Positions 1 to 64,000 of a DNA stretch of 64,000 nt are shown here, in pieces. The DNA is taken from positions 1 through 64,000 of the forward strand of contig NZ_SPMX01000066.1 of assembly GCF_012940005.1 (NCBI RefSeq). Reading direction: 5' to 3'. The stretch comes from Candidatus Accumulibacter contiguus. Lineage in GTDB: Bacteria; Pseudomonadota; Gammaproteobacteria; Burkholderiales; Rhodocyclaceae. The notes beneath the pieces are model-generated. The model worked only from the letters and a program-made list of their open reading frames with translations. It was not told the DNA's origin and made no database searches. Both the position numbers and the translations under genes were made by a program. How positions within the stretch are numbered: the first letter of the stretch is position 1; the number at the start of each line of letters is the position of its first letter.

Positions 1-183
1 GGCCACGGTCTCTTTATGAATTTTCTGCGCGGTCACTACGGCGCTGATCGACAGCCCCTTGTCGAGGAGGAGTACGGTCCGCGCTCGCCGGCGTTCGCGC
101 CAGTCGCTGCCGCGCTCGTCGATCTGCGTCAACTGGCGGCGTTCTTCCTCAGTGAGGGCTAGGGTCTTGGCTGTGCGGGACAT
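1..183 (-). CDS. IS630-family transposase, N-terminal part (runs off window)
   Basis: The minus strand is open from ATG at 183 to the window edge, giving 61 residues that begin MSRTAKTLALTEEERRQL and contain SDWRERRRARTVLLLDKG followed by a helix-turn-helix-like stretch ending IHKETVA. This is the usual N-terminal DNA-binding region of IS630/Tc1-type transposases; the DDE domain would lie to the left of the window. The assignment rests on recognised sequence character, since no catalytic residue is visible. It marks the edge of a mobile-element cluster with the IS5 and IS21 copies that follow. Confidence 0.6.
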   Translation of the reverse strand, partial: MSRTAKTLALTEEERRQLTQIDERGSDWRERRRARTVLLLDKGLSISAVVTAQKIHKETVA

Positions 184-310
184 CGCGAGGCTTCCGGAAG
201 GTGGGGGTGGCAAGTATACAGGCATAAAGCGGGGGACTTATCTGGAACCGCTTAGAGTTATCTCCTTGCCCTGTTCTACAAGCATCTAAGATCACAGGCT
301 CTTTAGGTTT

Positions 311-1298
311 AGAGCGTGTTAAAAAAACCTAACCTCTTGATTTATAATGATGGCTCATCCGGAAGGCGGGAAGAGAGGCCTGTCTGACCCGGGAAAATAT
401 TCCATCCGTTTAAACACGCCATTATCTATCCATTATATGAGCAGAGCAACCTACGATTCCGATCTGACGAACGAACAGTGGAAAATAATAGAACCGTTCT
501 TGAATGAACGCCATCCGCTCGGGTGGGGGAGACCTCGTCTCGTGAACACACGAGAGGTGGTCAATGCTATTTTTTTATCTCCTGAAGACCGGATGTCAAT
601 GGCGGAGTTTGCCTCATGACTTTCCCCCATGGCCGGTCGTATTTTACTACTTCAAGAAGTGGCGTAACCAAGGGACCTGGGCGCAATTGAACCAGGCGCT
701 GACCCAGCAGTGCAGAGAAACTGCGGGACGCGATCCCGAACCGACTGCTGCCACGATCGACAGCCAGAGTATCAAAGGAACCTCCGAATCGGGAGGGGAG
801 GAAAGCGGCTTTGACGGCGGGAAAAAGGTCAAAGGGCGAAAGCGTCATATCGTAACGGATACAATGGGTTATGTGATTGGCGCCACGGTTCACGCGGCCA
901 ACAAAGCGGATACGACAGAGGCCCCGAGTGTGGTCACACCGGTTTTCGCCGTGCATTCAAAAATACGAATTTTATTCGCTGATCTTGGCTATCAGGAACC
1001 TTTTCGAAAATGGTTGAAGGACACTCTGAATATCAAAACGGAGGTGGCACCGAAAGAGCCCGGCTTCAAGCCGGCGCGTAAGCGTTGGGTAGTAGAAAGA
1101 ACATTCGCTTGGATTAGTCGGCAACGACGAATGTCTCGTGACTACGAGCGTACCACGGAATCTAGCGTGGCGATGATTTATATTTCTATGATTAGAATTA
1201 TGTTAAAGCAGCTTTCACCTGTTCCAAGTCCTTGGCATAGCGCGTCTTCCATTGTTAAAATATAAAACATAATCAAATATGGTTTTTTAACACGCTCT
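311..1298 (+). mobile_element. IS5-family insertion sequence, complete copy
   Basis: The element is bounded by inverted repeats: AGAGCGTGTTAAAAAAACC at 311-329 and its complement at 1281-1298, differing by one base in the A/T run. It is about 988 bp long and carries a single transposase read across two frames. No convincing target-site duplication is visible. A truncated inverted copy lies 54 bp to the right (1353-1565). Confidence 0.85.
437..1265 (+). CDS. IS5-family DDE transposase, two frames joined by a +1 shift
   Basis: The first frame starts at ATG 437 (MSRATYDSDLTNEQWKIIEP) and the second reads on as FYLLKTGCQWRSLPHDFPPW to the stop at 1265. Joining them needs one T fewer, or a +1 slip, in the T7 run at 570-576 and gives about 275 aa, normal for the family. 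DDE residues are recognisable: D in ATIDSQS, D in LFADLGYQ and E in WVVERTFAW. Some IS5 subgroups use programmed frameshifting, so the T7 run may be functional. However, other genes in this window also break at mononucleotide runs, so an assembly indel cannot be excluded. Transposition of the surrounding IS is the expected role. Confidence 0.8.
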
Positions 1299-1352
1299 CA
1301 TCTCTCCCATGCCTATAAACCATCATGACAAAGTGCTAAGTTGTGAGGATTG

Positions 1353-1565
1353 ACCCGAGCGGATGGCGTTCATTCAAGAACGGTTCTATTATTTTCCACT
1401 GTTCGTTCGTCAGATCGGAATCGTAGGTTGCTCTGCTCATATAATGGATAGATAATGGCGTGTTTAAACGGATGGAATATTTTTCCGGGTCAGACAGGCC
1501 TCTCTTCCCGCCTTCCGGATGAGCCATCATTATAAATCAAGAGGTTAGGTTTTTTAACACGCTCT
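1353..1565 (-). mobile_element. Truncated inverted copy of the IS5 element
   Basis: This 213-bp stretch is the reverse complement of the left end of the neighbouring IS5 element (311-524), including its terminal repeat at 1547-1565. It encodes only the first residues (MSRATYDSDL... to RHPLG) before homology stops abruptly at 1353. It differs from the complete copy at a few bases, for example E instead of G in the upstream reading DP(E/G)KYS. The two copies are therefore not a very recent perfect duplication. Confidence 0.85.
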
Positions 1566-1710
1566 AAAACACCACCCGGCGTTCATTCGCCCTTGCGTTG
1601 TTGCTCTACGTGGTCGCCAACGGTACGGGGGAAGCAACTGTTGCCGGTGGAGTAAATCCGCAGAAATCTGGCGGTGGGATTTGGCGGCGAGCATGGTAAG
1701 GGAGTAGACG

Positions 1711-1734
1711 AAACAGGGGCCACGAAGGCCCCTG
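1711..1734 (-). terminator. Hairpin downstream of the IS21 genes
   Basis: CAGGGGCC (1714-1721) pairs perfectly with GGCCCCTG (1727-1734) around a 5-nt loop. On the minus strand the stem is followed by only three T residues. It lies just after the last IS21 ORF (stop at 1758), so it may end that transcript, but the weak U-tract keeps confidence modest. Confidence 0.4.
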
Positions 1735-1757
1735 TGGGTAACAGAGTCTGATGCTGG

Positions 1758-1970
1758 TCAGAAAGGGGGATCGGTGCTGTCGACGGGGAGCCGGATCACC
1801 CGGTCGTTGCGCAGTTGTTGGTGAAGAACGTGCCCATAGTGAGAGCAGATCCGGTCGCGCAGGTCGTCAAGCAACTCGACAATTGCAAGCGCCTGATCAG
1901 GTGACCAGTTTGGATCGATGAGGAATTCCAGACCGTGGTGCAGTCCGGAGGGTAAGTGGTAGCCTTTCAC
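1758..1970 (-). CDS. Small conserved-looking ORF at the 3' end of the IS21 operon
   Basis: The ORF encodes 70 aa (MKGYHLPSGLHHGLEFLIDP...), mostly acidic and helical in character, with ALAIVELLDDLRDRI in the middle. Its ATG at 1970 overlaps the istB stop in an ATGA arrangement, so translation is probably coupled. I recognise no domain. Its position inside the IS ends and its coupling to istB suggest an accessory IS21 protein or a passenger gene; its function is unknown. Confidence 0.55.
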   Translation of the reverse strand: MKGYHLPSGLHHGLEFLIDPNWSPDQALAIVELLDDLRDRICSHYGHVLHQQLRNDRVIRLPVDSTDPPF

Positions 1971-2719
1971 GGCGCCCCCTTCGCCTTGCGCTTACTGGCG
2001 TTGGCAGCGGCGTGTTCCTGCGCTTCCTTGCGGCGGTAGGATTCGCCCTTGATGGATAGGATTTCCGCGTGATGCACCAGGCGATCGATCATGGCCACGA
2101 CGCAACTGGCATTGGGAAACACCTCCGACCATTCCGAGAACGACTTGTTGGTGGTGATCAAGGTGCTCTTCTTCTCGTGGCGCCGATTGATCAGTTCGAA
2201 GAGCAAATCGGCGTGGCGGTTCGAATACGAGAGATAGCCGACTTCGTCGATCAGCAGCAAATCTGGCGCCGCATAGCGACGCAAGCGATAACGCAGGGCC
2301 GAATCGCTGTCCAGACCAGCCAGTTCGCCGAGCAACTGCCCGGCCGTGGCAAACACCACGGTATGCCCCTGCAAGACCGCCTGATGGGCGATATTCTGGG
2401 CAATCATCGTCTTGCCCAGGCCGCTGGCGCCGACCAGGATGGCATTGCTTGCCGAGTCCATGAAGTCGAGCGTCATCAATTCCGCGATCGCACGCTGGTC
2501 GCACTGCTGCGGCCAGGACCAGTCGAAATCGGCCAGCGGCTTGAAGCGGCCGATATGGGCGCAGCGCAAGCGCCTTTCAAGCGAGCGGCGAGCACGTTCG
2601 GTTTCCTCCCAGGACAACAACGGATCAAGCCAGGGCTGGTCGGCGCATTCAGCCCAATGGGCCAACACGCCGTGCAGTTGCAAGGCCGTTGCGCGCTGGC
2701 GGGCATCAGTCGTCGTCAT
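1967..2719 (-). CDS. istB: IS21 transposition helper ATPase IstB
   Basis: The product is a 250-aa AAA+ ATPase that assists IstA in target selection and strand transfer. Walker A is GASGLGKT at residues 97-104, and Walker B is LLLIDE with D158-E159. Sensor-like motifs follow in STLITTNKSFSEW and CVVAMIDRLVHHAE, all typical of IstB/DnaC-like proteins. Its start at 2719 overlaps the istA 3' end by 14 bp, the standard istAB layout. Length matches the family, and the gene appears intact. Confidence 0.95.
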   Translation of the reverse strand: MTTTDARQRATALQLHGVLAHWAECADQPWLDPLLSWEETERARRSLERRLRCAHIGRFKPLADFDWSWPQQCDQRAIAELMTLDFMDSASNAILVGASGLGKTMIAQNIAHQAVLQGHTVVFATAGQLLGELAGLDSDSALRYRLRRYAAPDLLLIDEVGYLSYSNRHADLLFELINRRHEKKSTLITTNKSFSEWSEVFPNASCVVAMIDRLVHHAEILSIKGESYRRKEAQEHAAANASKRKAKGAP

Positions 2720-4205
2720 CGGCGTTCTCCATCAATTGATCGTAGCCATCGAGGCGATGGGGGCGCACGGGAACGTCCCGGTGCTTGATGTGTTCGGGCA
2801 GAGTGATGGCCAGCGGTGGCGGTTCAGCCTGTGCTTTCCGCCGTCGCTCCAGCACCAGGCGAACCGCATTCGGATGCGGCACACCGCGCCCCAGGGCGTC
2901 GGCAATCGCCGCCGTCAGCTCGGCCACGCCGTAATGCGCCAGAAGGTCAGTCAGCGTATTGACCGTTTGCCCCAGTGGCTCGCCGCGTTCGACGGCCTGA
3001 GTCAGCAGATCCCGGCTCAGTGGCACCGCCTGGATCAGATGATCGGTGCCGCGATGTGCACGGGCCTGATGTTTATGCGCGACCAGGGTGGCGATGTGCG
3101 CGGGGATTTCGATCTGTTGGCGGCGATCATGGGAGCGCGGGTGCGTGGCGATCAGCGTCTGGCCATCGAGGATGCGCACCTGATCCGGACTGGCGACAAC
3201 GGTCAGCGTGCGCTGAACACAGCCGTGCGGGATCGAGTAATCGTTCAGGTCGAAGCGCACATACGGGGTCTTGCCGGCCACTACCGCCTTGACCTCGTCG
3301 GTCGGGAAGCCGTCGGCGGGCAGCGCCAGCAGACGACCCCGTTCCTGGGCGAAGGCCGCGCAAACGGTCAGTGCCTCGTCCTCCGGGCAGCGACGCTCGC
3401 CGGCGGGTCCGCGGGTCCACGCATCGGCCTGGGCATTGAGGTCGTCCAGTGTCTGGAACGCGCGACCGGCGAAGAAGGCGTCGCGGATATAACGGATGGC
3501 GCGCTCCACACGGCCCTTCTCGTTGCCTCGGGCCACCGCCACGGGACGAGGCTCGAAGCGGTAATGGCCGGCCAGGGAAAGGAGCGTCGGATTGAAGCGG
3601 ATGACCGTGCCCTGGCGTTCGAGGACCGCACTCTTGAGATTATCGTAGAGCGCCATCCTCGGCACCCCTTGCCACGCCTCGAAGGCGGCGACATGGCCGC
3701 GCAAAAAGTTCTCCATGTGGGCGCCCAGATAGAAGCGCAGGAAGATCTGGCGCGACCACGACAAGACAGCGACAAAGCCCATCAGCGGCCGACGGGCACG
3801 TCCGATTTCAAGGTGATCGAAGTGCCCCCAGTCCACTTGCATTTCCTCACCGGGCAAGGTGCGCAGACGCAGATAGGCGTCCGCTTTGGGGCGCGGTCGA
3901 TGGCGAGCGATCAGATGCCGGAAGTGATCCGGTCGTCCCGGGTAGCCGCGCGCCTGCACCATGTCGTACAGGCGACTAGCGCGCAGGCGCGGAAACTGCG
4001 CAAGGGTCTCCAGGATGAAGGGCAGGTAGGCATCAATGGCCGACGGCCGGCAGAAGCTACCCAATGCCGGCAAGCCGGCCTGAGCGAGCACGCGAGAGAC
4101 GCTGTCGCGATGCACGTGCAGTTGCGTGGCAATGGTGCCGATGCGCCAGCGTTCGGCGTGGTAATAGCGCAGGATCTGCGCTTCAATTTCGGGGGGGATA
4201 GACAT
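2706..4205 (-). CDS. istA: IS21 transposase IstA
   Basis: The 499-aa protein begins with a helix-turn-helix region (RIGTIATQLHVHRDSVSRVL, residues 21-40) and contains an rve-type DDE integrase core. Likely catalytic residues are D125 (QVDWGHF), D188 (ALYDNLKSAV) and E234 (KGRVER). It catalyses cutting and joining of the IS ends together with IstB. Length is normal and no disruption is seen. It overlaps the upstream accessory ORF by 23 bp, so the four IS21 genes form one overlapping operon. Confidence 0.95.
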   Translation of the reverse strand: MSIPPEIEAQILRYYHAERWRIGTIATQLHVHRDSVSRVLAQAGLPALGSFCRPSAIDAYLPFILETLAQFPRLRASRLYDMVQARGYPGRPDHFRHLIARHRPRPKADAYLRLRTLPGEEMQVDWGHFDHLEIGRARRPLMGFVAVLSWSRQIFLRFYLGAHMENFLRGHVAAFEAWQGVPRMALYDNLKSAVLERQGTVIRFNPTLLSLAGHYRFEPRPVAVARGNEKGRVERAIRYIRDAFFAGRAFQTLDDLNAQADAWTRGPAGERRCPEDEALTVCAAFAQERGRLLALPADGFPTDEVKAVVAGKTPYVRFDLNDYSIPHGCVQRTLTVVASPDQVRILDGQTLIATHPRSHDRRQQIEIPAHIATLVAHKHQARAHRGTDHLIQAVPLSRDLLTQAVERGEPLGQTVNTLTDLLAHYGVAELTAAIADALGRGVPHPNAVRLVLERRRKAQAEPPPLAITLPEHIKHRDVPVRPHRLDGYDQLMENADDDD

Positions 4206-4602
4206 GCGTTCTCCGATCGGGTTGGCTACGGCGAATCCGACGGCGCAGGAAGTCCTGGCGCACCCAGTCCGGCAAGGGACGATGGCAACGCCAGCAGTGC
4301 CAGGGCACCGGCTTCACCGGCACCGACGGTTCGGATGAGATTGGATCAGCCGGGGCCGGGGGCGGGGAACCCTGATGCGTCACTTTCTGCGTTCGAGCCC
4401 GATAACGCTGCTGATGTTTGGCGTGGGCATGACGGCCGCGCAGGCCGGCTTGATAGCGGCGCCCGGCAGCACGGACCGAACGTCTGCGCGCTTCGCCGGC
4501 ACATCGGGGGGTGCAGTAGCGTTGGCCACGGTCGCAGTGGCTGCAGATCAGCACAGCGGTGCGGCAGGCGGCGCACAGATAGCGTCTTCCAGGCAGTTCC
4601 AT
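4183..4602 (-). CDS. IS21-associated zinc-finger accessory protein
   Basis: The 139-aa basic protein carries cysteine pairs typical of zinc binding: CAAC (11-14), CSHC (20-23) and CTPRC further on, then an Arg-rich helix and a second CWRC pair near residue 102. The start at 4602 has AAGGTGA a few bases upstream. Proteins of this type are, to my recollection, repeatedly found just before istA in IS21 elements of Proteobacteria, but no role has been firmly assigned. It may bind DNA or RNA. It overlaps istA and is read in the same direction, so co-expression is likely. Confidence 0.6.
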   Translation of the reverse strand: MELPGRRYLCAACRTAVLICSHCDRGQRYCTPRCAGEARRRSVRAAGRRYQAGLRGRHAHAKHQQRYRARTQKVTHQGSPPPAPADPISSEPSVPVKPVPWHCWRCHRPLPDWVRQDFLRRRIRRSQPDRRTHVYPPRN

Positions 4603-5010
4603 TGGTCACCTTGGCCAATGGGGAAAGACGGCGACGCCCGCTTCGTGACATACTTTGCAGGCAGCGTCGCTTCGTCACAGCTGTGGGCGCGGCATCGGGT
4701 CTGGCTTGGCGGTTGGTCCCGATGCCCTGCCCGTGTTTCCACCGGCGGGTCAACTATCTACCGCATCAGCGGCGCTGACGCCATCCCCACGCAGGCAGTA
4801 CAGAACAAAATCTCGCCAGTCGAACGCTGCCCCCGGCTGTGGGGACGACCCATTCCCTGCCTCTCAGCCCTGCCGCGCTTCGCTTGCCAGACGAGGGATT
4901 GCGATGCAATCCCTCCGCCGGAAGCCCTGCGGGCGCAAACCGCAGAACCGGTTTAAAAATCACTGAAAATCAAAAAACCCGACCTGCAGGCTACGTAGCA
5001 AAACTGTCGA
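4603..5010. other. Non-coding left arm of the IS21 element
   Basis: About 400 bp between the accessory ORF and the IS end. Open frames here lack start sites and recognisable protein features. The stretch presumably contains the IS promoter and repeated end-binding sites, but I could not define them. Confidence 0.4.
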
Positions 5011-5020
5011 CGCCAGATTT

Positions 5021-5320
5021 CTACGGAATGACGACGCCGTTAACAGCAACCAGGGTCGGCCGCGGATTCCTGTTCCTGCCTGCCAGGATGAGCGGGGCAG
5101 GGGGCCGCGATCGGCCCGTCGCCAGCAGACAGTCGGCGTCGGCTTCTGCCTGCGAGTGATTGGCGTACGTCGGCCAGTCGGGAGAATAGGCGCCGGCCTG
5201 CTGAACCCAGGTCGTCCAGCCGTCGCGCGAGCCGCGGGCGAACATTTCCAGGAAGGGGCCGGGCGGCGAGGACTCGCAGTCTGTCAGGGAGGAGGGGTTC
5301 GGTGCTGCACCCTGGCGTCG
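5021..5320 (-). pseudogene. Probable MT-A70-family DNA methyltransferase, C-terminal remnant
   Basis: An open minus-strand frame, bounded upstream by a stop at 5321-5323, encodes PPGPFLEMFARGSRDGW followed by an Asp-Trp-Pro-Thr-Tyr-Ala-Asn-His-Ser stretch. This resembles the C-terminal end of phage-type MT-A70 adenine methyltransferases (PGPxLExFAR...GW...). The catalytic DPPW part is missing. The stop codon TAG at 5021-5023 lies inside the IS21 terminal repeat, so the element appears to have inserted at the 3' end. The assignment comes from motif memory and needs a profile search. Confidence 0.45.
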
Positions 5321-5363
5321 TCAGATCGTTGCCGCGCGCGTCTTTTGGCTCTACGATCGCACC

Positions 5364-6749
5364 ATGTCCAGCCCGGAGTCACCCGCCAAGCGGCCGCTGC
5401 GGCGTCCTTTGCTTGCTCCCGAATCGCTGCCCGAGTCACCATCGGCGTTTGCGGGCGTGGACGAGACGGTCTGGGTCGAGGTGATCCGCAAGATGGACGA
5501 GGTCTACAATGACCTCCTGCAATACGAGGTGGTCCTCGAGCAGAAGAACGCTGCGCTCGAGGACTCGCAGCAGTTCATCGAGAGCGTCCTGGCGTCGATG
5601 TCGGACATCCTGATCGTCTGCAACCGGCATGGTGCGATCCAGGAGGTCAATGATTCGCTGTGCCGCTTCATCGGCCAGAACGAGACCGTCCTGCGCGGGC
5701 GACCGCTTTGCGATCTCTTCGCCGACGAGGCGTCGCAGCAACGCGCCCGCGATTTCTTCTCGCCGGCCCGTCCGGCGACCGTCCAGGATTGCGAGTTGTT
5801 GATCAGCGGCCGCGATGGCAGTCCGCTGCCGGTCTCGCTGAACTGCACGCCGCGCCTCTCGGGGACCGGCAAGCTGGTCGGCATGGTGCTCACCGGCCGC
5901 CCGGTCGGCGAGTTGCGGCGTGCCTATCACGCGCTGCGGCAGGCGCACGAAGATCTCAAGCGCACCCAGCAACAGCTTCTACAGGCTGAGAAAATGGCCT
6001 CGCTAGGACGTCTGGTGGCTGGTGTGGCACATGAACTGAACAATCCGATCAGCTTTGTTCTCGGCAATGTCCTGGCCCTCCGACGTTACACTGCGCGCCT
6101 GCAGACTTACCTGCAAGCGATCCACTCGGACCAGTGCACGCGTTCGCTGGAACTCGAAGATCTGCGCCAGGAACTGCGCATCGACCGCATCATGGCCGAC
6201 CTGCCGCCGTTGCTCGACGGCATGAACGAGGGCGCCGAACGTACGCGCGACATCGTCGATGGACTCAAGCGCTTTTCGGCGATCGACCGCAGCATTGCCG
6301 AGCCTTTCAACCTCGCTGAAGTCGTTGCGCGTGCGGTGCGCTGGGTGGCGCGCTCGGATCCGCGCAATTTTCGGGTGACGTTCCATTTGCCGCAGGAGTT
6401 GCCGGTCATGGGTTCTTCCGGCCAGATGCAGCAGGTACTGATGAACCTCGTGCAGAACGCCCGTGACGCCAGCAGCAGCAGCGAATCGCCCAGCCTAGAG
6501 ATCAGCGCCGAGCCCCGCGACGGCATGATCCGGGTGTACTTCGCCGACAACGGGCCAGGAATCGCACCCGAGAACCTGTCGCGGCTGTTTGACCCCTTCT
6601 TCACGACCAAGCCGGTCGGGCAGGGAACCGGGCTCGGCCTGTCGATCAGTTACGGTATTGTCGAACGCCATGGTGGCCGCCTGGAAGCGGCGAACCGGCC
6701 AGAGGGCGGCGCCTTGTTCACTCTCAGTCTGCCGCTGGCGCAGGCCTGA
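5364..6749 (+). CDS. PAS-domain sensor histidine kinase, HupT-like
   Basis: The 461-aa cytoplasmic kinase has no membrane segment. A PAS domain spans roughly residues 70-180, a coiled linker follows, then a dimerisation/phosphoacceptor helix with H223 in GVAHELNNPISF, and an ATPase domain with N-box NLVQNARDAS (~361), G1 DNGPGIAP (~395) and G2 GTGLGLSISYG (~422). The stretch LVAGVAHELNNPISFVLGN and the following DIVDGLKRFSAIDR region closely resemble HupT/HoxJ, which phosphorylates HupR and controls uptake hydrogenase. No hydrogenase gene or response regulator is in the window, so the true partner is unknown. The start lacks an obvious Shine-Dalgarno sequence. An IS21 and a gene remnant lie just upstream, so the original neighbourhood may have been disrupted. 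Confidence 0.75.
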   Translation: MSSPESPAKRPLRRPLLAPESLPESPSAFAGVDETVWVEVIRKMDEVYNDLLQYEVVLEQKNAALEDSQQFIESVLASMSDILIVCNRHGAIQEVNDSLCRFIGQNETVLRGRPLCDLFADEASQQRARDFFSPARPATVQDCELLISGRDGSPLPVSLNCTPRLSGTGKLVGMVLTGRPVGELRRAYHALRQAHEDLKRTQQQLLQAEKMASLGRLVAGVAHELNNPISFVLGNVLALRRYTARLQTYLQAIHSDQCTRSLELEDLRQELRIDRIMADLPPLLDGMNEGAERTRDIVDGLKRFSAIDRSIAEPFNLAEVVARAVRWVARSDPRNFRVTFHLPQELPVMGSSGQMQQVLMNLVQNARDASSSSESPSLEISAEPRDGMIRVYFADNGPGIAPENLSRLFDPFFTTKPVGQGTGLGLSISYGIVERHGGRLEAANRPEGGALFTLSLPLAQA

Positions 6750-6754
6750 TGCGG

Positions 6755-7485
6755 TCAGGATCCAGGCAGTTTGGTCCCTTCGATTCCCGTAATGTTGAAG
6801 TCTATCCTGATGATCATCCGAGACTTGACCGCCTCACCTCCCCGTCGCCCCGGAGAAAACGGGGTGATGCGAAATGCGGCCAGTGCCGATTCTTCAAAAA
6901 ATGCCGGGGGGGGCTGCTGGCCTCAAGCACCTCCAGATGACGCAGCCGGCCACTTTCATCGATCAATAGCAATAAGCGAACCCAACCCTCGAGGTCATGG
7001 GCTTGAGCATACGCTGGATAGGCAGGTACTACGGAAATCAAGGGATACGGTTGTTCGTCCAGTTCGGAGGATTTGAAAAACCACTCCTCGATGGGAAGCG
7101 GGATCTCCGGGGATGCGTCGGGTGAGTTGGATGATCCTGGACTGCTGGCTTCAGCCTTTTCTGGCGGCGTGGATATTCGCTCGTTTGCCTCGGTTTCATT
7201 GAGCGGCGCCGGCATGGGCAGCCGCGCCTCCGGAGGCGTGCCGGGTGAGTCGAATGGCCCCTGACTACTGGCCTCAGCCATGGCGAAGGGAGCCAATGGC
7301 GAGGTCATCGTTTCAATGGGTGGTGCTGGATCAGTGGCTACCGTATGCGGGGAATCCTGGATTCGGATCTCCAGACGAGCGGGTGCGGTGGACCGGATTG
7401 GGGCCCTCGCGGGCCCCAGGATGGCTAGTATTTCGGCATGCAGCAAGGCGGACAGCAGCAGCCAGCCTGCCAGTTGCCGTGTCAT
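6755..7485 (-). CDS. TonB-like periplasmic protein downstream of pilY1 (frameshifted)
   Basis: The start at 7485 (MTRQLAGWLLLSALLHAEIL) gives an N-terminal membrane anchor, a proline-rich linker and a TonB-type C-terminal domain (YPAYAQAHDLEGWVRLLLLIDESG). As written, the frame derails at a G8 run (6906-6913 on the plus strand). With one more G the protein continues PAFFEESALAAFRITPF...KSRMIIRIDF and stops at 6755, restoring a complete ~243-aa TonB C-domain that ends six bases from the convergent hupT-like gene. Family role: energising outer-membrane transporters or structural coupling across the envelope. Its place at the end of the pilus operon is unusual. An earlier ATG at 7566 would overlap pilY1 and is less likely. 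Confidence 0.7.
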
Positions 7486-7522
7486 CCGCAGAGGCGCCTC
7501 CGGGAACCGAGCAGTTCGACCC

Positions 7523-10500
7523 TCATCTCTCGGCTTCCTGGAACCAGTAGGCGCGCTGATTCGCACCCACCGTGCCGATTTGACTCATCCCGCAGTTGCC
7601 ATCACTGCAGGACCCTTCAAAAATCTTGCCACCACGGATGACGAGGATTCCATCCGATGGAAAACCCCGTATCGCATACTTGGAGGAAACGCGCGAATCG
7701 CTGCTCGTGATCGTACCATCGTAGTTGGTATCCACCACCACTCCGCCTGTGAGCGCGTTCATGGCGTAGTTCGTTCCCTTTCCGAGCGGCACGCAGGCTG
7801 AGGCTGAGGCCGCAGCAAACGGGCTATAGGATCCAAAACGCAGTATGTTGAAGAAGACCGATGGGGCATTGACCACCTTTTCTCCATCCACCTTTTTGCC
7901 ATCCCTGTCGACCGTTTGGTCCAGCCGCATCGCCCAGCCCAGTTTGTCGTGAAGTGCGGTTTGCGCCGTCTTTCTCTGGTCCTCGGTACCGAACTGGACC
8001 AGATTGTCGGTCAGGTCATAGAAGTCACTCTTGCTCGGGTCGGACGAGTATTTGATGACCGCCTTGTCCTTCGTCGTCGTCAAACCTGTGTCGGTATCCT
8101 TGATCATGAACATCAGGTCATGGTTATCCGTACGCAAGGGATTCTCTCGGTCTCCGGTCCCGACGTATACCGCGTCAAAGCGCTGCCCCTGGTCGAGCTG
8201 TTTCACTACGGCGGGAGGGAAGAAAATCTTTCGCCGCGGTGTTTCGCCATTGGTCAGATCGGCAAACTTGATGGAGGTCCAGTCGGATGGCTTGTCGCTG
8301 TCGATATCGAAACGCCAGACGTTTCCTCCCAGGTCACCCAGATACAAACGATCGGCATAGCCGTTGGAATCGAGATCCGTGTTTAAAGGAGTCGCATCCG
8401 AGGGAATGCTGAACCCCATTTCGGACACCTGTGTGTTCTGGTCGGTTTTGTCTAGCGGGGTAAAGCTCCTGATCAAGGCGCCGGTTTTGCCGTTCACAAA
8501 AAATACCCCACGGCCCATTGGCTTGCTCGTGCTCGTAATACTCTCGACTTTCACCGAACCCAGCGCAGGAGTGGATAGCGAATCGCTTACCGTAAAGGTA
8601 AAGCTGCGAGCACCTGTGACCGTGATGGTTTTGGTGCCGTTATAGCCAGCTAGCGTAGCGCCCGATATCAGAACCGAATCACCTGTGGTGTAAGCATGAT
8701 CAACGGGGGTGGTGGCGGTTGCCGTCGTTCCCGAGCGAGTGATCGTCACCGAGATCTGGTCATTGGGTACCGGATCATAACCGGCGCCAAAAACCAGCAC
8801 GGGGTTCTCCGTATCTGCGCGCATCCTGGTAAAGGCGGGTGCAGACCAGGTCTCCCCTAATTCCGAAAATCCCGTAGTCTTGTCGTCAATCTTCCACAGG
8901 AACTGGGGTTTCGCCTTGTCGGTAATGTCGAGGGCGTAGACCGCACGGCCACCACGGCGCATGCCGAAGGCCAGGTAAGCCTTGTCGATTTTGCCGTCTT
9001 GATCCTTGTCCTCAAAGTAAATCTTCGGGCTGCCATCGCCTGTGATGAGATGCTCGCCGATCGGGTTTTCATACATCGTCTTGAGTTTCGGGAGGTACTC
9101 TTCCGGCATGAAGGCCCATTGCTCCTTGCCATCCTTCGTATCCACGGCGTGCAACAGGCCATCATTGGACATGTAGAATAGATAGACGACCGGATCGGCA
9201 GGATCCCCTTTCTTGTCGCTGTCGTAAATGAGGATGGCCGGGTTGGAGTGCAACACGTCTCCATGTGGCCAGGCTCGCCATGTGGAACAAGCCGTTGCGG
9301 AGTTGGCGTCCTTGCATCCCGCATCCGTCGGATCGCCCCCCCGGGCATAGTTGATGATCGTTGCCCGCGTCGCATCCAGCATCGAGGGATCGCCCAGCAA
9401 TGTCTTGGTGATCGCCGTATTGACTTCCGACATGGCATTGCTGCTGTCGGTCAAGACTTTCTCCGTACTGCTTGAGAGATGGGTGTACAGCTTACGGGTA
9501 GCCGGCGTGGAACCGGAAGCCGTCTTCAATACATGTCCGGTCCCACCCGCATTGGGCTTGCTACCATCCGGCTTGGCAGGGTCACTCCAGTGGCTCACGG
9601 CCGCGTCCCGCACTCTGGCCGTTCTCTTGGATGTGTCGAATTCCTCGATGTTTTTCAGCTTGTCTGTGAAGGTTGTCTGGCCTGTCAGGCACAGCGGGAT
9701 TTGCACGCCGTCGATGTCTTTTCCGCACTCATCGACATCGCTACTGAGCTTGAACTTCTTGACCGTACCCTCCCAACACTGTTGCAGTCTGGGTCCAAAG
9801 AAAGCAAGAAAAATGTCATCCGAACTCTCTGCGCGGTTGGTCGCCGAGATGGGAACGGTCGGCGCAGCGAGCGTCGGATTCCAGTCGCGGATCGTTGCGA
9901 TGACTTCGGAAAGTTTACTGGACAGTTCACTAGCCTTATCTGCCTTGTAAGCGCCTTTATCGGCTGTGGCTGCATTTTCGAGCACCGGCGAGGAGCCACC
10001 GGCAAAACCAATCGTGTAGGTGGAGACGGACTGAGTGCCTGGAATCGAGTCAGAGTCTGTGGCACCACCGGGAGACATGTCGCCCTGGGCCATGAAATGG
10101 GTCAGTTCGTCCAGCCAAATGTAATTGGCGGGGTACAGGATGTCCGGTGGACCATACGGTACGCCGGGGCTGGTTGGGTCGGGTTCGTACTGCCCTGAAC
10201 TGCTGTCTTGCTGTGTGCTGATTTCGGGCGTGCCGACTTGGGTGAGCGCCTTGACCAGAGTATCCGCCTGATTGTCGTTCTCGGGGCCGCCATCCGAAAC
10301 CAGAACCACATAGTTTTTCTGACAATTCGCTTGTTTGTCTTTGCCTTTTTGCGGGTTACTCATCATTGGAGAATCGTATTTTCCGTCGACAATGGCTGAC
10401 GGGTCTCTGCCCTCCGATACCTTGCCACCGCCGACTGCGTCGGTGGAATTGATTCCGAATAGGGGAGTTTCTCCACGGAAGTACAGGTATGCTTCGTACA

Positions 10501-12955
10501 TCACCTCCGTCAGTGGGGTCGAGCCGCTGGCCACCACACGGTTGATTGCGCCGGAGAGTCCCTCGCGATTGACGTAATCGGTGTCCGTGCTGCTGGAACC
10601 CATGCGACGGATCGCATAGGCTACGTTGCCTCCCTGGCTACCTTCAGTACCAGCAAGTCCGGTGGAAGGGGCGGGCATCCTGTTGAAAACCATCAGGCCA
10701 AAGCGGACACCGTTCGTGTTCGCGACCAGATATGTGAAGGCGTCCTTGGCGATCTGCAAACGTGTCTTGCGCCCGATCGGGGCACCATTCGGCCCTTTCG
10801 GTCCGAATTTCCAGTTGAGGTAATTGACCGAGTACATGTCGACCGCATTATAGTTGGCGGACGGGTCGGTCGGTATATAGGACGCTGTGCTTCCTGTGGC
10901 GGAACTCGTAGTGTTCCAGGCCTGGCCGAAGGTACGGTCGGTTGCGTTAGTCATGAAGCCGCTGCCCGGGTTGCCGCTCGTGCCATTATCGGCCTTGCAG
11001 TCGTGATCCAGATAATCCGTCTTGGCAGCGAACGGATAGACGTAGTAATCGTACTTGGGAACCTTGTCGTAATCGATTGGAGACGTGCTGATCGGATTGG
11101 CACAAGCGTTGTCACCGACGTAGAAACAAGCGGGAGAGCCCTCGTTTGCCTCGCAGGTGGTGCTGGTGTCGGGCTTTGCGTTACAACCGGCGCTACTGTT
11201 GAGCGAGGCATTGCGATAGACCGTTGAACCGACGGTAATGTCAGGGAGGTTGCTTTCACAGTAGCTGGAGCTGCTCGCGCCGAACGAACAGGCCACCCCT
11301 GTGCAAGTGCCGCTGCAAGTGCCACCGTGATAATAGGTGCCCACCCCCTCTACCTGGACCGTTTGCCGGTCACTCCATTGGCAATTGATGGTGTTCTGGA
11401 TCGTCTCGGGAACGGGCGCGCCGCAGGCCGGAGGTGGCGTGCTGCAATCTGCAGGATTGATGCCGTTGTCTCTGCATTGGGTGCCACTCGGAACCCATTT
11501 TTTGCCCAGGAACTTGCTGCTTGGCGTGGCATCGATCACGCAACTGCGTGTACACAGCGTGGTGGTGGTGACCGATGAGACATCGGCCAGTCTCAATAGC
11601 GATTTCGGGGAATCGTAATAGGCAGGAGTGCCGGTCATATCGCCGAAAGCTGGGGCAGGGGAGGCGTCGCGATTGCCTTTCCACGCCGTGTGCTTTACTG
11701 CCGACAGTTGTTGTTCTGCCGTGGTTGTCATCGCGTCGAAGGTGACGGTGAGGCCGTAGAGACCGAGCACGTCGAACAGCGACTCACGCCCCCCCACCTG
11801 GATGCTATTGATGTAAATCTGGAAGTTGAATCCCCCCATGTCGGCCTTGAGATCTGTCCATCCGGAACGTGACGACGTGTCTTGGGTGCGAATCGGTTGC
11901 CCCTGGTCGCCAATATCGGTCCAGCTGCTAAACGGAGCCGAACGTGGGAAACTGTCGCGTACCGGGAATGGTCCGGTGGGTTCTCCGCCACCCGCAGTGC
12001 CCAGAAACTCGCTTTGTGCGCGGATGTTGCTGCCGATGGCTCCGACTACGCTACCGCTAGAAATCTGCAGCGTGCTTGTTGCGCTGGGAATCGGGCTAGT
12101 ATCCAATTTTCCGGGGTAGGTGGTATCGCCGTTGCTCTGCCGCCCATTTTTCAGGTTCAGATAAGGTTCCCAACGTTGCCATTGCTGGTTCAGGTATTTT
12201 CCCGTATTGCGCGGGTAGGGTGTCGGCGCGAAGACCGTGGATGGGAGAAGCTTCTCCGGCGAGTCGTTACATTTGTTATGTTCACGAAAATCCTGGGTTG
12301 GCCCATAGTCGATCCCCCCGCGAACCTGTGCAGGGAAACTGCTCTGCGACACCCCACCAGCCCAACGATTGAAGGCATTCGACCACAGTCGCGGGTCTGT
12401 CTCCGGGGCCCCGGCCGGCAGCCAGAAGATCCAGCTGGCGTTATTGTAATTGCGGTAGATGCTGCGCGACCCTGGGTCGTCTGCCTCGGCTTGGTTGGTG
12501 TAGTTAGTTAGGAATGTAGTCAAGGTGCCCGGTATATTCTTCGATTTTATATAAGATCCATAGGATTCCATCAATTCCTCTGACCAGAATCCGTTTCTGG
12601 CCAATGCATGGCCGGGATCCCTTGCGGTATCCGATATGTTGTTGATAAATCCGGGGTCGTTCCACAGATATTCCACATGCGAATCGTAGGCGCCGGAATT
12701 CTCGGAATATTCGCGCCATCCTTCCGGTCTGTTCATCGAGTCCGAGGTGTCGAGAATCAGCAGGATCGCCGGTTCGGCGGTACTGCCGGCATAGGGCGTC
12801 GACAGGTAGATGTCCGTGTCTCGCGCCGAAGCGACAGAGGAATACAGAGACAGTGGCAGTACGGCCGCCGGATTTGCCAGCGCCGCAATCAGGGTCCAAG
12901 CGACACGCCTTTGCCAGGGCTTGAGGGGATTCCGGGTGGGGTCGGGGGTGAGCAT
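7523..12955 (-). CDS. pilY1: PilY1-type pilus tip adhesin/assembly protein
   Basis: A very large secreted protein (about 1,810 aa; P. aeruginosa PilY1 is about 1,160). It has an N-terminal signal region, then a von Willebrand A-like start LLILDTSDSM with a DxSxS metal site. The C-terminal half is a PilY1 beta-propeller (VVYLFYMSNDGLLHAVDT, LGDLGGNVWRFDID) with calcium-loop motifs DKDQDGKID and DTNYDGTIT. It includes many Cys residues. It is expected at the pilus tip with the minor pilins, promoting assembly, adhesion and surface sensing. GAGG lies seven bases before ATG 12955, so I prefer it to ATG 12970. The extra length is mostly in the N-terminal half. The frame is unbroken. Confidence 0.92.
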   Translation of the reverse strand: MLTPDPTRNPLKPWQRRVAWTLIAALANPAAVLPLSLYSSVASARDTDIYLSTPYAGSTAEPAILLILDTSDSMNRPEGWREYSENSGAYDSHVEYLWNDPGFINNISDTARDPGHALARNGFWSEELMESYGSYIKSKNIPGTLTTFLTNYTNQAEADDPGSRSIYRNYNNASWIFWLPAGAPETDPRLWSNAFNRWAGGVSQSSFPAQVRGGIDYGPTQDFREHNKCNDSPEKLLPSTVFAPTPYPRNTGKYLNQQWQRWEPYLNLKNGRQSNGDTTYPGKLDTSPIPSATSTLQISSGSVVGAIGSNIRAQSEFLGTAGGGEPTGPFPVRDSFPRSAPFSSWTDIGDQGQPIRTQDTSSRSGWTDLKADMGGFNFQIYINSIQVGGRESLFDVLGLYGLTVTFDAMTTTAEQQLSAVKHTAWKGNRDASPAPAFGDMTGTPAYYDSPKSLLRLADVSSVTTTTLCTRSCVIDATPSSKFLGKKWVPSGTQCRDNGINPADCSTPPPACGAPVPETIQNTINCQWSDRQTVQVEGVGTYYHGGTCSGTCTGVACSFGASSSSYCESNLPDITVGSTVYRNASLNSSAGCNAKPDTSTTCEANEGSPACFYVGDNACANPISTSPIDYDKVPKYDYYVYPFAAKTDYLDHDCKADNGTSGNPGSGFMTNATDRTFGQAWNTTSSATGSTASYIPTDPSANYNAVDMYSVNYLNWKFGPKGPNGAPIGRKTRLQIAKDAFTYLVANTNGVRFGLMVFNRMPAPSTGLAGTEGSQGGNVAYAIRRMGSSSTDTDYVNREGLSGAINRVVASGSTPLTEVMYEAYLYFRGETPLFGINSTDAVGGGKVSEGRDPSAIVDGKYDSPMMSNPQKGKDKQANCQKNYVVLVSDGGPENDNQADTLVKALTQVGTPEISTQQDSSSGQYEPDPTSPGVPYGPPDILYPANYIWLDELTHFMAQGDMSPGGATDSDSIPGTQSVSTYTIGFAGGSSPVLENAATADKGAYKADKASELSSKLSEVIATIRDWNPTLAAPTVPISATNRAESSDDIFLAFFGPRLQQCWEGTVKKFKLSSDVDECGKDIDGVQIPLCLTGQTTFTDKLKNIEEFDTSKRTARVRDAAVSHWSDPAKPDGSKPNAGGTGHVLKTASGSTPATRKLYTHLSSSTEKVLTDSSNAMSEVNTAITKTLLGDPSMLDATRATIINYARGGDPTDAGCKDANSATACSTWRAWPHGDVLHSNPAILIYDSDKKGDPADPVVYLFYMSNDGLLHAVDTKDGKEQWAFMPEEYLPKLKTMYENPIGEHLITGDGSPKIYFEDKDQDGKIDKAYLAFGMRRGGRAVYALDITDKAKPQFLWKIDDKTTGFSELGETWSAPAFTRMRADTENPVLVFGAGYDPVPNDQISVTITRSGTTATATTPVDHAYTTGDSVLISGATLAGYNGTKTITVTGARSFTFTVSDSLSTPALGSVKVESITSTSKPMGRGVFFVNGKTGALIRSFTPLDKTDQNTQVSEMGFSIPSDATPLNTDLDSNGYADRLYLGDLGGNVWRFDIDSDKPSDWTSIKFADLTNGETPRRKIFFPPAVVKQLDQGQRFDAVYVGTGDRENPLRTDNHDLMFMIKDTDTGLTTTKDKAVIKYSSDPSKSDFYDLTDNLVQFGTEDQRKTAQTALHDKLGWAMRLDQTVDRDGKKVDGEKVVNAPSVFFNILRFGSYSPFAAASASACVPLGKGTNYAMNALTGGVVVDTNYDGTITSSDSRVSSKYAIRGFPSDGILVIRGGKIFEGSCSDGNCGMSQIGTVGANQRAYWFQEAER

Positions 12956-12988
12956 GATCGGGCCTCGCATGTCGTCAACGGTTGGTAA

Positions 12989-13474
12989 TCAGGAGCAGCC
13001 ACCTGGGGGCAAGACGCCACGAACCCCCTGGTGTACATTGGTTCTGCCGCTAAAGATCGGGTCTCTGGCTTCCGCCAGAACGTCGAAATAGACAGCCTGC
13101 AGGGCACTCGGACCCAGCATGTTGCCGCTTCCCAGGCCGGCAAAGTCGGTACATGCCACTTCAGTGGCGGTCAAGGTGACATTCTTCAGATGGCTGAATT
13201 GTCGTGAGTCCAAATCGAACTTTTTATTGAAATTTTTTGCGTCCAATTCAGGTTCGGCGCGATGGGAGAACTTTCCCCGGTTCGTGTTCATGAAATCCCA
13301 GATGGCGGCTTCTGCGTTGGCCAGGTTCTGGGCGGAAGTCTGGCTGGCGCCCCCGATCTTCAGTTCGAGGACACCGGTACGCAGCATGGAAACGACGAGC
13401 AGCGTCATGATGACCATCATGATCAGGCTGAACATCAGTACCACGCCGGTTTGTGATTGGGCGGTTGTTTTCAT
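12989..13474 (-). CDS. pilX: Minor pilin PilX
   Basis: The 161-aa protein has a short basic leader followed by the hydrophobic helix GVVLMFSLIMMVIMTLLVVSM, with Gly-Val rather than the Phe-Thr-Leu of classical pilins, as usual for PilX. The sequence MLRTGVLELKIGGASQTSAQNLANAEAAI is characteristic of PilX N-terminal domains. It forms part of the minor-pilin priming complex with PilV, PilW, FimT/FimU, PilE and PilY1. Its ATG overlaps the pilW stop (ATGA), indicating translational coupling, and pilY1 follows after a short gap. Confidence 0.88.
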   Translation of the reverse strand: MKTTAQSQTGVVLMFSLIMMVIMTLLVVSMLRTGVLELKIGGASQTSAQNLANAEAAIWDFMNTNRGKFSHRAEPELDAKNFNKKFDLDSRQFSHLKNVTLTATEVACTDFAGLGSGNMLGPSALQAVYFDVLAEARDPIFSGRTNVHQGVRGVLPPGGCS

Positions 13475-14514
13475 GGTGGTGAGGATTCAAGCCGTTGGGC
13501 GATATTGCGAACCTGGAAGGATTGTGTGAACACATGTCGATGATAATTGCAGGGAAGTCCGTCTTCCAGGCAGTTCAACTCGGCGGTTCCGTCACCATCG
13601 AGATCATAGGATCTGCTGCGATCGTCATAGTCATTGCTTGGCCTGGGCGAGCGAACCAGCAGAGAAATTCTCGCCATCACCACCCTTTCTGCAAACTGCT
13701 CGGCCGTCGGTGTCTCGGTGTAAGTCACTGGAGCGCCGGTGCCGCCAGTGCCGAGACCGTAGAGGATCCGCACCGCCTCGATGCCTTCTGCGATAGCCAC
13801 CTCGGTCATCGTCGTGCCGGCAAGTTCCTGTCGTACCAATGTGGGAATCGGCTGGCTACCGTCATCTGTGGCAAGACAGACGGTGCCGCCCGTGCCGGTG
13901 GGGCGACTGCAGGGGCGTAGATAGTAGGCCCTGGCCTGATAGGGATAAATCGGCGCAGCGGCTCCACCCAGAAAAGCTCGTTTGGACGACGCTGGCAAAC
14001 CGGCATATTGGTCACCCTGGAACAGGATGCCGCCGCCCGGATCCGACTGCACATACAGCGTCCCATTTTGCAGATCGGCAGGTTTCACCTCTATTCCGAT
14101 GGCTCCGCGCAGCACGAGAATGAAGCTGCCACTGAGGTAATTGCCGGCTTTGATGCAGGACATTTTCGCAAGGGTGCCCGTGCCGAGCGATTGCGTGAAA
14201 GTGGTGGCCCAGTCTGTGCCACAATCGTTGGTAATGGTAATGGCCACCGGAATGGCAAGGTCGTTGGTGGCGATATGGCCATAGAATCCCGCCATGCGCA
14301 GGTCATTGCCCATGGTATTGAGTGCATAGGCTCCGTTCTCCTGCATGCGGGAGAATTCGTCATTGACCTTGAAAACCCGGGTGGAATTGACGAACAGACT
14401 GCCCAGGGCGAGCAGCAGGATGATGCCAATCGTCATGGCGACCATGATTTCCACCAGGGTCATGCCACTTTGCAGCGAGCGGGCTGCGGGCCGAATGGAC
14501 TCGCGCTTGAACAT
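13471..14514 (-). CDS. pilW: Minor pilin PilW
   Basis: The start is set at ATG 14514, which overlaps the pilV stop as TGATG; the frame stays open further upstream but without pilin features. The protein (~347 aa) has the class III prepilin signature SLQSGMTLVEIMVAMTIGI with Glu at +5 of the mature helix, then FSRMQENGAYALNTMGNDLRMAGFYG, typical of PilW. It is a minor pilin of the type IV pilus tip complex and is processed by PilD. Coupled overlaps on both sides place it firmly in the pilV-pilW-pilX operon. Confidence 0.9.
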   Translation of the reverse strand: MFKRESIRPAARSLQSGMTLVEIMVAMTIGIILLLALGSLFVNSTRVFKVNDEFSRMQENGAYALNTMGNDLRMAGFYGHIATNDLAIPVAITITNDCGTDWATTFTQSLGTGTLAKMSCIKAGNYLSGSFILVLRGAIGIEVKPADLQNGTLYVQSDPGGGILFQGDQYAGLPASSKRAFLGGAAAPIYPYQARAYYLRPCSRPTGTGGTVCLATDDGSQPIPTLVRQELAGTTMTEVAIAEGIEAVRILYGLGTGGTGAPVTYTETPTAEQFAERVVMARISLLVRSPRPSNDYDDRSRSYDLDGDGTAELNCLEDGLPCNYHRHVFTQSFQVRNIAQRLESSPP

Positions 14515-15158
14515 CAGGAACATCCCCAGGGTGCGGCGGCGTTCAATTGGCAGGTGACGACCGTGAGGGTGACCAGGCGGCGGCGAGCATCGGTTCCATA
14601 CAGTCCTGCACCGCATGCCGAGGCCGTTGGGATTCCCGTGTCGCTTTCGCCCTGCCAGGCAACGCTGATCAAGAACACCGGCTGATTGGCGTCGGGCCGT
14701 TCGACACATCCGCGTGCGCCGATGATGCCCCCGACACGATTGGTCGCAGCATCCTTGATTTCCGATAGACCGGCAAGCACGCCATCCCATGTGGCGAGGT
14801 GATTCTCCGCAATCTGCTTGTTGTCAATGCACTTGTAGTACTTTTCATCGACGCTCAAACACTTGGCTTCGTCGGAGAGCGCTTTGTACGTCTTGAACAA
14901 ACCTCCCCATCCAGGCATAGCATCACCGTCGGCAACCCCCGTCACGTAGTACGGGGCTCCTCCCTGATTGGCCCGGATTTTTTCGGCCATTTCCTGAGCC
15001 ATGGCCAGCGCCTGCTGACGTTGGTAGGCCTCGAACCCGGCGCGCTGCCCCTTGAGCATCAGGGCCGCAATGCCGAGCAAAGCAATCATGAGGATGAGCA
15101 GGGAAATCAGCACTTCGAGAAGAGTGAATCCGCGCGTGGCCTGTTGAAAGAATTTCAT
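14514..15158 (-). CDS. pilV: Minor pilin PilV
   Basis: The 214-aa protein begins MKFFQQATRGFTLLEVLISL, a perfect prepilin peptidase site (G/FTLLE) and hydrophobic N-helix, followed by QRQQALAMAQEMAEKIRAN, typical of PilV. It belongs to the minor-pilin complex that initiates pilus assembly and presents PilY1. It lies between fimT and pilW, and its stop overlaps the pilW start. Length and motifs are normal. Confidence 0.9.
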   Translation of the reverse strand: MKFFQQATRGFTLLEVLISLLILMIALLGIAALMLKGQRAGFEAYQRQQALAMAQEMAEKIRANQGGAPYYVTGVADGDAMPGWGGLFKTYKALSDEAKCLSVDEKYYKCIDNKQIAENHLATWDGVLAGLSEIKDAATNRVGGIIGARGCVERPDANQPVFLISVAWQGESDTGIPTASACGAGLYGTDARRRLVTLTVVTCQLNAAAPWGCS

Positions 15159-15167
15159 GGCGCGTTC

Positions 15168-15728
15168 TCAAGGGCAAGCAGCAACGCCACTGACGGTCGT
15201 GATCCGTCCCGTCGGACTGAACTCCAGCAGGCGTGCCGGTACGCTCGGGGAAATGAGCGTGGAACTGACCGTGATTCCTCGGACCCCCGTTTTTTCGGTG
15301 CCGTCATCAATGAAGGTGCGTACCCGGCCATCTGCACCAAAGCTCAGGACTTTGATCGAATTGTCGACGTTTGTGCCGACGCTGCAGACTTTGACGGTAT
15401 TGTCGAGTGCCGGTCGGGAGACGAGGACACCCTCACCGGCATCCCACACCCCATTGCGGTTGGCATCGTCAAAGACCTGCCATCCGCCAACCCACTGGGC
15501 CGTAGTGCGCGTGATACCGACGCGAGTGCTGCGCTTGATCGCTTCGACGCGCGCCAGAGCCAGGTCAGCAGTGAGGTCCGAGCTGACTGTCCTGAGGCGT
15601 TGATTGGCGATCATTTCCTGAAAGGGGAGCGTGGCCATGCTCATCAGAATACCCATGATGACAATTACGACGAGCAGCTCAATCAGGCTGAAGCCGTCAT
15701 TGCGGGTTTGCTGGAAGGGAATTACCAT
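15168..15728 (-). CDS. fimT: Pseudopilin of the FimT/GspH type
   Basis: The start at ATG 15728 overlaps the upstream pilE stop and gives MVIPFQQTRNDGFSLIELLV, with the prepilin cleavage site G/FSLIE. The later region LTADLALARVEAIKRSTRV and FDDANRNGVWDAGE match the GspH/FimT domain. The product is about 186 aa. It is likely a minor pilin (FimT/FimU role) in the tip complex. A longer reading from 15782 adds 18 hydrophilic residues before the leader and is less likely. Confidence 0.87.
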   Translation of the reverse strand: MVIPFQQTRNDGFSLIELLVVIVIMGILMSMATLPFQEMIANQRLRTVSSDLTADLALARVEAIKRSTRVGITRTTAQWVGGWQVFDDANRNGVWDAGEGVLVSRPALDNTVKVCSVGTNVDNSIKVLSFGADGRVRTFIDDGTEKTGVRGITVSSTLISPSVPARLLEFSPTGRITTVSGVAACP

Positions 15729-16186
15729 AGTTTGTCCGTCCCTCCTGCCGTGTACTTTTTGTCTCCGTCGGTTTCTCTCCACTTCTCGGTTCTGTTGTTG
15801 ATGAACAGAGTCCCGTCCGCAGCCATTCTGGCGCCGGCCTTCGGGGCCATGGACAGCAGAAACGAGGGAGGAGTGCCTGCAATGTTCACTGTAATAGCCG
15901 GGTCGGCGTAATCGGCAGCGATGTCCGCGGGTGTGCTCATGCCCAGTCCGCCAGCTCCGGCACCCAGTACCGTTGCGTACTGCCGATTGTCCAGCAGATA
16001 CTGTTCCTGACGCTGTGCGACATCCAGCAGGAATTGCTGGGCGGCGGCACGGTGGGCTCGATTGATATATTCATTGTAAGCCGGTACGGCAATCGCCAGC
16101 AAAATGCTGATGATTGCCACAACCATCATTAATTCAATCAGCGTAAAGCCGGAACTCTTTGGTTCAGTCCGATGATTCATCATCAT
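15722..16186 (-). CDS. pilE: Type IV pilin-like protein PilE
   Basis: Three consecutive ATG codons at 16186/16183/16180 follow AGGCGAA; I take the first. The product (~154 aa) begins MMMNHRTEPKSSGFTLIELM and continues with the classic pilin helix VVAIISILLAIAVPAYNEYI. This is a PilE-type minor pilin gene heading the operon; whether it is the major subunit cannot be told from sequence, but its neighbours suggest a minor one. The C-terminal half is short and lacks a clear disulfide pair. It overlaps fimT. Confidence 0.85.
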   Translation of the reverse strand: MMMNHRTEPKSSGFTLIELMMVVAIISILLAIAVPAYNEYINRAHRAAAQQFLLDVAQRQEQYLLDNRQYATVLGAGAGGLGMSTPADIAADYADPAITVNIAGTPPSFLLSMAPKAGARMAADGTLFINNRTEKWRETDGDKKYTAGGTDKLW

Positions 16187-16340
16187 TTCGCCTGCGAGGT
16201 GAAGTGTAGGGCAGGGCCTCAAGCGGGTCCGGCGGGGCACAGACACCGTTCCATCATAGTCGAGGGTCGGCTTCGAGCAAGCTCGGCGCGATATACGGCC
16301 GCTTGTGGGGGATGAGTGGTGCGAGGTATGACGGTTCTGG

Positions 16341-17273
16341 CTACTGCAGTTCGCGCGGCAGGGCAAAGGTGACGTTTTCTTCGGCGCCGTCGAGTTGGCC
16401 TACCTTGGCCGGGTCGCCACCCGACAGGCGATTGACGACCTCCTGGACCAGCACCTCCGGGGCGGAGGCGCCGGCGGTGACGCCCACCCGGCTGGCGCCA
16501 GCGAGCCAGGCCGGGTCGATCTGCTCGGCCTGATCGACGAGATAGGAGCGGCTGCCGATCAGTTCGGCGACTTCGCGCAGGCGATTCGAGTTGGAACTCG
16601 ACCGGCTACCGACCACGAGAACGACTTCCGACGTCCTGGCCAACTGCTTGACTGAATCCTGCCGATTCTGCGTGGCGTAGCAGATGTCGTCCTTCTTCGG
16701 GCCAATGATCCCGGGAAAGCGTTCCTTCAAGGCCGCGACCACCAGGGCTGCGTCGTCGACCGACAAGGTGGTCTGCGTGACGTAGGCCAGGCGCGTCGGC
16801 GATCTGACCTGCAACTGGCGCGCGTCGGCGACGGTTTCGACGAGATACATGCCATCCGGACTCTGTCCCATGGTTCCCTCGACCTCGGGATGTCCCTTGT
16901 GGCCGATCATCACGATCTCGCAGCCTTCCCTGCGCATCTTGGCGACTTCGACGTGCACCTTGGTGACCAGCGGGCAGGTGGCATCGAAGACCTTCAGGCC
17001 GAGTCCTGCGGCCTCTTCGCGAACCGCCATCGAGACGCCGTGGGCACTGAAGACGACCGTACTGCCGGCCGGTGCTTGCGCCAGTTCGTCGATGAAGACG
17101 GCGCCCTTGGCGCGCAGGTTGTCGCAGACGAACTGGTTATGCACCACTTCATGGCGGACGTAGATCGGTGCGCCCAGGATTTCGATGGCACGTTCGACGA
17201 TGGCGATGGCGCGCTCGACGCCAGCGCAGAAGCCACGCGGCTTGGCGAGAATGACCTGCATGCTGGGCCTCAT
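16341..17273 (-). CDS. ispH: 4-hydroxy-3-methylbut-2-enyl diphosphate reductase
   Basis: IspH (LytB) makes IPP and DMAPP from HMBPP, the last step of the MEP isoprenoid pathway, using a 4Fe-4S cluster. The three cluster cysteines are present: C16 (PRGFCAGV), C100 (DATCPLV) and C198 (DICYATQ). The HGVS and EVVHN substrate motifs are also intact. Length (310 aa) is normal. The ATG at 17273 overlaps the fkpB stop (ATGA); an internal ATG at 17261 is an equally acceptable start. The fkpB-ispH order after lspA is a common proteobacterial arrangement. Confidence 0.96.
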
Positions 17274-17752
17274 AGGATGGCGATGACTTCGACTTCGAAA
17301 CGGATCGGTTTGCCGGCGAGCGGATGGTTGAAATCGAAGAGCGCGCTGGTGTCGGTCAGCTCGCGCAGGAAGCCGGCAAAACTGGCCGAACCGTCGGGCG
17401 AGCTGAACTCGATCAGCGAGTTTACCCGGAGTTCGATTCCCGGGGGCAGCGCGCTGCGGGCGATGCGTTCGACGAGGCGCGGGTTGTGGGGTCCAAAAGC
17501 GTCCAGGCCGGCGAGCTGGAAGACCTGGCGTTCGCCGGCGGCGAGCCCGATCAGGCAGTTTTCGAGCGATTCGGCAAGCTGGCCACTGCCCATCTGGAGA
17601 GTGGCCGGCGAGAGGTCGAAGGTGCTGACGTAATCGCTGCCGTCATGGGCAGAGAGGCGGTAGTGCAGCGTCAGGAAACTGTCGGATCTCACCGTTGCGA
17701 TGTCGGCAGGCGATGGGTCGGCGTTCGGCGTATCGGTCATGACTTTCATCAT
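17270..17752 (-). CDS. fkpB: FKBP-type peptidyl-prolyl isomerase (SlpA/FkpB)
   Basis: The 160-aa protein has the SlyD-like FKBP fold with inserted flap: [37 protein letters not shown] and [17 protein letters not shown] are diagnostic. It catalyses prolyl isomerisation and probably acts as a cytoplasmic chaperone. The first ATG (17752) overlaps the lspA stop. The first residues MMKVM are encoded by the 46-bp palindromic repeat (17734-17779), and the native start may be the internal ATG at 17740 (MTDTPN). It is translationally coupled to ispH downstream. Confidence 0.9.
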
Positions 17753-17779
17753 CGGGGGTGCCTGGAAAAGTCATGACCG
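17734..17779. repeat. 46-bp palindromic dispersed repeat, copy 1 (inside lspA-fkpB junction)
   Basis: The unit begins CGGTCATGACTT and ends AAGTCATGACCG, giving 12-bp complementary arms, with a CACCCCCGAT core on one strand. Related copies are at 30476-30521, 30598-30644 and 48264-48309. This copy contains the lspA stop codon and the first fkpB start codon, so it contributes about nine residues to the end of LspA and up to five to the start of FkpB. Confidence 0.85.
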
Positions 17780-18235
17780 TTCGGTCTGCTGGCAAACTGG
17801 TCCCAGGCCATCAGCAGCGCGCCGATGCAGATGGCCGAGTCGGCGATGTTGAAGGCTGGCCAGTAGAAACCCGCAGCATGCCATTGAATGAAGTCGATCA
17901 CGGCGCCGAAGCGCAGGCGGTCGATGACGTTGCCCAGCGCGCCGCCGAGGATCAGGGTGAGGGCCAGCGAGAGTCGGAACTCAGCGCTGTGGCGTGGCAG
18001 GATGCTGACGATCCAGGCCGAGATGGACAGTGACAGGATCGTGAAAAACCAGCGCTGCCAACCGCCGGCGTCGGAAAGGAAGCTGAAGGCCGCGCCGGGG
18101 TTGAAAGTCAGTACCCAGTTGAAGAAAGGAGCGACATAGATCGAGTCGCCAGGTTGCAGCCAGGCGAGGACCAGCCACTTGCTGATCTGGTCTAGGCCGA
18201 CGATGATGCCGGCCAGCCACAGCCAGCGGTCGATA

Positions 18236-18249
<14 letters not shown>
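17749..18249 (-). CDS. lspA: Lipoprotein signal peptidase
   Basis: LspA cleaves prolipoprotein signal peptides at the inner membrane. The aspartyl dyad is visible in [14 protein letters not shown] and FNIADSAI, with the [10 protein letters not shown] motif and four predicted transmembrane helices. I choose GTG 18249 ([14 protein letters not shown]), which has GAGGG at a good distance and overlaps the ileS end; ATG 18267 in frame is an alternative. The last nine residues (GHDFSRHPR) come from the palindromic repeat and are probably not native to the family. Order ileS-lspA-fkpB-ispH is conserved in many Proteobacteria. Confidence 0.94.
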
Positions 18250-21064
<2,815 letters not shown>

Positions 21065-21072
21065 GGCGGTTC

Positions 21073-21996
21073 TCACATCTGGAAGTACTGTTTCACGGCG
21101 GCAACGTCTCTGGCGATCTGCGCCTTGAGGGCGTCATAGTCAGGGAATTTCATTTCGTCCCGCAACTTGTGCAGGAAGCGGACGTTCAGATGGGCGCCAT
21201 AGATGTCGGCGCAGAAATCGAACAGATGCACTTCAAGCAGCGGCCGTAGCACCTGATGGGCACTCGGGCGGTAGCCGAGGTTGGCGGCGCCTTGGTGCGG
21301 GCCACCCGGCAAACCCTTGACTTCGACCGCAAAGACCCCCTGCAGCGGCGGCCGCTCGTGCTTGATGCGGATGTTCGCGGTGTGGAAGCCGAGTTGCCGT
21401 CCGATCTGGTCGCCGTGCACGACACGTCCGTCGATCGAGTAGGGGCGGCCGAGCAGACGTGCCGCGTGTTCGAGTCGCCCCGCCTGCAGCGCGTCGCGCA
21501 CTGCCGAACTCGAAGCGCGCTCGCCGTCGAGGGTGACGCTGTCCATGGCCTCGACCTGAAAGCCGAGCCTGGCGCCGGTGGCGCGCAGCATCGCAAAGTC
21601 GCCGGTGCGCCTGGCGCCGAAGCGAAAATCGTCGCCGACGATCAGATGCCGGACGCGCAGCGCGCCAAGCAGCACACGTTCGACGAATTCTTCGGCGCTC
21701 AGGGAGGCGAAACGGGCATTGAAGTGGCAGACATGCGCGAGATCGACGCCGTCGTCGGCGAGCAGTTCCAGTTTTTCCCGCAGCGTGGACAGCCGTGACG
21801 GAGCCGATTCGGGCGCAAAGAATTCTCGCGGATGCGGTTCGAAGGTGAGCACTGCCGCCGGCAGGCCGGCGTCGACAGCAGCCGTCTTCAGACGGGCGAG
21901 CAGCGCGCGGTGGCCAAGATGCACGCCATCGAAGTTGCCTACGGTCAGGACGGTGGCACTGGGCGCTGTCTGTGAAAAACCGCGATAGACGAGCAT
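21073..21996 (-). CDS. ribF: Bifunctional riboflavin kinase/FAD synthetase
   Basis: RibF converts riboflavin to FMN and FAD. The FAD synthetase part shows [18 protein letters not shown] (nucleotidyltransferase HxGH), FEPHP and SSSAVRDAL. The kinase part shows [11 protein letters not shown] and a C-terminal LDFCADIYG-like helix. Start ATG 21996 ([16 protein letters not shown]) is chosen because residues further upstream lie in the intergenic region before ccoI. About 307 aa, normal. First gene of the ribF-ileS-lspA-fkpB-ispH run, divergent from ccoI. Confidence 0.95.
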
Positions 21997-22102
21997 CGGG
22001 CGCGAGTGGGAACGGACAAAACGTGCGATTATAACCAGTTTCTTGAGGCACCAGCCGGCGCCTCCCCTTTTTCCCTTTCCCTTTTCCTCGTCTGTGGCAG
22101 CG

Positions 22103-24559
22103 ATGAATGTCGGCAATTGTTACCATTGTGGCCAGCCCGTACCCACTGCGGTCGATCTTGCGGTAAGCATCGACGGGCAGCCGCGCGCCATGTGCTGTGG
22201 TGGATGTCAGGCGGTGGCGCAGGCGATTGTCGACAACGGGCTGGCCGACTACTACCGTCATCGCGATGCCTTGCCGAATGCGCCACACGAGGCTCTGCCG
22301 GCGATCGTCGAGGGTCTGCAGCTCTATGATCACGCCGATTTCCAGAAGGGCTTCGTGCGGATCCTCGGCGACGCTCCTGAGGGTAGCGAGCGCGAAGCCT
22401 CGCTGATTCTCGAGGGGATTAGCTGTTCGGCTTGCATCTGGCTGAACGAGCAGCATCTTTCCCGCCTCGCCGGGGTGACCGCGGTCGATATCAATTACGC
22501 GACGCGGCGTGCGCGGGTGCGCTGGGACGAGCGGCGGATCAAGTTGTCGGCCATTCTGGCGGCGATCGCTGCGATCGGCTATCGCGCCTATCCTTACGAC
22601 GCGGCGAAAAGCGAGGAACTGGCGCGCCAGGAACGACGCAGCGCGCTGTGGCGGGTGTTCGTCGCCGGTTTCGGCATGATGCAGGTGATGATGTATGCCG
22701 TGCCGGTATATTTCGCAGGTGCCGACGAGATGACCCCAGCGATCGAACAATTGTTGCGCTGGGCCAGCCTGGTCCTGACGGTGCCGGTGGTCTGCTATTC
22801 GGCCGCCCCCTTTTTTCGCAATGCCTGGCGCGACCTCCGACTCCAGCGTGCGGGCATGGATGTGCCGGTGGCACTGGGGATTGGCGCTGCCTTTGCGGCC
22901 AGTGTCTGGGCGACGCTGACTGCCAGCGGCGAGGTCTATTTCGATTCGGTGACGATGTTCGTATTCTTTCTCTTGAGCGGGCGATTCCTGGAAATGACCG
23001 CCCGCCAGCGCGCGGTCAGTGTCACCGAGGCGCTGGCCAAGCTGATGCCGGCGCTAGCGGAGCGAATCTCTGCGTATCCGGCGAGTCGCGACCTCGAGCA
23101 GGTGATGGCGGCCGATCTGCGGCGTGGCGATGTCGTTCTGGTCAGGCCCGGCGCGACGATTCCGGCGGACGGTCAGGTCATTGAAGGCGAGAGTAGCGCC
23201 AATGAGGCGCTGCTCACTGGTGAGAGTGCGCCGGTCAGCAAGCGCCCGGGAGCGTTCGTGATCGCCGGGGCGGTTAACGTCGAGAGCCCGCTGCTGGTCG
23301 AGGTGACGCAGGTCGGCGAGGCGACGCGCCTGTCGGCGATCATCCGTCTGATGGAGCGTGCGTCGACCGAGAAGCCGCGCATCGTTGAACTCGCTGACCA
23401 GATTGCCAACGGCTTCATCATCACCCTGTTGTTCCTGGCGACGGCAGTGGCGGTGGCCTGGTGGTTCATCGATCCAGGGCAGGTGCTGTGGATCACGGTT
23501 TCGGTGCTGGTCGTCACCTGTCCCTGTGCATTGTCGCTGGCTACTCCGGTAGCACTGACGGTGGCCAGCGGGGCGATGGCCAGGAACGGTCTGCTGGTGA
23601 CGCACAGTCATGCCGTCGAGACCCTCGCGCGCGCCAGCCATTTCATCTTCGACAAGACCGGAACGCTGACCACCGGTGAGATGCGTGTGCTTGACATACT
23701 GCCACTCGGCAAACTCGATCAGCTGGACAGTCTGGTGCTGGCGGCGGCTCTCGAACAGGCTTCGGAGCATCCGATCGGGGCAGCCTTGCGGCAGGCTACT
23801 GCGGGCAAGCTGCTGCCGGCGGTTGACGGGTTGATCAACGAGCCAGGGTCTGGCATGAGTGCGCAGCATGCCGGCCAGTCGGTGCGCCTGGGCCGCCCGG
23901 ACTATGTCCTGGCGCTGCACGGCAAGCCCCTGCCGGAAGGCGCGCAGTCCCTGCTTGCGAATGGCGATACGGTGATCGCGCTTGGCGACGAGTCGGGCTG
24001 GATCGCGCTGTTTTGTCTGGGCGATGAGCCGCGACCGGAAGCGGCGGCGATGGTCGCCGCCTTGCGCGCCGCGGGGCGGCAGGTCGCGCTATTGACCGGT
24101 GATGCTGCGCCGGCTGCTCGCCGGGTTGCGCAGGCACTGGGCATCGACGAGGTGCAGGCGGACGCGTCACCACAGGCCAAGAACGACTATGTGCGCCGCT
24201 TGCAGGCCAGCGGGGCAGTGGTGGCGATGGTTGGCGACGGCGTCAATGATGCTCCGGTACTGGCGCAGGCGCAGGTCTCGGTGGCCATGGGAGGCGGTTC
24301 GCAATTGGCGCGTACGCAGGCCGATCTGGTGCTGCTCTCCGAAAACCTGGATCATCTCTGGCGCGGCGTGCTCCTGGCGCAGCGTGCTTTGCGCGTGATT
24401 CGGCAGAATCTGTCATGGTCCTTTGCCTACAACCTGCTTGCCCTGCCGCTGGCGATGAGCGGTTTCATCACACCGTGGATGGCCGGCATCGGCATGTCCG
24501 GGAGTTCATTGCTGGTAGTCGCGAATTCGCTGCGGCTGCAGAAAGGCTGCAAGGGCTGA
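22103..24559 (+). CDS. ccoI: Copper-exporting P1B-type ATPase CcoI (FixI)
   Basis: The inner-membrane ATPase supplies copper for cbb3 oxidase assembly. N-terminal cysteine motifs CYHCG and CCGGC typify CcoI, followed by a heavy-metal domain with GISCSACIW, transmembrane helices, the CPC metal site (~473-475), the phosphorylation motif DKTGT (D517) and GDGVNDAP. Start ATG 22103 (MNVGNCYHCG) is preferred to the upstream 22043. Length about 818 aa is normal. ccoS follows at once; the placement upstream of ccoNOQP rather than after ccoGH differs from the common order. Confidence 0.94.
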   Translation: MNVGNCYHCGQPVPTAVDLAVSIDGQPRAMCCGGCQAVAQAIVDNGLADYYRHRDALPNAPHEALPAIVEGLQLYDHADFQKGFVRILGDAPEGSEREASLILEGISCSACIWLNEQHLSRLAGVTAVDINYATRRARVRWDERRIKLSAILAAIAAIGYRAYPYDAAKSEELARQERRSALWRVFVAGFGMMQVMMYAVPVYFAGADEMTPAIEQLLRWASLVLTVPVVCYSAAPFFRNAWRDLRLQRAGMDVPVALGIGAAFAASVWATLTASGEVYFDSVTMFVFFLLSGRFLEMTARQRAVSVTEALAKLMPALAERISAYPASRDLEQVMAADLRRGDVVLVRPGATIPADGQVIEGESSANEALLTGESAPVSKRPGAFVIAGAVNVESPLLVEVTQVGEATRLSAIIRLMERASTEKPRIVELADQIANGFIITLLFLATAVAVAWWFIDPGQVLWITVSVLVVTCPCALSLATPVALTVASGAMARNGLLVTHSHAVETLARASHFIFDKTGTLTTGEMRVLDILPLGKLDQLDSLVLAAALEQASEHPIGAALRQATAGKLLPAVDGLINEPGSGMSAQHAGQSVRLGRPDYVLALHGKPLPEGAQSLLANGDTVIALGDESGWIALFCLGDEPRPEAAAMVAALRAAGRQVALLTGDAAPAARRVAQALGIDEVQADASPQAKNDYVRRLQASGAVVAMVGDGVNDAPVLAQAQVSVAMGGGSQLARTQADLVLLSENLDHLWRGVLLAQRALRVIRQNLSWSFAYNLLALPLAMSGFITPWMAGIGMSGSSLLVVANSLRLQKGCKG

Positions 24560-24562
24560 TCG

Positions 24563-24826
24563 ATGACGGAGACGCTGTACCTGCTGATTCCGATTTCCGT
24601 GGTGCTGGTCTTCCTGATTGCCATCGCCTTCTGGTGGTCGCTGCGCAACGGTCAGTTCGATGACCTCGAAGGGCCAGCCTATCGCATCCTGATGGATGAC
24701 GACAGCGCGTCAGCGCAGTCATCGCAGTCATCGCAAGCATCGGAACCGCTTGCCGATGGGGAACCAGGCGCGCCCCCTCGGGATAGTTCAAGGCCAGCTT
24801 CGGCAGTCAATCTGCGTGACTCTTGA
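24563..24826 (+). CDS. ccoS: cbb3 oxidase maturation protein CcoS
   Basis: The small membrane protein (87 aa) has one N-terminal helix (YLLIPISVVLVFLIAIAFWWSL) and the CcoS hallmark NGQFDDLEGPAYRIL. CcoS is required for cofactor insertion into CcoN in several bacteria. It starts four bases after the ccoI stop. The C-terminal tail is longer than usual and contains a short Ser-Gln repeat from a TCATCGCAG-like triplication. A strong terminator follows at 24941. Confidence 0.9.
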   Translation: MTETLYLLIPISVVLVFLIAIAFWWSLRNGQFDDLEGPAYRILMDDDSASAQSSQSSQASEPLADGEPGAPPRDSSRPASAVNLRDS

Positions 24827-24940
24827 TGCAAGTCAACAGGATTCTCCCGCGGCTTGGGATAATTCGCCGGTCGATGGTGGGAGTGCTGATGCCATACGCC
24901 TTGAGGGGGGGGTGTAGAGATGTTTTCTCTGTTGGGGTTC

Positions 24941-24968
24941 GGGTGCGTTGAAACGCACCCTTTTTTTT
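24941..24968 (+). terminator. Rho-independent terminator after ccoIS
   Basis: GGGTGCGT (24941-24948) pairs perfectly with ACGCACCC (24953-24960) across a 4-nt loop, and is followed by eight T residues (24961-24968). It separates ccoIS from the ccoN promoter. Confidence 0.93.
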
Positions 24969-25002
24969 GTGCGGCAGAATTCGCTGGTGAAGGCTGTGGC
25001 GC

Positions 25003-25016
25003 TTGATCTGTGTCAA
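25003..25016 (+). promoter_or_regulatory. FNR/ANR-type box upstream of ccoN
   Basis: TTGATCTGTGTCAA matches the consensus TTGAT-N4-ATCAA at 9 of 10 positions. It is centred at 25009.5; a -10-like TAGCAT at 25039-25044 would give a start near 25051 and put the box at about -41.5, the class II activator position. Low-oxygen induction of ccoNOQP by FNR/ANR is established in other bacteria. A 15-bp palindrome CATAGCAATGCTATG lies at 25048-25062. Confidence 0.75.
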
Positions 25017-25118
25017 ATTGGTGCCCGAGAGGTTAGAATAGCATCTACATAGCAATGCTATGGATAAGGGCATTCAGGGCGGTGAAAACCGGTTTCTAGT
25101 CATAAACGAGGTGAGTCC

Positions 25119-26552
25119 ATGTCGGAAACTCAGTCAACATACAACTACAAGGTGGTGCGGCAGTTTGCCGTGATGACCGTCATCTGGGGAATTGTCGGAA
25201 TGCTGGTGGGGGTGATCATTGCCGCCCAACTGGTCTGGCCCGAACTCAACTTTGGGCCATATCTGCATTTCGGTCGCCTGCGTCCATTGCATACCAATGC
25301 GGTCATTTTCGCCTTTGGTGGCAGCGCCTTGTTCGCTACCTCCTACTACGTTGTCCAACGCACCTGCCATACGAGGATCTTCTCGGATGGTCTGGCGGCC
25401 TTCACCTTCTGGGGCTGGCAACTGGTCATCGTCCTTGCCGCGGTCACCCTGCCCTTGGGTTTCACCTCGGGCAAGGAATACGCCGAACTGGAGTGGCCGA
25501 TCGACATCCTGATCGCTGTGGTCTGGGTCGCCTACGCGATTGTTTTCTTCGGCACCATCGTCAAGCGCAAGGCCACCCATATCTATGTGGCCAACTGGTT
25601 CTACGGTGGCTTTATTCTCGCCGTTGCGCTGCTGCACATCGTCAACAGCGCCGCCATCCCGGTCTCGCTGACCAAGTCCTATTCGGCCTACGCCGGCGTG
25701 CAGGATGCGATGGTGCAGTGGTGGTACGGCCACAACGCGGTCGGCTTCTTCCTTACGGCAGGTTTCCTGGGAATGATGTACTACTTCGTTCCCAAGCAGG
25801 CCGGTCGTCCGGTCTATTCGTATCGCCTGTCGGTGGTGCACTTCTGGGCGCTGATCTTTACCTACATGTGGGCCGGCCCGCACCACCTGCATTATACGGC
25901 GCTGCCGGACTGGACCCAGTCGGTGGGCATGTTGTTCTCGCTGATTCTGCTGGCCCCTTCGTGGGGGGGCATGATCAATGGCGTGATGACCCTCTCGGGT
26001 GCCTGGCACAAACTGCGTGACGATCCGATCCTCAAGTTTCTGATCACCTCGCTGTCGTTCTACGGCATGTCGACCTTTGAGGGTCCGATGATGGCCATCA
26101 AGACGGTCAATGCGCTGTCGCACTACACCGACTGGACGATTGGTCACGTGCACTCGGGTGCGCTGGGCTGGGTGGCGATGATCTCGATCGGTTCGATCTA
26201 CTATTTGTTGCCGCGTCTATATGGCAAGTCCGAAATGTTCAGCATCAAGCTGATCACCGTGCACTTCTGGGTGGCAACCATCGGCGTCGTTCTCTATATC
26301 GCCTCGATGTGGATTGCCGGTGTGATGCAGGGACTGATGTGGCGGGCGGTCAATATCGACGGTACGCTGACCTACAGCTTCGTTGAATCGGTCAAGGCCT
26401 CGTATCCGTTCTGGGCGATTCGATTCCTCGGTGGGATTCTCTTCCTGTTCGGCATGCTGATCATGGCGTACAACATGTTCAAGACGATCGCCGGCGGCCG
26501 CTCGGTCGATGATGCACGCGTCGTTCTGGTGCCTGCCGCTCACCACGCCTGA
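25119..26552 (+). CDS. ccoN: cbb3-type cytochrome c oxidase subunit I
   Basis: The 477-aa catalytic subunit has 12 or so helices binding low-spin heme b, heme b3 and CuB, reducing O2 at high affinity. Visible ligands/motifs include [40 protein letters not shown] with CuB His, and [24 protein letters not shown] precedes ATG 25119. It leads the ccoNOQP operon and has the upstream FNR box. Length and motifs are normal. Confidence 0.97.
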
Positions 26553-26566
26553 CAGGAGAGAATCAA

Positions 26567-27181
26567 ATGAAACTCACGCATGATGCAATTGAACGCAATG
26601 TCACGTTGATGGTGGTGCTCACTCTGCTGGTGGTCAGCATCGGTGGCCTGGTCGAAATCGTGCCACTTTACTTCCAGAAGTCCACCACCGAGCCGGTGAC
26701 CGGACTCAAGCCCTACGATCCGGTGCGCCTGACGGGTCGTGATGTCTATATTCGCGAAGGATGTTTCCTTTGTCATTCGCAAATGATTCGTCCGTTCCGT
26801 GCGGAAACCGAGCGTTATGGGCATTATTCGGTGGCCGGTGAGTTCGTGTACGATCATCCGTTCCAGTGGGGTTCGAAGCGTACCGGCCCGGACCTGCATC
26901 GGGTCGGAGGTCGCTATTCGGACGAATGGCACCGTGCACACCTGATCAATCCGCGTGACCTGGTTCCCGAGTCCAACATGCCTGCTTTCGCTTTTCTCGA
27001 AAAAGCGCCTGCTGATGCGAACAGCATTGAAAGCAAGATGCACGCCCTGCGCAAGGTTGGTGTTCCCTATACCGATGACGAGATTGCCGGAGCCAGAAAA
27101 CAGCTTGAAGGCAAGAGCGAACTGGACGCACTCATCGCCTATCTGCAGGGGATGGGCCTCGAAATGAAGAACGTCAAGTAA
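26567..27181 (+). CDS. ccoO: cbb3 oxidase monoheme cytochrome c subunit II
   Basis: The 204-aa protein is anchored by one N-terminal helix (residues ~13-35) and has a single heme-c site CFLCH at 66-70 ([15 protein letters not shown]), with the distal Met likely in ESNMPAF. It passes electrons from CcoP to CcoN. AGGAGAG precedes the ATG. It lies 14 bp after ccoN. Confidence 0.97.
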
Positions 27182-27185
27182 GCGC

Positions 27186-27380
27186 ATGGACATCAACGAT
27201 CTGCGAGCCATCGTGACCGTCGTTTCCCTGCTGACCTTCCTCGGGATCGTCTGGTGGGCATACGGCGTGAAGGGCAACAAGAAGCGCTTTGAAGAAGCGG
27301 CAATGCTGCCGTTCACCGATGAAGAGGCGGATCTGGCCGAATTGGGCCTGGATCGCAATGGACAAAGGAAAGCATCATGA
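27186..27380 (+). CDS. ccoQ: cbb3 oxidase small subunit CcoQ
   Basis: The 64-aa single-helix protein (IVTVVSLLTFLGIVWWAYG) has a C-terminal charged tail ending FTDEEADLAEL, typical of CcoQ, which stabilises the oxidase. It lies 4 bp after ccoO and its TGA overlaps the ccoP ATG. Length and context leave little doubt. Confidence 0.9.
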   Translation: MDINDLRAIVTVVSLLTFLGIVWWAYGVKGNKKRFEEAAMLPFTDEEADLAELGLDRNGQRKAS

Positions 27381-28279
27381 ACGATTTTGTGAATCAGTTT
27401 TGGAACTGGTACGTCATTCTTCTCGTGCTGGTCAGCATCATTGCCTGCGGCGTGCTGCTGTGGATGCAAAGTGTGCCGCCCACTGGCGGCAAGCTCGATA
27501 CCACCGGCCATGTCTGGGACGAGACCCTTGAGGAATATAACAACCCGCTGCCGAAGTGGTGGATGTGGCTGTTCTACATTACTGTCATCTTTTCGCTGGT
27601 CTACTGCGCGCTCTATCCGACCCTGGGCAGCTACCAGGGCATGCTTGGCTGGTCGTCGAGTGGACAGCTCGCGAAGGAATTGACCAAGGCCGAAGAGCAG
27701 AGCCGACCGCTCTACGATAAGTACATGAAAATGGACTTGCAGGCGCTGGCGGCCGACAAGGAAGGCAACGAGACCGGCAAGCGCTTGTACCTCACGTACT
27801 GCATGCAGTGCCATGGCGCTGACGGGCGTGGCTCGAAGGGCTTCCCGAATCTTGCCGACAATGATTGGCAGTGGGGTGGTGAGCCGGCGGTGATCGTCGA
27901 GACGATCAGCGCCGGCCGGATGGGGATGATGCCGCCACACGCCCAACTCGGAGCCGAAACGATCAAGGATCTTGCCAATTATGTGCGTTCTCTATCCGGT
28001 ATGCCGGCTGATTCGCTACGCGTATCCAAGGGACAGGAAGCTTTCAACAGCGTTGGCTGTTCGGGCTGTCACGGTCCGGACGCAAAGGGGGTACATGCCA
28101 TGGGTGCTCCGAACCTCACTGACAAGATCTGGCTCTATGGCAGTTCCGAAGCGACAATCATCGAGACCATTACCAAGGGCCGCACCAACCAGATGCCGGC
28201 ATGGAAGGAGTTCCTCGGCGAAGAAAAGGTGCACGTTCTTGCCGCCTACGTGTTGAGCCTGGGTGCGGGCAGCAAGTAG
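27377..28279 (+). CDS. ccoP: cbb3 oxidase diheme cytochrome c subunit III
   Basis: The 300-aa protein has two N-terminal membrane helices (around 12-32 and 61-80), as in the larger CcoP form, and two heme-c motifs: CMQCH (142-146) and CSGCH (228-232). It accepts electrons from soluble donors. It overlaps ccoQ by ATGA and ends just before a strong terminator. Confidence 0.97.
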   Translation: MNDFVNQFWNWYVILLVLVSIIACGVLLWMQSVPPTGGKLDTTGHVWDETLEEYNNPLPKWWMWLFYITVIFSLVYCALYPTLGSYQGMLGWSSSGQLAKELTKAEEQSRPLYDKYMKMDLQALAADKEGNETGKRLYLTYCMQCHGADGRGSKGFPNLADNDWQWGGEPAVIVETISAGRMGMMPPHAQLGAETIKDLANYVRSLSGMPADSLRVSKGQEAFNSVGCSGCHGPDAKGVHAMGAPNLTDKIWLYGSSEATIIETITKGRTNQMPAWKEFLGEEKVHVLAAYVLSLGAGSK

Positions 28280-28293
28280 CCAAGCGGGATCGG

Positions 28294-28321
28294 CGGAGCG
28301 GCTTTTGGCCGCTCCGTTTTT
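28294..28321 (+). terminator. Rho-independent terminator after ccoNOQP
   Basis: CGGAGCGGC (28294-28302) pairs with GCCGCTCCG (28308-28316), followed by five T residues (28317-28321). It closes the ccoNOQP transcript 15 bp after the ccoP stop. Confidence 0.92.
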
Positions 28322-28408
28322 GTTCACGACCGGCGTGCCAGGGTGGCGATTGACGCACGCGTGCCCATCGTTGTTCTCGTCTCGCCAGTTGGAAAGTTCA
28401 TGCCCTGG

Positions 28409-28422
28409 CTGATTCATATCAA
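28409..28422 (+). promoter_or_regulatory. FNR/ANR-type box upstream of ccoG
   Basis: CTGATTCATATCAA matches TTGAT-N4-ATCAA at 9 of 10 positions. It is centred at 28415.5, and a TAATAT -10 element at 28445-28450 predicts a start near 28457, placing the box at about -41.5. Together with the terminator before it, this suggests ccoGH has its own oxygen-regulated class II promoter. Confidence 0.7.
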
Positions 28423-28491
28423 TGCCACGCTCCCGCCAAAAAGGTAATATTAGCGTTTGGTGTAATTCTGAAATGGATCGGAGCTGAGATC

Positions 28492-29912
28492 ATGGACCAG
28501 GCGGCCAGCAGCAAGGCCAAGGCAATTCCCATCAACGTTGATGGTTTGTACGAGAAACACCGCACCGTTTACGCCCGCAGCACCACGGGGATCTTCAACA
28601 GCTGGCGTTGGGCGATGGTTTGCATCACCCAGGCCTTGTTTTATGGTCTGTGCTGGATCGAATGGGGTGGCCGGCAAGCGGTGCTCTTCCACATCACCGA
28701 ACGCAAGTTCTACATCTTTGGCATGGTGTTCTGGCCGCAGGATGTGATCTACCTGGCCGTACTGTTGGTGATTTCCGCTTACGGGCTGTTCCTGGTGACT
28801 GCCGTGGGCGGTCGTCTATTCTGCGGTTACGCCTGCCCGCAGACGGTCTACACCGAAATACTGATGTGGATCGAACGCAAGATCGAGGGCGAACGCCCGG
28901 CGCGAATGAAGCTCGACGCACAACCGATGTCTGCGCGCAAGTTTCGCCTCAAGTTCATCAAACATTCGCTATGGCTGCTTGTGGCCCTGTGGACAGGAGT
29001 CACCTTCGTCGGCTATTTCACGCCGATCAAGGAACTGCTCGGCGAAATCGCCTCTTTCGAACTGGGGCCCTGGGAGGCTTTCTGGATATTTTTCTACACG
29101 GCCTTCCTCTACCTGATGGCAGGTTTCCTGCGCGAGCAGGTCTGCAAGTACATGTGCCCGTATGCGCGTTTCCAGGGGGTGATGTTCGACCCGGATACCC
29201 TGATCATCAGCTATGATCCCGAACGAGGCGAGCCACGGGGGGGGGCGTCGGAAAGGCGCCGCAGCGTCCACAGCGAAGCCGCTCGGCGACTGCGTGGATT
29301 GCAGCATCTGTGTTCAGGTTTGTCCGACCGGCATCGATATCCGCAACGGCCTGCAACTCGAATGCATTGCCTGTGCCGCCTGTATCGATGCCTGCGACCA
29401 GGTGATGGACAAGGTGGGTTCACCGCGTGGCCTGATCCGCTACTCGACCGAGAATGCCTTGACGAAGCACTATACGGCAAGCGAGATGTTTGGCCACCTG
29501 CTGAGGCCACGAACACTGCTGTACACGAGCATCCTGCTGGCGATCATTCTGGCAGCAGCATGGAGTCTAGCCCACCGGGTGCCATTGAAGCTTGATGTCC
29601 TGCGTGATCGCTCGACGCTGTCACGCGAGGCCGATGATGGGCGCATCGAGAACGTGTTCAGGCTGCACATCTCGAATACCGATGAAACTCCGCATCGCTA
29701 TTCGATCAGCGTCAGCGGTATTGACGGTATCGATATTGTCGGCGAACGCAGCGTGGAACTCCCGCCGGCTTCATCGAAGACGGTTGCGCTGTCTGCGCGG
29801 GTTGAGCCGGGGGCGGGCAAGAAAGGGGCAAACCAGATCTTCTTCGAAGTCCGAGCCGACAATCACGAAAAAAATCGCAGTGCGCGAGATGACGAGCTTC
29901 TTCCTGCCATGA
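28492..29912 (+). CDS. ccoG: Cupric reductase/4Fe-4S protein CcoG (two frameshifts as written)
   Basis: CcoG (RdxA/FixG) is a membrane ferredoxin that reduces Cu(II) for cbb3 assembly. Four or five helices, GRLFCGYACPQTVYTEILMW and CKYMCPYARFQGVMFD appear in the first frame. The paired 4Fe-4S motifs CVDCSICVQVCPTGIDI and CIACAACIDACDQVM appear in the second, and the C-terminal IAVREMTSFFLP in the third. One base too many in G9 (29237-29245) and in A7 (29868-29874) explains both shifts; correcting them gives a 472-aa protein ending at 29912, the normal length. As written, the second frame runs on into ccoH and would give a false fusion. An assembly error is more likely than inactivation. Confidence 0.88.
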
Positions 29913-30475
29913 ACGCAAAACCCGAGGCCATGAACCCCAAACTGAATGTCAGCTCTGCGGTATGGTATCGTGAGCCGTGGCCGTGGCTGCTGATGCTGGG
30001 CCCGGCGAGCGTCATCGTCGCAGGCATATTCACCGCCTATCTGGCAGTCGTCAGCAGTGATGGTCTGGTGGAAGACGACTACTACAAGCAGGGCCTGACG
30101 GTCAATCAGCGCACGGCGCGCGATCAAAGGGCGGTCGAGCTGGGAATCGAAGCCGAGTTGCTCATTGGCGCTGACGGGGATCGGATTCGTGCCCTGCTGC
30201 ACAGCAAGGAGGGGGTCCTCCTGCCGGAAACACTGAGTATGCGTATTACCCACCCGACGCGCCAGGGTTTCGATCAGCAGGTGCTCCTGCACTCCGAGGG
30301 GGGTACTGTCTATGCCGGAGCAGTGAAGCCGTTTTCTGGCCGTTGGCACATTACGCTCGAAGACGAAGGGCAGGCGTGGCGGCTGGTGGGCGATTGGGTG
30401 ACCGGGAAACAGTCGGTGCTGCGTCTGCCGGCGTCTGCCATCGCAACAGCTGCGTCGAAGGGGAATTCTGACTAA
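29909..30475 (+). CDS. ccoH: cbb3 oxidase assembly protein CcoH
   Basis: The 188-aa protein has one N-terminal helix (PWPWLLMLGPASVIVAGIFTAYLAV) followed by the FixH/CcoH motif VEDDYYKQGLTVNQ and a periplasmic beta domain with FSGRWHITLED. It is needed for stable cbb3 assembly. The ATG at 29909 overlaps the corrected ccoG stop (ATGA). It is the last gene of the locus; repeats follow at 30476. Confidence 0.9.
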   Translation: MNAKPEAMNPKLNVSSAVWYREPWPWLLMLGPASVIVAGIFTAYLAVVSSDGLVEDDYYKQGLTVNQRTARDQRAVELGIEAELLIGADGDRIRALLHSKEGVLLPETLSMRITHPTRQGFDQQVLLHSEGGTVYAGAVKPFSGRWHITLEDEGQAWRLVGDWVTGKQSVLRLPASAIATAASKGNSD

Positions 30476-30719
30476 CGGTCATGACTTCTTCAGGCACCCC
30501 CGATCATGAAAGTCATGACCGTTTCCCTCTCCCCCGACCCCTCCCCCACAAGTGTGGAGGGGAGATTCGTGAGTCGCTGACGCGACTTTCACATTAACGG
30601 TCATGGCTGTTGCAGGCATCCCCGATCATGAAAGTCCATGACCGTTTCCCCTCTCCCCCAACCCCCTCCCCCGCGAGTGGGGAGGGGTGGTTCATGAGTC
30701 GCTGACGCGACTTTCATAT
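30476..30719. repeat. Tandem pair of ~122-bp repeats, each led by the 46-bp palindrome (copies 2 and 3)
   Basis: Two adjacent units, about 30476-30597 and 30598-30719, share the palindrome (30476-30521 and 30598-30644), then a pyrimidine-rich CCCTCTCCCCC stretch, a CTCCCC...GGGGAG hairpin and a final GAGTCGCTGACGCGACTTTC stem-loop. They differ at many positions, so the duplication is not recent or is under drift. No gene is seen here. Confidence 0.85.
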
Positions 30720-30739
30720 TGAAGTGGGGGGGCCAGAGC

Positions 30740-31453
30740 ATGTCGATGCTCGCGTCCGCCCACTCTCGCCTATGGCTTGCCCTGGCGGTGTCAACGCTAG
30801 TGCACGCGGGCTTGCTGACCATGATGGTCCAGGTATTGCCGCTACGCCTTGTGGTGTCTACGAAGCCACTGCTGGCGGTGATCAAGGTTCCGAATCGGGT
30901 GCTGCCGGCCGGTGCTGCCGTACCGGTGCCTGCAAGCACGCATGCGCCGGCGCGCCTGAAAACTGCGCCAATGCCGATTTCCGGGCGGCGTGTCCGTTCG
31001 GAGTTGGCTGTCCGCGATGTCGGGACGGCAGCGCTGGCGTCCCCGGCGAATGCCAATACTGAGCGCTTGTCGCCGTCAGAGTCGGAGGTGGCACCAGTAC
31101 CCGTACCCGTGCCCAGCGGTGCGTCGACCGTGCTGCGTGAAGGGGCCAGCGCCGACGATTTGCGCCAGTATCGTGTCGCTCTGGCGATCGCCGCACGTCG
31201 CTTCAAGCGATATCCGCTGGTAGCGCGGGAGCGTGGCTGGGAAGGGCGCGTCGAGGTCGCGGTGAACGTCAGTGCCTGGCAGCCGAGCCCCCAACTTTCT
31301 CTGATTCGATCCAGTGGACGTGCTCTACTGGATGAGCAGGCACTGTCGATGATTGAACAGGCCGCAGCGGCAACGACTTTGCCGGACAGTCTGAGAGGCA
31401 GGGATTTCCGTGTTTTGTTGCCGATTGAATTCACCCTGTCGGATGAGCATTAA
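30740..31453 (+). CDS. TonB-family energy transducer
   Basis: The protein (~237 aa) has an N-terminal anchor (RLWLALAVSTLVHAGLLTMM), a Pro/Ala-rich periplasmic linker including VPVPVPS, and a TonB C-terminal domain (ARRFKRYPLVARERGWEGRVEVAV ... LDEQALSMI). It probably transmits proton-motive force to TonB-dependent receptors. No exbBD genes adjoin. ATG 30740 is chosen since the 30719 ATG lies at the repeat edge. The 3' end overlaps the convergent NUDIX gene by 4 bp. Confidence 0.85.
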   Translation: MSMLASAHSRLWLALAVSTLVHAGLLTMMVQVLPLRLVVSTKPLLAVIKVPNRVLPAGAAVPVPASTHAPARLKTAPMPISGRRVRSELAVRDVGTAALASPANANTERLSPSESEVAPVPVPVPSGASTVLREGASADDLRQYRVALAIAARRFKRYPLVARERGWEGRVEVAVNVSAWQPSPQLSLIRSSGRALLDEQALSMIEQAAAATTLPDSLRGRDFRVLLPIEFTLSDEH

Positions 31454-31989
31454 CCCTGCCGAGGCTGCAGTGCTTCTTCGTGGAACACAAAGCGACCAGT
31501 CCTGCGATCGGAGAAATAGGCTTTCAGGCATAGTGTGACGCTCTGGAAGGCGAGATCCGGCCAGGGTACGGCATCTTCCGAGAACAGCGCTGTTTCGAGG
31601 GTTTCCAGGCCGGCGGAGAAGCGGGTATCGAGCAGTCGGGCACGGTAGAACAGGTGCACCTGGTTGATATGCGGCACATTGACCAGCGAAAAGAGTTGCC
31701 TGATGTCGACCCGAGCACAGGCTTCCTCGAGCGTTTCACGGATTGCCGCCTGGGTCGTTGTCTCACCGTTTTCCATGAACCCGGCAGGCAGGGTCCATAA
31801 GCCATGGCGAGGAGCAATCGAGCGCCTGCAGAGCAGGATTTGATCCTGCCATTCGGCAATGCAGCCGACGACAAGCTTGGGGTTGAGGTAATGAATCGTC
31901 CCGCAGTGCTGGCAAACGTGACGCGGCAGGTTATCGCCCTCAGGAATCAGCAGGCTGACCGTTTGGCCGCACTCGCTGCAGAATTTCAT
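31450..31989 (-). CDS. NUDIX hydrolase with N-terminal zinc ribbon
   Basis: The 179-aa protein starts at ATG 31989 with GAGGGGA upstream. The N-terminal zinc ribbon has CSEC and CQHC pairs; the NUDIX box reads GFMENGETTTQAAIRETLEEA, with the GX5EX7REUXEE pattern. It hydrolyses nucleoside-diphosphate-linked compounds; the zinc ribbon suggests an ADP-ribose or NADH pyrophosphatase-like substrate, but specificity cannot be told. The frame stays open far upstream without a good start. It is convergent with tonB. Confidence 0.9.
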   Translation of the reverse strand: MKFCSECGQTVSLLIPEGDNLPRHVCQHCGTIHYLNPKLVVGCIAEWQDQILLCRRSIAPRHGLWTLPAGFMENGETTTQAAIRETLEEACARVDIRQLFSLVNVPHINQVHLFYRARLLDTRFSAGLETLETALFSEDAVPWPDLAFQSVTLCLKAYFSDRRTGRFVFHEEALQPRQG

Positions 31990-32250
31990 TGGAATCCCCT
32001 CGGCCGTTGTTTGATCATTCGGCAAGTTTATATGATTCGTGTCGAGAAGGAAGTCTCCGCCGGCGGCACCGCCCGAGAGTGGGCGGCGACACTTGCGTGG
32101 AATTGTTGCGCGCGGGACGCAAGTTGTACTGCGGAGGCGGTGAGCTGGAAATTGGCTACCGTCTGTGGTTCGCAATCTGGCTAGAATGCGGGACAATGAT
32201 GAGCTTGGAGCAGCGACGTTTGCGGAACGCGCAATGACAAGGGGTGGCGG

Positions 32251-33108
32251 ATGTTTCTGATTGTTGGGTATGTGATCATTCTGGCGGCAGCACTGGGAAC
32301 CTATTCGGTTCACGGCAGCCTGGCTGCCCTGTGGGTACCGCTTGAATATGTAGCGATCGTTGGTTTGACGATCGGTGGCTTTGTCGCATCCAACGACATC
32401 AAGACCATCAAGACGACGGTGGGCGCCTTGCCGGGGATCTTCAAGGGTTCGAAGTTTACCAAGGTGCTCTACGTCGACCTGCTGGCAATGCTCTTCGAGG
32501 TGCTTGCCAAGGTGCGCAAGGAAGGCCTGATGTCGATCGAAAGCGATGTCGAAAACCCGCAGAACAGTCCGATATTCGGCAAGTATCCCGCGCTTGCCAG
32601 TGACCATCACGTGATGGAATTCATCACCGATTACTTGCGGATGATGGTGGGCGGCAACCTCAATGCCATCGAGATCGAAAATCTGATGGATATCGAAATC
32701 GAGACACACCATCACGAGGCCGAGACACCGGGGCATGTGGTATCCAAAGTTGCTGACGCCGTGCCGGCTTTTGGTATCGTCGTGGCGGTGATGGGCGTGG
32801 TCAACGTCATGGGTTCGGTGGGTGAGCCACCGGCAGTGCTCGGCAAGATGATCGGCGGAGCGCTGGTTGGCACCTTCCTCGGCATTCTCATTGCCTATGG
32901 CTTCGTTTCGCCAGTGGCCAACCTGCTTGAGCAAAAGGCACAGGACGGTGCGAAGATTTATCAGGTGATCAAGGTCGTCCTGCTGGCTTCGATGTCCGGT
33001 TATGCGCCGCAAGTGGCCGTCGAGTTCGGGCGCAAGACGCTGGTTGCCGGGGTTCGCCCGACTTTCAGCGAACTCGAGGAAGAGCTCAAGAACCGCAAGG
33101 GCAAGTAA
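32251..33108 (+). CDS. motA: Flagellar motor stator protein MotA
   Basis: The 285-aa inner-membrane protein has four predicted helices, starting MFLIVGYVIILAAALGTYSVHG, with the cytoplasmic loop and VADAVPAFGIVVAVMGVVNVMGS / ALVGTFLGILIAYGF characteristic of H+-driven MotA. With MotB it forms the stator that couples proton flow to flagellar rotation. AAGGGG precedes ATG 32251. motB follows after 32 bp. Confidence 0.96.
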   Translation: MFLIVGYVIILAAALGTYSVHGSLAALWVPLEYVAIVGLTIGGFVASNDIKTIKTTVGALPGIFKGSKFTKVLYVDLLAMLFEVLAKVRKEGLMSIESDVENPQNSPIFGKYPALASDHHVMEFITDYLRMMVGGNLNAIEIENLMDIEIETHHHEAETPGHVVSKVADAVPAFGIVVAVMGVVNVMGSVGEPPAVLGKMIGGALVGTFLGILIAYGFVSPVANLLEQKAQDGAKIYQVIKVVLLASMSGYAPQVAVEFGRKTLVAGVRPTFSELEEELKNRKGK

Positions 33109-33140
33109 ACCATGCCGTTGCAGCGGATCGGAGGAGCTGA

Positions 33141-34106
33141 ATGAGCGACGATGTACGACCGATAGTCATCAAGCGTATCAAGAAGTTCGCGGCGGGTCAC
33201 CACGGCGGTGCGTGGAAAATCGCCTATGCCGATTTCGTGACAGCGATGATGGCCTTTTTCCTGTTGATGTGGCTGCTGGGGTCGACTGCCAGCGGTGATC
33301 TGAAAGGGATTGCCGATTATTTTCAGAACCCGCTGAAGATCGCTTCGACAGGCGGTTCGGGGACGGGTGACAGTTCGAGTGTGCTGAAGGGTGGTGGCAA
33401 GGATTTGTCGCGCACCGCCGGGCAGGTCAAGGGTGGCGACACGGAAGCCAAGAGCAAGGCCATAAACCTCAAGGAGACCAATGCCGAACTGGCGCGCAAG
33501 GAGTTTGAAGAGCGCGAGAAGGCAATGCTCGGTGATCTCAAGCAGAACATCGAGAAACTGATCGAGAGCAATCCGGCCCTCCAACAGTTCAAGAGTCAGC
33601 TCCTGATCGACATTACCAGTGAAGGTTTGCGAATTCAGATCGTCGATGAGCAGAATCGCCCGATGTTCGATACCAGTAGTGCCGAGCTGAAACCCTATAC
33701 GCGGGTGATTCTGCGCGAGATCGGCAAGGCGCTGAATGCCGTACCGAACAAGCTGAGTCTGTCAGGGCACACCGATGCAGCGCAGTTCGGCGGTGGCGAC
33801 AAGGGTTTCTCGAACTGGGAGCTTTCGGCCAATCGTGCGAACGCTTCCCGGCGCGAGATGATTGTCGGCGGCATGGATGAACACAAGGTGCTGCGCGTGG
33901 TTGGACTCGCGTCCACGGTGTTGTTCGACAAGAACGATCCGCTCAGTTCGATCAATCGCCGGATCAGCATCGTCGTTCTGAACAAAAGATCGGAAGAGTC
34001 GCTGTTGCAGGAAGACAGCAAGGGTGATGAGGTCGAAGTTGGCGCGCAGGGAATGGACACCAGGCAGATTGCGCCACGGAGCACGCCGGGCAGCAAGCCC
34101 GGTTGA
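33141..34106 (+). CDS. motB: Flagellar motor stator protein MotB
   Basis: The 321-aa protein has one N-terminal helix with the proton-carrying aspartate in AYADFVTAMMAFFLLMWLL, a periplasmic plug/linker, and an OmpA/MotB peptidoglycan-binding domain (LSLSGHTDAAQFG ... NWELSANRANASRREM). It anchors the stator to the wall. GGAGGAG precedes ATG 33141. It ends 3 bp before the convergent GST gene. Confidence 0.96.
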   Translation: MSDDVRPIVIKRIKKFAAGHHGGAWKIAYADFVTAMMAFFLLMWLLGSTASGDLKGIADYFQNPLKIASTGGSGTGDSSSVLKGGGKDLSRTAGQVKGGDTEAKSKAINLKETNAELARKEFEEREKAMLGDLKQNIEKLIESNPALQQFKSQLLIDITSEGLRIQIVDEQNRPMFDTSSAELKPYTRVILREIGKALNAVPNKLSLSGHTDAAQFGGGDKGFSNWELSANRANASRREMIVGGMDEHKVLRVVGLASTVLFDKNDPLSSINRRISIVVLNKRSEESLLQEDSKGDEVEVGAQGMDTRQIAPRSTPGSKPG

Positions 34107-34109
34107 GAA

Positions 34110-36211
<2,102 letters not shown>

Positions 36212-36212
<1 letters not shown>

Positions 36213-36544
36213 TGCGGCCCGAGGAAAGCCCCGTCAACGCGCCCGAGCAGCCGCCAGCAGAGGTTGGCGCGGCGATGATTCTCTGCCGCAGTTGCGAACA
36301 ACTGCTGCCTGCCGGCTCGCCGTACTGCCCGCATTGCTGCGGCGAAGACGGTCGGCGTGGAGCGATCAAGCGTGGCGCTTTCATTGGCGGCGTTTTCGGC
36401 TTGCTGGCGGGTGGCCTGGCAGCCGCCGTCTGGTCTTCGATCGTCGGTCCCGAACAGGCTAGCGGCGAGCCGGTTCTGGCGATCACCCTGGCCTGCGCGG
36501 CGATCGGCATGCTGCTTGGCGCGATACACAATCGCAAAGCGTAA
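36212..36544 (+). CDS. Zinc-ribbon two-helix membrane protein of unknown function
   Basis: The 110-aa protein begins MRPEESPVNAPEQPP and has a zinc-ribbon pair CRSC...CPHCC near residues 25-45, then two hydrophobic helices (GAFIGGVFGLLAGGLAAAVWSS and VLAITLACAAIGMLLGAIH). The ATG overlaps the purB stop, so it is probably co-translated. I do not recognise a named family; no function is inferred. Confidence 0.65.
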
Positions 36545-36990
36545 GCGACGCCGCCATTCGCCGACAATCTGAAAAAGCTAGCCTGGCTAGCCGCCACCCT
36601 TCTCGGCAACTGTTGGCGCGAACGGGATACGCAAGGGCTGGCAGGAGCGGAGCTTCCTTCCGGCTCAAAGCGTCGCCAAGTAATTGGCCATTCTGGTCCG
36701 TTGCCGTGCGTCTGGCAAGCGGCCACGACCGGCCGCGAGGTTGTCCTCCGCGAGCGAGAGTCCGCTGGCAGCGGCGGTGACGAGCAGAAGACGGCAGCGC
36801 GTTATGTAGGCGTAATGGGACATGCGAATCTCCATGGCTTCAGGCTTTCCACCGGTTCCGCCGCGCATGATTCCGTAAGCGGGCCGCTGAGAGGGTCTAT
36901 GCAGAGGTCGTCGTTGCCGATCATTTGGCCGTCTTCCTGATCCCTCCTCGCGTCGGCCGGAAACCAGCCCGCTGCGGCTGGTCGCCAATC
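36545..36990. other. Intergenic stretch between purB operon and nifB; possible small minus-strand ORF
   Basis: No gene can be called with confidence. A minus-strand frame at 36665-36823 would encode 52 aa (MSHYAYITRCRLLLVTAAAS...), with G/C at most third positions, so it may be real. A GCTAGCC/GGCTAGC inverted repeat lies near 36579-36594 without a T-run. Confidence 0.25.
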
Positions 36991-36996
36991 CGCCAT

Positions 36997-37012
36997 TGTC
37001 GCGTTTGCGACA
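36997..37012 (+). promoter_or_regulatory. NifA upstream activator site
   Basis: TGTCGCGTTTGCGACA fits TGT-N10-ACA exactly and is itself palindromic. It lies about 92 bp before the predicted sigma54 start, within the usual range for NifA binding. Confidence 0.85.
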
Positions 37013-37069
37013 TTCCGGCAGGAAGATAGAACCCCTTATTTTTCAGCCTGTTAATGGTTTCGACAAACA

Positions 37070-37085
37070 TGGCATGCCGATTGCT
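37070..37085 (+). promoter_or_regulatory. Sigma54 (-24/-12) promoter of the nifB operon
   Basis: TGGCATGCCGATTGCT matches TGGCAC-N5-TTGCW, with GG (37071-37072) and GC (37083-37084) separated by 10 bp as required. The start would be near 37096, leaving a short leader before nifB at 37133. Together with the NifA site this indicates RpoN/NifA control. Confidence 0.88.
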
Positions 37086-37132
37086 GGATCTTTGCTGTCG
37101 CCAACTTCGACGGAACGTAAGGGAAGCTCGCC

Positions 37133-38653
37133 ATGGATCTGCCTGTCATTGAATCCTCGCCGCCCGTAGCCGCTGGCTGCAGCGCCGGCAGTTGCGGCTC
37201 GACGGCCAGCCAGATGGATGGCCTGTCGGACGACATCCGCGCCAGGGTGCAGGATCATCCCTGCTATTCGGAAGAAGCGCATCACTATTTCGCGCGCATG
37301 CACGTCGCGGTGGCGCCGGCCTGCAACATCCAGTGTCACTACTGCAATCGCAAGTACGACTGCGCCAACGAGTCGCGCCCCGGCGTGGTTTCCGAACTGC
37401 TGATGCCCGACCAGGCGGTGCGCAAGACGCTGGCCGTGGCGGCGACGATTCCGCAGATGAGCGTGCTCGGCATCGCCGGCCCGGGCGATCCGCTGGCCAA
37501 TCCGCAGCGGACCTTCGAGACTTTTCGCCAGTTGGCGCTGCAAGCGCCGGACATCAAGCTCTGCGTGTCCACCAACGGCCTGGTGTTGCCCGAGTACGTC
37601 GAGGAACTGGCGAGGTATGACATCGACCACGTCACGATCACCATCAACTGCGTGGACCCGGAGGTCGGCGCCCGCATCTATCCGTGGATATTCTGGAAGA
37701 ACCGGCGCGTTTTCGGCCGCGAGGCCGCCGCGATCCTCATCAAGCAACAGCAGCAGGGACTCGAGATGCTCACCGCGCGGGGCATTCTGGCCAAGGTGAA
37801 CTCGGTGCTGATCCCCGGCGTCAATGATCATCACCTGCCGGAAGTGTCGAAGATCGTCAAGGCGAAAGGCGCTTTCCTGCATAACGTCATGCCGCTGATT
37901 GCCGAGGCCGAGCATGGCACCTTCTATGGCGTGATGGGACAGCGTAGCCCGAAGCCGGCCGAACTCAAGGCGCTGCAGGATGCCTGCGAAGGCGACATGA
38001 ACATGATGCGCCACTGCCGCCAGTGCCGCGCCGATGCGGTCGGACTGCTCGGTGAGGATCGCGGCGCCGAGTTCACGCTCGACAAGATCGAGGCCATGGA
38101 CATCGATTACGAAGCAGCGATGGTCGTGCGCGCCGAGTTGCGCGCGCAGATCGCGGCGGATCTGGCCGAAAAGCGTGCCCAGGCACACGCGCCGGCCGCG
38201 CCGCAAGTGACCCCGCAGGTGATTCACTTCCAGCCCCACGCCGCGAAACCCGCTCCAGCCGCAGGTCGGCCCGTACTGATGGCGGTCGCGGCAAAAAACG
38301 GACTGGTCGCCGTGCACTTCGGTCACGCGAAGGAGTTCCTGGTCTATGAAGCGTCGGCAAGCGGGGCTCGCCTGGTCGGGCATCGCAAGGCCGAGTCCTA
38401 CTGTGCAGGTGATGAGAACTGCGGCGATGCCGATTTGGTGCTCGCGAGAACCATCCAGGCGCTCGAGGACTGCGAAGTCGTGCTCTGCTCGCGCATCGGT
38501 TATGAACCCTGGGGTGAACTGGAAGCAGCCGGAATTCAGCCGAACGGCGAGCACGCCATGCAGCCGATCGAGGAGGCGGTGATCGCCGTGTGGCACGAGA
38601 TGCTCGTGGCCGGCAGGCTGACCGCCGGGTCGACTGCCGCGAAGCGCGCCTGA
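37133..38653 (+). CDS. nifB: Nitrogenase cofactor biosynthesis protein NifB
   Basis: NifB is a radical-SAM enzyme that builds NifB-co, the carbide-containing core of FeMo-co. The radical-SAM motif CNIQCHYCNRKYDC (near residue 64) and the ESRPGV sequence are intact. The C-terminal NifX-like domain (from ~380, VHFGHAKEFLVYE) is present, giving the fused two-domain form of 506 aa. It is the first gene after a NifA/sigma54 promoter. The structural nifHDK genes are outside the window. Confidence 0.97.
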   Translation: MDLPVIESSPPVAAGCSAGSCGSTASQMDGLSDDIRARVQDHPCYSEEAHHYFARMHVAVAPACNIQCHYCNRKYDCANESRPGVVSELLMPDQAVRKTLAVAATIPQMSVLGIAGPGDPLANPQRTFETFRQLALQAPDIKLCVSTNGLVLPEYVEELARYDIDHVTITINCVDPEVGARIYPWIFWKNRRVFGREAAAILIKQQQQGLEMLTARGILAKVNSVLIPGVNDHHLPEVSKIVKAKGAFLHNVMPLIAEAEHGTFYGVMGQRSPKPAELKALQDACEGDMNMMRHCRQCRADAVGLLGEDRGAEFTLDKIEAMDIDYEAAMVVRAELRAQIAADLAEKRAQAHAPAAPQVTPQVIHFQPHAAKPAPAAGRPVLMAVAAKNGLVAVHFGHAKEFLVYEASASGARLVGHRKAESYCAGDENCGDADLVLARTIQALEDCEVVLCSRIGYEPWGELEAAGIQPNGEHAMQPIEEAVIAVWHEMLVAGRLTAGSTAAKRA

Positions 38654-38663
38654 GGAGGAGATC

Positions 38664-38942
38664 ATGGCTCTCGAAATCATCGAAAGCTGCGTCAATTGCT
38701 GGGCCTGCGAGCCGCTGTGTCCAAACCAGGCCATCCATGCGGCCACCCCTCACTTTCTGATCGACGCCGACAAATGCAGCGAGTGCGTCGGCGACTTTGC
38801 CGAAGCGCAGTGCGCCAGCATTTGCCCGATCGAGGGAGCGATCATCGATGAACTGGGCGAAGCGCTGAACCCGCCCGGATCGCTGACCGGCATTCCGCCC
38901 GAACGCTGGGCCGCGGCGCAGGCCGAGATCGCGGCGCGCTGA
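38664..38942 (+). CDS. 4Fe-4S ferredoxin of the nif operon
   Basis: The 92-aa protein carries two cluster motifs: CVNCWACEPLCPNQAI and a second with an insert, CSECVGDF...CASICPIEGAI, typical of the FdxN/FdxB ferredoxin encoded after nifB. It likely supplies electrons for NifB or nitrogenase. GAGGAGG precedes ATG 38664, 10 bp after nifB. Confidence 0.88.
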   Translation: MALEIIESCVNCWACEPLCPNQAIHAATPHFLIDADKCSECVGDFAEAQCASICPIEGAIIDELGEALNPPGSLTGIPPERWAAAQAEIAAR

Positions 38943-38945
38943 GCC

Positions 38946-38966
38946 ATGGCCGAGGTCATTTTCTAT
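38946..38966 (+). pseudogene. Possible 5' stub of a nitrogenase-associated ArsC-like gene
   Basis: ATG 38946, right after the ferredoxin stop, reads MAEVIFY and then diverges. As I recall, nitrogenase-associated ArsC/glutaredoxin-like proteins, often found in nif clusters, begin MAEVIFYEKPGC. The seven-codon match suggests a deletion fused this start to the fprA leader. The evidence is very short. Confidence 0.3.
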
Positions 38967-40296
38967 GTGCAATCGGCTGGCGGCGGTGCATATCCCTGCC
39001 GCTTCGCCGATGAAAGAGCGCATGCGAGCCTCTGCAAACCCTGAAAGCGCGCTGGCTGTTGCCCCCGGCGTGCACTGGATCGGCGCTTTCGACCCCGATC
39101 TGCGCAGCTTCGACATCATCCTGCGCACTGCCAACGGCACCAGCTACAATGCCTATGCCGTACGCGGCAGCGAGGGCGTCGCCGTCATCGATACGGTCAA
39201 GCTCGGTTTTTCGGAGACCTTCTTCCGTCGTCTCGAGTCGGTTGCCGAATACGACGAAATCACCACCATCGTCCTCAACCACCTCGAACCCGATCACTCC
39301 GGCGCCCTGCCGGAGTTGCTGCGGCGAGCGCCCGGCGCCAAGCTGCATGTCTCGCCGCAGGCGCGCCTGATGCTGAAGGGGCTTTTCGATCCGGGCGAAT
39401 TTGCCGACCGCATCGTCTCGGTCGGCACCGGCGACAGTACCGGTCTCGGCGACCGGCGGCTGGAATTTTTCAACACGCCCTACCTGCACTGGCCGGACAC
39501 GCAGTGCACCTGGCTGGCGGCGGAAGGCATCCTGTTTTCGGCCGACTTCCTCGGTTGCCACTACTGCGACACGCGTTTGTTCAATGACGCGGTCGGCGAT
39601 TTCCGTTTCTCCTTCGAGTACTACTACGCGCACATCATGCGGCCTTTCCGCGCACATGTGCGCGATGCGCTCGACCTGATCGAACCGCTGCCGATCAAGG
39701 TCATCGCACCGGGACACGGCCCAATCCTGCGCAACGACCCGCGCGACTACGTGGCGCGCTATCGCGCGCTCTCGGCGCCCGGCCTGCACGGCGCGAGTAC
39801 CAAGACCCTGCTGGTTTTCTACATCTCCGCCTACGGTGCGACGCGGCGCATGGCCGAGGCCGTTGCGGCCGGCGCCGAATCGGCATCGACCGCTGCCGGC
39901 GAAGTGCGCGTCTCACTCTACGACCTCGAGGGCGGCCACGCCCAGCCTTTCGTTGACCTGATCGAGGAAGCGGATGCGCTGGTCTTCGGCAGCCCGACGA
40001 TCAACGGCGACGCCGTCAAGCCGGTCTGGGACCTGCTCTCTTCGCTGACCATGGTCGATGTCAAGGGCAAGCTCGGCGCCGCCTTTGGCTCCTATGGCTG
40101 GAGCGGCGAGGCGGTGCCGATGATCGAGGACCGTCTGCGCCGCCTCAAGCTGCGCGTGCCGGTGCTCGGCGTCAAGGCGCGCCTGACGCCGACCGCCGAC
40201 GAATTCAGCGCCTGCCACGATCTCGGCCGCCAGGTCGCGCTACACCTGCTGGGTCGCGCCGTGCCACGTACCATCGATATGGCCAACCTCGTCTGA
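38965..40296 (+). CDS. fprA: A-type flavoprotein (FprA/flavodiiron protein)
   Basis: The protein (up to 443 aa) has an N-terminal metallo-beta-lactamase domain with diiron ligands in NHLEPDHSGAL (H-x-E-x-D-H), YLHWPD, SADFLGCHY and APGHGP. The C-terminal flavodoxin domain (VFYISAYGATRRMAEA ... SPTINGDAVKP) binds FMN. Flavodiiron proteins reduce O2 or NO; position in a nif operon suggests oxygen or NO protection of nitrogenase. The start is uncertain: 38965 or 39010 (MKERMRAS), neither with a good Shine-Dalgarno sequence. Confidence 0.9.
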   Translation: MCNRLAAVHIPAASPMKERMRASANPESALAVAPGVHWIGAFDPDLRSFDIILRTANGTSYNAYAVRGSEGVAVIDTVKLGFSETFFRRLESVAEYDEITTIVLNHLEPDHSGALPELLRRAPGAKLHVSPQARLMLKGLFDPGEFADRIVSVGTGDSTGLGDRRLEFFNTPYLHWPDTQCTWLAAEGILFSADFLGCHYCDTRLFNDAVGDFRFSFEYYYAHIMRPFRAHVRDALDLIEPLPIKVIAPGHGPILRNDPRDYVARYRALSAPGLHGASTKTLLVFYISAYGATRRMAEAVAAGAESASTAAGEVRVSLYDLEGGHAQPFVDLIEEADALVFGSPTINGDAVKPVWDLLSSLTMVDVKGKLGAAFGSYGWSGEAVPMIEDRLRRLKLRVPVLGVKARLTPTADEFSACHDLGRQVALHLLGRAVPRTIDMANLV

Positions 40297-40318
40297 TTTC
40301 ACTTACCGGAGAAACCCC

Positions 40319-40606
40319 ATGCCCAAAGCCAGCGTCACTTTTCAGGATATCGGCGTCACCGTTACCGTACCCGCGGGCACCCGCCTGATCGAGGTATCGG
40401 AAAAAGTCGGTGCCGGCATCACCTACGGTTGTCGCGAAGGCGAATGTTGCACCTGCCTGACGCGGATCGTTTCCGGTCATGAACACCTGGCCGCACCTTC
40501 CGTGCTCGAAGACCAGGTGCTCAAGGACAACCTCGCGCCACGCCGTCACCGTCTGGCGTGTCAGGCGCAGATCCTCGGCGGCAACATTGTCGTCCAGCCT
40601 GCCTGA
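40319..40606 (+). CDS. 2Fe-2S ferredoxin, nif-associated (first of two)
   Basis: The 95-aa plant-type ferredoxin has the cysteine pattern C-x4-C-x2-C (CREGECCTC) and the fourth Cys in RLACQAQI. It starts MPKASVTFQDIGVTV with GGAGAAA upstream. In nif clusters such ferredoxins are candidate electron donors or cluster-protecting proteins; the exact role cannot be read from sequence. Confidence 0.87.
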   Translation: MPKASVTFQDIGVTVTVPAGTRLIEVSEKVGAGITYGCREGECCTCLTRIVSGHEHLAAPSVLEDQVLKDNLAPRRHRLACQAQILGGNIVVQPA

Positions 40607-40644
40607 GTTTTTTCACCAACCCTCCCATCTACAAGGAGTCCAGC

Positions 40645-41019
40645 ATGCCCAATATCACCTTTTCCAGTCCGATGCACAAGGACAAGACCATTTACGCCGT
40701 CGCCGGCAGCCACACCCAGACGATTCTCAAGCTCGCCAAGGAGAACCATGTCCCGATCGACTTTTCCTGTGGCGATGGCGAGTGTGGCACCTGCCTGGTC
40801 AGGGTCAGCAGCGTCGACAAGAGCAGCCACAACAAATACGGGCACATGGGTGGTCCTCTGAACGTACGCGAGGTTGCGGTGCTCAAGGACATGGGCAAGA
40901 TCAGGCAGGCACAGATCGAGCAGATGTACGTCGATGACCTGCCACCGACGGAATGGCGTCTCGCTTGCCAGTACATCGTGCGCGACGAGGACATTCTGGT
41001 CGAGTATCCGAGCCGGTGA
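40645..41019 (+). CDS. 2Fe-2S ferredoxin, nif-associated (second)
   Basis: The start at 40645 (MPNITFSSPMHKDKTIYAV) has AAGGAGT upstream. The 124-aa protein has CGDGECGTC and the last Cys in RLACQYIV, plus an insert of about 30 residues between the third and fourth cysteines (KSSHNKYGHMGGPLN...) compared with the preceding ferredoxin. It resembles the FdxD/FeSII-like nif ferredoxins, some of which protect nitrogenase under O2 stress; this is an inference. It overlaps draG by GTGA. Confidence 0.85.
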   Translation: MPNITFSSPMHKDKTIYAVAGSHTQTILKLAKENHVPIDFSCGDGECGTCLVRVSSVDKSSHNKYGHMGGPLNVREVAVLKDMGKIRQAQIEQMYVDDLPPTEWRLACQYIVRDEDILVEYPSR

Positions 41020-41930
41020 CTGCCGCGCCAGCGTCCGCGCGGCCCCCCGGGACGGTTCTGGCACACGCCGAGGCCGCCTACCTCGGTCTCGCGCTCGGCG
41101 ATGCGCTCGGCGCCACGGTCGAGTTCATGACGCCGCGTGAAATCGTCCATCACTATGGCGTGCATCGGGAGATCGTCGGCGGCGGCTGGCTCAGGCTCAA
41201 ACCCGGCCAGATCACCGACGATACCGGCATGTCACTGGCGCTTGGCGAGGCGATCCTGGCCAAAGGCGGCAACGTCGTCCCGCTCGCCTGCGCCGAGGCC
41301 TTCGACGCCTGGATGCGTAGCAAGCCGATCGACATCGGCAACACCGTGCGCCGCAACCTGATCCGCTTTCGCAACAGCGGTAATCCCGTGGCGGAGTATT
41401 CCGATCATGACGCAGGCAACGGCGCCGCGATGCGCGTGCTGCCGGTGGCGCTGGTCACCCTCGGCCGATCCGAGGCCCAGGTTCGCGCCGCCTGCCGCGC
41501 CCAGGCCCGCGTCACCCACCACAATGCGCTGTCCGACGCCGCCTGCGAATTCCTCGTGCTGACGGTGCAGGATTTCATCACGGGCGCATCGCTGGGTCAG
41601 GTTTTCCGCCAGCGCATCTCGCCGCTGGTGCAGCAGCATCCGGAATTCGCCTTCGACGAGCGGCCTCGGCGCGAAAACCCCAGCGGCTGGATCGTCGAGA
41701 CGGTGCAGGCCGTGCTGCAGGCGCTGGTCGAGCTCGACGGCTTCGAGCATTGCCTGGTCGACGTAGTCAATCGCGGTGGCGATGCCGACACCACCGGCGC
41801 CATCGCCGGCATGCTGGCCGGCGCGCTCTACGGCCGCGAAGCCCTGCCGGCGCGCTGGCTGCAGGCACTCGACCCCGATATCCACGAGCGTTGCCGGGCA
41901 CAGGCACGGGCGCTGGCCGTGCCGGATTAG
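41016..41930 (+). CDS. draG: ADP-ribosyl-[dinitrogenase reductase] hydrolase
   Basis: DraG removes ADP-ribose from NifH, reactivating nitrogenase after switch-off. The ADP-ribosylglycohydrolase motifs are present: GDALGATVEF, ITDDTGMSLALGEA, HDAGNGAAMRVLP and NRGGDADTTGAIAGM, with dimanganese-binding acidic residues. I choose GTG 41016, overlapping the ferredoxin stop. About 304 aa. draT, its partner transferase, is not in the window. It ends the nif operon. Confidence 0.92.
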   Translation: MTAAPASARPPGTVLAHAEAAYLGLALGDALGATVEFMTPREIVHHYGVHREIVGGGWLRLKPGQITDDTGMSLALGEAILAKGGNVVPLACAEAFDAWMRSKPIDIGNTVRRNLIRFRNSGNPVAEYSDHDAGNGAAMRVLPVALVTLGRSEAQVRAACRAQARVTHHNALSDAACEFLVLTVQDFITGASLGQVFRQRISPLVQQHPEFAFDERPRRENPSGWIVETVQAVLQALVELDGFEHCLVDVVNRGGDADTTGAIAGMLAGALYGREALPARWLQALDPDIHERCRAQARALAVPD

Positions 41931-42015
41931 ATTCCCCGTTCATCCGGTGCCCGACAGCGTGCTGGCCAACAAGGCGATGACGGCAATGCGGGCAAGGACA
42001 CGCAAACGGAACTAA

Positions 42016-45000
42016 TCATCCTACCCACCGCCTTGCATTCCGGAACATCCGCAACCAAGGCGAATCCTCCCAGCCACGCGCTTCCCAGTCGGCCGGGTGC
42101 CAGGACATCTGGACGCTGCGGAAGACGCGCTCGGGGTGCGGCATCATGATCGAGAAACGGCCGTCGGCGGAAGTGAAGCCGGTGACACCGGCCGGCGAAC
42201 CGTTCGGGTTGTACGGATAGACTTCGGTCGGCTGAGCAATGTTGTCGATGTAGCGCATCGCGACCAGCGCGCTCGCCTGCTGTGCCGCCGAGGCAAAGAC
42301 GGCCAGCCCCTCGCCGTGTGAAACGACGATCGGCAGACGACTGCCGCCCATGCCGGCGAAGAAGATCGACGGCGACTCGGGCACCTCGACCAGCGTAAAG
42401 CGCGCTTCGAACTGCTCGACGCGGTTGCGTGCGAAACGCGGCCAGGCGTCGGCACCGGGGATGATGTCCTTGAGGGCGCTCAGCATCTGGCAACCATTGC
42501 AGACGCCGAGGGCAAAGGTGTCCGGGCGTGCGAAGAAGGCCGAGAAGCTGTCCCGTGCGCGGTCGTTGAAGAGGATCGTCTTCGCCCAGCCCTGACCGGC
42601 GCCGAGTACGTCACCATAGGAGAAACCGCCGCAGGCGACGACGCCCTTGAAGTCGGCCAGCGCGACGCGAGCGGCGAGAATGTCGCTCATATGTACGTCG
42701 ATGGCGGCGAAGCCGGCGCGGTCGAATGCGGCGGCCATTTCGACCTGGCCATTGACGCCCTGTTCGCGCAGAATCGCGATTTGTGGTCGAACGCCGCTAT
42801 GGATGAACGGCGCCGCGACATCGTCGGCGGGATCGAAGCTCAGCGTCACCGACAGGCCGGGGTCAGCGGTATCGAGAATCCGGTCGTATTCCTGTTGCGC
42901 ACATTCCGGGTGGTCACGCAAGCGCTGCATGCGGAAACTGGTTTCCGACCAGGCGCGCTGCAGATCGACGCGTGCTTCGCTGAGCACCGCCCTGGCGTTG
43001 CGAATGATGCGGATCTGGTCCCAGGGGTTGGGGGCGCCGATGAATTGCGAGCAGGCTCCGAGGCCGGCGGCGCGCAGGACACCCATCACCTGGCTCCTTT
43101 CGCTGCGGCGAATCTGCACGACAGCGCCGAGTTCCTCGCAGAACAGGGCGCGCATCAGCTTCTCGAAGGAACGGCCACCGAGCAGGTTGGGCCGTTTTTT
43201 CGTTGCCGTCGACGTCGTTGATCAGCGGGTCGTAGCACAGGCCGTCGGTGTCGATCGAAACGCCACAATGGGCAGCGAAGGCCATTTCGCAGACGGTGGC
43301 GAAGAGACCACCATCGGCGCGGTCGTGGTAGGCGAGCAGCAGATGGGCGGCAGCGAGTTGGCGGATCGCGGTGAAGAAAGCGGGCAGGCGGGTGGGGTCG
43401 TCGACGGTCGGGGGGCTCGCTGCCGGTGGCGTGATACACCTGCGCCAGCGCCGAAGCACCAAGGCGATTGCGGCCGGCGCCGAGGTCGATCAGCAACAGG
43501 TCGGTTTCACCGGCGTCGAGCCGCAGTTGCGGGGTCAGCGTCCGGCGGGCATCGTGCACCGGCGCGAAGCCGGTGACGATCAGCGACAGGGGCGAGACCA
43601 CCTGTTTCTGGCGGCCTTTGTCGGCACCGGCGCTTTCCTGCCAGGCAGTCCGCATCGATAGCGAATCCTTGCCGACCGGAATCGAGACGCCGATTTGCTG
43701 GCAGAGATCGGAGACCGCACGCACGCTATCGAACAGGCGGGCATCCTCGCCGGGGAAACCGGCGGCGGCCATCCAGTTGGCGGAGAGTTTGATCTCGCCG
43801 AGCGTCGCGATGTCGGCGGCGACGAGGTTGGTCAGCGCTTCGCCGACTGCCATGCGACCCGAAGCGGGCGCGTCGATGAGCGCCAGCGGCGCGCGTTCGC
43901 CGATGGCGAAGGCTTCGCCGCGGTAGCCGTGAAAAGCCATCAACGTCACCGCAACGTCGGCACAAGGCAGTTGCCAGGGGCCAACCATCTGGTCACGTGC
44001 CGTCAGGCCACCGACGCTGCGGTCGCCGATGCTGATCAGGAAGGTCTTGTCGGCGACTGCAGGCAGGCGCAGCACGCGATACGCGGCTTCCTTGAGATCC
44101 ACCTCGGTGGCATCGAAAGGCACGCACAGTGGTGGCAGGTGCGTCGCCGTGCGCGTCATCCGCGGCGGTTTGCCGAGCAGCGCGTCCATGTCCATGTCCA
44201 CCGGATGGTTGCCGAAATGACTGTCGGCGACGAGCAGGCGCTTTTCGTGGGTGGTCACGCCGACGACGGCGAAGGGACAGCGTTCGCGTTCGCAGAGCGC
44301 CGAGAACTCGGTGAGGCGGCTGGGCGCAATCGCCAGCACGTAGCGCTCCTGGGCTTCGTTGCACCAGATCTCGGCTGGCGACATGCCGGGTTCCTCGATG
44401 TGCACAGCGCGCAGCTCGAAGCGCGCGCCGCTGCCGGCGCCATGCGCGAGTTCGGGCAGGGCATTCGAGATGCCGCCGGCGCCGACGTCATGCACCGAGA
44501 GGATCGGATTGCCGTCGCCGGGTGTGGAGCCGTCACCGTCGGGCGAACCCATCTGCCAGCAGCGGTCGATGACTTCCTGTACGCGCCGCTGAATCTCGGG
44601 ATTGCCGCGCTGCACCGAAGCGAAATCGAGGTCGGCGTCGTTGCTGCCGGTGGTCATCGAACTGGCGGCGCCGCCACCGAGGCCGATCAGCATGCCCGGT
44701 CCACCGATCTGGAGCAGCAGCGTGCCGGGCGGCAGCGTGCCGGCCTTGAACGACTGGCTGGCGGCGATGTTGCCGACGCCGCCGGCAAGCATGATCGGCT
44801 TGTGGTAACCACGCACGAGCGGTTCGTCGCCGCTGCCGGTGAGTTGCTCGTAGCTGCGGAAATAACCGGCCAGGTTCGGGCGGCCGAACTCGTTGTTGAA
44901 GGCGGCGGCGCCGATCGGCCCTTCGAGCATGATCGCCAGTGGCGAAGCGATGCGGGCCGGGCGACCGTAGTCGGCGCTGGCGCGCTCCCAGGGCTGCGGG

Positions 45001-46037
45001 AAATCCGGGATGTGGAGGTTGGAGACCGAGAAACCGCAGAGGCCGGCTTTCGGTTTCGAGCCGCGGCCGGTGGCGCCTTCATCGCGGATCTCGCCACCCG
45101 CGCCGGTCGCGGCACCGGGGAACGGGGAGATCGCGGTCGGATGATTGTGCGTCTCGACCTTGGCGAGAATGTGCGTCGGCTCTTCGTGATAGGCATAACG
45201 GGCGTTGGCGCCGGCGTGGAAGCGCAGGACGCTGGCGCCTGCGATGACCGATGAGTTGTCCGAATAGGCGACGATGGTGCCATCCGGATGCGCCTGATGT
45301 GTCTCGCGGATCATCCCGAACAGCGTTTCGCTGCGCGGCTGCCCGTCGATCACCCAGGAGGCGTTGAAAATCTTGTGCCGGCAGTGCTCGGAATTGGCCT
45401 GCGCGAACATCATCAGTTCGACGTCGGTCGGGTTGCGCTGTGCCTTGAGGAACAGCTCGACGAGGTAATCGATTTCGTCCTCCGACAGGGCCAGCCCCAG
45501 CCGCGCATTGGCTGCGACCAGCGCGGCACGACCGCCGGCCAGCAGATCGACGCGGGTCAGTGGTTGCGGCGCAAAGTGGCGGAACAGGTCGGCGCTGCGC
45601 GCAAAGTCGTCGACAACGGTCTCCAGCATGCGATCGTGGAGCAGGGCGGCGAGGGCTTCCTTCTCGGAGGCCGACAGCTTGCGTCGCCTGGCCTTGAGCC
45701 AGTAGGCAATGCCGCGTTCGATGCGCTCGATGGCGTGCAGTCCGCAATTGACGGCGATGTCGCTGGCTTTCGACGACCAGGGCGAGATCGTCCCGATGCG
45801 CGGTGTGACGAGCAGCAACTCGCCTGGCGTGTCTTTGGCTGCCGGGCGTTCTTCGAGCAGAGCCGCGAGTTGCCGGCGTTCAGCGTCGCTCAGCGGCTGC
45901 CGGGTGCTGACAAAGTGCCAATATTCGGCAGCCACGATGCGCAGACCTGGCGCGACAGTGGCCACGCGTTGCTGCAGGCCCTGCAGGCGGAAAGAAGAAA
46001 ATGCGGGGGCACCGCGGAGAAACAGGAGATCGGCCAT
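42016..46037 (-). CDS. purL: Phosphoribosylformylglycinamidine synthase (two frameshifts as written)
   Basis: This large-form PurL makes FGAM in purine synthesis. It has an N-terminal domain, an ATP-binding synthase core ([36 protein letters not shown]) and a C-terminal glutaminase with the nucleophile in GVCNGCQM and [10 protein letters not shown]. The frame breaks at a G6 run (43410-43415, plus strand) and a T6 run (43195-43200). Removing one base from each reconnects [16 protein letters not shown]... and [25 protein letters not shown], giving 1,339 aa, the normal length. purL is needed for purine prototrophy, so sequence error is likelier than loss. Confidence 0.92.
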
Positions 46038-46383
46038 GGTGGGCGGCAGGGCAGGCGAGCTGCGCTCAAGGAAGGAACGGCGCGATTATAGCCGACCCGC
46101 AGGGCGCTCTGGCCCGAAGCGGTATCCTGCACCGTCGCCCGGCAAGCGCTCCCGAGACACTCGCAACGGTTGTGGACGATGATTGACTATTCCGGGTGCA
46201 GCGCTGCTGGGCTAGAATCGGGTCAAAACTTGCGCGCCGCCCCAGCCCTGAAGCACGCATGGAGTGCATTGCGATCGCGAGTTCTGCGCAGCTCAGGTGG
46301 CCGAGGTCTGCGCGACGCTGGTGTGGCTCCCTGAATGGTCGCGCAAGGATTGGGCGGCGACGCTTTAATACTCCGGAGTCCCG
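46038..46383. other. Intergenic region between purL and the DMT permease
   Basis: These 346 bp separate two divergent genes and should hold both promoters. No open frame is convincing, and I could not assign promoter elements with confidence. Confidence 0.4.
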
Positions 46384-47280
46384 ATGCCCTGGAAAAAATG
46401 GTCCGCAGAACGTCTTGGTATCGCCCTCGCGGTGCTGGCGGCACTGGGTTTCTCGTTCAAGGCGATCTTCGTCAAGCTCGCGTACGCGGCGGCGCCGGTC
46501 GATGCGGTGACGCTGCTGTCGCTGCGCATGGTGTTTGCGCTGCCAGCTTTTCTCTGGGTCGGCTTCGTCGCCAGTCGTTCGGCGCTGCCGTTGACGGGTC
46601 GGGATTGGGGGACGCTGGTGACGCTCGGGTTGCTCGGCTACTATGGCGCGAGCTTGCTCGATTTTCTGGGCCTGCAATACATCTCGGCGGGCCTCGAACG
46701 TCTGATCCTGTTCACCTACCCGACGCTGACCGTGCTGATCGGCGTGCTGTTCATGGGCAGGACGCTGTCGCGGCGTGAGGTCGGTTCGCTGCTGCTCTCG
46801 TATGCCGGCATCGGTCTCGCTTTTGCGCACGACCTGCAGGTGCTGGGCGAGAGGAACAGTGTGCTGATCGGCGCGGCCTTCGTTTTCGGCTCGTCGCTCT
46901 GTTACGCCTGCTATCTCGCCGGCAGCGGCCCGGCCATCCAGCGACTGGGCGCAGCGCGCTTCACGGCGCTGGCGATGCTGGCTTCGACACTGGCGACGCA
47001 AATCCATTTCCTCGCCACCAAACCCCTCTCGGCACTGCTGCAGCCGCTGCCGATCTATGGCTATGGTGTAGCGATGGCGTTGTTCTCGACGGTCTTGCCG
47101 GTGTTCATGCAGTCGGCGGCGATTCGCCGCATCGGCTCATCGCAGGCGGTGCTGATCGGCACCCTCGGTCCGATGCTGACGATTTTCTTCGGCTGGTGCT
47201 TGTTGTCCGAGCCGATCTCGGCTGCGCAGATCGCCGGCGCGGTGCTGGTACTCGCGGGCGTGTTGCTGGTGAGCTTGTAG
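46384..47280 (+). CDS. DMT-superfamily (EamA) permease
   Basis: The 298-aa membrane protein has about ten helices in two EamA repeats: the first includes AVLAALGFSFKAIFVKLAYAAAP, the second VFGSSLCYACYLAGSGPAIQR and SQAVLIGTLGPMLTIFFGWCLLSEP. It probably exports a metabolite or amino acid; the substrate is not predictable. CCGGAG precedes the ATG. It appears to be a single-gene unit. Confidence 0.88.
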   Translation: MPWKKWSAERLGIALAVLAALGFSFKAIFVKLAYAAAPVDAVTLLSLRMVFALPAFLWVGFVASRSALPLTGRDWGTLVTLGLLGYYGASLLDFLGLQYISAGLERLILFTYPTLTVLIGVLFMGRTLSRREVGSLLLSYAGIGLAFAHDLQVLGERNSVLIGAAFVFGSSLCYACYLAGSGPAIQRLGAARFTALAMLASTLATQIHFLATKPLSALLQPLPIYGYGVAMALFSTVLPVFMQSAAIRRIGSSQAVLIGTLGPMLTIFFGWCLLSEPISAAQIAGAVLVLAGVLLVSL

Positions 47281-47587
47281 TCTGGGCCGTGCAGCCCATC
47301 CGGATACGCCGACAAATTCAAGGCCTTGCCTGGGCAGGACCTCTGGTAACGGTGCGGGAGGTGCGCAGGGCTCGGGCTTTTGCCCGGACGGCGGCTATAG
47401 CCCGGATGCTTGGCGCGCCAGGCTTGCAGCCGTGCCACTGCCTCGGCCCCTCGGTGAGAACCTTGATTCTCCGGTTTGGCCAGCCACCGCGCTTGACTCG
47501 CTCGCCGCCTGGCAGACGACCTTTGAACAGTAGCGCTGATGCTTTGCATTGCAGGCATCAAACAATAGCCGAGCGCCTAAGAACACC
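47281..47587. other. Gene-free stretch before the DUF4160 gene
   Basis: About 300 bp with no supported coding sequence, repeat or hairpin that I could identify. It presumably holds the promoter of the DUF4160/DUF2442 pair. Confidence 0.35.
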
Positions 47588-47848
47588 ATGCCAACCATCA
47601 GCCAGTTCTTCGGAATCGTCATCCAGATGTTTTGGCGCGAACACGCTCCACCGCATTTCCATGCGCTGTATGGAGAGCACGAAGCGCAGATCGATATTCG
47701 AACACTGGAGGTCATCGTCGGCCATTTACCCAAGCGTGCGTTTAACCTCACCATCGAGTGGGCCATCGAACATCGCGCAGAACTCATGGAGGATTGGAAC
47801 TTATGCCAAGCCAAACAGCAGCCAAAGAAAATTCAGCCGCTGGAGTAA
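47588..47848 (+). CDS. DUF4160 protein, possible toxin-antitoxin partner
   Basis: The 86-aa protein begins MPTISQFFGIVIQMFWREH and has the DUF4160 core HAPPHFHALYGEHEAQIDI and NLTIEWAIEHRAELMEDWN. DUF4160 genes regularly pair with DUF2442 genes and have been proposed as toxin-antitoxin-like modules; function is unproven. It overlaps the next gene by 46 bp. Confidence 0.82.
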   Translation: MPTISQFFGIVIQMFWREHAPPHFHALYGEHEAQIDIRTLEVIVGHLPKRAFNLTIEWAIEHRAELMEDWNLCQAKQQPKKIQPLE

Positions 47849-48123
47849 TCCCGGCAGCACCTTGGCGAATTCAGGCAGTCTCTGTCCTTCCCGAGTACAG
47901 ACTGGCTGTGATCTTTCGCGATGGCAGCAACGGCATCGTCGACTGCTCAACTATCCTTACCAGCACCAATCCGGGAGTTTATGCACCCCTGGCCTCCCCG
48001 GAGTTCTTCGCGCAGGTCAGACTGGAACTCGGTGCGCTGACCTGGCCGAATGGCGCAGATCTCGACCCCGGGTGGCTTCATGCCGAATTGGCGGACAAGA
48101 AAACGTGGTCTGTCCCATTTTGA
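47803..48123 (+). CDS. DUF2442 protein, partner of DUF4160
   Basis: Start ATG 47803 (MPSQTAAKENSAAG) lies inside the DUF4160 gene. The 106-aa protein has the DUF2442 pattern VLPEYRLAVIFRDGSNGIVDCS, LASPEFFAQVRLELGALTWPNGADLDPGWLHAE. DUF2442 proteins are thought to be DNA-binding partners in two-gene modules. Overlapping order and size match the common DUF4160-DUF2442 arrangement. Confidence 0.85.
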   Translation: MPSQTAAKENSAAGVIPAAPWRIQAVSVLPEYRLAVIFRDGSNGIVDCSTILTSTNPGVYAPLASPEFFAQVRLELGALTWPNGADLDPGWLHAELADKKTWSVPF

Positions 48124-48160
48124 CTTTGCCCTTTTGACTTTGTGAAGGATTCGCTGCGCC

Positions 48161-48176
48161 GGGCTGGCGCCAGCCC
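48161..48176. repeat. Perfect 16-bp palindrome downstream of the DUF2442 gene
   Basis: GGGCTGGCGCCAGCCC is fully self-complementary and sits 38 bp after the stop. There is no T-run, so a terminator role is uncertain. Confidence 0.5.
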
Positions 48177-48263
48177 TTGACCCGGCTTCAGGCTGGCAGT
48201 TCTCGTTCCGGACCAACGAATCCTTGTCGAAGGTCTCCCCTCGCCAGCAAGCGGCAGAGGGAA

Positions 48264-48309
48264 TGGTCATGGCTGTCATGATCGGGGGTGCCTGCAACGG
48301 CCATGACCG
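48264..48309 (-). repeat. 46-bp palindromic dispersed repeat, copy 4
   Basis: Read on the minus strand it begins CGGTCATGGC and ends GCCATGACCA, so both arms changed together relative to copies 1 and 2 (GAC/GTC to GGC/GCC). It lies about 85 bp before the NACHT-FGE gene. Confidence 0.8.
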
Positions 48310-48394
48310 TTAACGACGATTTTCGGCTAACATCGCCCTTGTACCCCACCCCCCGACAGGCGCCAGACTTCCCGCCCGGCCACCAGAGCAAACC

Positions 48395-51373
48395 ATGGAC
48401 ATCCTCCAGCGTGCGACGCAGCTCCTGCGACATTTCATGGGCGAGGATCACCGTGACGCCTGGCTGACACTCGCATTCCACGGCGAGCATCGCGGTATCT
48501 ACGATGGCATTCCGCAGAACGGTGCGACGTCCGTCTTCACGGTTCGCTGCGTTCGCCACCTGCTCGAACGCGGCTGTGTCGGCAGCCGGCATGCGCTGTC
48601 GCTGCTGCTTGAAACTGTACGCGGTGCAGCGGGCAGCGAACTCCAGGAACACTTCCAGACCCTGATCGACGAACTCGACCGCCAGTGCACGATCCAGAGC
48701 CAGCGGGTTGCGCCGGCAACGGATGAGTTGCCCGAGCCGCTGCGCGTTTTTCGTGAAGCGCTCATGGTGCGTCACGAAACCCTGCAACTCACCGAGAAAA
48801 CGCTGCAGGAAATCCTCCGCCATCCGCCGTGCACGCTCGAAGAATACCGTCTCGCGCGCATCGCCGAGTGGTCGCAGCCACGCCATGCACTCGACAAGCG
48901 CTTCACGCGCCTGACCCTGCTGCTCGATCAGGGGCCGGACACGCACGGTCCGCGCTGGCAGGCGCAGCAGAAGCGTTTCAACGACCTGCGCGCGGTACTG
49001 ACCGAGCTCAGCGAGCCCGCGCTGGTACTGCTCGGACCGCCGGGCTGTGGCAAGAGCACCTTACTGCGCCGGCTCGAACTCGACCTCGCGGTCGATGCCT
49101 TGCACGCTGGCGAAGCCGAGCCAGGGTGCTTGAGCTTTTTCGTGCCGCTCAACCGCTATCGCCCGGCGCGCCCGGGCGAAGCACTGCCGACGCCGATGGA
49201 ATGGCTGGCGCAGGAATGGGCGCGGCGCTACCCGAAGCTGCCGGCTTTCGACGAAGTGCTGCACGCGGGGCGCTTCATCCTCCTGCTCGACGCCGTCAAT
49301 GAGCTTCCGCATAGCGATGAGGCCGACTACCGCGAGCGCATCCACTGCTGGCGCGACTTTGTCGCCGAGCTGCCGGCCGGCACACGCGTGCTGTTCTCGT
49401 GCCGCAGCCTCGATTACAGCGCCTCGCTATCGACTCCCAAGCTGTCGGTGCCGCACGTGCGCATCGAGCGGCTCAGCGACCACCAGGTCGAAAAATTCCT
49501 GACCCTCCACGATTCCAGGCACGGACCCGCACTTTGGCGGCAACTGCGCGGTACGCCGCAGCTCGACCTCTTCCGCTCGCTCTTTTTCCTCAAGCTGCTG
49601 CTCGCCCAGGCCGGCGAAGGCGGGCCGGCCTTGTCGGGCAGGGCGGCGCTGTTCAGCGGTTTCGTCCGGCAGGCGCTGCAGCGCGAGATCGCATCCGGCA
49701 ATCCGCTCTTCCGTCCCGGCGCGCTGCTCGGCAGGCGCGACCACGAACGCATCATCCGCTGCCAATGGCGCAACGCCATCGACCTGCCAGTACGCGGGCC
49801 GCTGCTGCCGGCCTTGTGCCAGCTCGCCTTCGCGCTGCAGGCGCGGCGTGTGCCCGGTGAAGTGTCGCGGGTGCGCGTGCCGTACGACGACGCACTCGAA
49901 TTGCTGCGCGCACAGCCCGGCGACGACCTGCTGCACGCCGGCGTCGCGCTGCAGGTTCTCGAAGTACAGTGGGACGATGTGCTCTACGTCCATCAACTGC
50001 TGCAAGAGTATTTTGCCGCGCGGGTGCTGGCCGGCAAACCGCAGCCCAAACTCGTGGCCAGCGCCTGGCGCACCGATGAGATTTCACCGACCCTGGCCGA
50101 GGTGCTGGCCAGCCTCGCCGATTCCGATCCGCTGCCCGAAGTGCCGACGACCGGCTGGGAGGAAACCTTCGTTCTGGCTGCCGCCATGACACCGGCGCCG
50201 GAGGCTTTCGTCACCGCCTTGATGGCGGTGAACCTGCCGCTCGCCGGTCGCTGTGCGGCACAGCCCGACGTCGTCGTCTCGGACACACTGCGGCGGCGGC
50301 TGCAGCAGGCGCTGGTCGTGCGCACTCGCGATCCCGCCGTCGACCTGCGTGCGCGCATCGCCGCCGCCCGTGCCCTCGGCGGACTCGGCGACCCGCGCTT
50401 CGCATGGCACTCCGGTCCACACGGCGAGTTCCTGTTGCCGCCGCTGGTAACTGTCGACGGCGGAAGCTACTCGATCGGCAGCGCTGAAGAGTTGACGGCG
50501 CACCAGGTGCAGCTCAGTCCTTTCGCGATTGGTCAGTTCCCGGTGAGCAACGCCGAATGGAGCGGTTTCATCGACGCTGGCGGCTATGAGGACGAGCGCT
50601 GGTGGCCGAGCAAAGCGGCGCAGCGCTGGCGGCGCGGCGAGGGGGCGACGGAAGCAGAGAAGCAGCAGCAGCGCGAATTCAGGCAGTGGCTGCGTGACAA
50701 TCCGAAGCGTATCGAACAACTGCTCAGAGAGGAGCGGATCAGCTCGAAGCATGCGAAGGAATGGGAGACGATACGGCAGATGTCCGACAGCGAATTTGAC
50801 GCCTTGCTCGATGACTGGTACCCCTCCGGTCGGCAAACACAGCCTGCGTACTGGAATGACCCGGCGTACAATGACCCCAGTCAGCCGGTGGTCGGTATCT
50901 GCTGCTACGAAGCCCTTGCTTACTGCGCGTGGCTGTCGGCGCAAACCGGGCAGAGCTGGCGACTGCCGAGCGAAGACGAATGGGAAGCCGCTGCGCGCGG
51001 GCCTGAGCACAGGCGCTATGCGTGGGGCGAAGTCTTTGACGCGACGCGCTGCAACACTTTCGAGAGCCATGTGCGCGGCACGACACCGATTGGTGTCTTT
51101 CCGGGAGGTGATACGCCGGACGGGCTGGTCGACATGTGCGGCAATGTCTGGGAATGGACCAGCAGTCCCTATTTGCCTTACTCTTATTCACCCAATGGAC
51201 ACCGCAAGGATCCCGAACAAGCCGAGGTCCGGCGCGTGCTGCGCGGCGGCTCCTGGTATTACGGTCGCGGCTTCGCGCGCTGTACCTACCGCCTCGGCTT
51301 CCTCCCTGGCTACCGCAGCGGCTACCTGGGTTTGCGCCTGGTGTGTCTCTCTCCCAGCGTGCAGACCTCCTGA
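48395..51373 (+). CDS. NACHT-type STAND NTPase fused to FGE-sulfatase/C-type-lectin-like domain
   Basis: The 992-aa protein has an N-terminal ~150-residue helical region that may be an effector-associated domain (not assigned). A NACHT NTPase follows, with Walker A LLGPPGCGKSTLL (~211-223) and Walker B FILLLDAVNELP (~291-302). A helical middle region follows, then from ~685 a formylglycine-generating-enzyme-like domain (GSYSIGSAEE, FPVSNAEWSGFI, RLPSEDEWEAAARG, GLVDMCGNVWEW, RVLRGGSW). FGE folds of this kind serve as variable ligand-binding domains in DGR targets and some NLR-like proteins. The C-terminus has the DGR-type GGSW...GLRLV module. It could be an immune-like or signalling receptor. 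No RBS is obvious. GC-rich codon use is like its neighbours. Confidence 0.85.
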   Translation: MDILQRATQLLRHFMGEDHRDAWLTLAFHGEHRGIYDGIPQNGATSVFTVRCVRHLLERGCVGSRHALSLLLETVRGAAGSELQEHFQTLIDELDRQCTIQSQRVAPATDELPEPLRVFREALMVRHETLQLTEKTLQEILRHPPCTLEEYRLARIAEWSQPRHALDKRFTRLTLLLDQGPDTHGPRWQAQQKRFNDLRAVLTELSEPALVLLGPPGCGKSTLLRRLELDLAVDALHAGEAEPGCLSFFVPLNRYRPARPGEALPTPMEWLAQEWARRYPKLPAFDEVLHAGRFILLLDAVNELPHSDEADYRERIHCWRDFVAELPAGTRVLFSCRSLDYSASLSTPKLSVPHVRIERLSDHQVEKFLTLHDSRHGPALWRQLRGTPQLDLFRSLFFLKLLLAQAGEGGPALSGRAALFSGFVRQALQREIASGNPLFRPGALLGRRDHERIIRCQWRNAIDLPVRGPLLPALCQLAFALQARRVPGEVSRVRVPYDDALELLRAQPGDDLLHAGVALQVLEVQWDDVLYVHQLLQEYFAARVLAGKPQPKLVASAWRTDEISPTLAEVLASLADSDPLPEVPTTGWEETFVLAAAMTPAPEAFVTALMAVNLPLAGRCAAQPDVVVSDTLRRRLQQALVVRTRDPAVDLRARIAAARALGGLGDPRFAWHSGPHGEFLLPPLVTVDGGSYSIGSAEELTAHQVQLSPFAIGQFPVSNAEWSGFIDAGGYEDERWWPSKAAQRWRRGEGATEAEKQQQREFRQWLRDNPKRIEQLLREERISSKHAKEWETIRQMSDSEFDALLDDWYPSGRQTQPAYWNDPAYNDPSQPVVGICCYEALAYCAWLSAQTGQSWRLPSEDEWEAAARGPEHRRYAWGEVFDATRCNTFESHVRGTTPIGVFPGGDTPDGLVDMCGNVWEWTSSPYLPYSYSPNGHRKDPEQAEVRRVLRGGSWYYGRGFARCTYRLGFLPGYRSGYLGLRLVCLSPSVQTS
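51232..51354 (+). other. Candidate DGR variable region (VR) in the NACHT-FGE gene
   Basis: After RGGSW the codons read TAT TAC GGT CGC GGC TTC, and later CTC GGC TTC CTC CCT GGC TAC, ending in LGLRLV. Known DGR variable proteins show GGSWxxx...RxxxRxxxxxxxxxxGFRLV, with variable positions encoded by AAC/AAT in the template. Nearly all candidate variable codons here end in C or T, as adenine mutagenesis of AAC/AAT would leave them. High GC content also favours NNC codons, so this is suggestive only. Confidence 0.5.
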
Positions 51374-51396
51374 AAACCCGACCGGCGAGGGTTTTC
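51372..51396 (+). other. Hairpin directly after the candidate VR
   Basis: GAAAACCC (51372-51379) pairs perfectly with GGGTTTTC (51389-51396) around a 9-nt loop; the arm overlaps the stop codon. DGR targets often have a hairpin or cruciform just downstream of VR that aids retrohoming. It lacks a T-run, so it is not a typical terminator, although a termination role is possible. Confidence 0.5.
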
Positions 51397-51428
51397 GCCC
51401 TTGATACGGATGTAAAATTTTATATGCC

Positions 51429-52088
51429 ATGACAAAGTCGTTAACTGATGTTCCAAGTATCTTTTTTCGCAAGTTTTTTTTCCTGGAGTCGCGTCTTTCG
51501 AAGAAAGCCTTCTCGCGAACCGGCTTCCTCAGTTTTCCCCGTCTGATCGCCTGCCTGCTCGGCGGATATCCGTCGAAAGTGCAGTCGGAACTCGACGCGT
51601 TCTTCGCCAATCGGGCGAACCGCGCCGACCTGCTGCGAGAAGTCTCCGCGCAGGCCTTTGCCCAAGCCCGGAAGCAGGTGTCGGCTATCCCCTTCGGGCT
51701 GCTCAACGAGCATTTCCTCGCCTTGGTCGATGCGCAATTCGGCTTTCCTCTCGGGCACGGGTTGCGGGTGCTGGCCGACGATGTCACAGTCCTGCACCTG
51801 ACCCGGTTCGGCAAGCCATTCGTCCGCCCTGTGGTCGACGCCATGGGCTTCGCGCTCTATCTGCCCGGGATCGAGAGGACTCTGGCCACCAAGCGCTAGA
51901 CTCCCGACATCGGCGAGCGCCAGAGGCTCTTCGAACTCCTCGACAAACTCCGCCCCAACGACCTTCTGGTGCTCGACCGCGGTTAGCAGGCCTACTGGCT
52001 CGTCGCCGCCTTGTGGCAGCGAGGACGCCATTTCTGCACAAGAACTTCGTCCAGATCAAGCCAAACCGGTCATACCCCAGAAATTTAA
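51429..52088 (+). pseudogene. IS4-type transposase pseudogene
   Basis: The frame starts at ATG 51429 (MTKSLTDVPSIFFRKFFF) and continues to a TAG at 51897-51899, then reads on in the same frame (TPDIGERQRLFELLDKLRPNDLLVLDRG) to a second TAG at 51984-51986 and a final stop at 52088. The first DDE aspartate region (VVDAMGFALYLP) and the second (LVLDRG) are recognisable, but the C-terminal third is missing. Two in-frame amber stops and the truncation indicate a dead copy. Confidence 0.75.
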
Positions 52089-52210
52089 AGTAAAATCCAC
52101 GTTTATCAAACGCTTACAAGAGAAGAATATGGCTATCTTCTGATAGGTTGAGAGCGTTGATTCGTGACCCACCGCGACATTCACATCACATGACGCATGT
52201 CGACGGCAGG

Positions 52211-54949
52211 CTATACGCGCTCCAGGTACTTCCAAAGTGCGTTGCGGAAGGTGTCGTTTCCATTGCTGTCCCCAAAGACGCGCGTGGAGATCTCGAGTCC
52301 CAGCTTACGGTAACTCTCCCACTGAGCTTCATCGTAGAACTGGTCGGTCGTCGACTCCTGGGGAAAGTCTGGGTGAGCGGAATGATACTGCACGAGATCG
52401 ACCGGTACCCCTGAGACGAGCCGCGGCTTGAGAACAACAACGTGAGCATCCGGAGCGTTCCTGGCAACAGGATTGGCCCCCGCATGGAACACCTTCAACA
52501 GCAATGCGCATTTGGCGCTCTCAGGCCCACCTTTATCGCCAACAGGCTCAAAGTCCTCAGGTATACCGAATACAGGTCCGAGAATCTTGTCTTCCGCTAT
52601 TTCGCGGTCGACCTCGACCTCAATACGAAAATCGATGCGCGCCAGGCGCACCAGATTGGCGATGTCGTCAAACTGATACCCGGGATCGCACCCGCAGTCG
52701 CAAACGACGATCAAGCGAACTTTCCGCTCGGGCCGTAGCAGCTCGTAGATGGCAGTGTTTTCGAAATGGCCGCCGTCGGAGAGATACAGTAGAGGCCGGC
52801 GGGTCCCATGAAAGGTCGCAAACAATTCATAGAACAGGTACGTCTGGGTCTTGAACAGGGTGCGGATGCCTTTACCAAATCCGGAGCCCATCCCTGTAAC
52901 TTGTTTGCCAGCTCCGGAGCCCTTTCCTGAGCTGGTGATTCCAGACGCCCACCAGCGGCCCAGCCGGATATTCGTCAATCCCATGAGGAGCGACAAGCCG
53001 AGTGTAGTGCCTCGTCCCAGAGCGGTGGAGAAAGCTGCGCCAGAGACCCCTACCCACTCACCAAGCGTCAGTTCAGCATCCAGTTCGCCGCTGCTGATCT
53101 TGCCTGGACCTGGGACGAGCTTGCCATCGACAACGAAGCCCGATGGCAGGACGGCTAGCGGCTTTCCCTTGCGATCCCTCTGAACGAGTTGCTCACCCGG
53201 GTCGCTGGTCTGGTTCAGGCACACATTGATAATATGAATCGGCATCAACGAATTATCATAGTACCGATCCATGGTCATCTGGTCCCCGGGGGCCGGTTCG
53301 GCGACACTGCGAAGCTTGTCGCTGCCTTTCCCAAAACGGTCGCCATTGCTGGCACCCAGGTAGGCGCGGGTAAGGCGTGCGCTATAAAGCGTTTGCAGGG
53401 TCGACAGATTGAGAAATCCGGGAAACCGGCCGCCGACGAGGGAGAGGATCAGGGCAATGCCAAATGTCACGGCAAGTGCAATGACTGCGTCGACGTGGTC
53501 AGTCTGAATTGTCGATTCGAGAAGGTCGACTGGCGACTCGCCCCGCCAACGAATCCACAGCACCAAGAGCGACCAAAACATGGCCGTCAGGAACAGCAAG
53601 GCGACTCCGCCAATCGTCGCGGCGGCACTGGCCGGGATTTTGCTCAGCCAACCTCCCTTCGCCGCGTCAGGCAGCGAGGTCGCCATCTGCCGGAGTACCC
53701 AGGCCAATCCGCCGGTTGCGGCCGTTGATGTCAGCCATGCGGCGATCCGATGGTCCAGAACATAAATCGACTGGGCTGTCGTATCCACCAAAGCCACCAA
53801 GGTCACGCCGGCCAACCAGATACACCCGGTGGTAAGCATGCGTGTCAGGGTGACACGCTGCACTCCAATGGAAACGGCGGTACGTGCAGTCGTCGCGTAC
53901 CAGACGAAGGCACCCACGCTTAAGGCCCCGAGAGCCCCCAAGGCTCTTGCGAACCCACGCCAATTCGGCCCCAGTTTCGAATAACAGGCGGCAGCCACAA
54001 CGACAAGGAGGAAGCCAAGCAGCAACCCGAAAAGCCCTGCTTTCGAAAACACCTTCGGCCGGGTCTGAACCGTTCCACCACGGGGTGGGTGCGTAAACCA
54101 GAAGGCGAGTCCGCAGGGGATCACCCACAATAACGCAACCGGCAACGAAACCCACCACACGGGACTCCACCAAACCCAGCCGCCGCAATCGGTCACGCCC
54201 TTCAACAGGGACAACTCGTATGTACGGTAGGTCTCTAGCCAGCATCCGGTACACGAAATCGCAACAAGGCCGGCGCGACCCAATGCGATCAACGCGAACG
54301 CCGTCAGGAACACAATGCCCAAGACGTATTGCACAGAAAACCAGTTTCGCACCGCCAGCGATGCTGCATACACCATGTCGCCGGAACCGGTTGGGGCCAT
54401 GTACCGCCCATTTTCTCGCAACCAGGCGAGCGGCGCCGCACCTGGACGTTCAGGGGTGAAGTGAACCCGGCTGGTGAGTCGTCCGGGAGGTTCGTGTGCG
54501 AAGACCTCGTACGCTTGTTGTGCAGTTTTTGCATCCAAGGCTGGGTCCGGAGCATCACCTTGCTTGGGAGGATCATCTTCCTTGTTTAAACGCCCTCTCG
54601 CAAATAGGCTGCCGAAAAAACTGCCTATATAGCCACCCCCACTGACGGTCGAGAGGTAGTCGAACTGGGGAAGCAGACTCTCACGGCTACTGCCGGACTG
54701 GCCCGACTTCTCGATCGATGAACCCTGCGGACGGGGCGCCCTGGCGAGGCCTTGCAGGACGCCTAGGCAAAACGTGGCGCTGCGGATCCCTCCACCGGAG
54801 AAGGCAAGCGCCCATTGCTCGTCGTCGTGTCCTTCCGGCCGGACGACCTTGAAGCCCTCACGGCGCCCTTTTGCACGCTGGATTTCAGCTTCGTACGGCG
54901 GAGCGGTTCCCTGCTCGCCTGGTGAATCTGGGGACAAGTGGTAAGACAT
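52211..54949 (-). CDS. Membrane-embedded patatin-like phospholipase
   Basis: The 912-aa protein has an N-terminal patatin half with the oxyanion motif SGGGIRSATF (~49-58) and the likely nucleophile in STVSGGGYIG. A block of several transmembrane helices follows (residues ~200-510). The C-terminal patatin half has the catalytic Asp in LSDGGHFENTAIYEL. This split, membrane-inserted form resembles a subgroup of large bacterial patatins of unknown role; lipid acyl hydrolysis is expected. AGGAGG precedes ATG 54949. It stands alone between mobile-element remnants, suggesting an accessory location. Confidence 0.85.
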   Translation of the reverse strand: MSYHLSPDSPGEQGTAPPYEAEIQRAKGRREGFKVVRPEGHDDEQWALAFSGGGIRSATFCLGVLQGLARAPRPQGSSIEKSGQSGSSRESLLPQFDYLSTVSGGGYIGSFFGSLFARGRLNKEDDPPKQGDAPDPALDAKTAQQAYEVFAHEPPGRLTSRVHFTPERPGAAPLAWLRENGRYMAPTGSGDMVYAASLAVRNWFSVQYVLGIVFLTAFALIALGRAGLVAISCTGCWLETYRTYELSLLKGVTDCGGWVWWSPVWWVSLPVALLWVIPCGLAFWFTHPPRGGTVQTRPKVFSKAGLFGLLLGFLLVVVAAACYSKLGPNWRGFARALGALGALSVGAFVWYATTARTAVSIGVQRVTLTRMLTTGCIWLAGVTLVALVDTTAQSIYVLDHRIAAWLTSTAATGGLAWVLRQMATSLPDAAKGGWLSKIPASAAATIGGVALLFLTAMFWSLLVLWIRWRGESPVDLLESTIQTDHVDAVIALAVTFGIALILSLVGGRFPGFLNLSTLQTLYSARLTRAYLGASNGDRFGKGSDKLRSVAEPAPGDQMTMDRYYDNSLMPIHIINVCLNQTSDPGEQLVQRDRKGKPLAVLPSGFVVDGKLVPGPGKISSGELDAELTLGEWVGVSGAAFSTALGRGTTLGLSLLMGLTNIRLGRWWASGITSSGKGSGAGKQVTGMGSGFGKGIRTLFKTQTYLFYELFATFHGTRRPLLYLSDGGHFENTAIYELLRPERKVRLIVVCDCGCDPGYQFDDIANLVRLARIDFRIEVEVDREIAEDKILGPVFGIPEDFEPVGDKGGPESAKCALLLKVFHAGANPVARNAPDAHVVVLKPRLVSGVPVDLVQYHSAHPDFPQESTTDQFYDEAQWESYRKLGLEISTRVFGDSNGNDTFRNALWKYLERV

Positions 54950-55191
54950 GTCGGCCTCCTATGGATAGCCAAACGAACGGAGATCCCAAGGATAGCGTTT
55001 ATCCGCTGCCCAGAAACTACCCAGTCTGATCGCTTGCCTATTACAGCAGATGAACCTCGGCGGGCTGACGCGGCGAGCGAAAAAGCCCTTGTGGGCATTG
55101 TAAGCGCCTTGGGTCCGCCGTCAAGCCTGGCCAGCGACCCAGACGGACCTCCCTAGCCCAAGTGTAGCTTCTCAAAAACTGGTGGTCCGGC

Positions 55192-55500
55192 TCATGCGGC
55201 GCGTTGGCGCATGCGGTCGGCGAGGGACGGCACTTTGCCGGCGTTGGTGAGGCGGTCAGTGAGATAGGCCCAGAAGGAGACACCGAGCATTCGGCAGGTT
55301 TTCTTCAGACTGGCGATGGCCAGCATCGGATGGATGCCTTTGGCCACGTGGCCGCCCAACAAGGCGGCCTCGGTGGCGATGTGGCGGTGGCGCTCATCGC
55401 AGATGCCGAGGCGGTCGAGATGCGCCGCCCAATCGTCACCGGCCATGGTTTGCCTCGTTGAACACTGTTGAACCTTGGCTTTACCATCACACCGCTGTGA
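55192..55500 (-). pseudogene. Transposase C-terminal remnant (IS66-like?)
   Basis: A minus-strand frame ends ...HPMLAIASLKKTCRMLGVSFWAYLTDRL...LADRMRQRAA at 55192. The LKKTCRxLGVSFWAYLxDRL pattern recalls the end of IS66-type transposases, but no catalytic part is present and the upstream half of the frame looks out of register. The family assignment is tentative. The region between it and the patatin gene (54950-55191) and 55501-55790 shows no gene. Confidence 0.35.
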
Positions 55501-55790
55501 GCGGAATGCATCTTCGCCACGATCGCAATGCGCACGGAGTTGCCGGTCGCTCAGGCTGGCGGGGGGCAGGTCCTGCGATCGAGCATCGAGTACCCACAAT
55601 CACCGTCAACTCCGGGAAGCGCCACGCCAGTACTTCTGCTGCTCAGCTGTCTCACGCGCACCGACACGGGCTCAGCGATTGTTCACCGTGCTCAGGGCAA
55701 TACCCGCAGCCATGAACGATCCGCCCGCAAGCCGGTTGATCAAGCCTCCTTGCTTTCGGGGCGCTGAGTGAAAACATCGTGTCTGGACTG

Positions 55791-57915
55791 TCACCCGGAT
55801 GCTGCGCGTGACGGGTGCGAAGTCGGTACGGCAGATCTGGGTGACAACGACTCGGGAATGTTGGAGCGGCCTTGATCGTGTCTGTCGCTTCGCACCTTGA
55901 TGACCGGGGCCTGTGTCGGCCACAGCCCGCGCGCAATGACTCGCCCGCCATCGAACAGCAGCCAGCTTTGCCCGCCGTAGTGCGGCAGCGGCCGTGCCAG
56001 CGCACGCAGCGCGGCGGCATCGGTGGCGACCACCGCGAGCAGCGGCACGCGCTCGACCGTCCACACCCGCGCCGAGCCCCGCTCACCGTTTTTTTCCAAG
56101 GCATCCGACGGCTTTGGCAGGCCGCTGGCCAGCAGCGCGGCATCGACCTCGGACGGTGTGCCGATGAGCATCACCGACTCGTCGGCAGCGAGTGCCGCTT
56201 TCATCTCCGACAAGCCAAGCGGCGTCGCCGGTCGCTCGAAAAACTGACCGACGACGACCCTGGCCGCGTCGCGAAACGCGACATCGCCACCGAGAACGAT
56301 CGAGCGCGGCTTCAGCGCGCCGATCCAGCGGCGCAGGATGGGCGGTCGTTCACTGACCTCGAGGCGGCGCCAGAGACGCGCTTCGGGGTCAAGGCGAAGC
56401 TGCTCCGGACGAAAGTCGAGATCGATCTCGGCGACCGCGCGCACCTTGTCAAACGCGACCCAGCGCACGACGCGTCGCTCGCCGGTGGCGATTTCAACTG
56501 GCAAGCGCAGGGCGAGCGGCGGCTGTTCCTGACGCAGCGTCAGGTGCAGGCGATAGCCGGCGGCGTGTCCGCTGACCACGGCACTAACCACCGCTACCTC
56601 GGGCAACTGCCGCGAACTCAGCCATTGCGCGAAGAAAGCGCGCAGTTCGGCGCCCGAGGAACGCTCGAAGGCGCGGCAGAGATCGTCCCAACTGGCCTGT
56701 TGGAAGCGCTGCGCCTGCCAGAAATCGCGTAGCCCCTGCCGGAAGGCCGCCTCGCCGATGCGGTCGCGCAGCATCAGGAAAAGCATTGCCGCCTTGCCGT
56801 AGCCGATGGCCGCCTCGGCGCCATGCTGACGCGAACGAAAGTCGCCTAGCGCTGGCTGGCCGGTCGCCGGCAGCGCCGCGGCGTCGCGCAGCCAGCCCAG
56901 ACGCATGTCGCGCGCGGCCGCCGCCGAACGCTCCTCGCTGTAGGCGTAATCCGCCAGGAAGGTGGTCAGCCCCTCGCTCCAGTTGCCGCTCTGCGCCTCG
57001 ACATAAACCCCGTTACCCCACCAATTGTGCAGGATTTCATGCCCGAGGGAACTGGCGCGGATGAATGGCAGGCGCAGGACGTCGACCCCGAGATAGGTCA
57101 GCGTCGGCATGCCGAAGCCCGTCGGCAGCGGGCTGGCGACGATCGAGAACGCGTCATAGGGATAGGCGCCGATGAGGCTACTGTAGCGCGCGATGTAGCG
57201 CTCGCTATCGGTGAGGTAGCCCGCAGCCAGCCCCGGCTCGGAGTCGAGATCGGCCGGAAAATAGGTGCGCAAACGCAGCGCCGGTGCGCGTCCGCGAGCC
57301 ACCAGGCGCTCGCGAATACGCCATGGCCCGGCCATCAAATCGATGCCGCCGGTTGCCTGGGAAAACTCAAATTCGGCCTGGTAGCGCTCGCCGGCGCGAA
57401 CCGGCAGGCGCTCCTCGAACAGGCGGCCGGCAACCAGCGCGCGCTGCTCGCCAGGCACCGATAGGCGAACCCGATAAGCAAACAGCGCGGCCTGCGGCTG
57501 CGGATACCAGCCGCTGCCAGCGGGAAGAAACGATCCCTCCGCCGCCGCCATCGGCGGCAATCCGCTCAACACCTGGCGATAGTCACGGTGCACTTCGGTC
57601 GCCGGCAGCGTACCGGCGTAGGTGATCCGCAGTTGCTTGGCGCCTGCCGGCAGGGCGAGGCGCCACAGGCGGGTGCCGTCACGAGGGGTGGCAGCGTCTG
57701 CCGGCCGAATGCGACAGTCGGCCACCACGGCCTCGCTCACAGTCAGGGATTCGTGCAGTTCGAATTCGAAGCTCCGCCCGGAAACCGGCAGTTTGGCAAT
57801 CACCTCGAGGCGCCGCTGGTCGGGATCGAGCGTCACGGTGAGGTCCAGCGCCGGTGCGGCTCCCACGCCTGCGGCCAGGAGCAGGGGAGTGGCGGCGGGA
57901 AGCGGATGACGACAT
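55791..57915 (-). CDS. M1-family (gluzincin) peptidase, start disrupted
   Basis: The zinc-peptidase signature HEILHNWWG (SLGHEILHNWWGNGVYV) and the downstream Glu in NWSEGLTTFLADYAY identify an M1-like aminopeptidase fold. An N-terminal beta domain (LDLTVTLDPDQRRLEV) and a C-terminal domain follow. No in-frame ATG/GTG precedes the signal-peptide-like LLLAAGVGAAPA. ATG 57915 (MSSSASRRHS) is in another frame and would join it if one base were removed near G4 at 57884-57887, giving 707 aa with a good signal peptide. It probably acts in the periplasm or outside. It is encoded with the ChaN-PDZ gene upstream. Confidence 0.75.
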
Positions 57916-59095
57916 CTAGCATCGCCTCGCCACGCCTGATGCGCAGGGGTAGCCAGGTGCCCGGCGGCGCTGCGCGCACCACTGCGGTCACCGCAGCGGC
58001 TTTGCTGGCGGGCCGACCGGCGACTTCGAGCAGGCTGTCGCCAGCGACGAGCCCGCTTCTGTCGGCAAGACTGCCCGCGGTGACGGCAAGTACGCGCACG
58101 CCGCCCTGCCCGGTGTCGGCGTCTTCGAGCTGAACGCCAAGGCGCGGCGGCGGTACCGGCGGCGCGGGCTTTTTCGGTAAGGTGAAGACCGCATTGGCAA
58201 GGTTCGGGCGAATCTCGCGACAATCCTCGTTGGCCGACAGCGGCAGGAGCGTGACAACGCGACCGACGCCGAGATCGCGCAACTGGTGCGGCACGCCGAG
58301 ACCATAGCGCAGATGCCCGCTGCCCATGATGCCGACGATCAGCGGCGGCGGCTGCCCCTGCGGCCCGGAGATCCGTCGCGCCAGCAGCGCCTCGGCCATG
58401 GCGCGGTCCCAGTTCTGCTGTGCCTCGACGAAGTACTGGAAAGCACGGCTGCTGCGCGCGTCCCCACCGTGAGCATGCTCGCCATAGACGCCGAACAGGA
58501 AATCGCGGTAGGCCTCACTAGCCGGCGCCGCGCGGCCGACGCCCTCACGCTCACGTTCCGGGATGGCATCCCAGCCCTTGTCACCGATGGCCCGGGTCAG
58601 TTTGGCATCGACATTGAGCGCGATCATCGGGATGCGGTTGATGCGCGCGAATTCGAAGAGGGGCAGATAGAACTCGATCGGAAGACTCCAGCGCTCTGTC
58701 CACGCCGTCTGCGCCAGGAAAGCCGGCACGGTCAACTGGCCTGCCACCCAGTGCTCCAGCGCCGGCTGTGCCTGGCGCGGAAACATCTCGAAGCCGATCA
58801 CCATATCCGGGCGCAGCGCATGCAGCCCAGCCAGCACCTGCGCCTGCCAGCGATGGTGATCCTCGTCGTCGTGCTGCTCGCCAAGCAGAACAATTTCGGC
58901 CGCTGCGGCCCGCGCCAGCACCTCTGTGCCGGAAACGCTCTGAGGGATCGTTCCGGACATCTGCCACCAGCCACCTGGGGCGGCACAGGTGGCGGGCGGT
59001 GCCGACGAATCGAGCGAGGCTGCCGAAGCGACCAGTACAGCGACGGCGGCAAGCAGCGGGCACAAGAACAGCCATGGCCTACGGGGAAAATTCAT
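57833..59095 (-). CDS. ChaN-family lipoprotein-like protein with PDZ domain
   Basis: The protein (~420 aa) starts at ATG 59095 (MNFPRRPWLF), with GAGGTG just upstream, and has a signal peptide. The ChaN/Tiki-like core begins EIVLLGEQHDDEDHHRWQ and includes IGFEMFPRQAQPALE, IALNVDAKLTRAI and GSGHLRYGLGVP. A C-terminal PDZ domain covers RLGVQLEDADTG...AGDSLLEVAGRPA. ChaN proteins bind heme and are tied to iron uptake; some relatives are proposed proteases. The last ~20 residues overlap the peptidase start and may be altered by the same indel. Confidence 0.82.
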   Translation of the reverse strand: MNFPRRPWLFLCPLLAAVAVLVASAASLDSSAPPATCAAPGGWWQMSGTIPQSVSGTEVLARAAAAEIVLLGEQHDDEDHHRWQAQVLAGLHALRPDMVIGFEMFPRQAQPALEHWVAGQLTVPAFLAQTAWTERWSLPIEFYLPLFEFARINRIPMIALNVDAKLTRAIGDKGWDAIPEREREGVGRAAPASEAYRDFLFGVYGEHAHGGDARSSRAFQYFVEAQQNWDRAMAEALLARRISGPQGQPPPLIVGIMGSGHLRYGLGVPHQLRDLGVGRVVTLLPLSANEDCREIRPNLANAVFTLPKKPAPPVPPPRLGVQLEDADTGQGGVRVLAVTAGSLADRSGLVAGDSLLEVAGRPASKAAAVTAVVRAAPPGTWLPLRIRRGEAMLDVVIRFPPPLPCSWPQAWEPHRRWTSP

Positions 59096-59104
59096 GCCGG
59101 GCAC

Positions 59105-59528
59105 CTCAAGGAAGAAAGGAACATTAAACAGGAATCTCGCGTCGTTAGCGAGTCGTTACCACTCGGACAACAACCGCACGCGCACTCGCCTCTTTCCCAG
59201 ATACCCCGGGTGTTACAAGCGGGACAGACGCTGCGACCTTGGCACGAGTCGGCATCAAAGGCGATGATCTTTCCCGGCTCGCTCGCTGGTTAGGCACTGC
59301 CCGACAGCCGGAGATGCGTGTCCAGCAGCACGCGCATGGTGGCCATGCGGCCTCAGCGCCCGGCGCGCGAGTCATCTCGCCCAGGCTCGACTCCATTGCA
59401 CGCCCAGGCCCGTCTGTGCGCTGCCGAACAGACGGCGCGGCGCGGGTTGGCCAACATGCGTTTCTGTTTCTGGCGGGGCAGTCCCTTCGCCAACGCAGGC
59501 AAATCCCGTTCACTTCCAGGGGACGATC
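59105..59528. other. Intergenic region upstream of the nor cluster
   Basis: About 420 bp between divergent units. No FNR/Dnr box of the TTGAT-N4-ATCAA type was found, and open frames here look like non-coding readings. Confidence 0.4.
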
Positions 59529-59639
59529 GTGCATGCAGCACTCAAAACGTTCAGCTACGTCGTGCTGGTGTTGCTGGCCGTCAGCATCGTTTATGCGAGC
59601 TACATCAGCATCAAGTATTGGACCGGCATCAGCGTCTGA
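59529..59639 (+). CDS. Tiny single-helix membrane peptide upstream of norC
   Basis: From GTG 59529, with AGGGGA nine bases before it, the frame encodes 36 aa: a short basic start, a hydrophobic stretch SYVVLVLLAVSIVYASYISI and a KYWTGISV tail. It ends 27 bp before norC. Its size resembles the single-helix small subunits of heme-copper oxidases (CcoQ-like), so it might be an accessory NO-reductase peptide; I recognise no named family. Confidence 0.5.
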   Translation: MHAALKTFSYVVLVLLAVSIVYASYISIKYWTGISV

Positions 59640-59666
59640 CGCAATCCAACGCGAGAAGGACGACCA

Positions 59667-60527
59667 TTGAACAAACGGCAAGCAAGACTATTTGCGATCG
59701 GCTCGACTGTGGTCGCGGCCGTAGCTTTCCTGGCGCTGACCATCGACAGCCACCGGCAGTTTCCCGCCCTGACGAATGCGCAGAATATCACGCCTGCCGT
59801 CACACACGGCAAGAACGTCTGGCACAAGAACAACTGTATCAACTGCCACACCCTGTTTGGCGAGGGCGCCTACTACGCGCCGGACCTGACCAAGATCGCG
59901 CAGCAACGAGGCGCCCCCTACCTGCAGGCCTACCTGCGCGACCCATCCAAGTTCTACGACGAACAGCGCCACCGCCGGCTGATGCCGAAACAAGACATGA
60001 CCGACGCCGAGATTGCCGACCTGGTTGCCTTCCTCGACTGGGTGAGCAAGGTCGACAACCAGGGTTGGCCGCCGCGCCCGATCCTGGTAACTGGCGCCGG
60101 CGTGGCCATTACGGGCACACGTTCCGCCGACCAGGCGGCTGCTGTCAGCAGATCGGCGCCGCCTCCCGGCCCGGAATCGCTGCCCTCAGACAAGGACCCT
60201 ATGGCCTTGGGAGAGATCGTCTTCCGGACCGTTTCGCCAGCGTGCACTGCCTGCCACTCCCTCGTACCAGGGGCAAACATGGCGGGTCCTTCGCTCGCCG
60301 GCGTCGCGACGCGAGCCCAGCAGATCGTCAGCTCGCCGGAGTACAAGGGCAAGGCCAAGGATGTTGAGGGCTACCTCAGCGAGTCGATCACGAGCCCCAG
60401 CGCGCACCTGGTTCCCGGTGCGATGTACTCGGCGAATGGCGTGTCGTTCATGCCGGCCACCTTCGGCAAGGATCTGACACCCGACCAGGTAGCCCACTTG
60501 TCGGCGTATCTGGCAAGCTTCAAGTAG
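59667..60527 (+). CDS. norC: Nitric oxide reductase cytochrome c subunit, diheme form
   Basis: The start is TTG 59667 with GAGAAGGA upstream. The protein (286 aa) has an N-terminal anchor (LFAIGSTVVAAVAFLALTI) and a typical NorC heme domain with CINCH (57-61) and HTLFGEGAYYAPDL. A second cytochrome-c domain with CTACH (193-197) then follows a Ser/Pro-rich linker. Ordinary NorC is ~150 aa with one heme; the extra domain could extend the electron-input path. It precedes norB by 70 bp. Confidence 0.9.
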   Translation: MNKRQARLFAIGSTVVAAVAFLALTIDSHRQFPALTNAQNITPAVTHGKNVWHKNNCINCHTLFGEGAYYAPDLTKIAQQRGAPYLQAYLRDPSKFYDEQRHRRLMPKQDMTDAEIADLVAFLDWVSKVDNQGWPPRPILVTGAGVAITGTRSADQAAAVSRSAPPPGPESLPSDKDPMALGEIVFRTVSPACTACHSLVPGANMAGPSLAGVATRAQQIVSSPEYKGKAKDVEGYLSESITSPSAHLVPGAMYSANGVSFMPATFGKDLTPDQVAHLSAYLASFK

Positions 60528-60597
60528 TTGAAGACTGATTCCTGCCTGTCCGAAAAGACGTCGCCCCGACCACACGAATTCTCGAAAGGATAGCGCA

Positions 60598-61977
60598 ATG
60601 CGTTACAGATCTCAGTCGGTTGCCTATGGGTATTTTGCCGTCGCGATGGTGCTGTTTGGCCTGCAACTGGTCTTCGGGCTGCTCTCGGCGGCGAAATACC
60701 TCGGCCCCGACTCACTGCTGTACATCCTTCCGTTCGACGTGACGAAGGTCGTCCATACCAATCTGCTGATCGTCTGGGTGCTGACGGGCTTCATGGGCGC
60801 AACGTACTGGATGGTACCGGACGAGTCGCGCACCGAGTTGCATAGCGTCAAGATTGCCTATATCCAGCTCATCCTGTGGACGCTGATGGGCGTAAGCGCC
60901 GTTGTCGGCTACCTGTTCCGCTATGGCACCGGCAACAAGCTGCTTGAGCAGCCCTTGCCGCACAAGATCGTGATCGTCATCTGCATGCTGCTCTTCCTGT
61001 ACAACGTGGGCATGACGATCTGGAAGTCGCGGCGATTCACGACTACCGAAGGCGTGCTGGTCCTCGGCCTAGGCCTGGCCGCGCTGCTGTACCTGCCGGC
61101 CTTGCTCGAATACGAAAACTACACCGTCTCCATCTTCTACCGCTGGTGGACGATCCACCTGTGGGTCGAAGGCGTATGGGAAATGATTCAGGGCGGGTTT
61201 CTCGCCTATCTGCTGATTCGGCTCTCCGGCGCCGACCGTGAAGTGATGGAGAAATGGCTGTATGTGATCGTCGGACTGGTTCTCATTGCCGGCATCCTCG
61301 GGACCGCTCACCATTATTACTGGGTGGGTGTGCCGGCCTATTGGCTGCCGATCGGCGGCATTTTCAGCGCGCTCGAACCTCTGGCGCTGATCGGCATGGC
61401 GATCTACGCCTACTCGGCGATGCGTCGCTCCGGCCTGGCGCACCCGAATACCCTGGCGCTCCACTGGACGATCGGCAGCACCGTGTTCACCTTGTTCGGT
61501 GCCGGCTTGCTCGGACTGGCACACACCTTTCCGGACGTCAACAAGTGGACGCACGGCACGCTGATCACGGCGATGCATGGGCACGCAGCGTTCTACGGCG
61601 CCTATGCAATGATCGTCCTGGCGATGATCACCTTCGCCTTGCCGACCATGACACCAGGACGCTCGGAACGTGGCAGCAGCATCGGTTACTGGGCGTTCTG
61701 GATGCAACTGGGCGGCATGTTCGGAATGACCCTCTCCTTCGCCACCGCCGGCATCGCGCAGGTCTATCTGGAGCGCATCCTCGGCATGGGGTATCTCGAC
61801 GTACAACTGAAGATCCAGGTGCATTTCCTGATGTTGCTGGCAACTGCGTCGCTCTTCTCGGTCGGCGTGGGCTTGTTCATCTTCGACTTCTTCCGTTATG
61901 CGCCTCGCTTCGATGTGGGTAACGAGAAGCAGCCGACGCTGCGGCCGGATACCGTGCGCCCAGCACCCATCTCGTGA
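60598..61977 (+). CDS. norB: Nitric oxide reductase catalytic subunit NorB
   Basis: The 459-aa membrane protein has 12 helices with the heme-copper-type ligands HTNLLIVWVLTGFMG, RWWTIHLWVEGVWEMIQGGF (with Glu near the non-heme iron), GTAHHYYWVGVP and TAMHGHAAFYGAYAM. It lacks the long N-terminal extension of quinol-dependent qNor, consistent with a cytochrome-dependent cNor with norC. It reduces NO to N2O. AAAGGAT precedes ATG 60598. It overlaps norQ. Confidence 0.96.
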   Translation: MRYRSQSVAYGYFAVAMVLFGLQLVFGLLSAAKYLGPDSLLYILPFDVTKVVHTNLLIVWVLTGFMGATYWMVPDESRTELHSVKIAYIQLILWTLMGVSAVVGYLFRYGTGNKLLEQPLPHKIVIVICMLLFLYNVGMTIWKSRRFTTTEGVLVLGLGLAALLYLPALLEYENYTVSIFYRWWTIHLWVEGVWEMIQGGFLAYLLIRLSGADREVMEKWLYVIVGLVLIAGILGTAHHYYWVGVPAYWLPIGGIFSALEPLALIGMAIYAYSAMRRSGLAHPNTLALHWTIGSTVFTLFGAGLLGLAHTFPDVNKWTHGTLITAMHGHAAFYGAYAMIVLAMITFALPTMTPGRSERGSSIGYWAFWMQLGGMFGMTLSFATAGIAQVYLERILGMGYLDVQLKIQVHFLMLLATASLFSVGVGLFIFDFFRYAPRFDVGNEKQPTLRPDTVRPAPIS

Positions 61978-62816
61978 TTACGTCCGCAATGCGAGGCGAT
62001 TTGCGCGCCATCGACCAGCACGGCCAGCCATCGGTGACGCGCGCGGAGCCCTATTACCTGCCGTCGGGCGATGAAGTGGCACTGTTCGAGCAATGTCATG
62101 CGCGCCGTCTGGCGGTCATGCTCAAAGGGCCGACCGGTTGCGGCAAGACCCGTTTCCTCGAACACATGGCATGGCGCCTGCAATGCCCTCTGGTAACCAT
62201 TTCGTGCCACGACGACCTGACCGCGAGCGACCTCATCGGGCGCTTCCTGATTCGCCACGACGGTACGATCTGGCAGGATGGCCCGCTGACGCGTGCGGTC
62301 CGCGAGGGTGCCATCTGTTATCTGGATGAGGTCGTCGAGGCGCGCCAGGACACGGTGGTTGTGCTGCATCCCTTGACCGACTACCGGCGCATGCTGCCCA
62401 TCGACAAGACAGGCGAGACGATCGAGGCGGCCGCGGGCTTTCAGTTGGTCGTCTCTTACAACCCCGGTTATCAGCACCTGCTGAAGGATCTGAAACCCAG
62501 TACACGACAACGATTCGTAGCGCTCGACTTCGAGTTCCCGGCAGGTGACCGTGAGGCGGCGATCATCGAGCGCGAAGGCGGCGCCGACCGTGCGACAGCG
62601 CGTGCGCTGGTTTCCTTGGGCCACCGACTGCGCGGATTGCGCGACCGGGGATTGGCAGAAGTGCCGAGCACGCGTCTCCTGATTGCCGCCGCCCGGCTGA
62701 TCAGCAGCGGCATTTCCGTGCGGCAGGCTTGCTACAGCGCCGTGATCTCGCCCTTGTCGGACGACGAGTCGCTGGTCGGCGCGATGCGCGACCTGGTCGA
62801 CGCGACCTTCGTCTGA
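61974..62816 (+). CDS. norQ: NorQ/CbbQ-type MoxR AAA+ ATPase
   Basis: The 280-aa ATPase starts at GTG 61974, overlapping the norB stop (GTGA). Walker A is GPTGCGKT, Walker B is ICYLDEVVEA and sensor 1 is VVSYNPGYQ. NorQ and NorD together activate NorB, probably inserting or remodelling the non-heme iron site. norD follows 16 bp later. Confidence 0.94.
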   Translation: MITSAMRGDLRAIDQHGQPSVTRAEPYYLPSGDEVALFEQCHARRLAVMLKGPTGCGKTRFLEHMAWRLQCPLVTISCHDDLTASDLIGRFLIRHDGTIWQDGPLTRAVREGAICYLDEVVEARQDTVVVLHPLTDYRRMLPIDKTGETIEAAAGFQLVVSYNPGYQHLLKDLKPSTRQRFVALDFEFPAGDREAAIIEREGGADRATARALVSLGHRLRGLRDRGLAEVPSTRLLIAAARLISSGISVRQACYSAVISPLSDDESLVGAMRDLVDATFV

Positions 62817-62832
62817 CCCGGACACCGCCTGC

Positions 62833-64000
62833 GTGGCTGAAGCCGAAGAGATTATCACCGATCTCGCGCGCCACGCGACGGTCTATGCACAGGCACTCTG
62901 GCGCCGACATCGCGCCAGGTCTGCGCCGACACCGATGCTCGCTTTGACCGACGTCGCCCAACGCATCGACTTGTTGATTGTGGCCGTGTTCGGGACCAGC
63001 TATCAACTTCGCAGCGCACAGGCGCCCGCGCCGGCGACATTTCTGGCGCAGGTTTTCCGGCGCCGCGAGGATCCCCGCGTGCAATACGCCATACCGGCAA
63101 CGGACGGGTGGTCCATCTGGTTGCCAGCCGATGCCGGCATCAGCGATGCGGCGCTGGCCACAGAACGTTTGCGTACCGTCGCCCTACAGCAGGCGATGCG
63201 CGCCAGTCGCGGCAGCGCCGCCCTCATCAGTGCCCAGGCAACACCTTTGATCCGCGATGTTTATCTCCTGATCGAAGCACAGGCAGCCGATGAAGCGCTG
63301 GCGCGGGAGTTGCCGGGAATCATCGGCTCGCTGAATGCGCTGCGACGGGCAGCCTTGGCGGCCCGGCCGGCCTTGGCCAGCTTCTCCGCGCAGCGGCAAC
63401 CTCTCGAGAAGTATGTCCGATCGCTGCTGCAGCGCGGCTGCGGGATAGCGAACGGCGACGAGCCACTACCGGCGTCGTCGCAAGAGTCGGCGCGCGCCGC
63501 TCATCGGCTGGCGGCAGCGATCGTTCCCGAGACCGGGATGACCCGGCTGCTTGGCGCCAATCCGCTGTTCAAGGACTGGTGGACGGGCGAACTGCGTGCG
63601 CCGAACCCATTGCCGACCACCTGGGCCGCCAACCACGACGGCGTTTCCGGCCACGAAACCTCAGCAGAACCCCGCAGCACACGTTTGCCGCATCGTCCCG
63701 AGGTACGTCAATCGAGCGACCAAGAAGACGAGGAGGAGGATGACGTGCGGCAAGGGGTCTGGATGATCCAGTCGGCGCAGCCGCACGAGCATGCCGAAGA
63801 TCCCTTCGGCATGCAGCGCCCGACGGACCGCGACGACCAAACGGCGGCCGAGGAATTTGCCGATTCGCTGTCCGATCTGGCTGAGGCTCGTCTGGTTTCA
63901 ACAACTGGCCGAGCCAAGGAAGTCCTGCTGTCGGACGATCCTCCCGATGCGCGCGCCAAGCGAACCGCCGAGTCGTCTGTCGCGAATCCGTCCAGCATCA
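62833..64000 (+). CDS. norD: NorD-type activation protein (3' end off window)
   Basis: An uninterrupted frame from GTG 62833 (VAEAEEIITDLARHATVYAQALW) runs to the window end (389 codons). The N-terminal helical region, the ANPLFKDWWTGELRAP motif and the acidic linker (SSDQEDEEEDDV) are typical of NorD/CbbO proteins; the C-terminal von Willebrand A domain lies beyond the window. It partners NorQ in NO reductase maturation. The start has no strong Shine-Dalgarno sequence but suits the gene spacing. Confidence 0.85.
   Translation, partial: MAEAEEIITDLARHATVYAQALWRRHRARSAPTPMLALTDVAQRIDLLIVAVFGTSYQLRSAQAPAPATFLAQVFRRREDPRVQYAIPATDGWSIWLPADAGISDAALATERLRTVALQQAMRASRGSAALISAQATPLIRDVYLLIEAQAADEALARELPGIIGSLNALRRAALAARPALASFSAQRQPLEKYVRSLLQRGCGIANGDEPLPASSQESARAAHRLAAAIVPETGMTRLLGANPLFKDWWTGELRAPNPLPTTWAANHDGVSGHETSAEPRSTRLPHRPEVRQSSDQEDEEEDDVRQGVWMIQSAQPHEHAEDPFGMQRPTDRDDQTAAEEFADSLSDLAEARLVSTTGRAKEVLLSDDPPDARAKRTAESSVANPSSI

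Follow-up and report, generated by a model that had tools for sequence, protein, structure and literature searches.

A NACHT-FGE receptor gene of Candidatus Accumulibacter contiguus as a probable retired target of a diversity-generating retroelement

One gene in the window analysed here (the whole stretch of 64,000 nucleotides from a contig of Candidatus Accumulibacter contiguus) ends in a module resembling those rewritten by diversity-generating retroelements (DGRs). This raises the question of whether its product is a receptor whose recognition surface is still being diversified, as the first-pass annotation had proposed, or one in which a single variant has been kept. The fusion of NACHT and FGE parts in one protein is borne out by the open reading frame and by Pfam, which places a NACHT domain at residues 210–369 (E 3.1e-10) and an FGE-sulfatase domain with its best match at residues 811–983 (E 2.4e-49) of the 992-residue protein. 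Pfam also finds an N-terminal EAD8 domain at residues 4–94 (E 4.3e-10), which had been overlooked. The NACHT domain holds the sequence GPPGCGKST, which we take to be the P-loop motif and which, together with Pfam and the alignment, agrees with a STAND/NACHT receptor. As in other DGR targets, the variable repeat (VR) forms the C-terminal end of a C-type-lectin/FGE-like domain (Pfam, phmmer), and a phmmer search with this part retrieves the Treponema denticola variable protein 1 (2y3c; E 9.7e-7). The features of the locus are collected in Table 1.

Table 1. Features of the EAD8-NACHT-FGE gene and of the DNA that follows it (positions of the window).
Feature	Coordinates	Strand	Basis or remarks
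EAD8-NACHT-FGE gene, probable former DGR target (variable protein)	48395..51373	+	ORF, 992 aa; Pfam; kin comparison
EAD8 adaptor domain	48404..48676	+	Pfam; sole EAD8 match in own assembly
Site of the ~120-aa TIR domain of kin, absent here	48690..48795	+	Pfam, alignment, blastn
NACHT NTPase domain, GPPGCGKST	49022..49501	+	Pfam, alignment
FGE-sulfatase (C-type-lectin-like) sensor domain	50438..51343	+	Pfam, phmmer
VR core, 33 codons, GGSWYYGRGFARCTYRLGFLPGYRSGYLGLRLV	51245..51343	+	adenine-specific change vs G023:C136 template
Counterpart of the homing-site segment (IMH), 3' end of VR	51326..51353	+	4/28 differ from kin template
Inferred VR/TR recombination breakpoint	51354..51359	+	diagnostic sites
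Flank derived from behind the template; gives last codons and stop codon	51359..51391	+	diagnostic sites, genus matches
8-bp hairpin, possible terminator	51372..51396	+	arms GAAAACCC/GGGTTTTC
Truncated insertion sequence, left end missing, ~535 bp internal deletion	51398..52159	+	fuller copy on C154

The end module GGSW...GLRLV is present as predicted, and its history can be read against the template repeat (TR) of a sister Accumulibacter genome (G023:C136). Changes affect 18 of the 24 template adenines versus 8 of the 75 other bases (Fisher 4.6e-9). They fall on 9/10 template adenines at codon position 1 and 9/14 at position 2, versus 3/23, 0/19, and 5/33 of the other bases at positions 1, 2, and 3, while the gene body differs from its kin mostly at third codon positions. 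Part of this bias is general, as other FGE tails also vary more at the VR loop codons; across 78 control FGE tails (loci L100–L178), however, p fell no lower than 1.8e-7, reached by an Accumulibacter tail of the same family, with 4.1e-5 next, so that the value for the window is lower than all 78. Judged by these comparisons, the last module is a real DGR variable repeat, and the proposal of such a repeat in an NLR-like protein holds. The mismatches thus gather at template adenines, as anticipated, against a sister-genome template, but not against a near-identical one in the same genome. The NNC/NNT codons first put forward for a DGR target do occur, all 13 codons facing template AAC/GAC ending in C or T. 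However, since 14 of the 20 remaining module codons end likewise and the pattern has a chance of 0.035 once the residues encoded there and the codon usage of the gene are accounted for, it is weak as evidence when taken alone, and was dropped as proof.

The first-pass annotation had further suggested that a distant reverse transcriptase drives the diversification, none being visible nearby. Indeed, no RVT_1 match was found on the window's contig, and the 10 matches in the genome are all on other contigs. Four DGR reverse transcriptases of this genome, also on other contigs, each adjoin their own template. The VR shows 24/88, 34/88, 35/86, and 35/89 non-A mismatches to these templates, compared with 0 to 10 for nine other VRs of the genome against theirs, and the four were rejected as its source, the best still standing at 24/88. 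Present-day diversification by a reverse transcriptase of this genome is therefore unsupported. With the VR as query of the assembly, a fifth template was not found among the 40 of 49 candidates scored; with the kin template as query, only the four known templates and VR-type places appeared (seven matches; 27 of 43 candidates were scored). On C130, a decayed DGR-like locus that carries a reverse-transcriptase fragment with a stop was discarded for want of a fitting template. No near-identical template, the lack of which the first-pass annotation had named as grounds for rejecting its proposal, was thus found in this assembly, which comprises 167 contigs and is 98.68% complete rather than closed, so that a cognate template could be missing from it.

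This incompleteness leaves room for an active remote target, in which a fitting template and reverse transcriptase, present in DNA missing from the assembly or in a subset of the population, act in trans. One remote target is known in the genome, since C47 fits the C132 template, on a separate contig, at 86/86 non-A bases (0/86 mismatches), and trans activity explains some loci in the available part of Dore et al. (PMC10907252). Moreover, the 11/88 non-A mismatches of the window VR to the kin template come close to the 10/88 of C78a, a cis target of this genome, to its own template, and for the same reason an earlier reading of the 11/88 as drift was dropped. Nevertheless, a remote system is unlikely, as the homing segment departs from the kin template, a template-type flank stands in place of a VR flank, and the assembly yielded no template that fits.

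The DNA 3' of the VR matches the kin-template flank at 20 of 25 diagnostic sites and the kin-VR flank at 2 of 25. Base 51354 is VR-like, while TR-like letters begin at base 51359 and prevail at the diagnostic sites beyond it, with one VR-like site (tail position 41, 51384) inside the template-like part. Across 28 genus genomes, own included, the only other matches that reach 51391 are two templates (G023:C136 and G009:C104) and the gene end of G026:C90, whereas matches to VRs stop at or before 51364. Of 14 kin VR flanks, nine could be classified and all nine are VR-type, including those of the NACHT orthologues of G023 and G025; five were unclassifiable in the ungapped flank comparison, and the VR of G009, out of frame with the template, could not be classified. 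The template-type flank behind the VR points to a VR-TR recombination near the junction that removed the template, although a chimaeric assembly join at the VR/flank junction is possible.

We infer that the gene is probably a retired DGR target, in which one receptor variant was fixed when the template was lost by recombination. The ancestor would have been an EAD8-TIR-NACHT-FGE receptor, its C-terminal recognition surface rewritten from a nearby template by an error-prone reverse transcriptase. Recombination between the VR and its own template, within the 3' end common to both, would then have deleted the template together with the VR-side flank. The remaining cassette would have gone through an insertion sequence and another deletion, leaving the last VR variant fixed. 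Adenine-specific change in the VR, the template-side flank, the lack of a fitting template in the assembly, the absence of the TIR domain, and the open reading frame support this model.

Related loci show what may have been lost. The orthologous NACHT-FGE gene of G023:C136 (L187), partial at a contig end, has the matching template type and, unlike the window, still has its VR and VR stem-loop together with template and reverse transcriptase at a single locus. In G026:C90 (L188), as in the window, the gene end is joined to the template flank, which there extends over 96 nt or more, with a reverse-transcriptase fragment behind it; unlike the window, this locus keeps the template letters (0/26 adenines changed), retains that fragment, and has its NACHT part split over three frames. 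A second VR-to-template-flank join with template letters kept is found in G026:C116.

An alternative without VR-TR recombination is that the template was once duplicated from the original C-terminal tail of this gene, the VR-type tails of kin being derived. The template flank of G023 contains an in-frame stop (reading CVSHIVQAF before it), as a former gene end would, and could thus itself be an old gene tail. This origin of the flank, and with it the loss of the cassette by some other route, is nonetheless improbable, because all of the classifiable kin VR flanks are VR-type and G026 contains collapse products that kept template letters.

Alternatively, the last cDNA might have been primed downstream of the template, within the spacer, and integrated together with part of that spacer, bringing in mutated VR and flank at once. 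In the available part of a study of the Bordetella phage DGR (PMC12875486), cDNA is primed at a spacer adenine at the 3' junction of the template, and the visible template flank is short here (to 51391). However, the flank adenines (AAAACCC) are unmutated and the long flank of G026:C90, with the reverse-transcriptase fragment behind it, fits recombination, making such mis-homing very unlikely. Finally, an ordinary FGE-domain protein with no history as a DGR target and with a codon pattern due to GC-rich coincidence would agree with the chance value of that pattern and with the change of other FGE tails at the same loop codons, but is hardly credible and judged refuted by the adenine test, the 78-tail control, and the G023 orthologue with its complete locus.

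Beyond this gene, and more tentatively, VR-TR recombination could be a recurrent exit from hypermutation, in which template and VR-side flank are lost at once and a single variant is fixed; we regard this as a real possibility rather than an expectation. If true, VR-TR collapse would be a prokaryotic analogue of the germ-line freezing of a somatically diversified receptor, and target genes could persist or travel without their diversifying machinery. The VR of the one-contig genome G016 would be an example: it fits the G023 template at 87/88 non-A bases, and neither a G023-type template nor a close DGR reverse transcriptase was found in that genome. Loci in the genus range from intact through template missing and collapsed to decayed, a gradation suited to testing how diversification ends. 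Within Accumulibacter, the window keeps a mutated VR, while two G026 genes with collapsed ends keep template letters.

DGR-diversified STAND/EAD8/FGE sensors, Accumulibacter DGRs, and the transposon decay of DGRs are already published. The available part of Dore et al. 2024 (PMC10907252) lists among the targets of Thiohalocapsa PB-PSB1 an EAD8-nSTAND1-FGE protein (DGR 6) and a NACHT-CLec protein (DGR 3), counts Accumulibacter among the organisms that carry several related DGRs, and describes transposon decay of DGR parts. These targets share with the window protein a STAND NTPase, EAD8 (DGR 6), and a C-terminal FGE/C-lectin VR. In PB-PSB1, however, MITE-like arrays have taken the place of missing parts, or transposons have broken into them. 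The gene end in the window instead consists of template-side DNA, implying VR-TR recombination, and the protein lacks the TIR domain seen in kin. Like antiviral STAND proteins and bacterial NACHTs (PMC10907252, available part), the window protein holds a central NTPase flanked by a signalling part at the N-terminus and a sensor at the C-terminus, but no N-terminal enzyme was found and no PADLOC model matches it at E 0.001. In the literature searched, which left out bioRxiv preprints and most subscription papers, DGRs are mostly described while diversifying, and neither VR-TR collapse nor another route to one kept variant is reported. A receptor fixed by template loss would allow one to ask whether frozen variants persist because they recognise common phage, and VR-like codon patterns do not equal a live DGR.

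A gene retired in this way would now encode a constant sensor, if anything. In this receptor, ligand binding by the FGE surface would lead to oligomerisation of the NACHT domain and to recruitment of a partner by the EAD8 adaptor. Pfam detects TIR_2 in all five full-length kin NACHT proteins scanned, in one of them as a partial match, but no TIR in the window protein, where, by alignment and blastn, hardly any sequence separates EAD8 from the NACHT part. At least one EAD8 match occurs in 12 of the 28 genus genomes, own included; the single match in the own assembly is the window gene. Without a TIR domain and a second EAD8 protein in the assembly, signalling may be lost or dominant-negative. 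The dN/dS of the gene body is ~0.23–0.31 against eight kin sequences, a value that includes the time before retirement. Trees of the NACHT and FGE parts, from which blast pieces spanning less than 250 and 170 query residues, respectively, were excluded (the NACHT piece of G023 was one), leave its closest relative unsettled, and a plasmid search gave four records with partial FGE-type matches, none reaching 80% query cover.

The hairpin noted at the stop codon is present, its left arm belonging to the template flank and its right arm crossing the junction, but it is not the kind of stem found behind most kin VRs. There, and in the C132 and C78 targets of the own genome, a GC-rich stem stands further downstream, past the stop codon, and the hairpin was consequently rejected as the usual DGR stem-loop. 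The absence of that GC-rich stem behind the window VR is itself weak evidence, because three kin VR rows (L187:8581, L191:9050, and L195:1656) show no stem of at least 6 bp within 110 nt either. The folding energy of the hairpin does not stand out (z -1.44; an equal or better fold in 18 of 200 shuffles), and stems of 8 bp or longer occur in 26 of 2000 random 60-mers of the window. The 156-residue frame of the insertion-sequence remnant behind it gave no Pfam match, and its family was assigned from the fuller copy on C154, which encodes a DDE_Tnp_1 transposase.

Matches to the EAD8-NACHT-FGE gene of the window at E 1e-30 were found in 18 of the 150 relatives searched (own genome not counted), 17 of them from the same genus, ten other genomes of which gave no match at this threshold. 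Among named loci, those with the highest identity are from Candidatus Accumulibacter (best-segment identity 67 to 75%), and the closest kin genes show identities of 64 to 74%. A NACHT tree places ten rows, including the window, in one clade with a support of 100/100, within which the branching is not separated. In a sequence search of solved structures, the FGE part matches ToxD, EgtB, and formylglycine-generating enzymes, and more weakly (E 9.7e-7) Treponema denticola variable protein 1 (2y3c), a known variable protein of a diversity-generating retroelement (DGR). Against eight kin sequences (three of them the FGE part only), the gene body shows a dN of 0.19–0.26 and a dS of 0.69–0.94, values that also span the period before the gene was retired as a target.

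Features of the window gene and its downstream region
Feature	Coordinates	Strand	Basis
EAD8-NACHT-FGE-sulfatase gene	48395-51373	+	ORF call, 992 aa; domains by Pfam
Variable repeat (VR), core	51245-51343		
Insertion-sequence remnant	51398-52159		Comparison with a fuller copy on contig C154

The end module of this gene is almost certainly of DGR origin. The first-pass annotation had proposed a DGR target, to be checked by a template copy with mismatches at its adenines, and a sister genome bears out this adenine bias: its contig G023:C136 holds an orthologue (cut by the contig end), a VR, a template, and a reverse transcriptase together. The window VR departs from this kin template at 18 of its 24 adenines and at 8 of its 75 other bases. 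Adenine-site changes fall on codon positions 1 (9/10) and 2 (9/14), and the remaining ones on positions 1 to 3 at 3/23, 0/19, and 5/33; the gene body, by contrast, has its most frequent changes at third positions. Set against 78 FGE tails used as a control for adenine bias (loci L100–L178), the window has the lowest p value, followed by another Accumulibacter tail of the family (1.8e-7) and then by 4.1e-5.

Sister genomes carry a template that fits, but none was found in the own assembly (5.02 Mb, 167 contigs, 98.68% complete). There, the kin template as query matched seven places (27 of 43 candidates scored): the window, four templates, one C57 VR, and a truncated tail on C44. These templates, on contigs C132, C78, C68, and C57, are N-rich repeats adjoining four of the ten RVT_1 matches of the genome, with two FGE target genes each. 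A domain scan covering seven of these eight targets shows FGE, to which some add TIR, SEFIR, nSTAND1, NACHT, or caspase domains; the scanned proteins include TIR-nSTAND1-FGE, TIR-FGE, and caspase-NACHT-FGE proteins (L055–L058). Over 114 nt, non-adenine mismatches of the own VRs to their own template are 0/86 and 1/86 (C132), 10/88 and 5/88 (C78), 6/89 and 7/89 (C68), and 4/88 and 4/88 (C57). The window VR shows 35/86, 24/88, 35/89, and 34/88 to the same templates, respectively, so that present-day diversification from a distant reverse transcriptase of its own genome, as suggested, is not supported, none of the four templates fitting. A remote gene on C47 (L059:1867-4692, minus strand, 941 aa) is a candidate trans-diversified target, its VR having 0/86 non-adenine mismatches to the C132 template and 12 of 28 adenines changed. 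A decayed DGR-like locus, with a stop-bearing reverse-transcriptase fragment between two FGE pieces, lies at C130:8046-10171 (in L062).

Targets lacking machinery are probably not merely an assembly effect, as argued by two further genomes. G016 is one contig and 100% complete; its nearly undrifted VR (G016:C1:1603476-1603615, L202) differs from the G023 template at 1/88 non-adenine and 15/26 adenine positions. No near-identical template lies among the two places matched there in the genus search, and no close DGR reverse transcriptase was found (five matches, 28–30% identical to the query). The G027 VR shows 0/88 and 16/26 changes, respectively; this genome gave no match to the reverse-transcriptase query, but the locus lies near a contig end.

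Behind its VR, the window gene runs into DNA of template type. Several kin targets have TGTGTCTCCCCCATCCTGAAGCGCTGA behind their VR, while TGTGTCTCCCACATCGTGCAGGCCTTCTGAAAACCCGGCCCGCGAGGG stands behind the G023 template and TGTCTCTCTCCCAGCGTGCAGACCTCCTGAAAACCCGACCGGCGAGGG behind the window VR. Of the 25 sites separating both flank types, the window agrees with the template at 20 and with the VR at 2, and 3 sites fit neither. The comparison covered 14 kin VR flanks: nine agree with the VR type at 17 to 25 sites (G016 among them being the reference itself), and the other five have no class assigned without gaps. Across 28 genus genomes (own included), matches extending to 51391 are, the window aside, the G023:C136 and G009:C104 templates and the G026:C90 gene end; those ending at 51367–51368 are the G026:C116 gene end and two templates that belong to another type (G005 and G013), and VR matches end at or before 51364. 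Base 51354, where the diagnostic sites begin, agrees with the VR, and 51359, which comes next, with the template, placing a breakpoint between them; we interpret the other VR-like site, 51384, as having changed later. It is likely that this template-side flank came from VR-template recombination. Our literature searches found no published report of template loss through recombination with its own VR. Since the gene ends at G026:C90 and G026:C116 (L188:9279-9377 and L205:9237-9335) join template letters to a template flank, such collapses seem to recur. A reverse-transcriptase fragment lies behind the L188 one.

A 9-bp GC-rich stem-loop lies ~49 nt past the stop behind one VR each in G016, G022, G023, G025, and G027; it is placed elsewhere in other kin VRs and absent from three rows. 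Deletion of the inverted repeat behind a homing site is described as impairing retrohoming severely, not completely (PMC12875486).

The signalling part appears to be reduced as well. Kin proteins hold EAD8-TIR-NACHT-FGE (G022, G025) or TIR-NACHT-FGE (G019, G020, and, with a partial TIR match, G026:C75), while Pfam and alignment show the window protein to be without the TIR of its kin, its NACHT P-loop being retained. EAD8, counted among adaptors whose main role is effector recruitment (PMC7159879), matches only the window gene in the own assembly and occurs at least once in 12 of 28 genus genomes. As a DGR target, the window gene is likely inactive today; its present role would most likely be that of a fixed sensor with reduced signalling ability.

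The kind is already known: Dore et al. 2024 (PMC10907252) describe EAD8-nSTAND1-FGE and NACHT-CLec DGR targets, propose them as antigen sensors, mention Accumulibacter as one of the organisms that have several related DGRs, and report DGR parts interrupted or replaced by transposons and MITE-like arrays; Accumulibacter DGRs are also mentioned in the DiGReF paper (PMC3521204).

Six bases assigned to neither side (51392-51397) separate the template-type flank from the insertion-sequence remnant, which lacks the left end and ~535 internal bp of the C154 copy, the latter encoding a DDE_Tnp_1 transposase. The 8-bp hairpin lies across this junction, with template flank as its left arm, and is a possible terminator; among 2000 random 60-mers, 26 contain stems of this length. 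Directly behind the remnant, 52211-54949 (minus strand) encodes a protein of 912 aa whose Patatin match stays below threshold (23.0 against a cut-off of 27.7 bits) and whose middle part, judged by eye, has membrane-like stretches.
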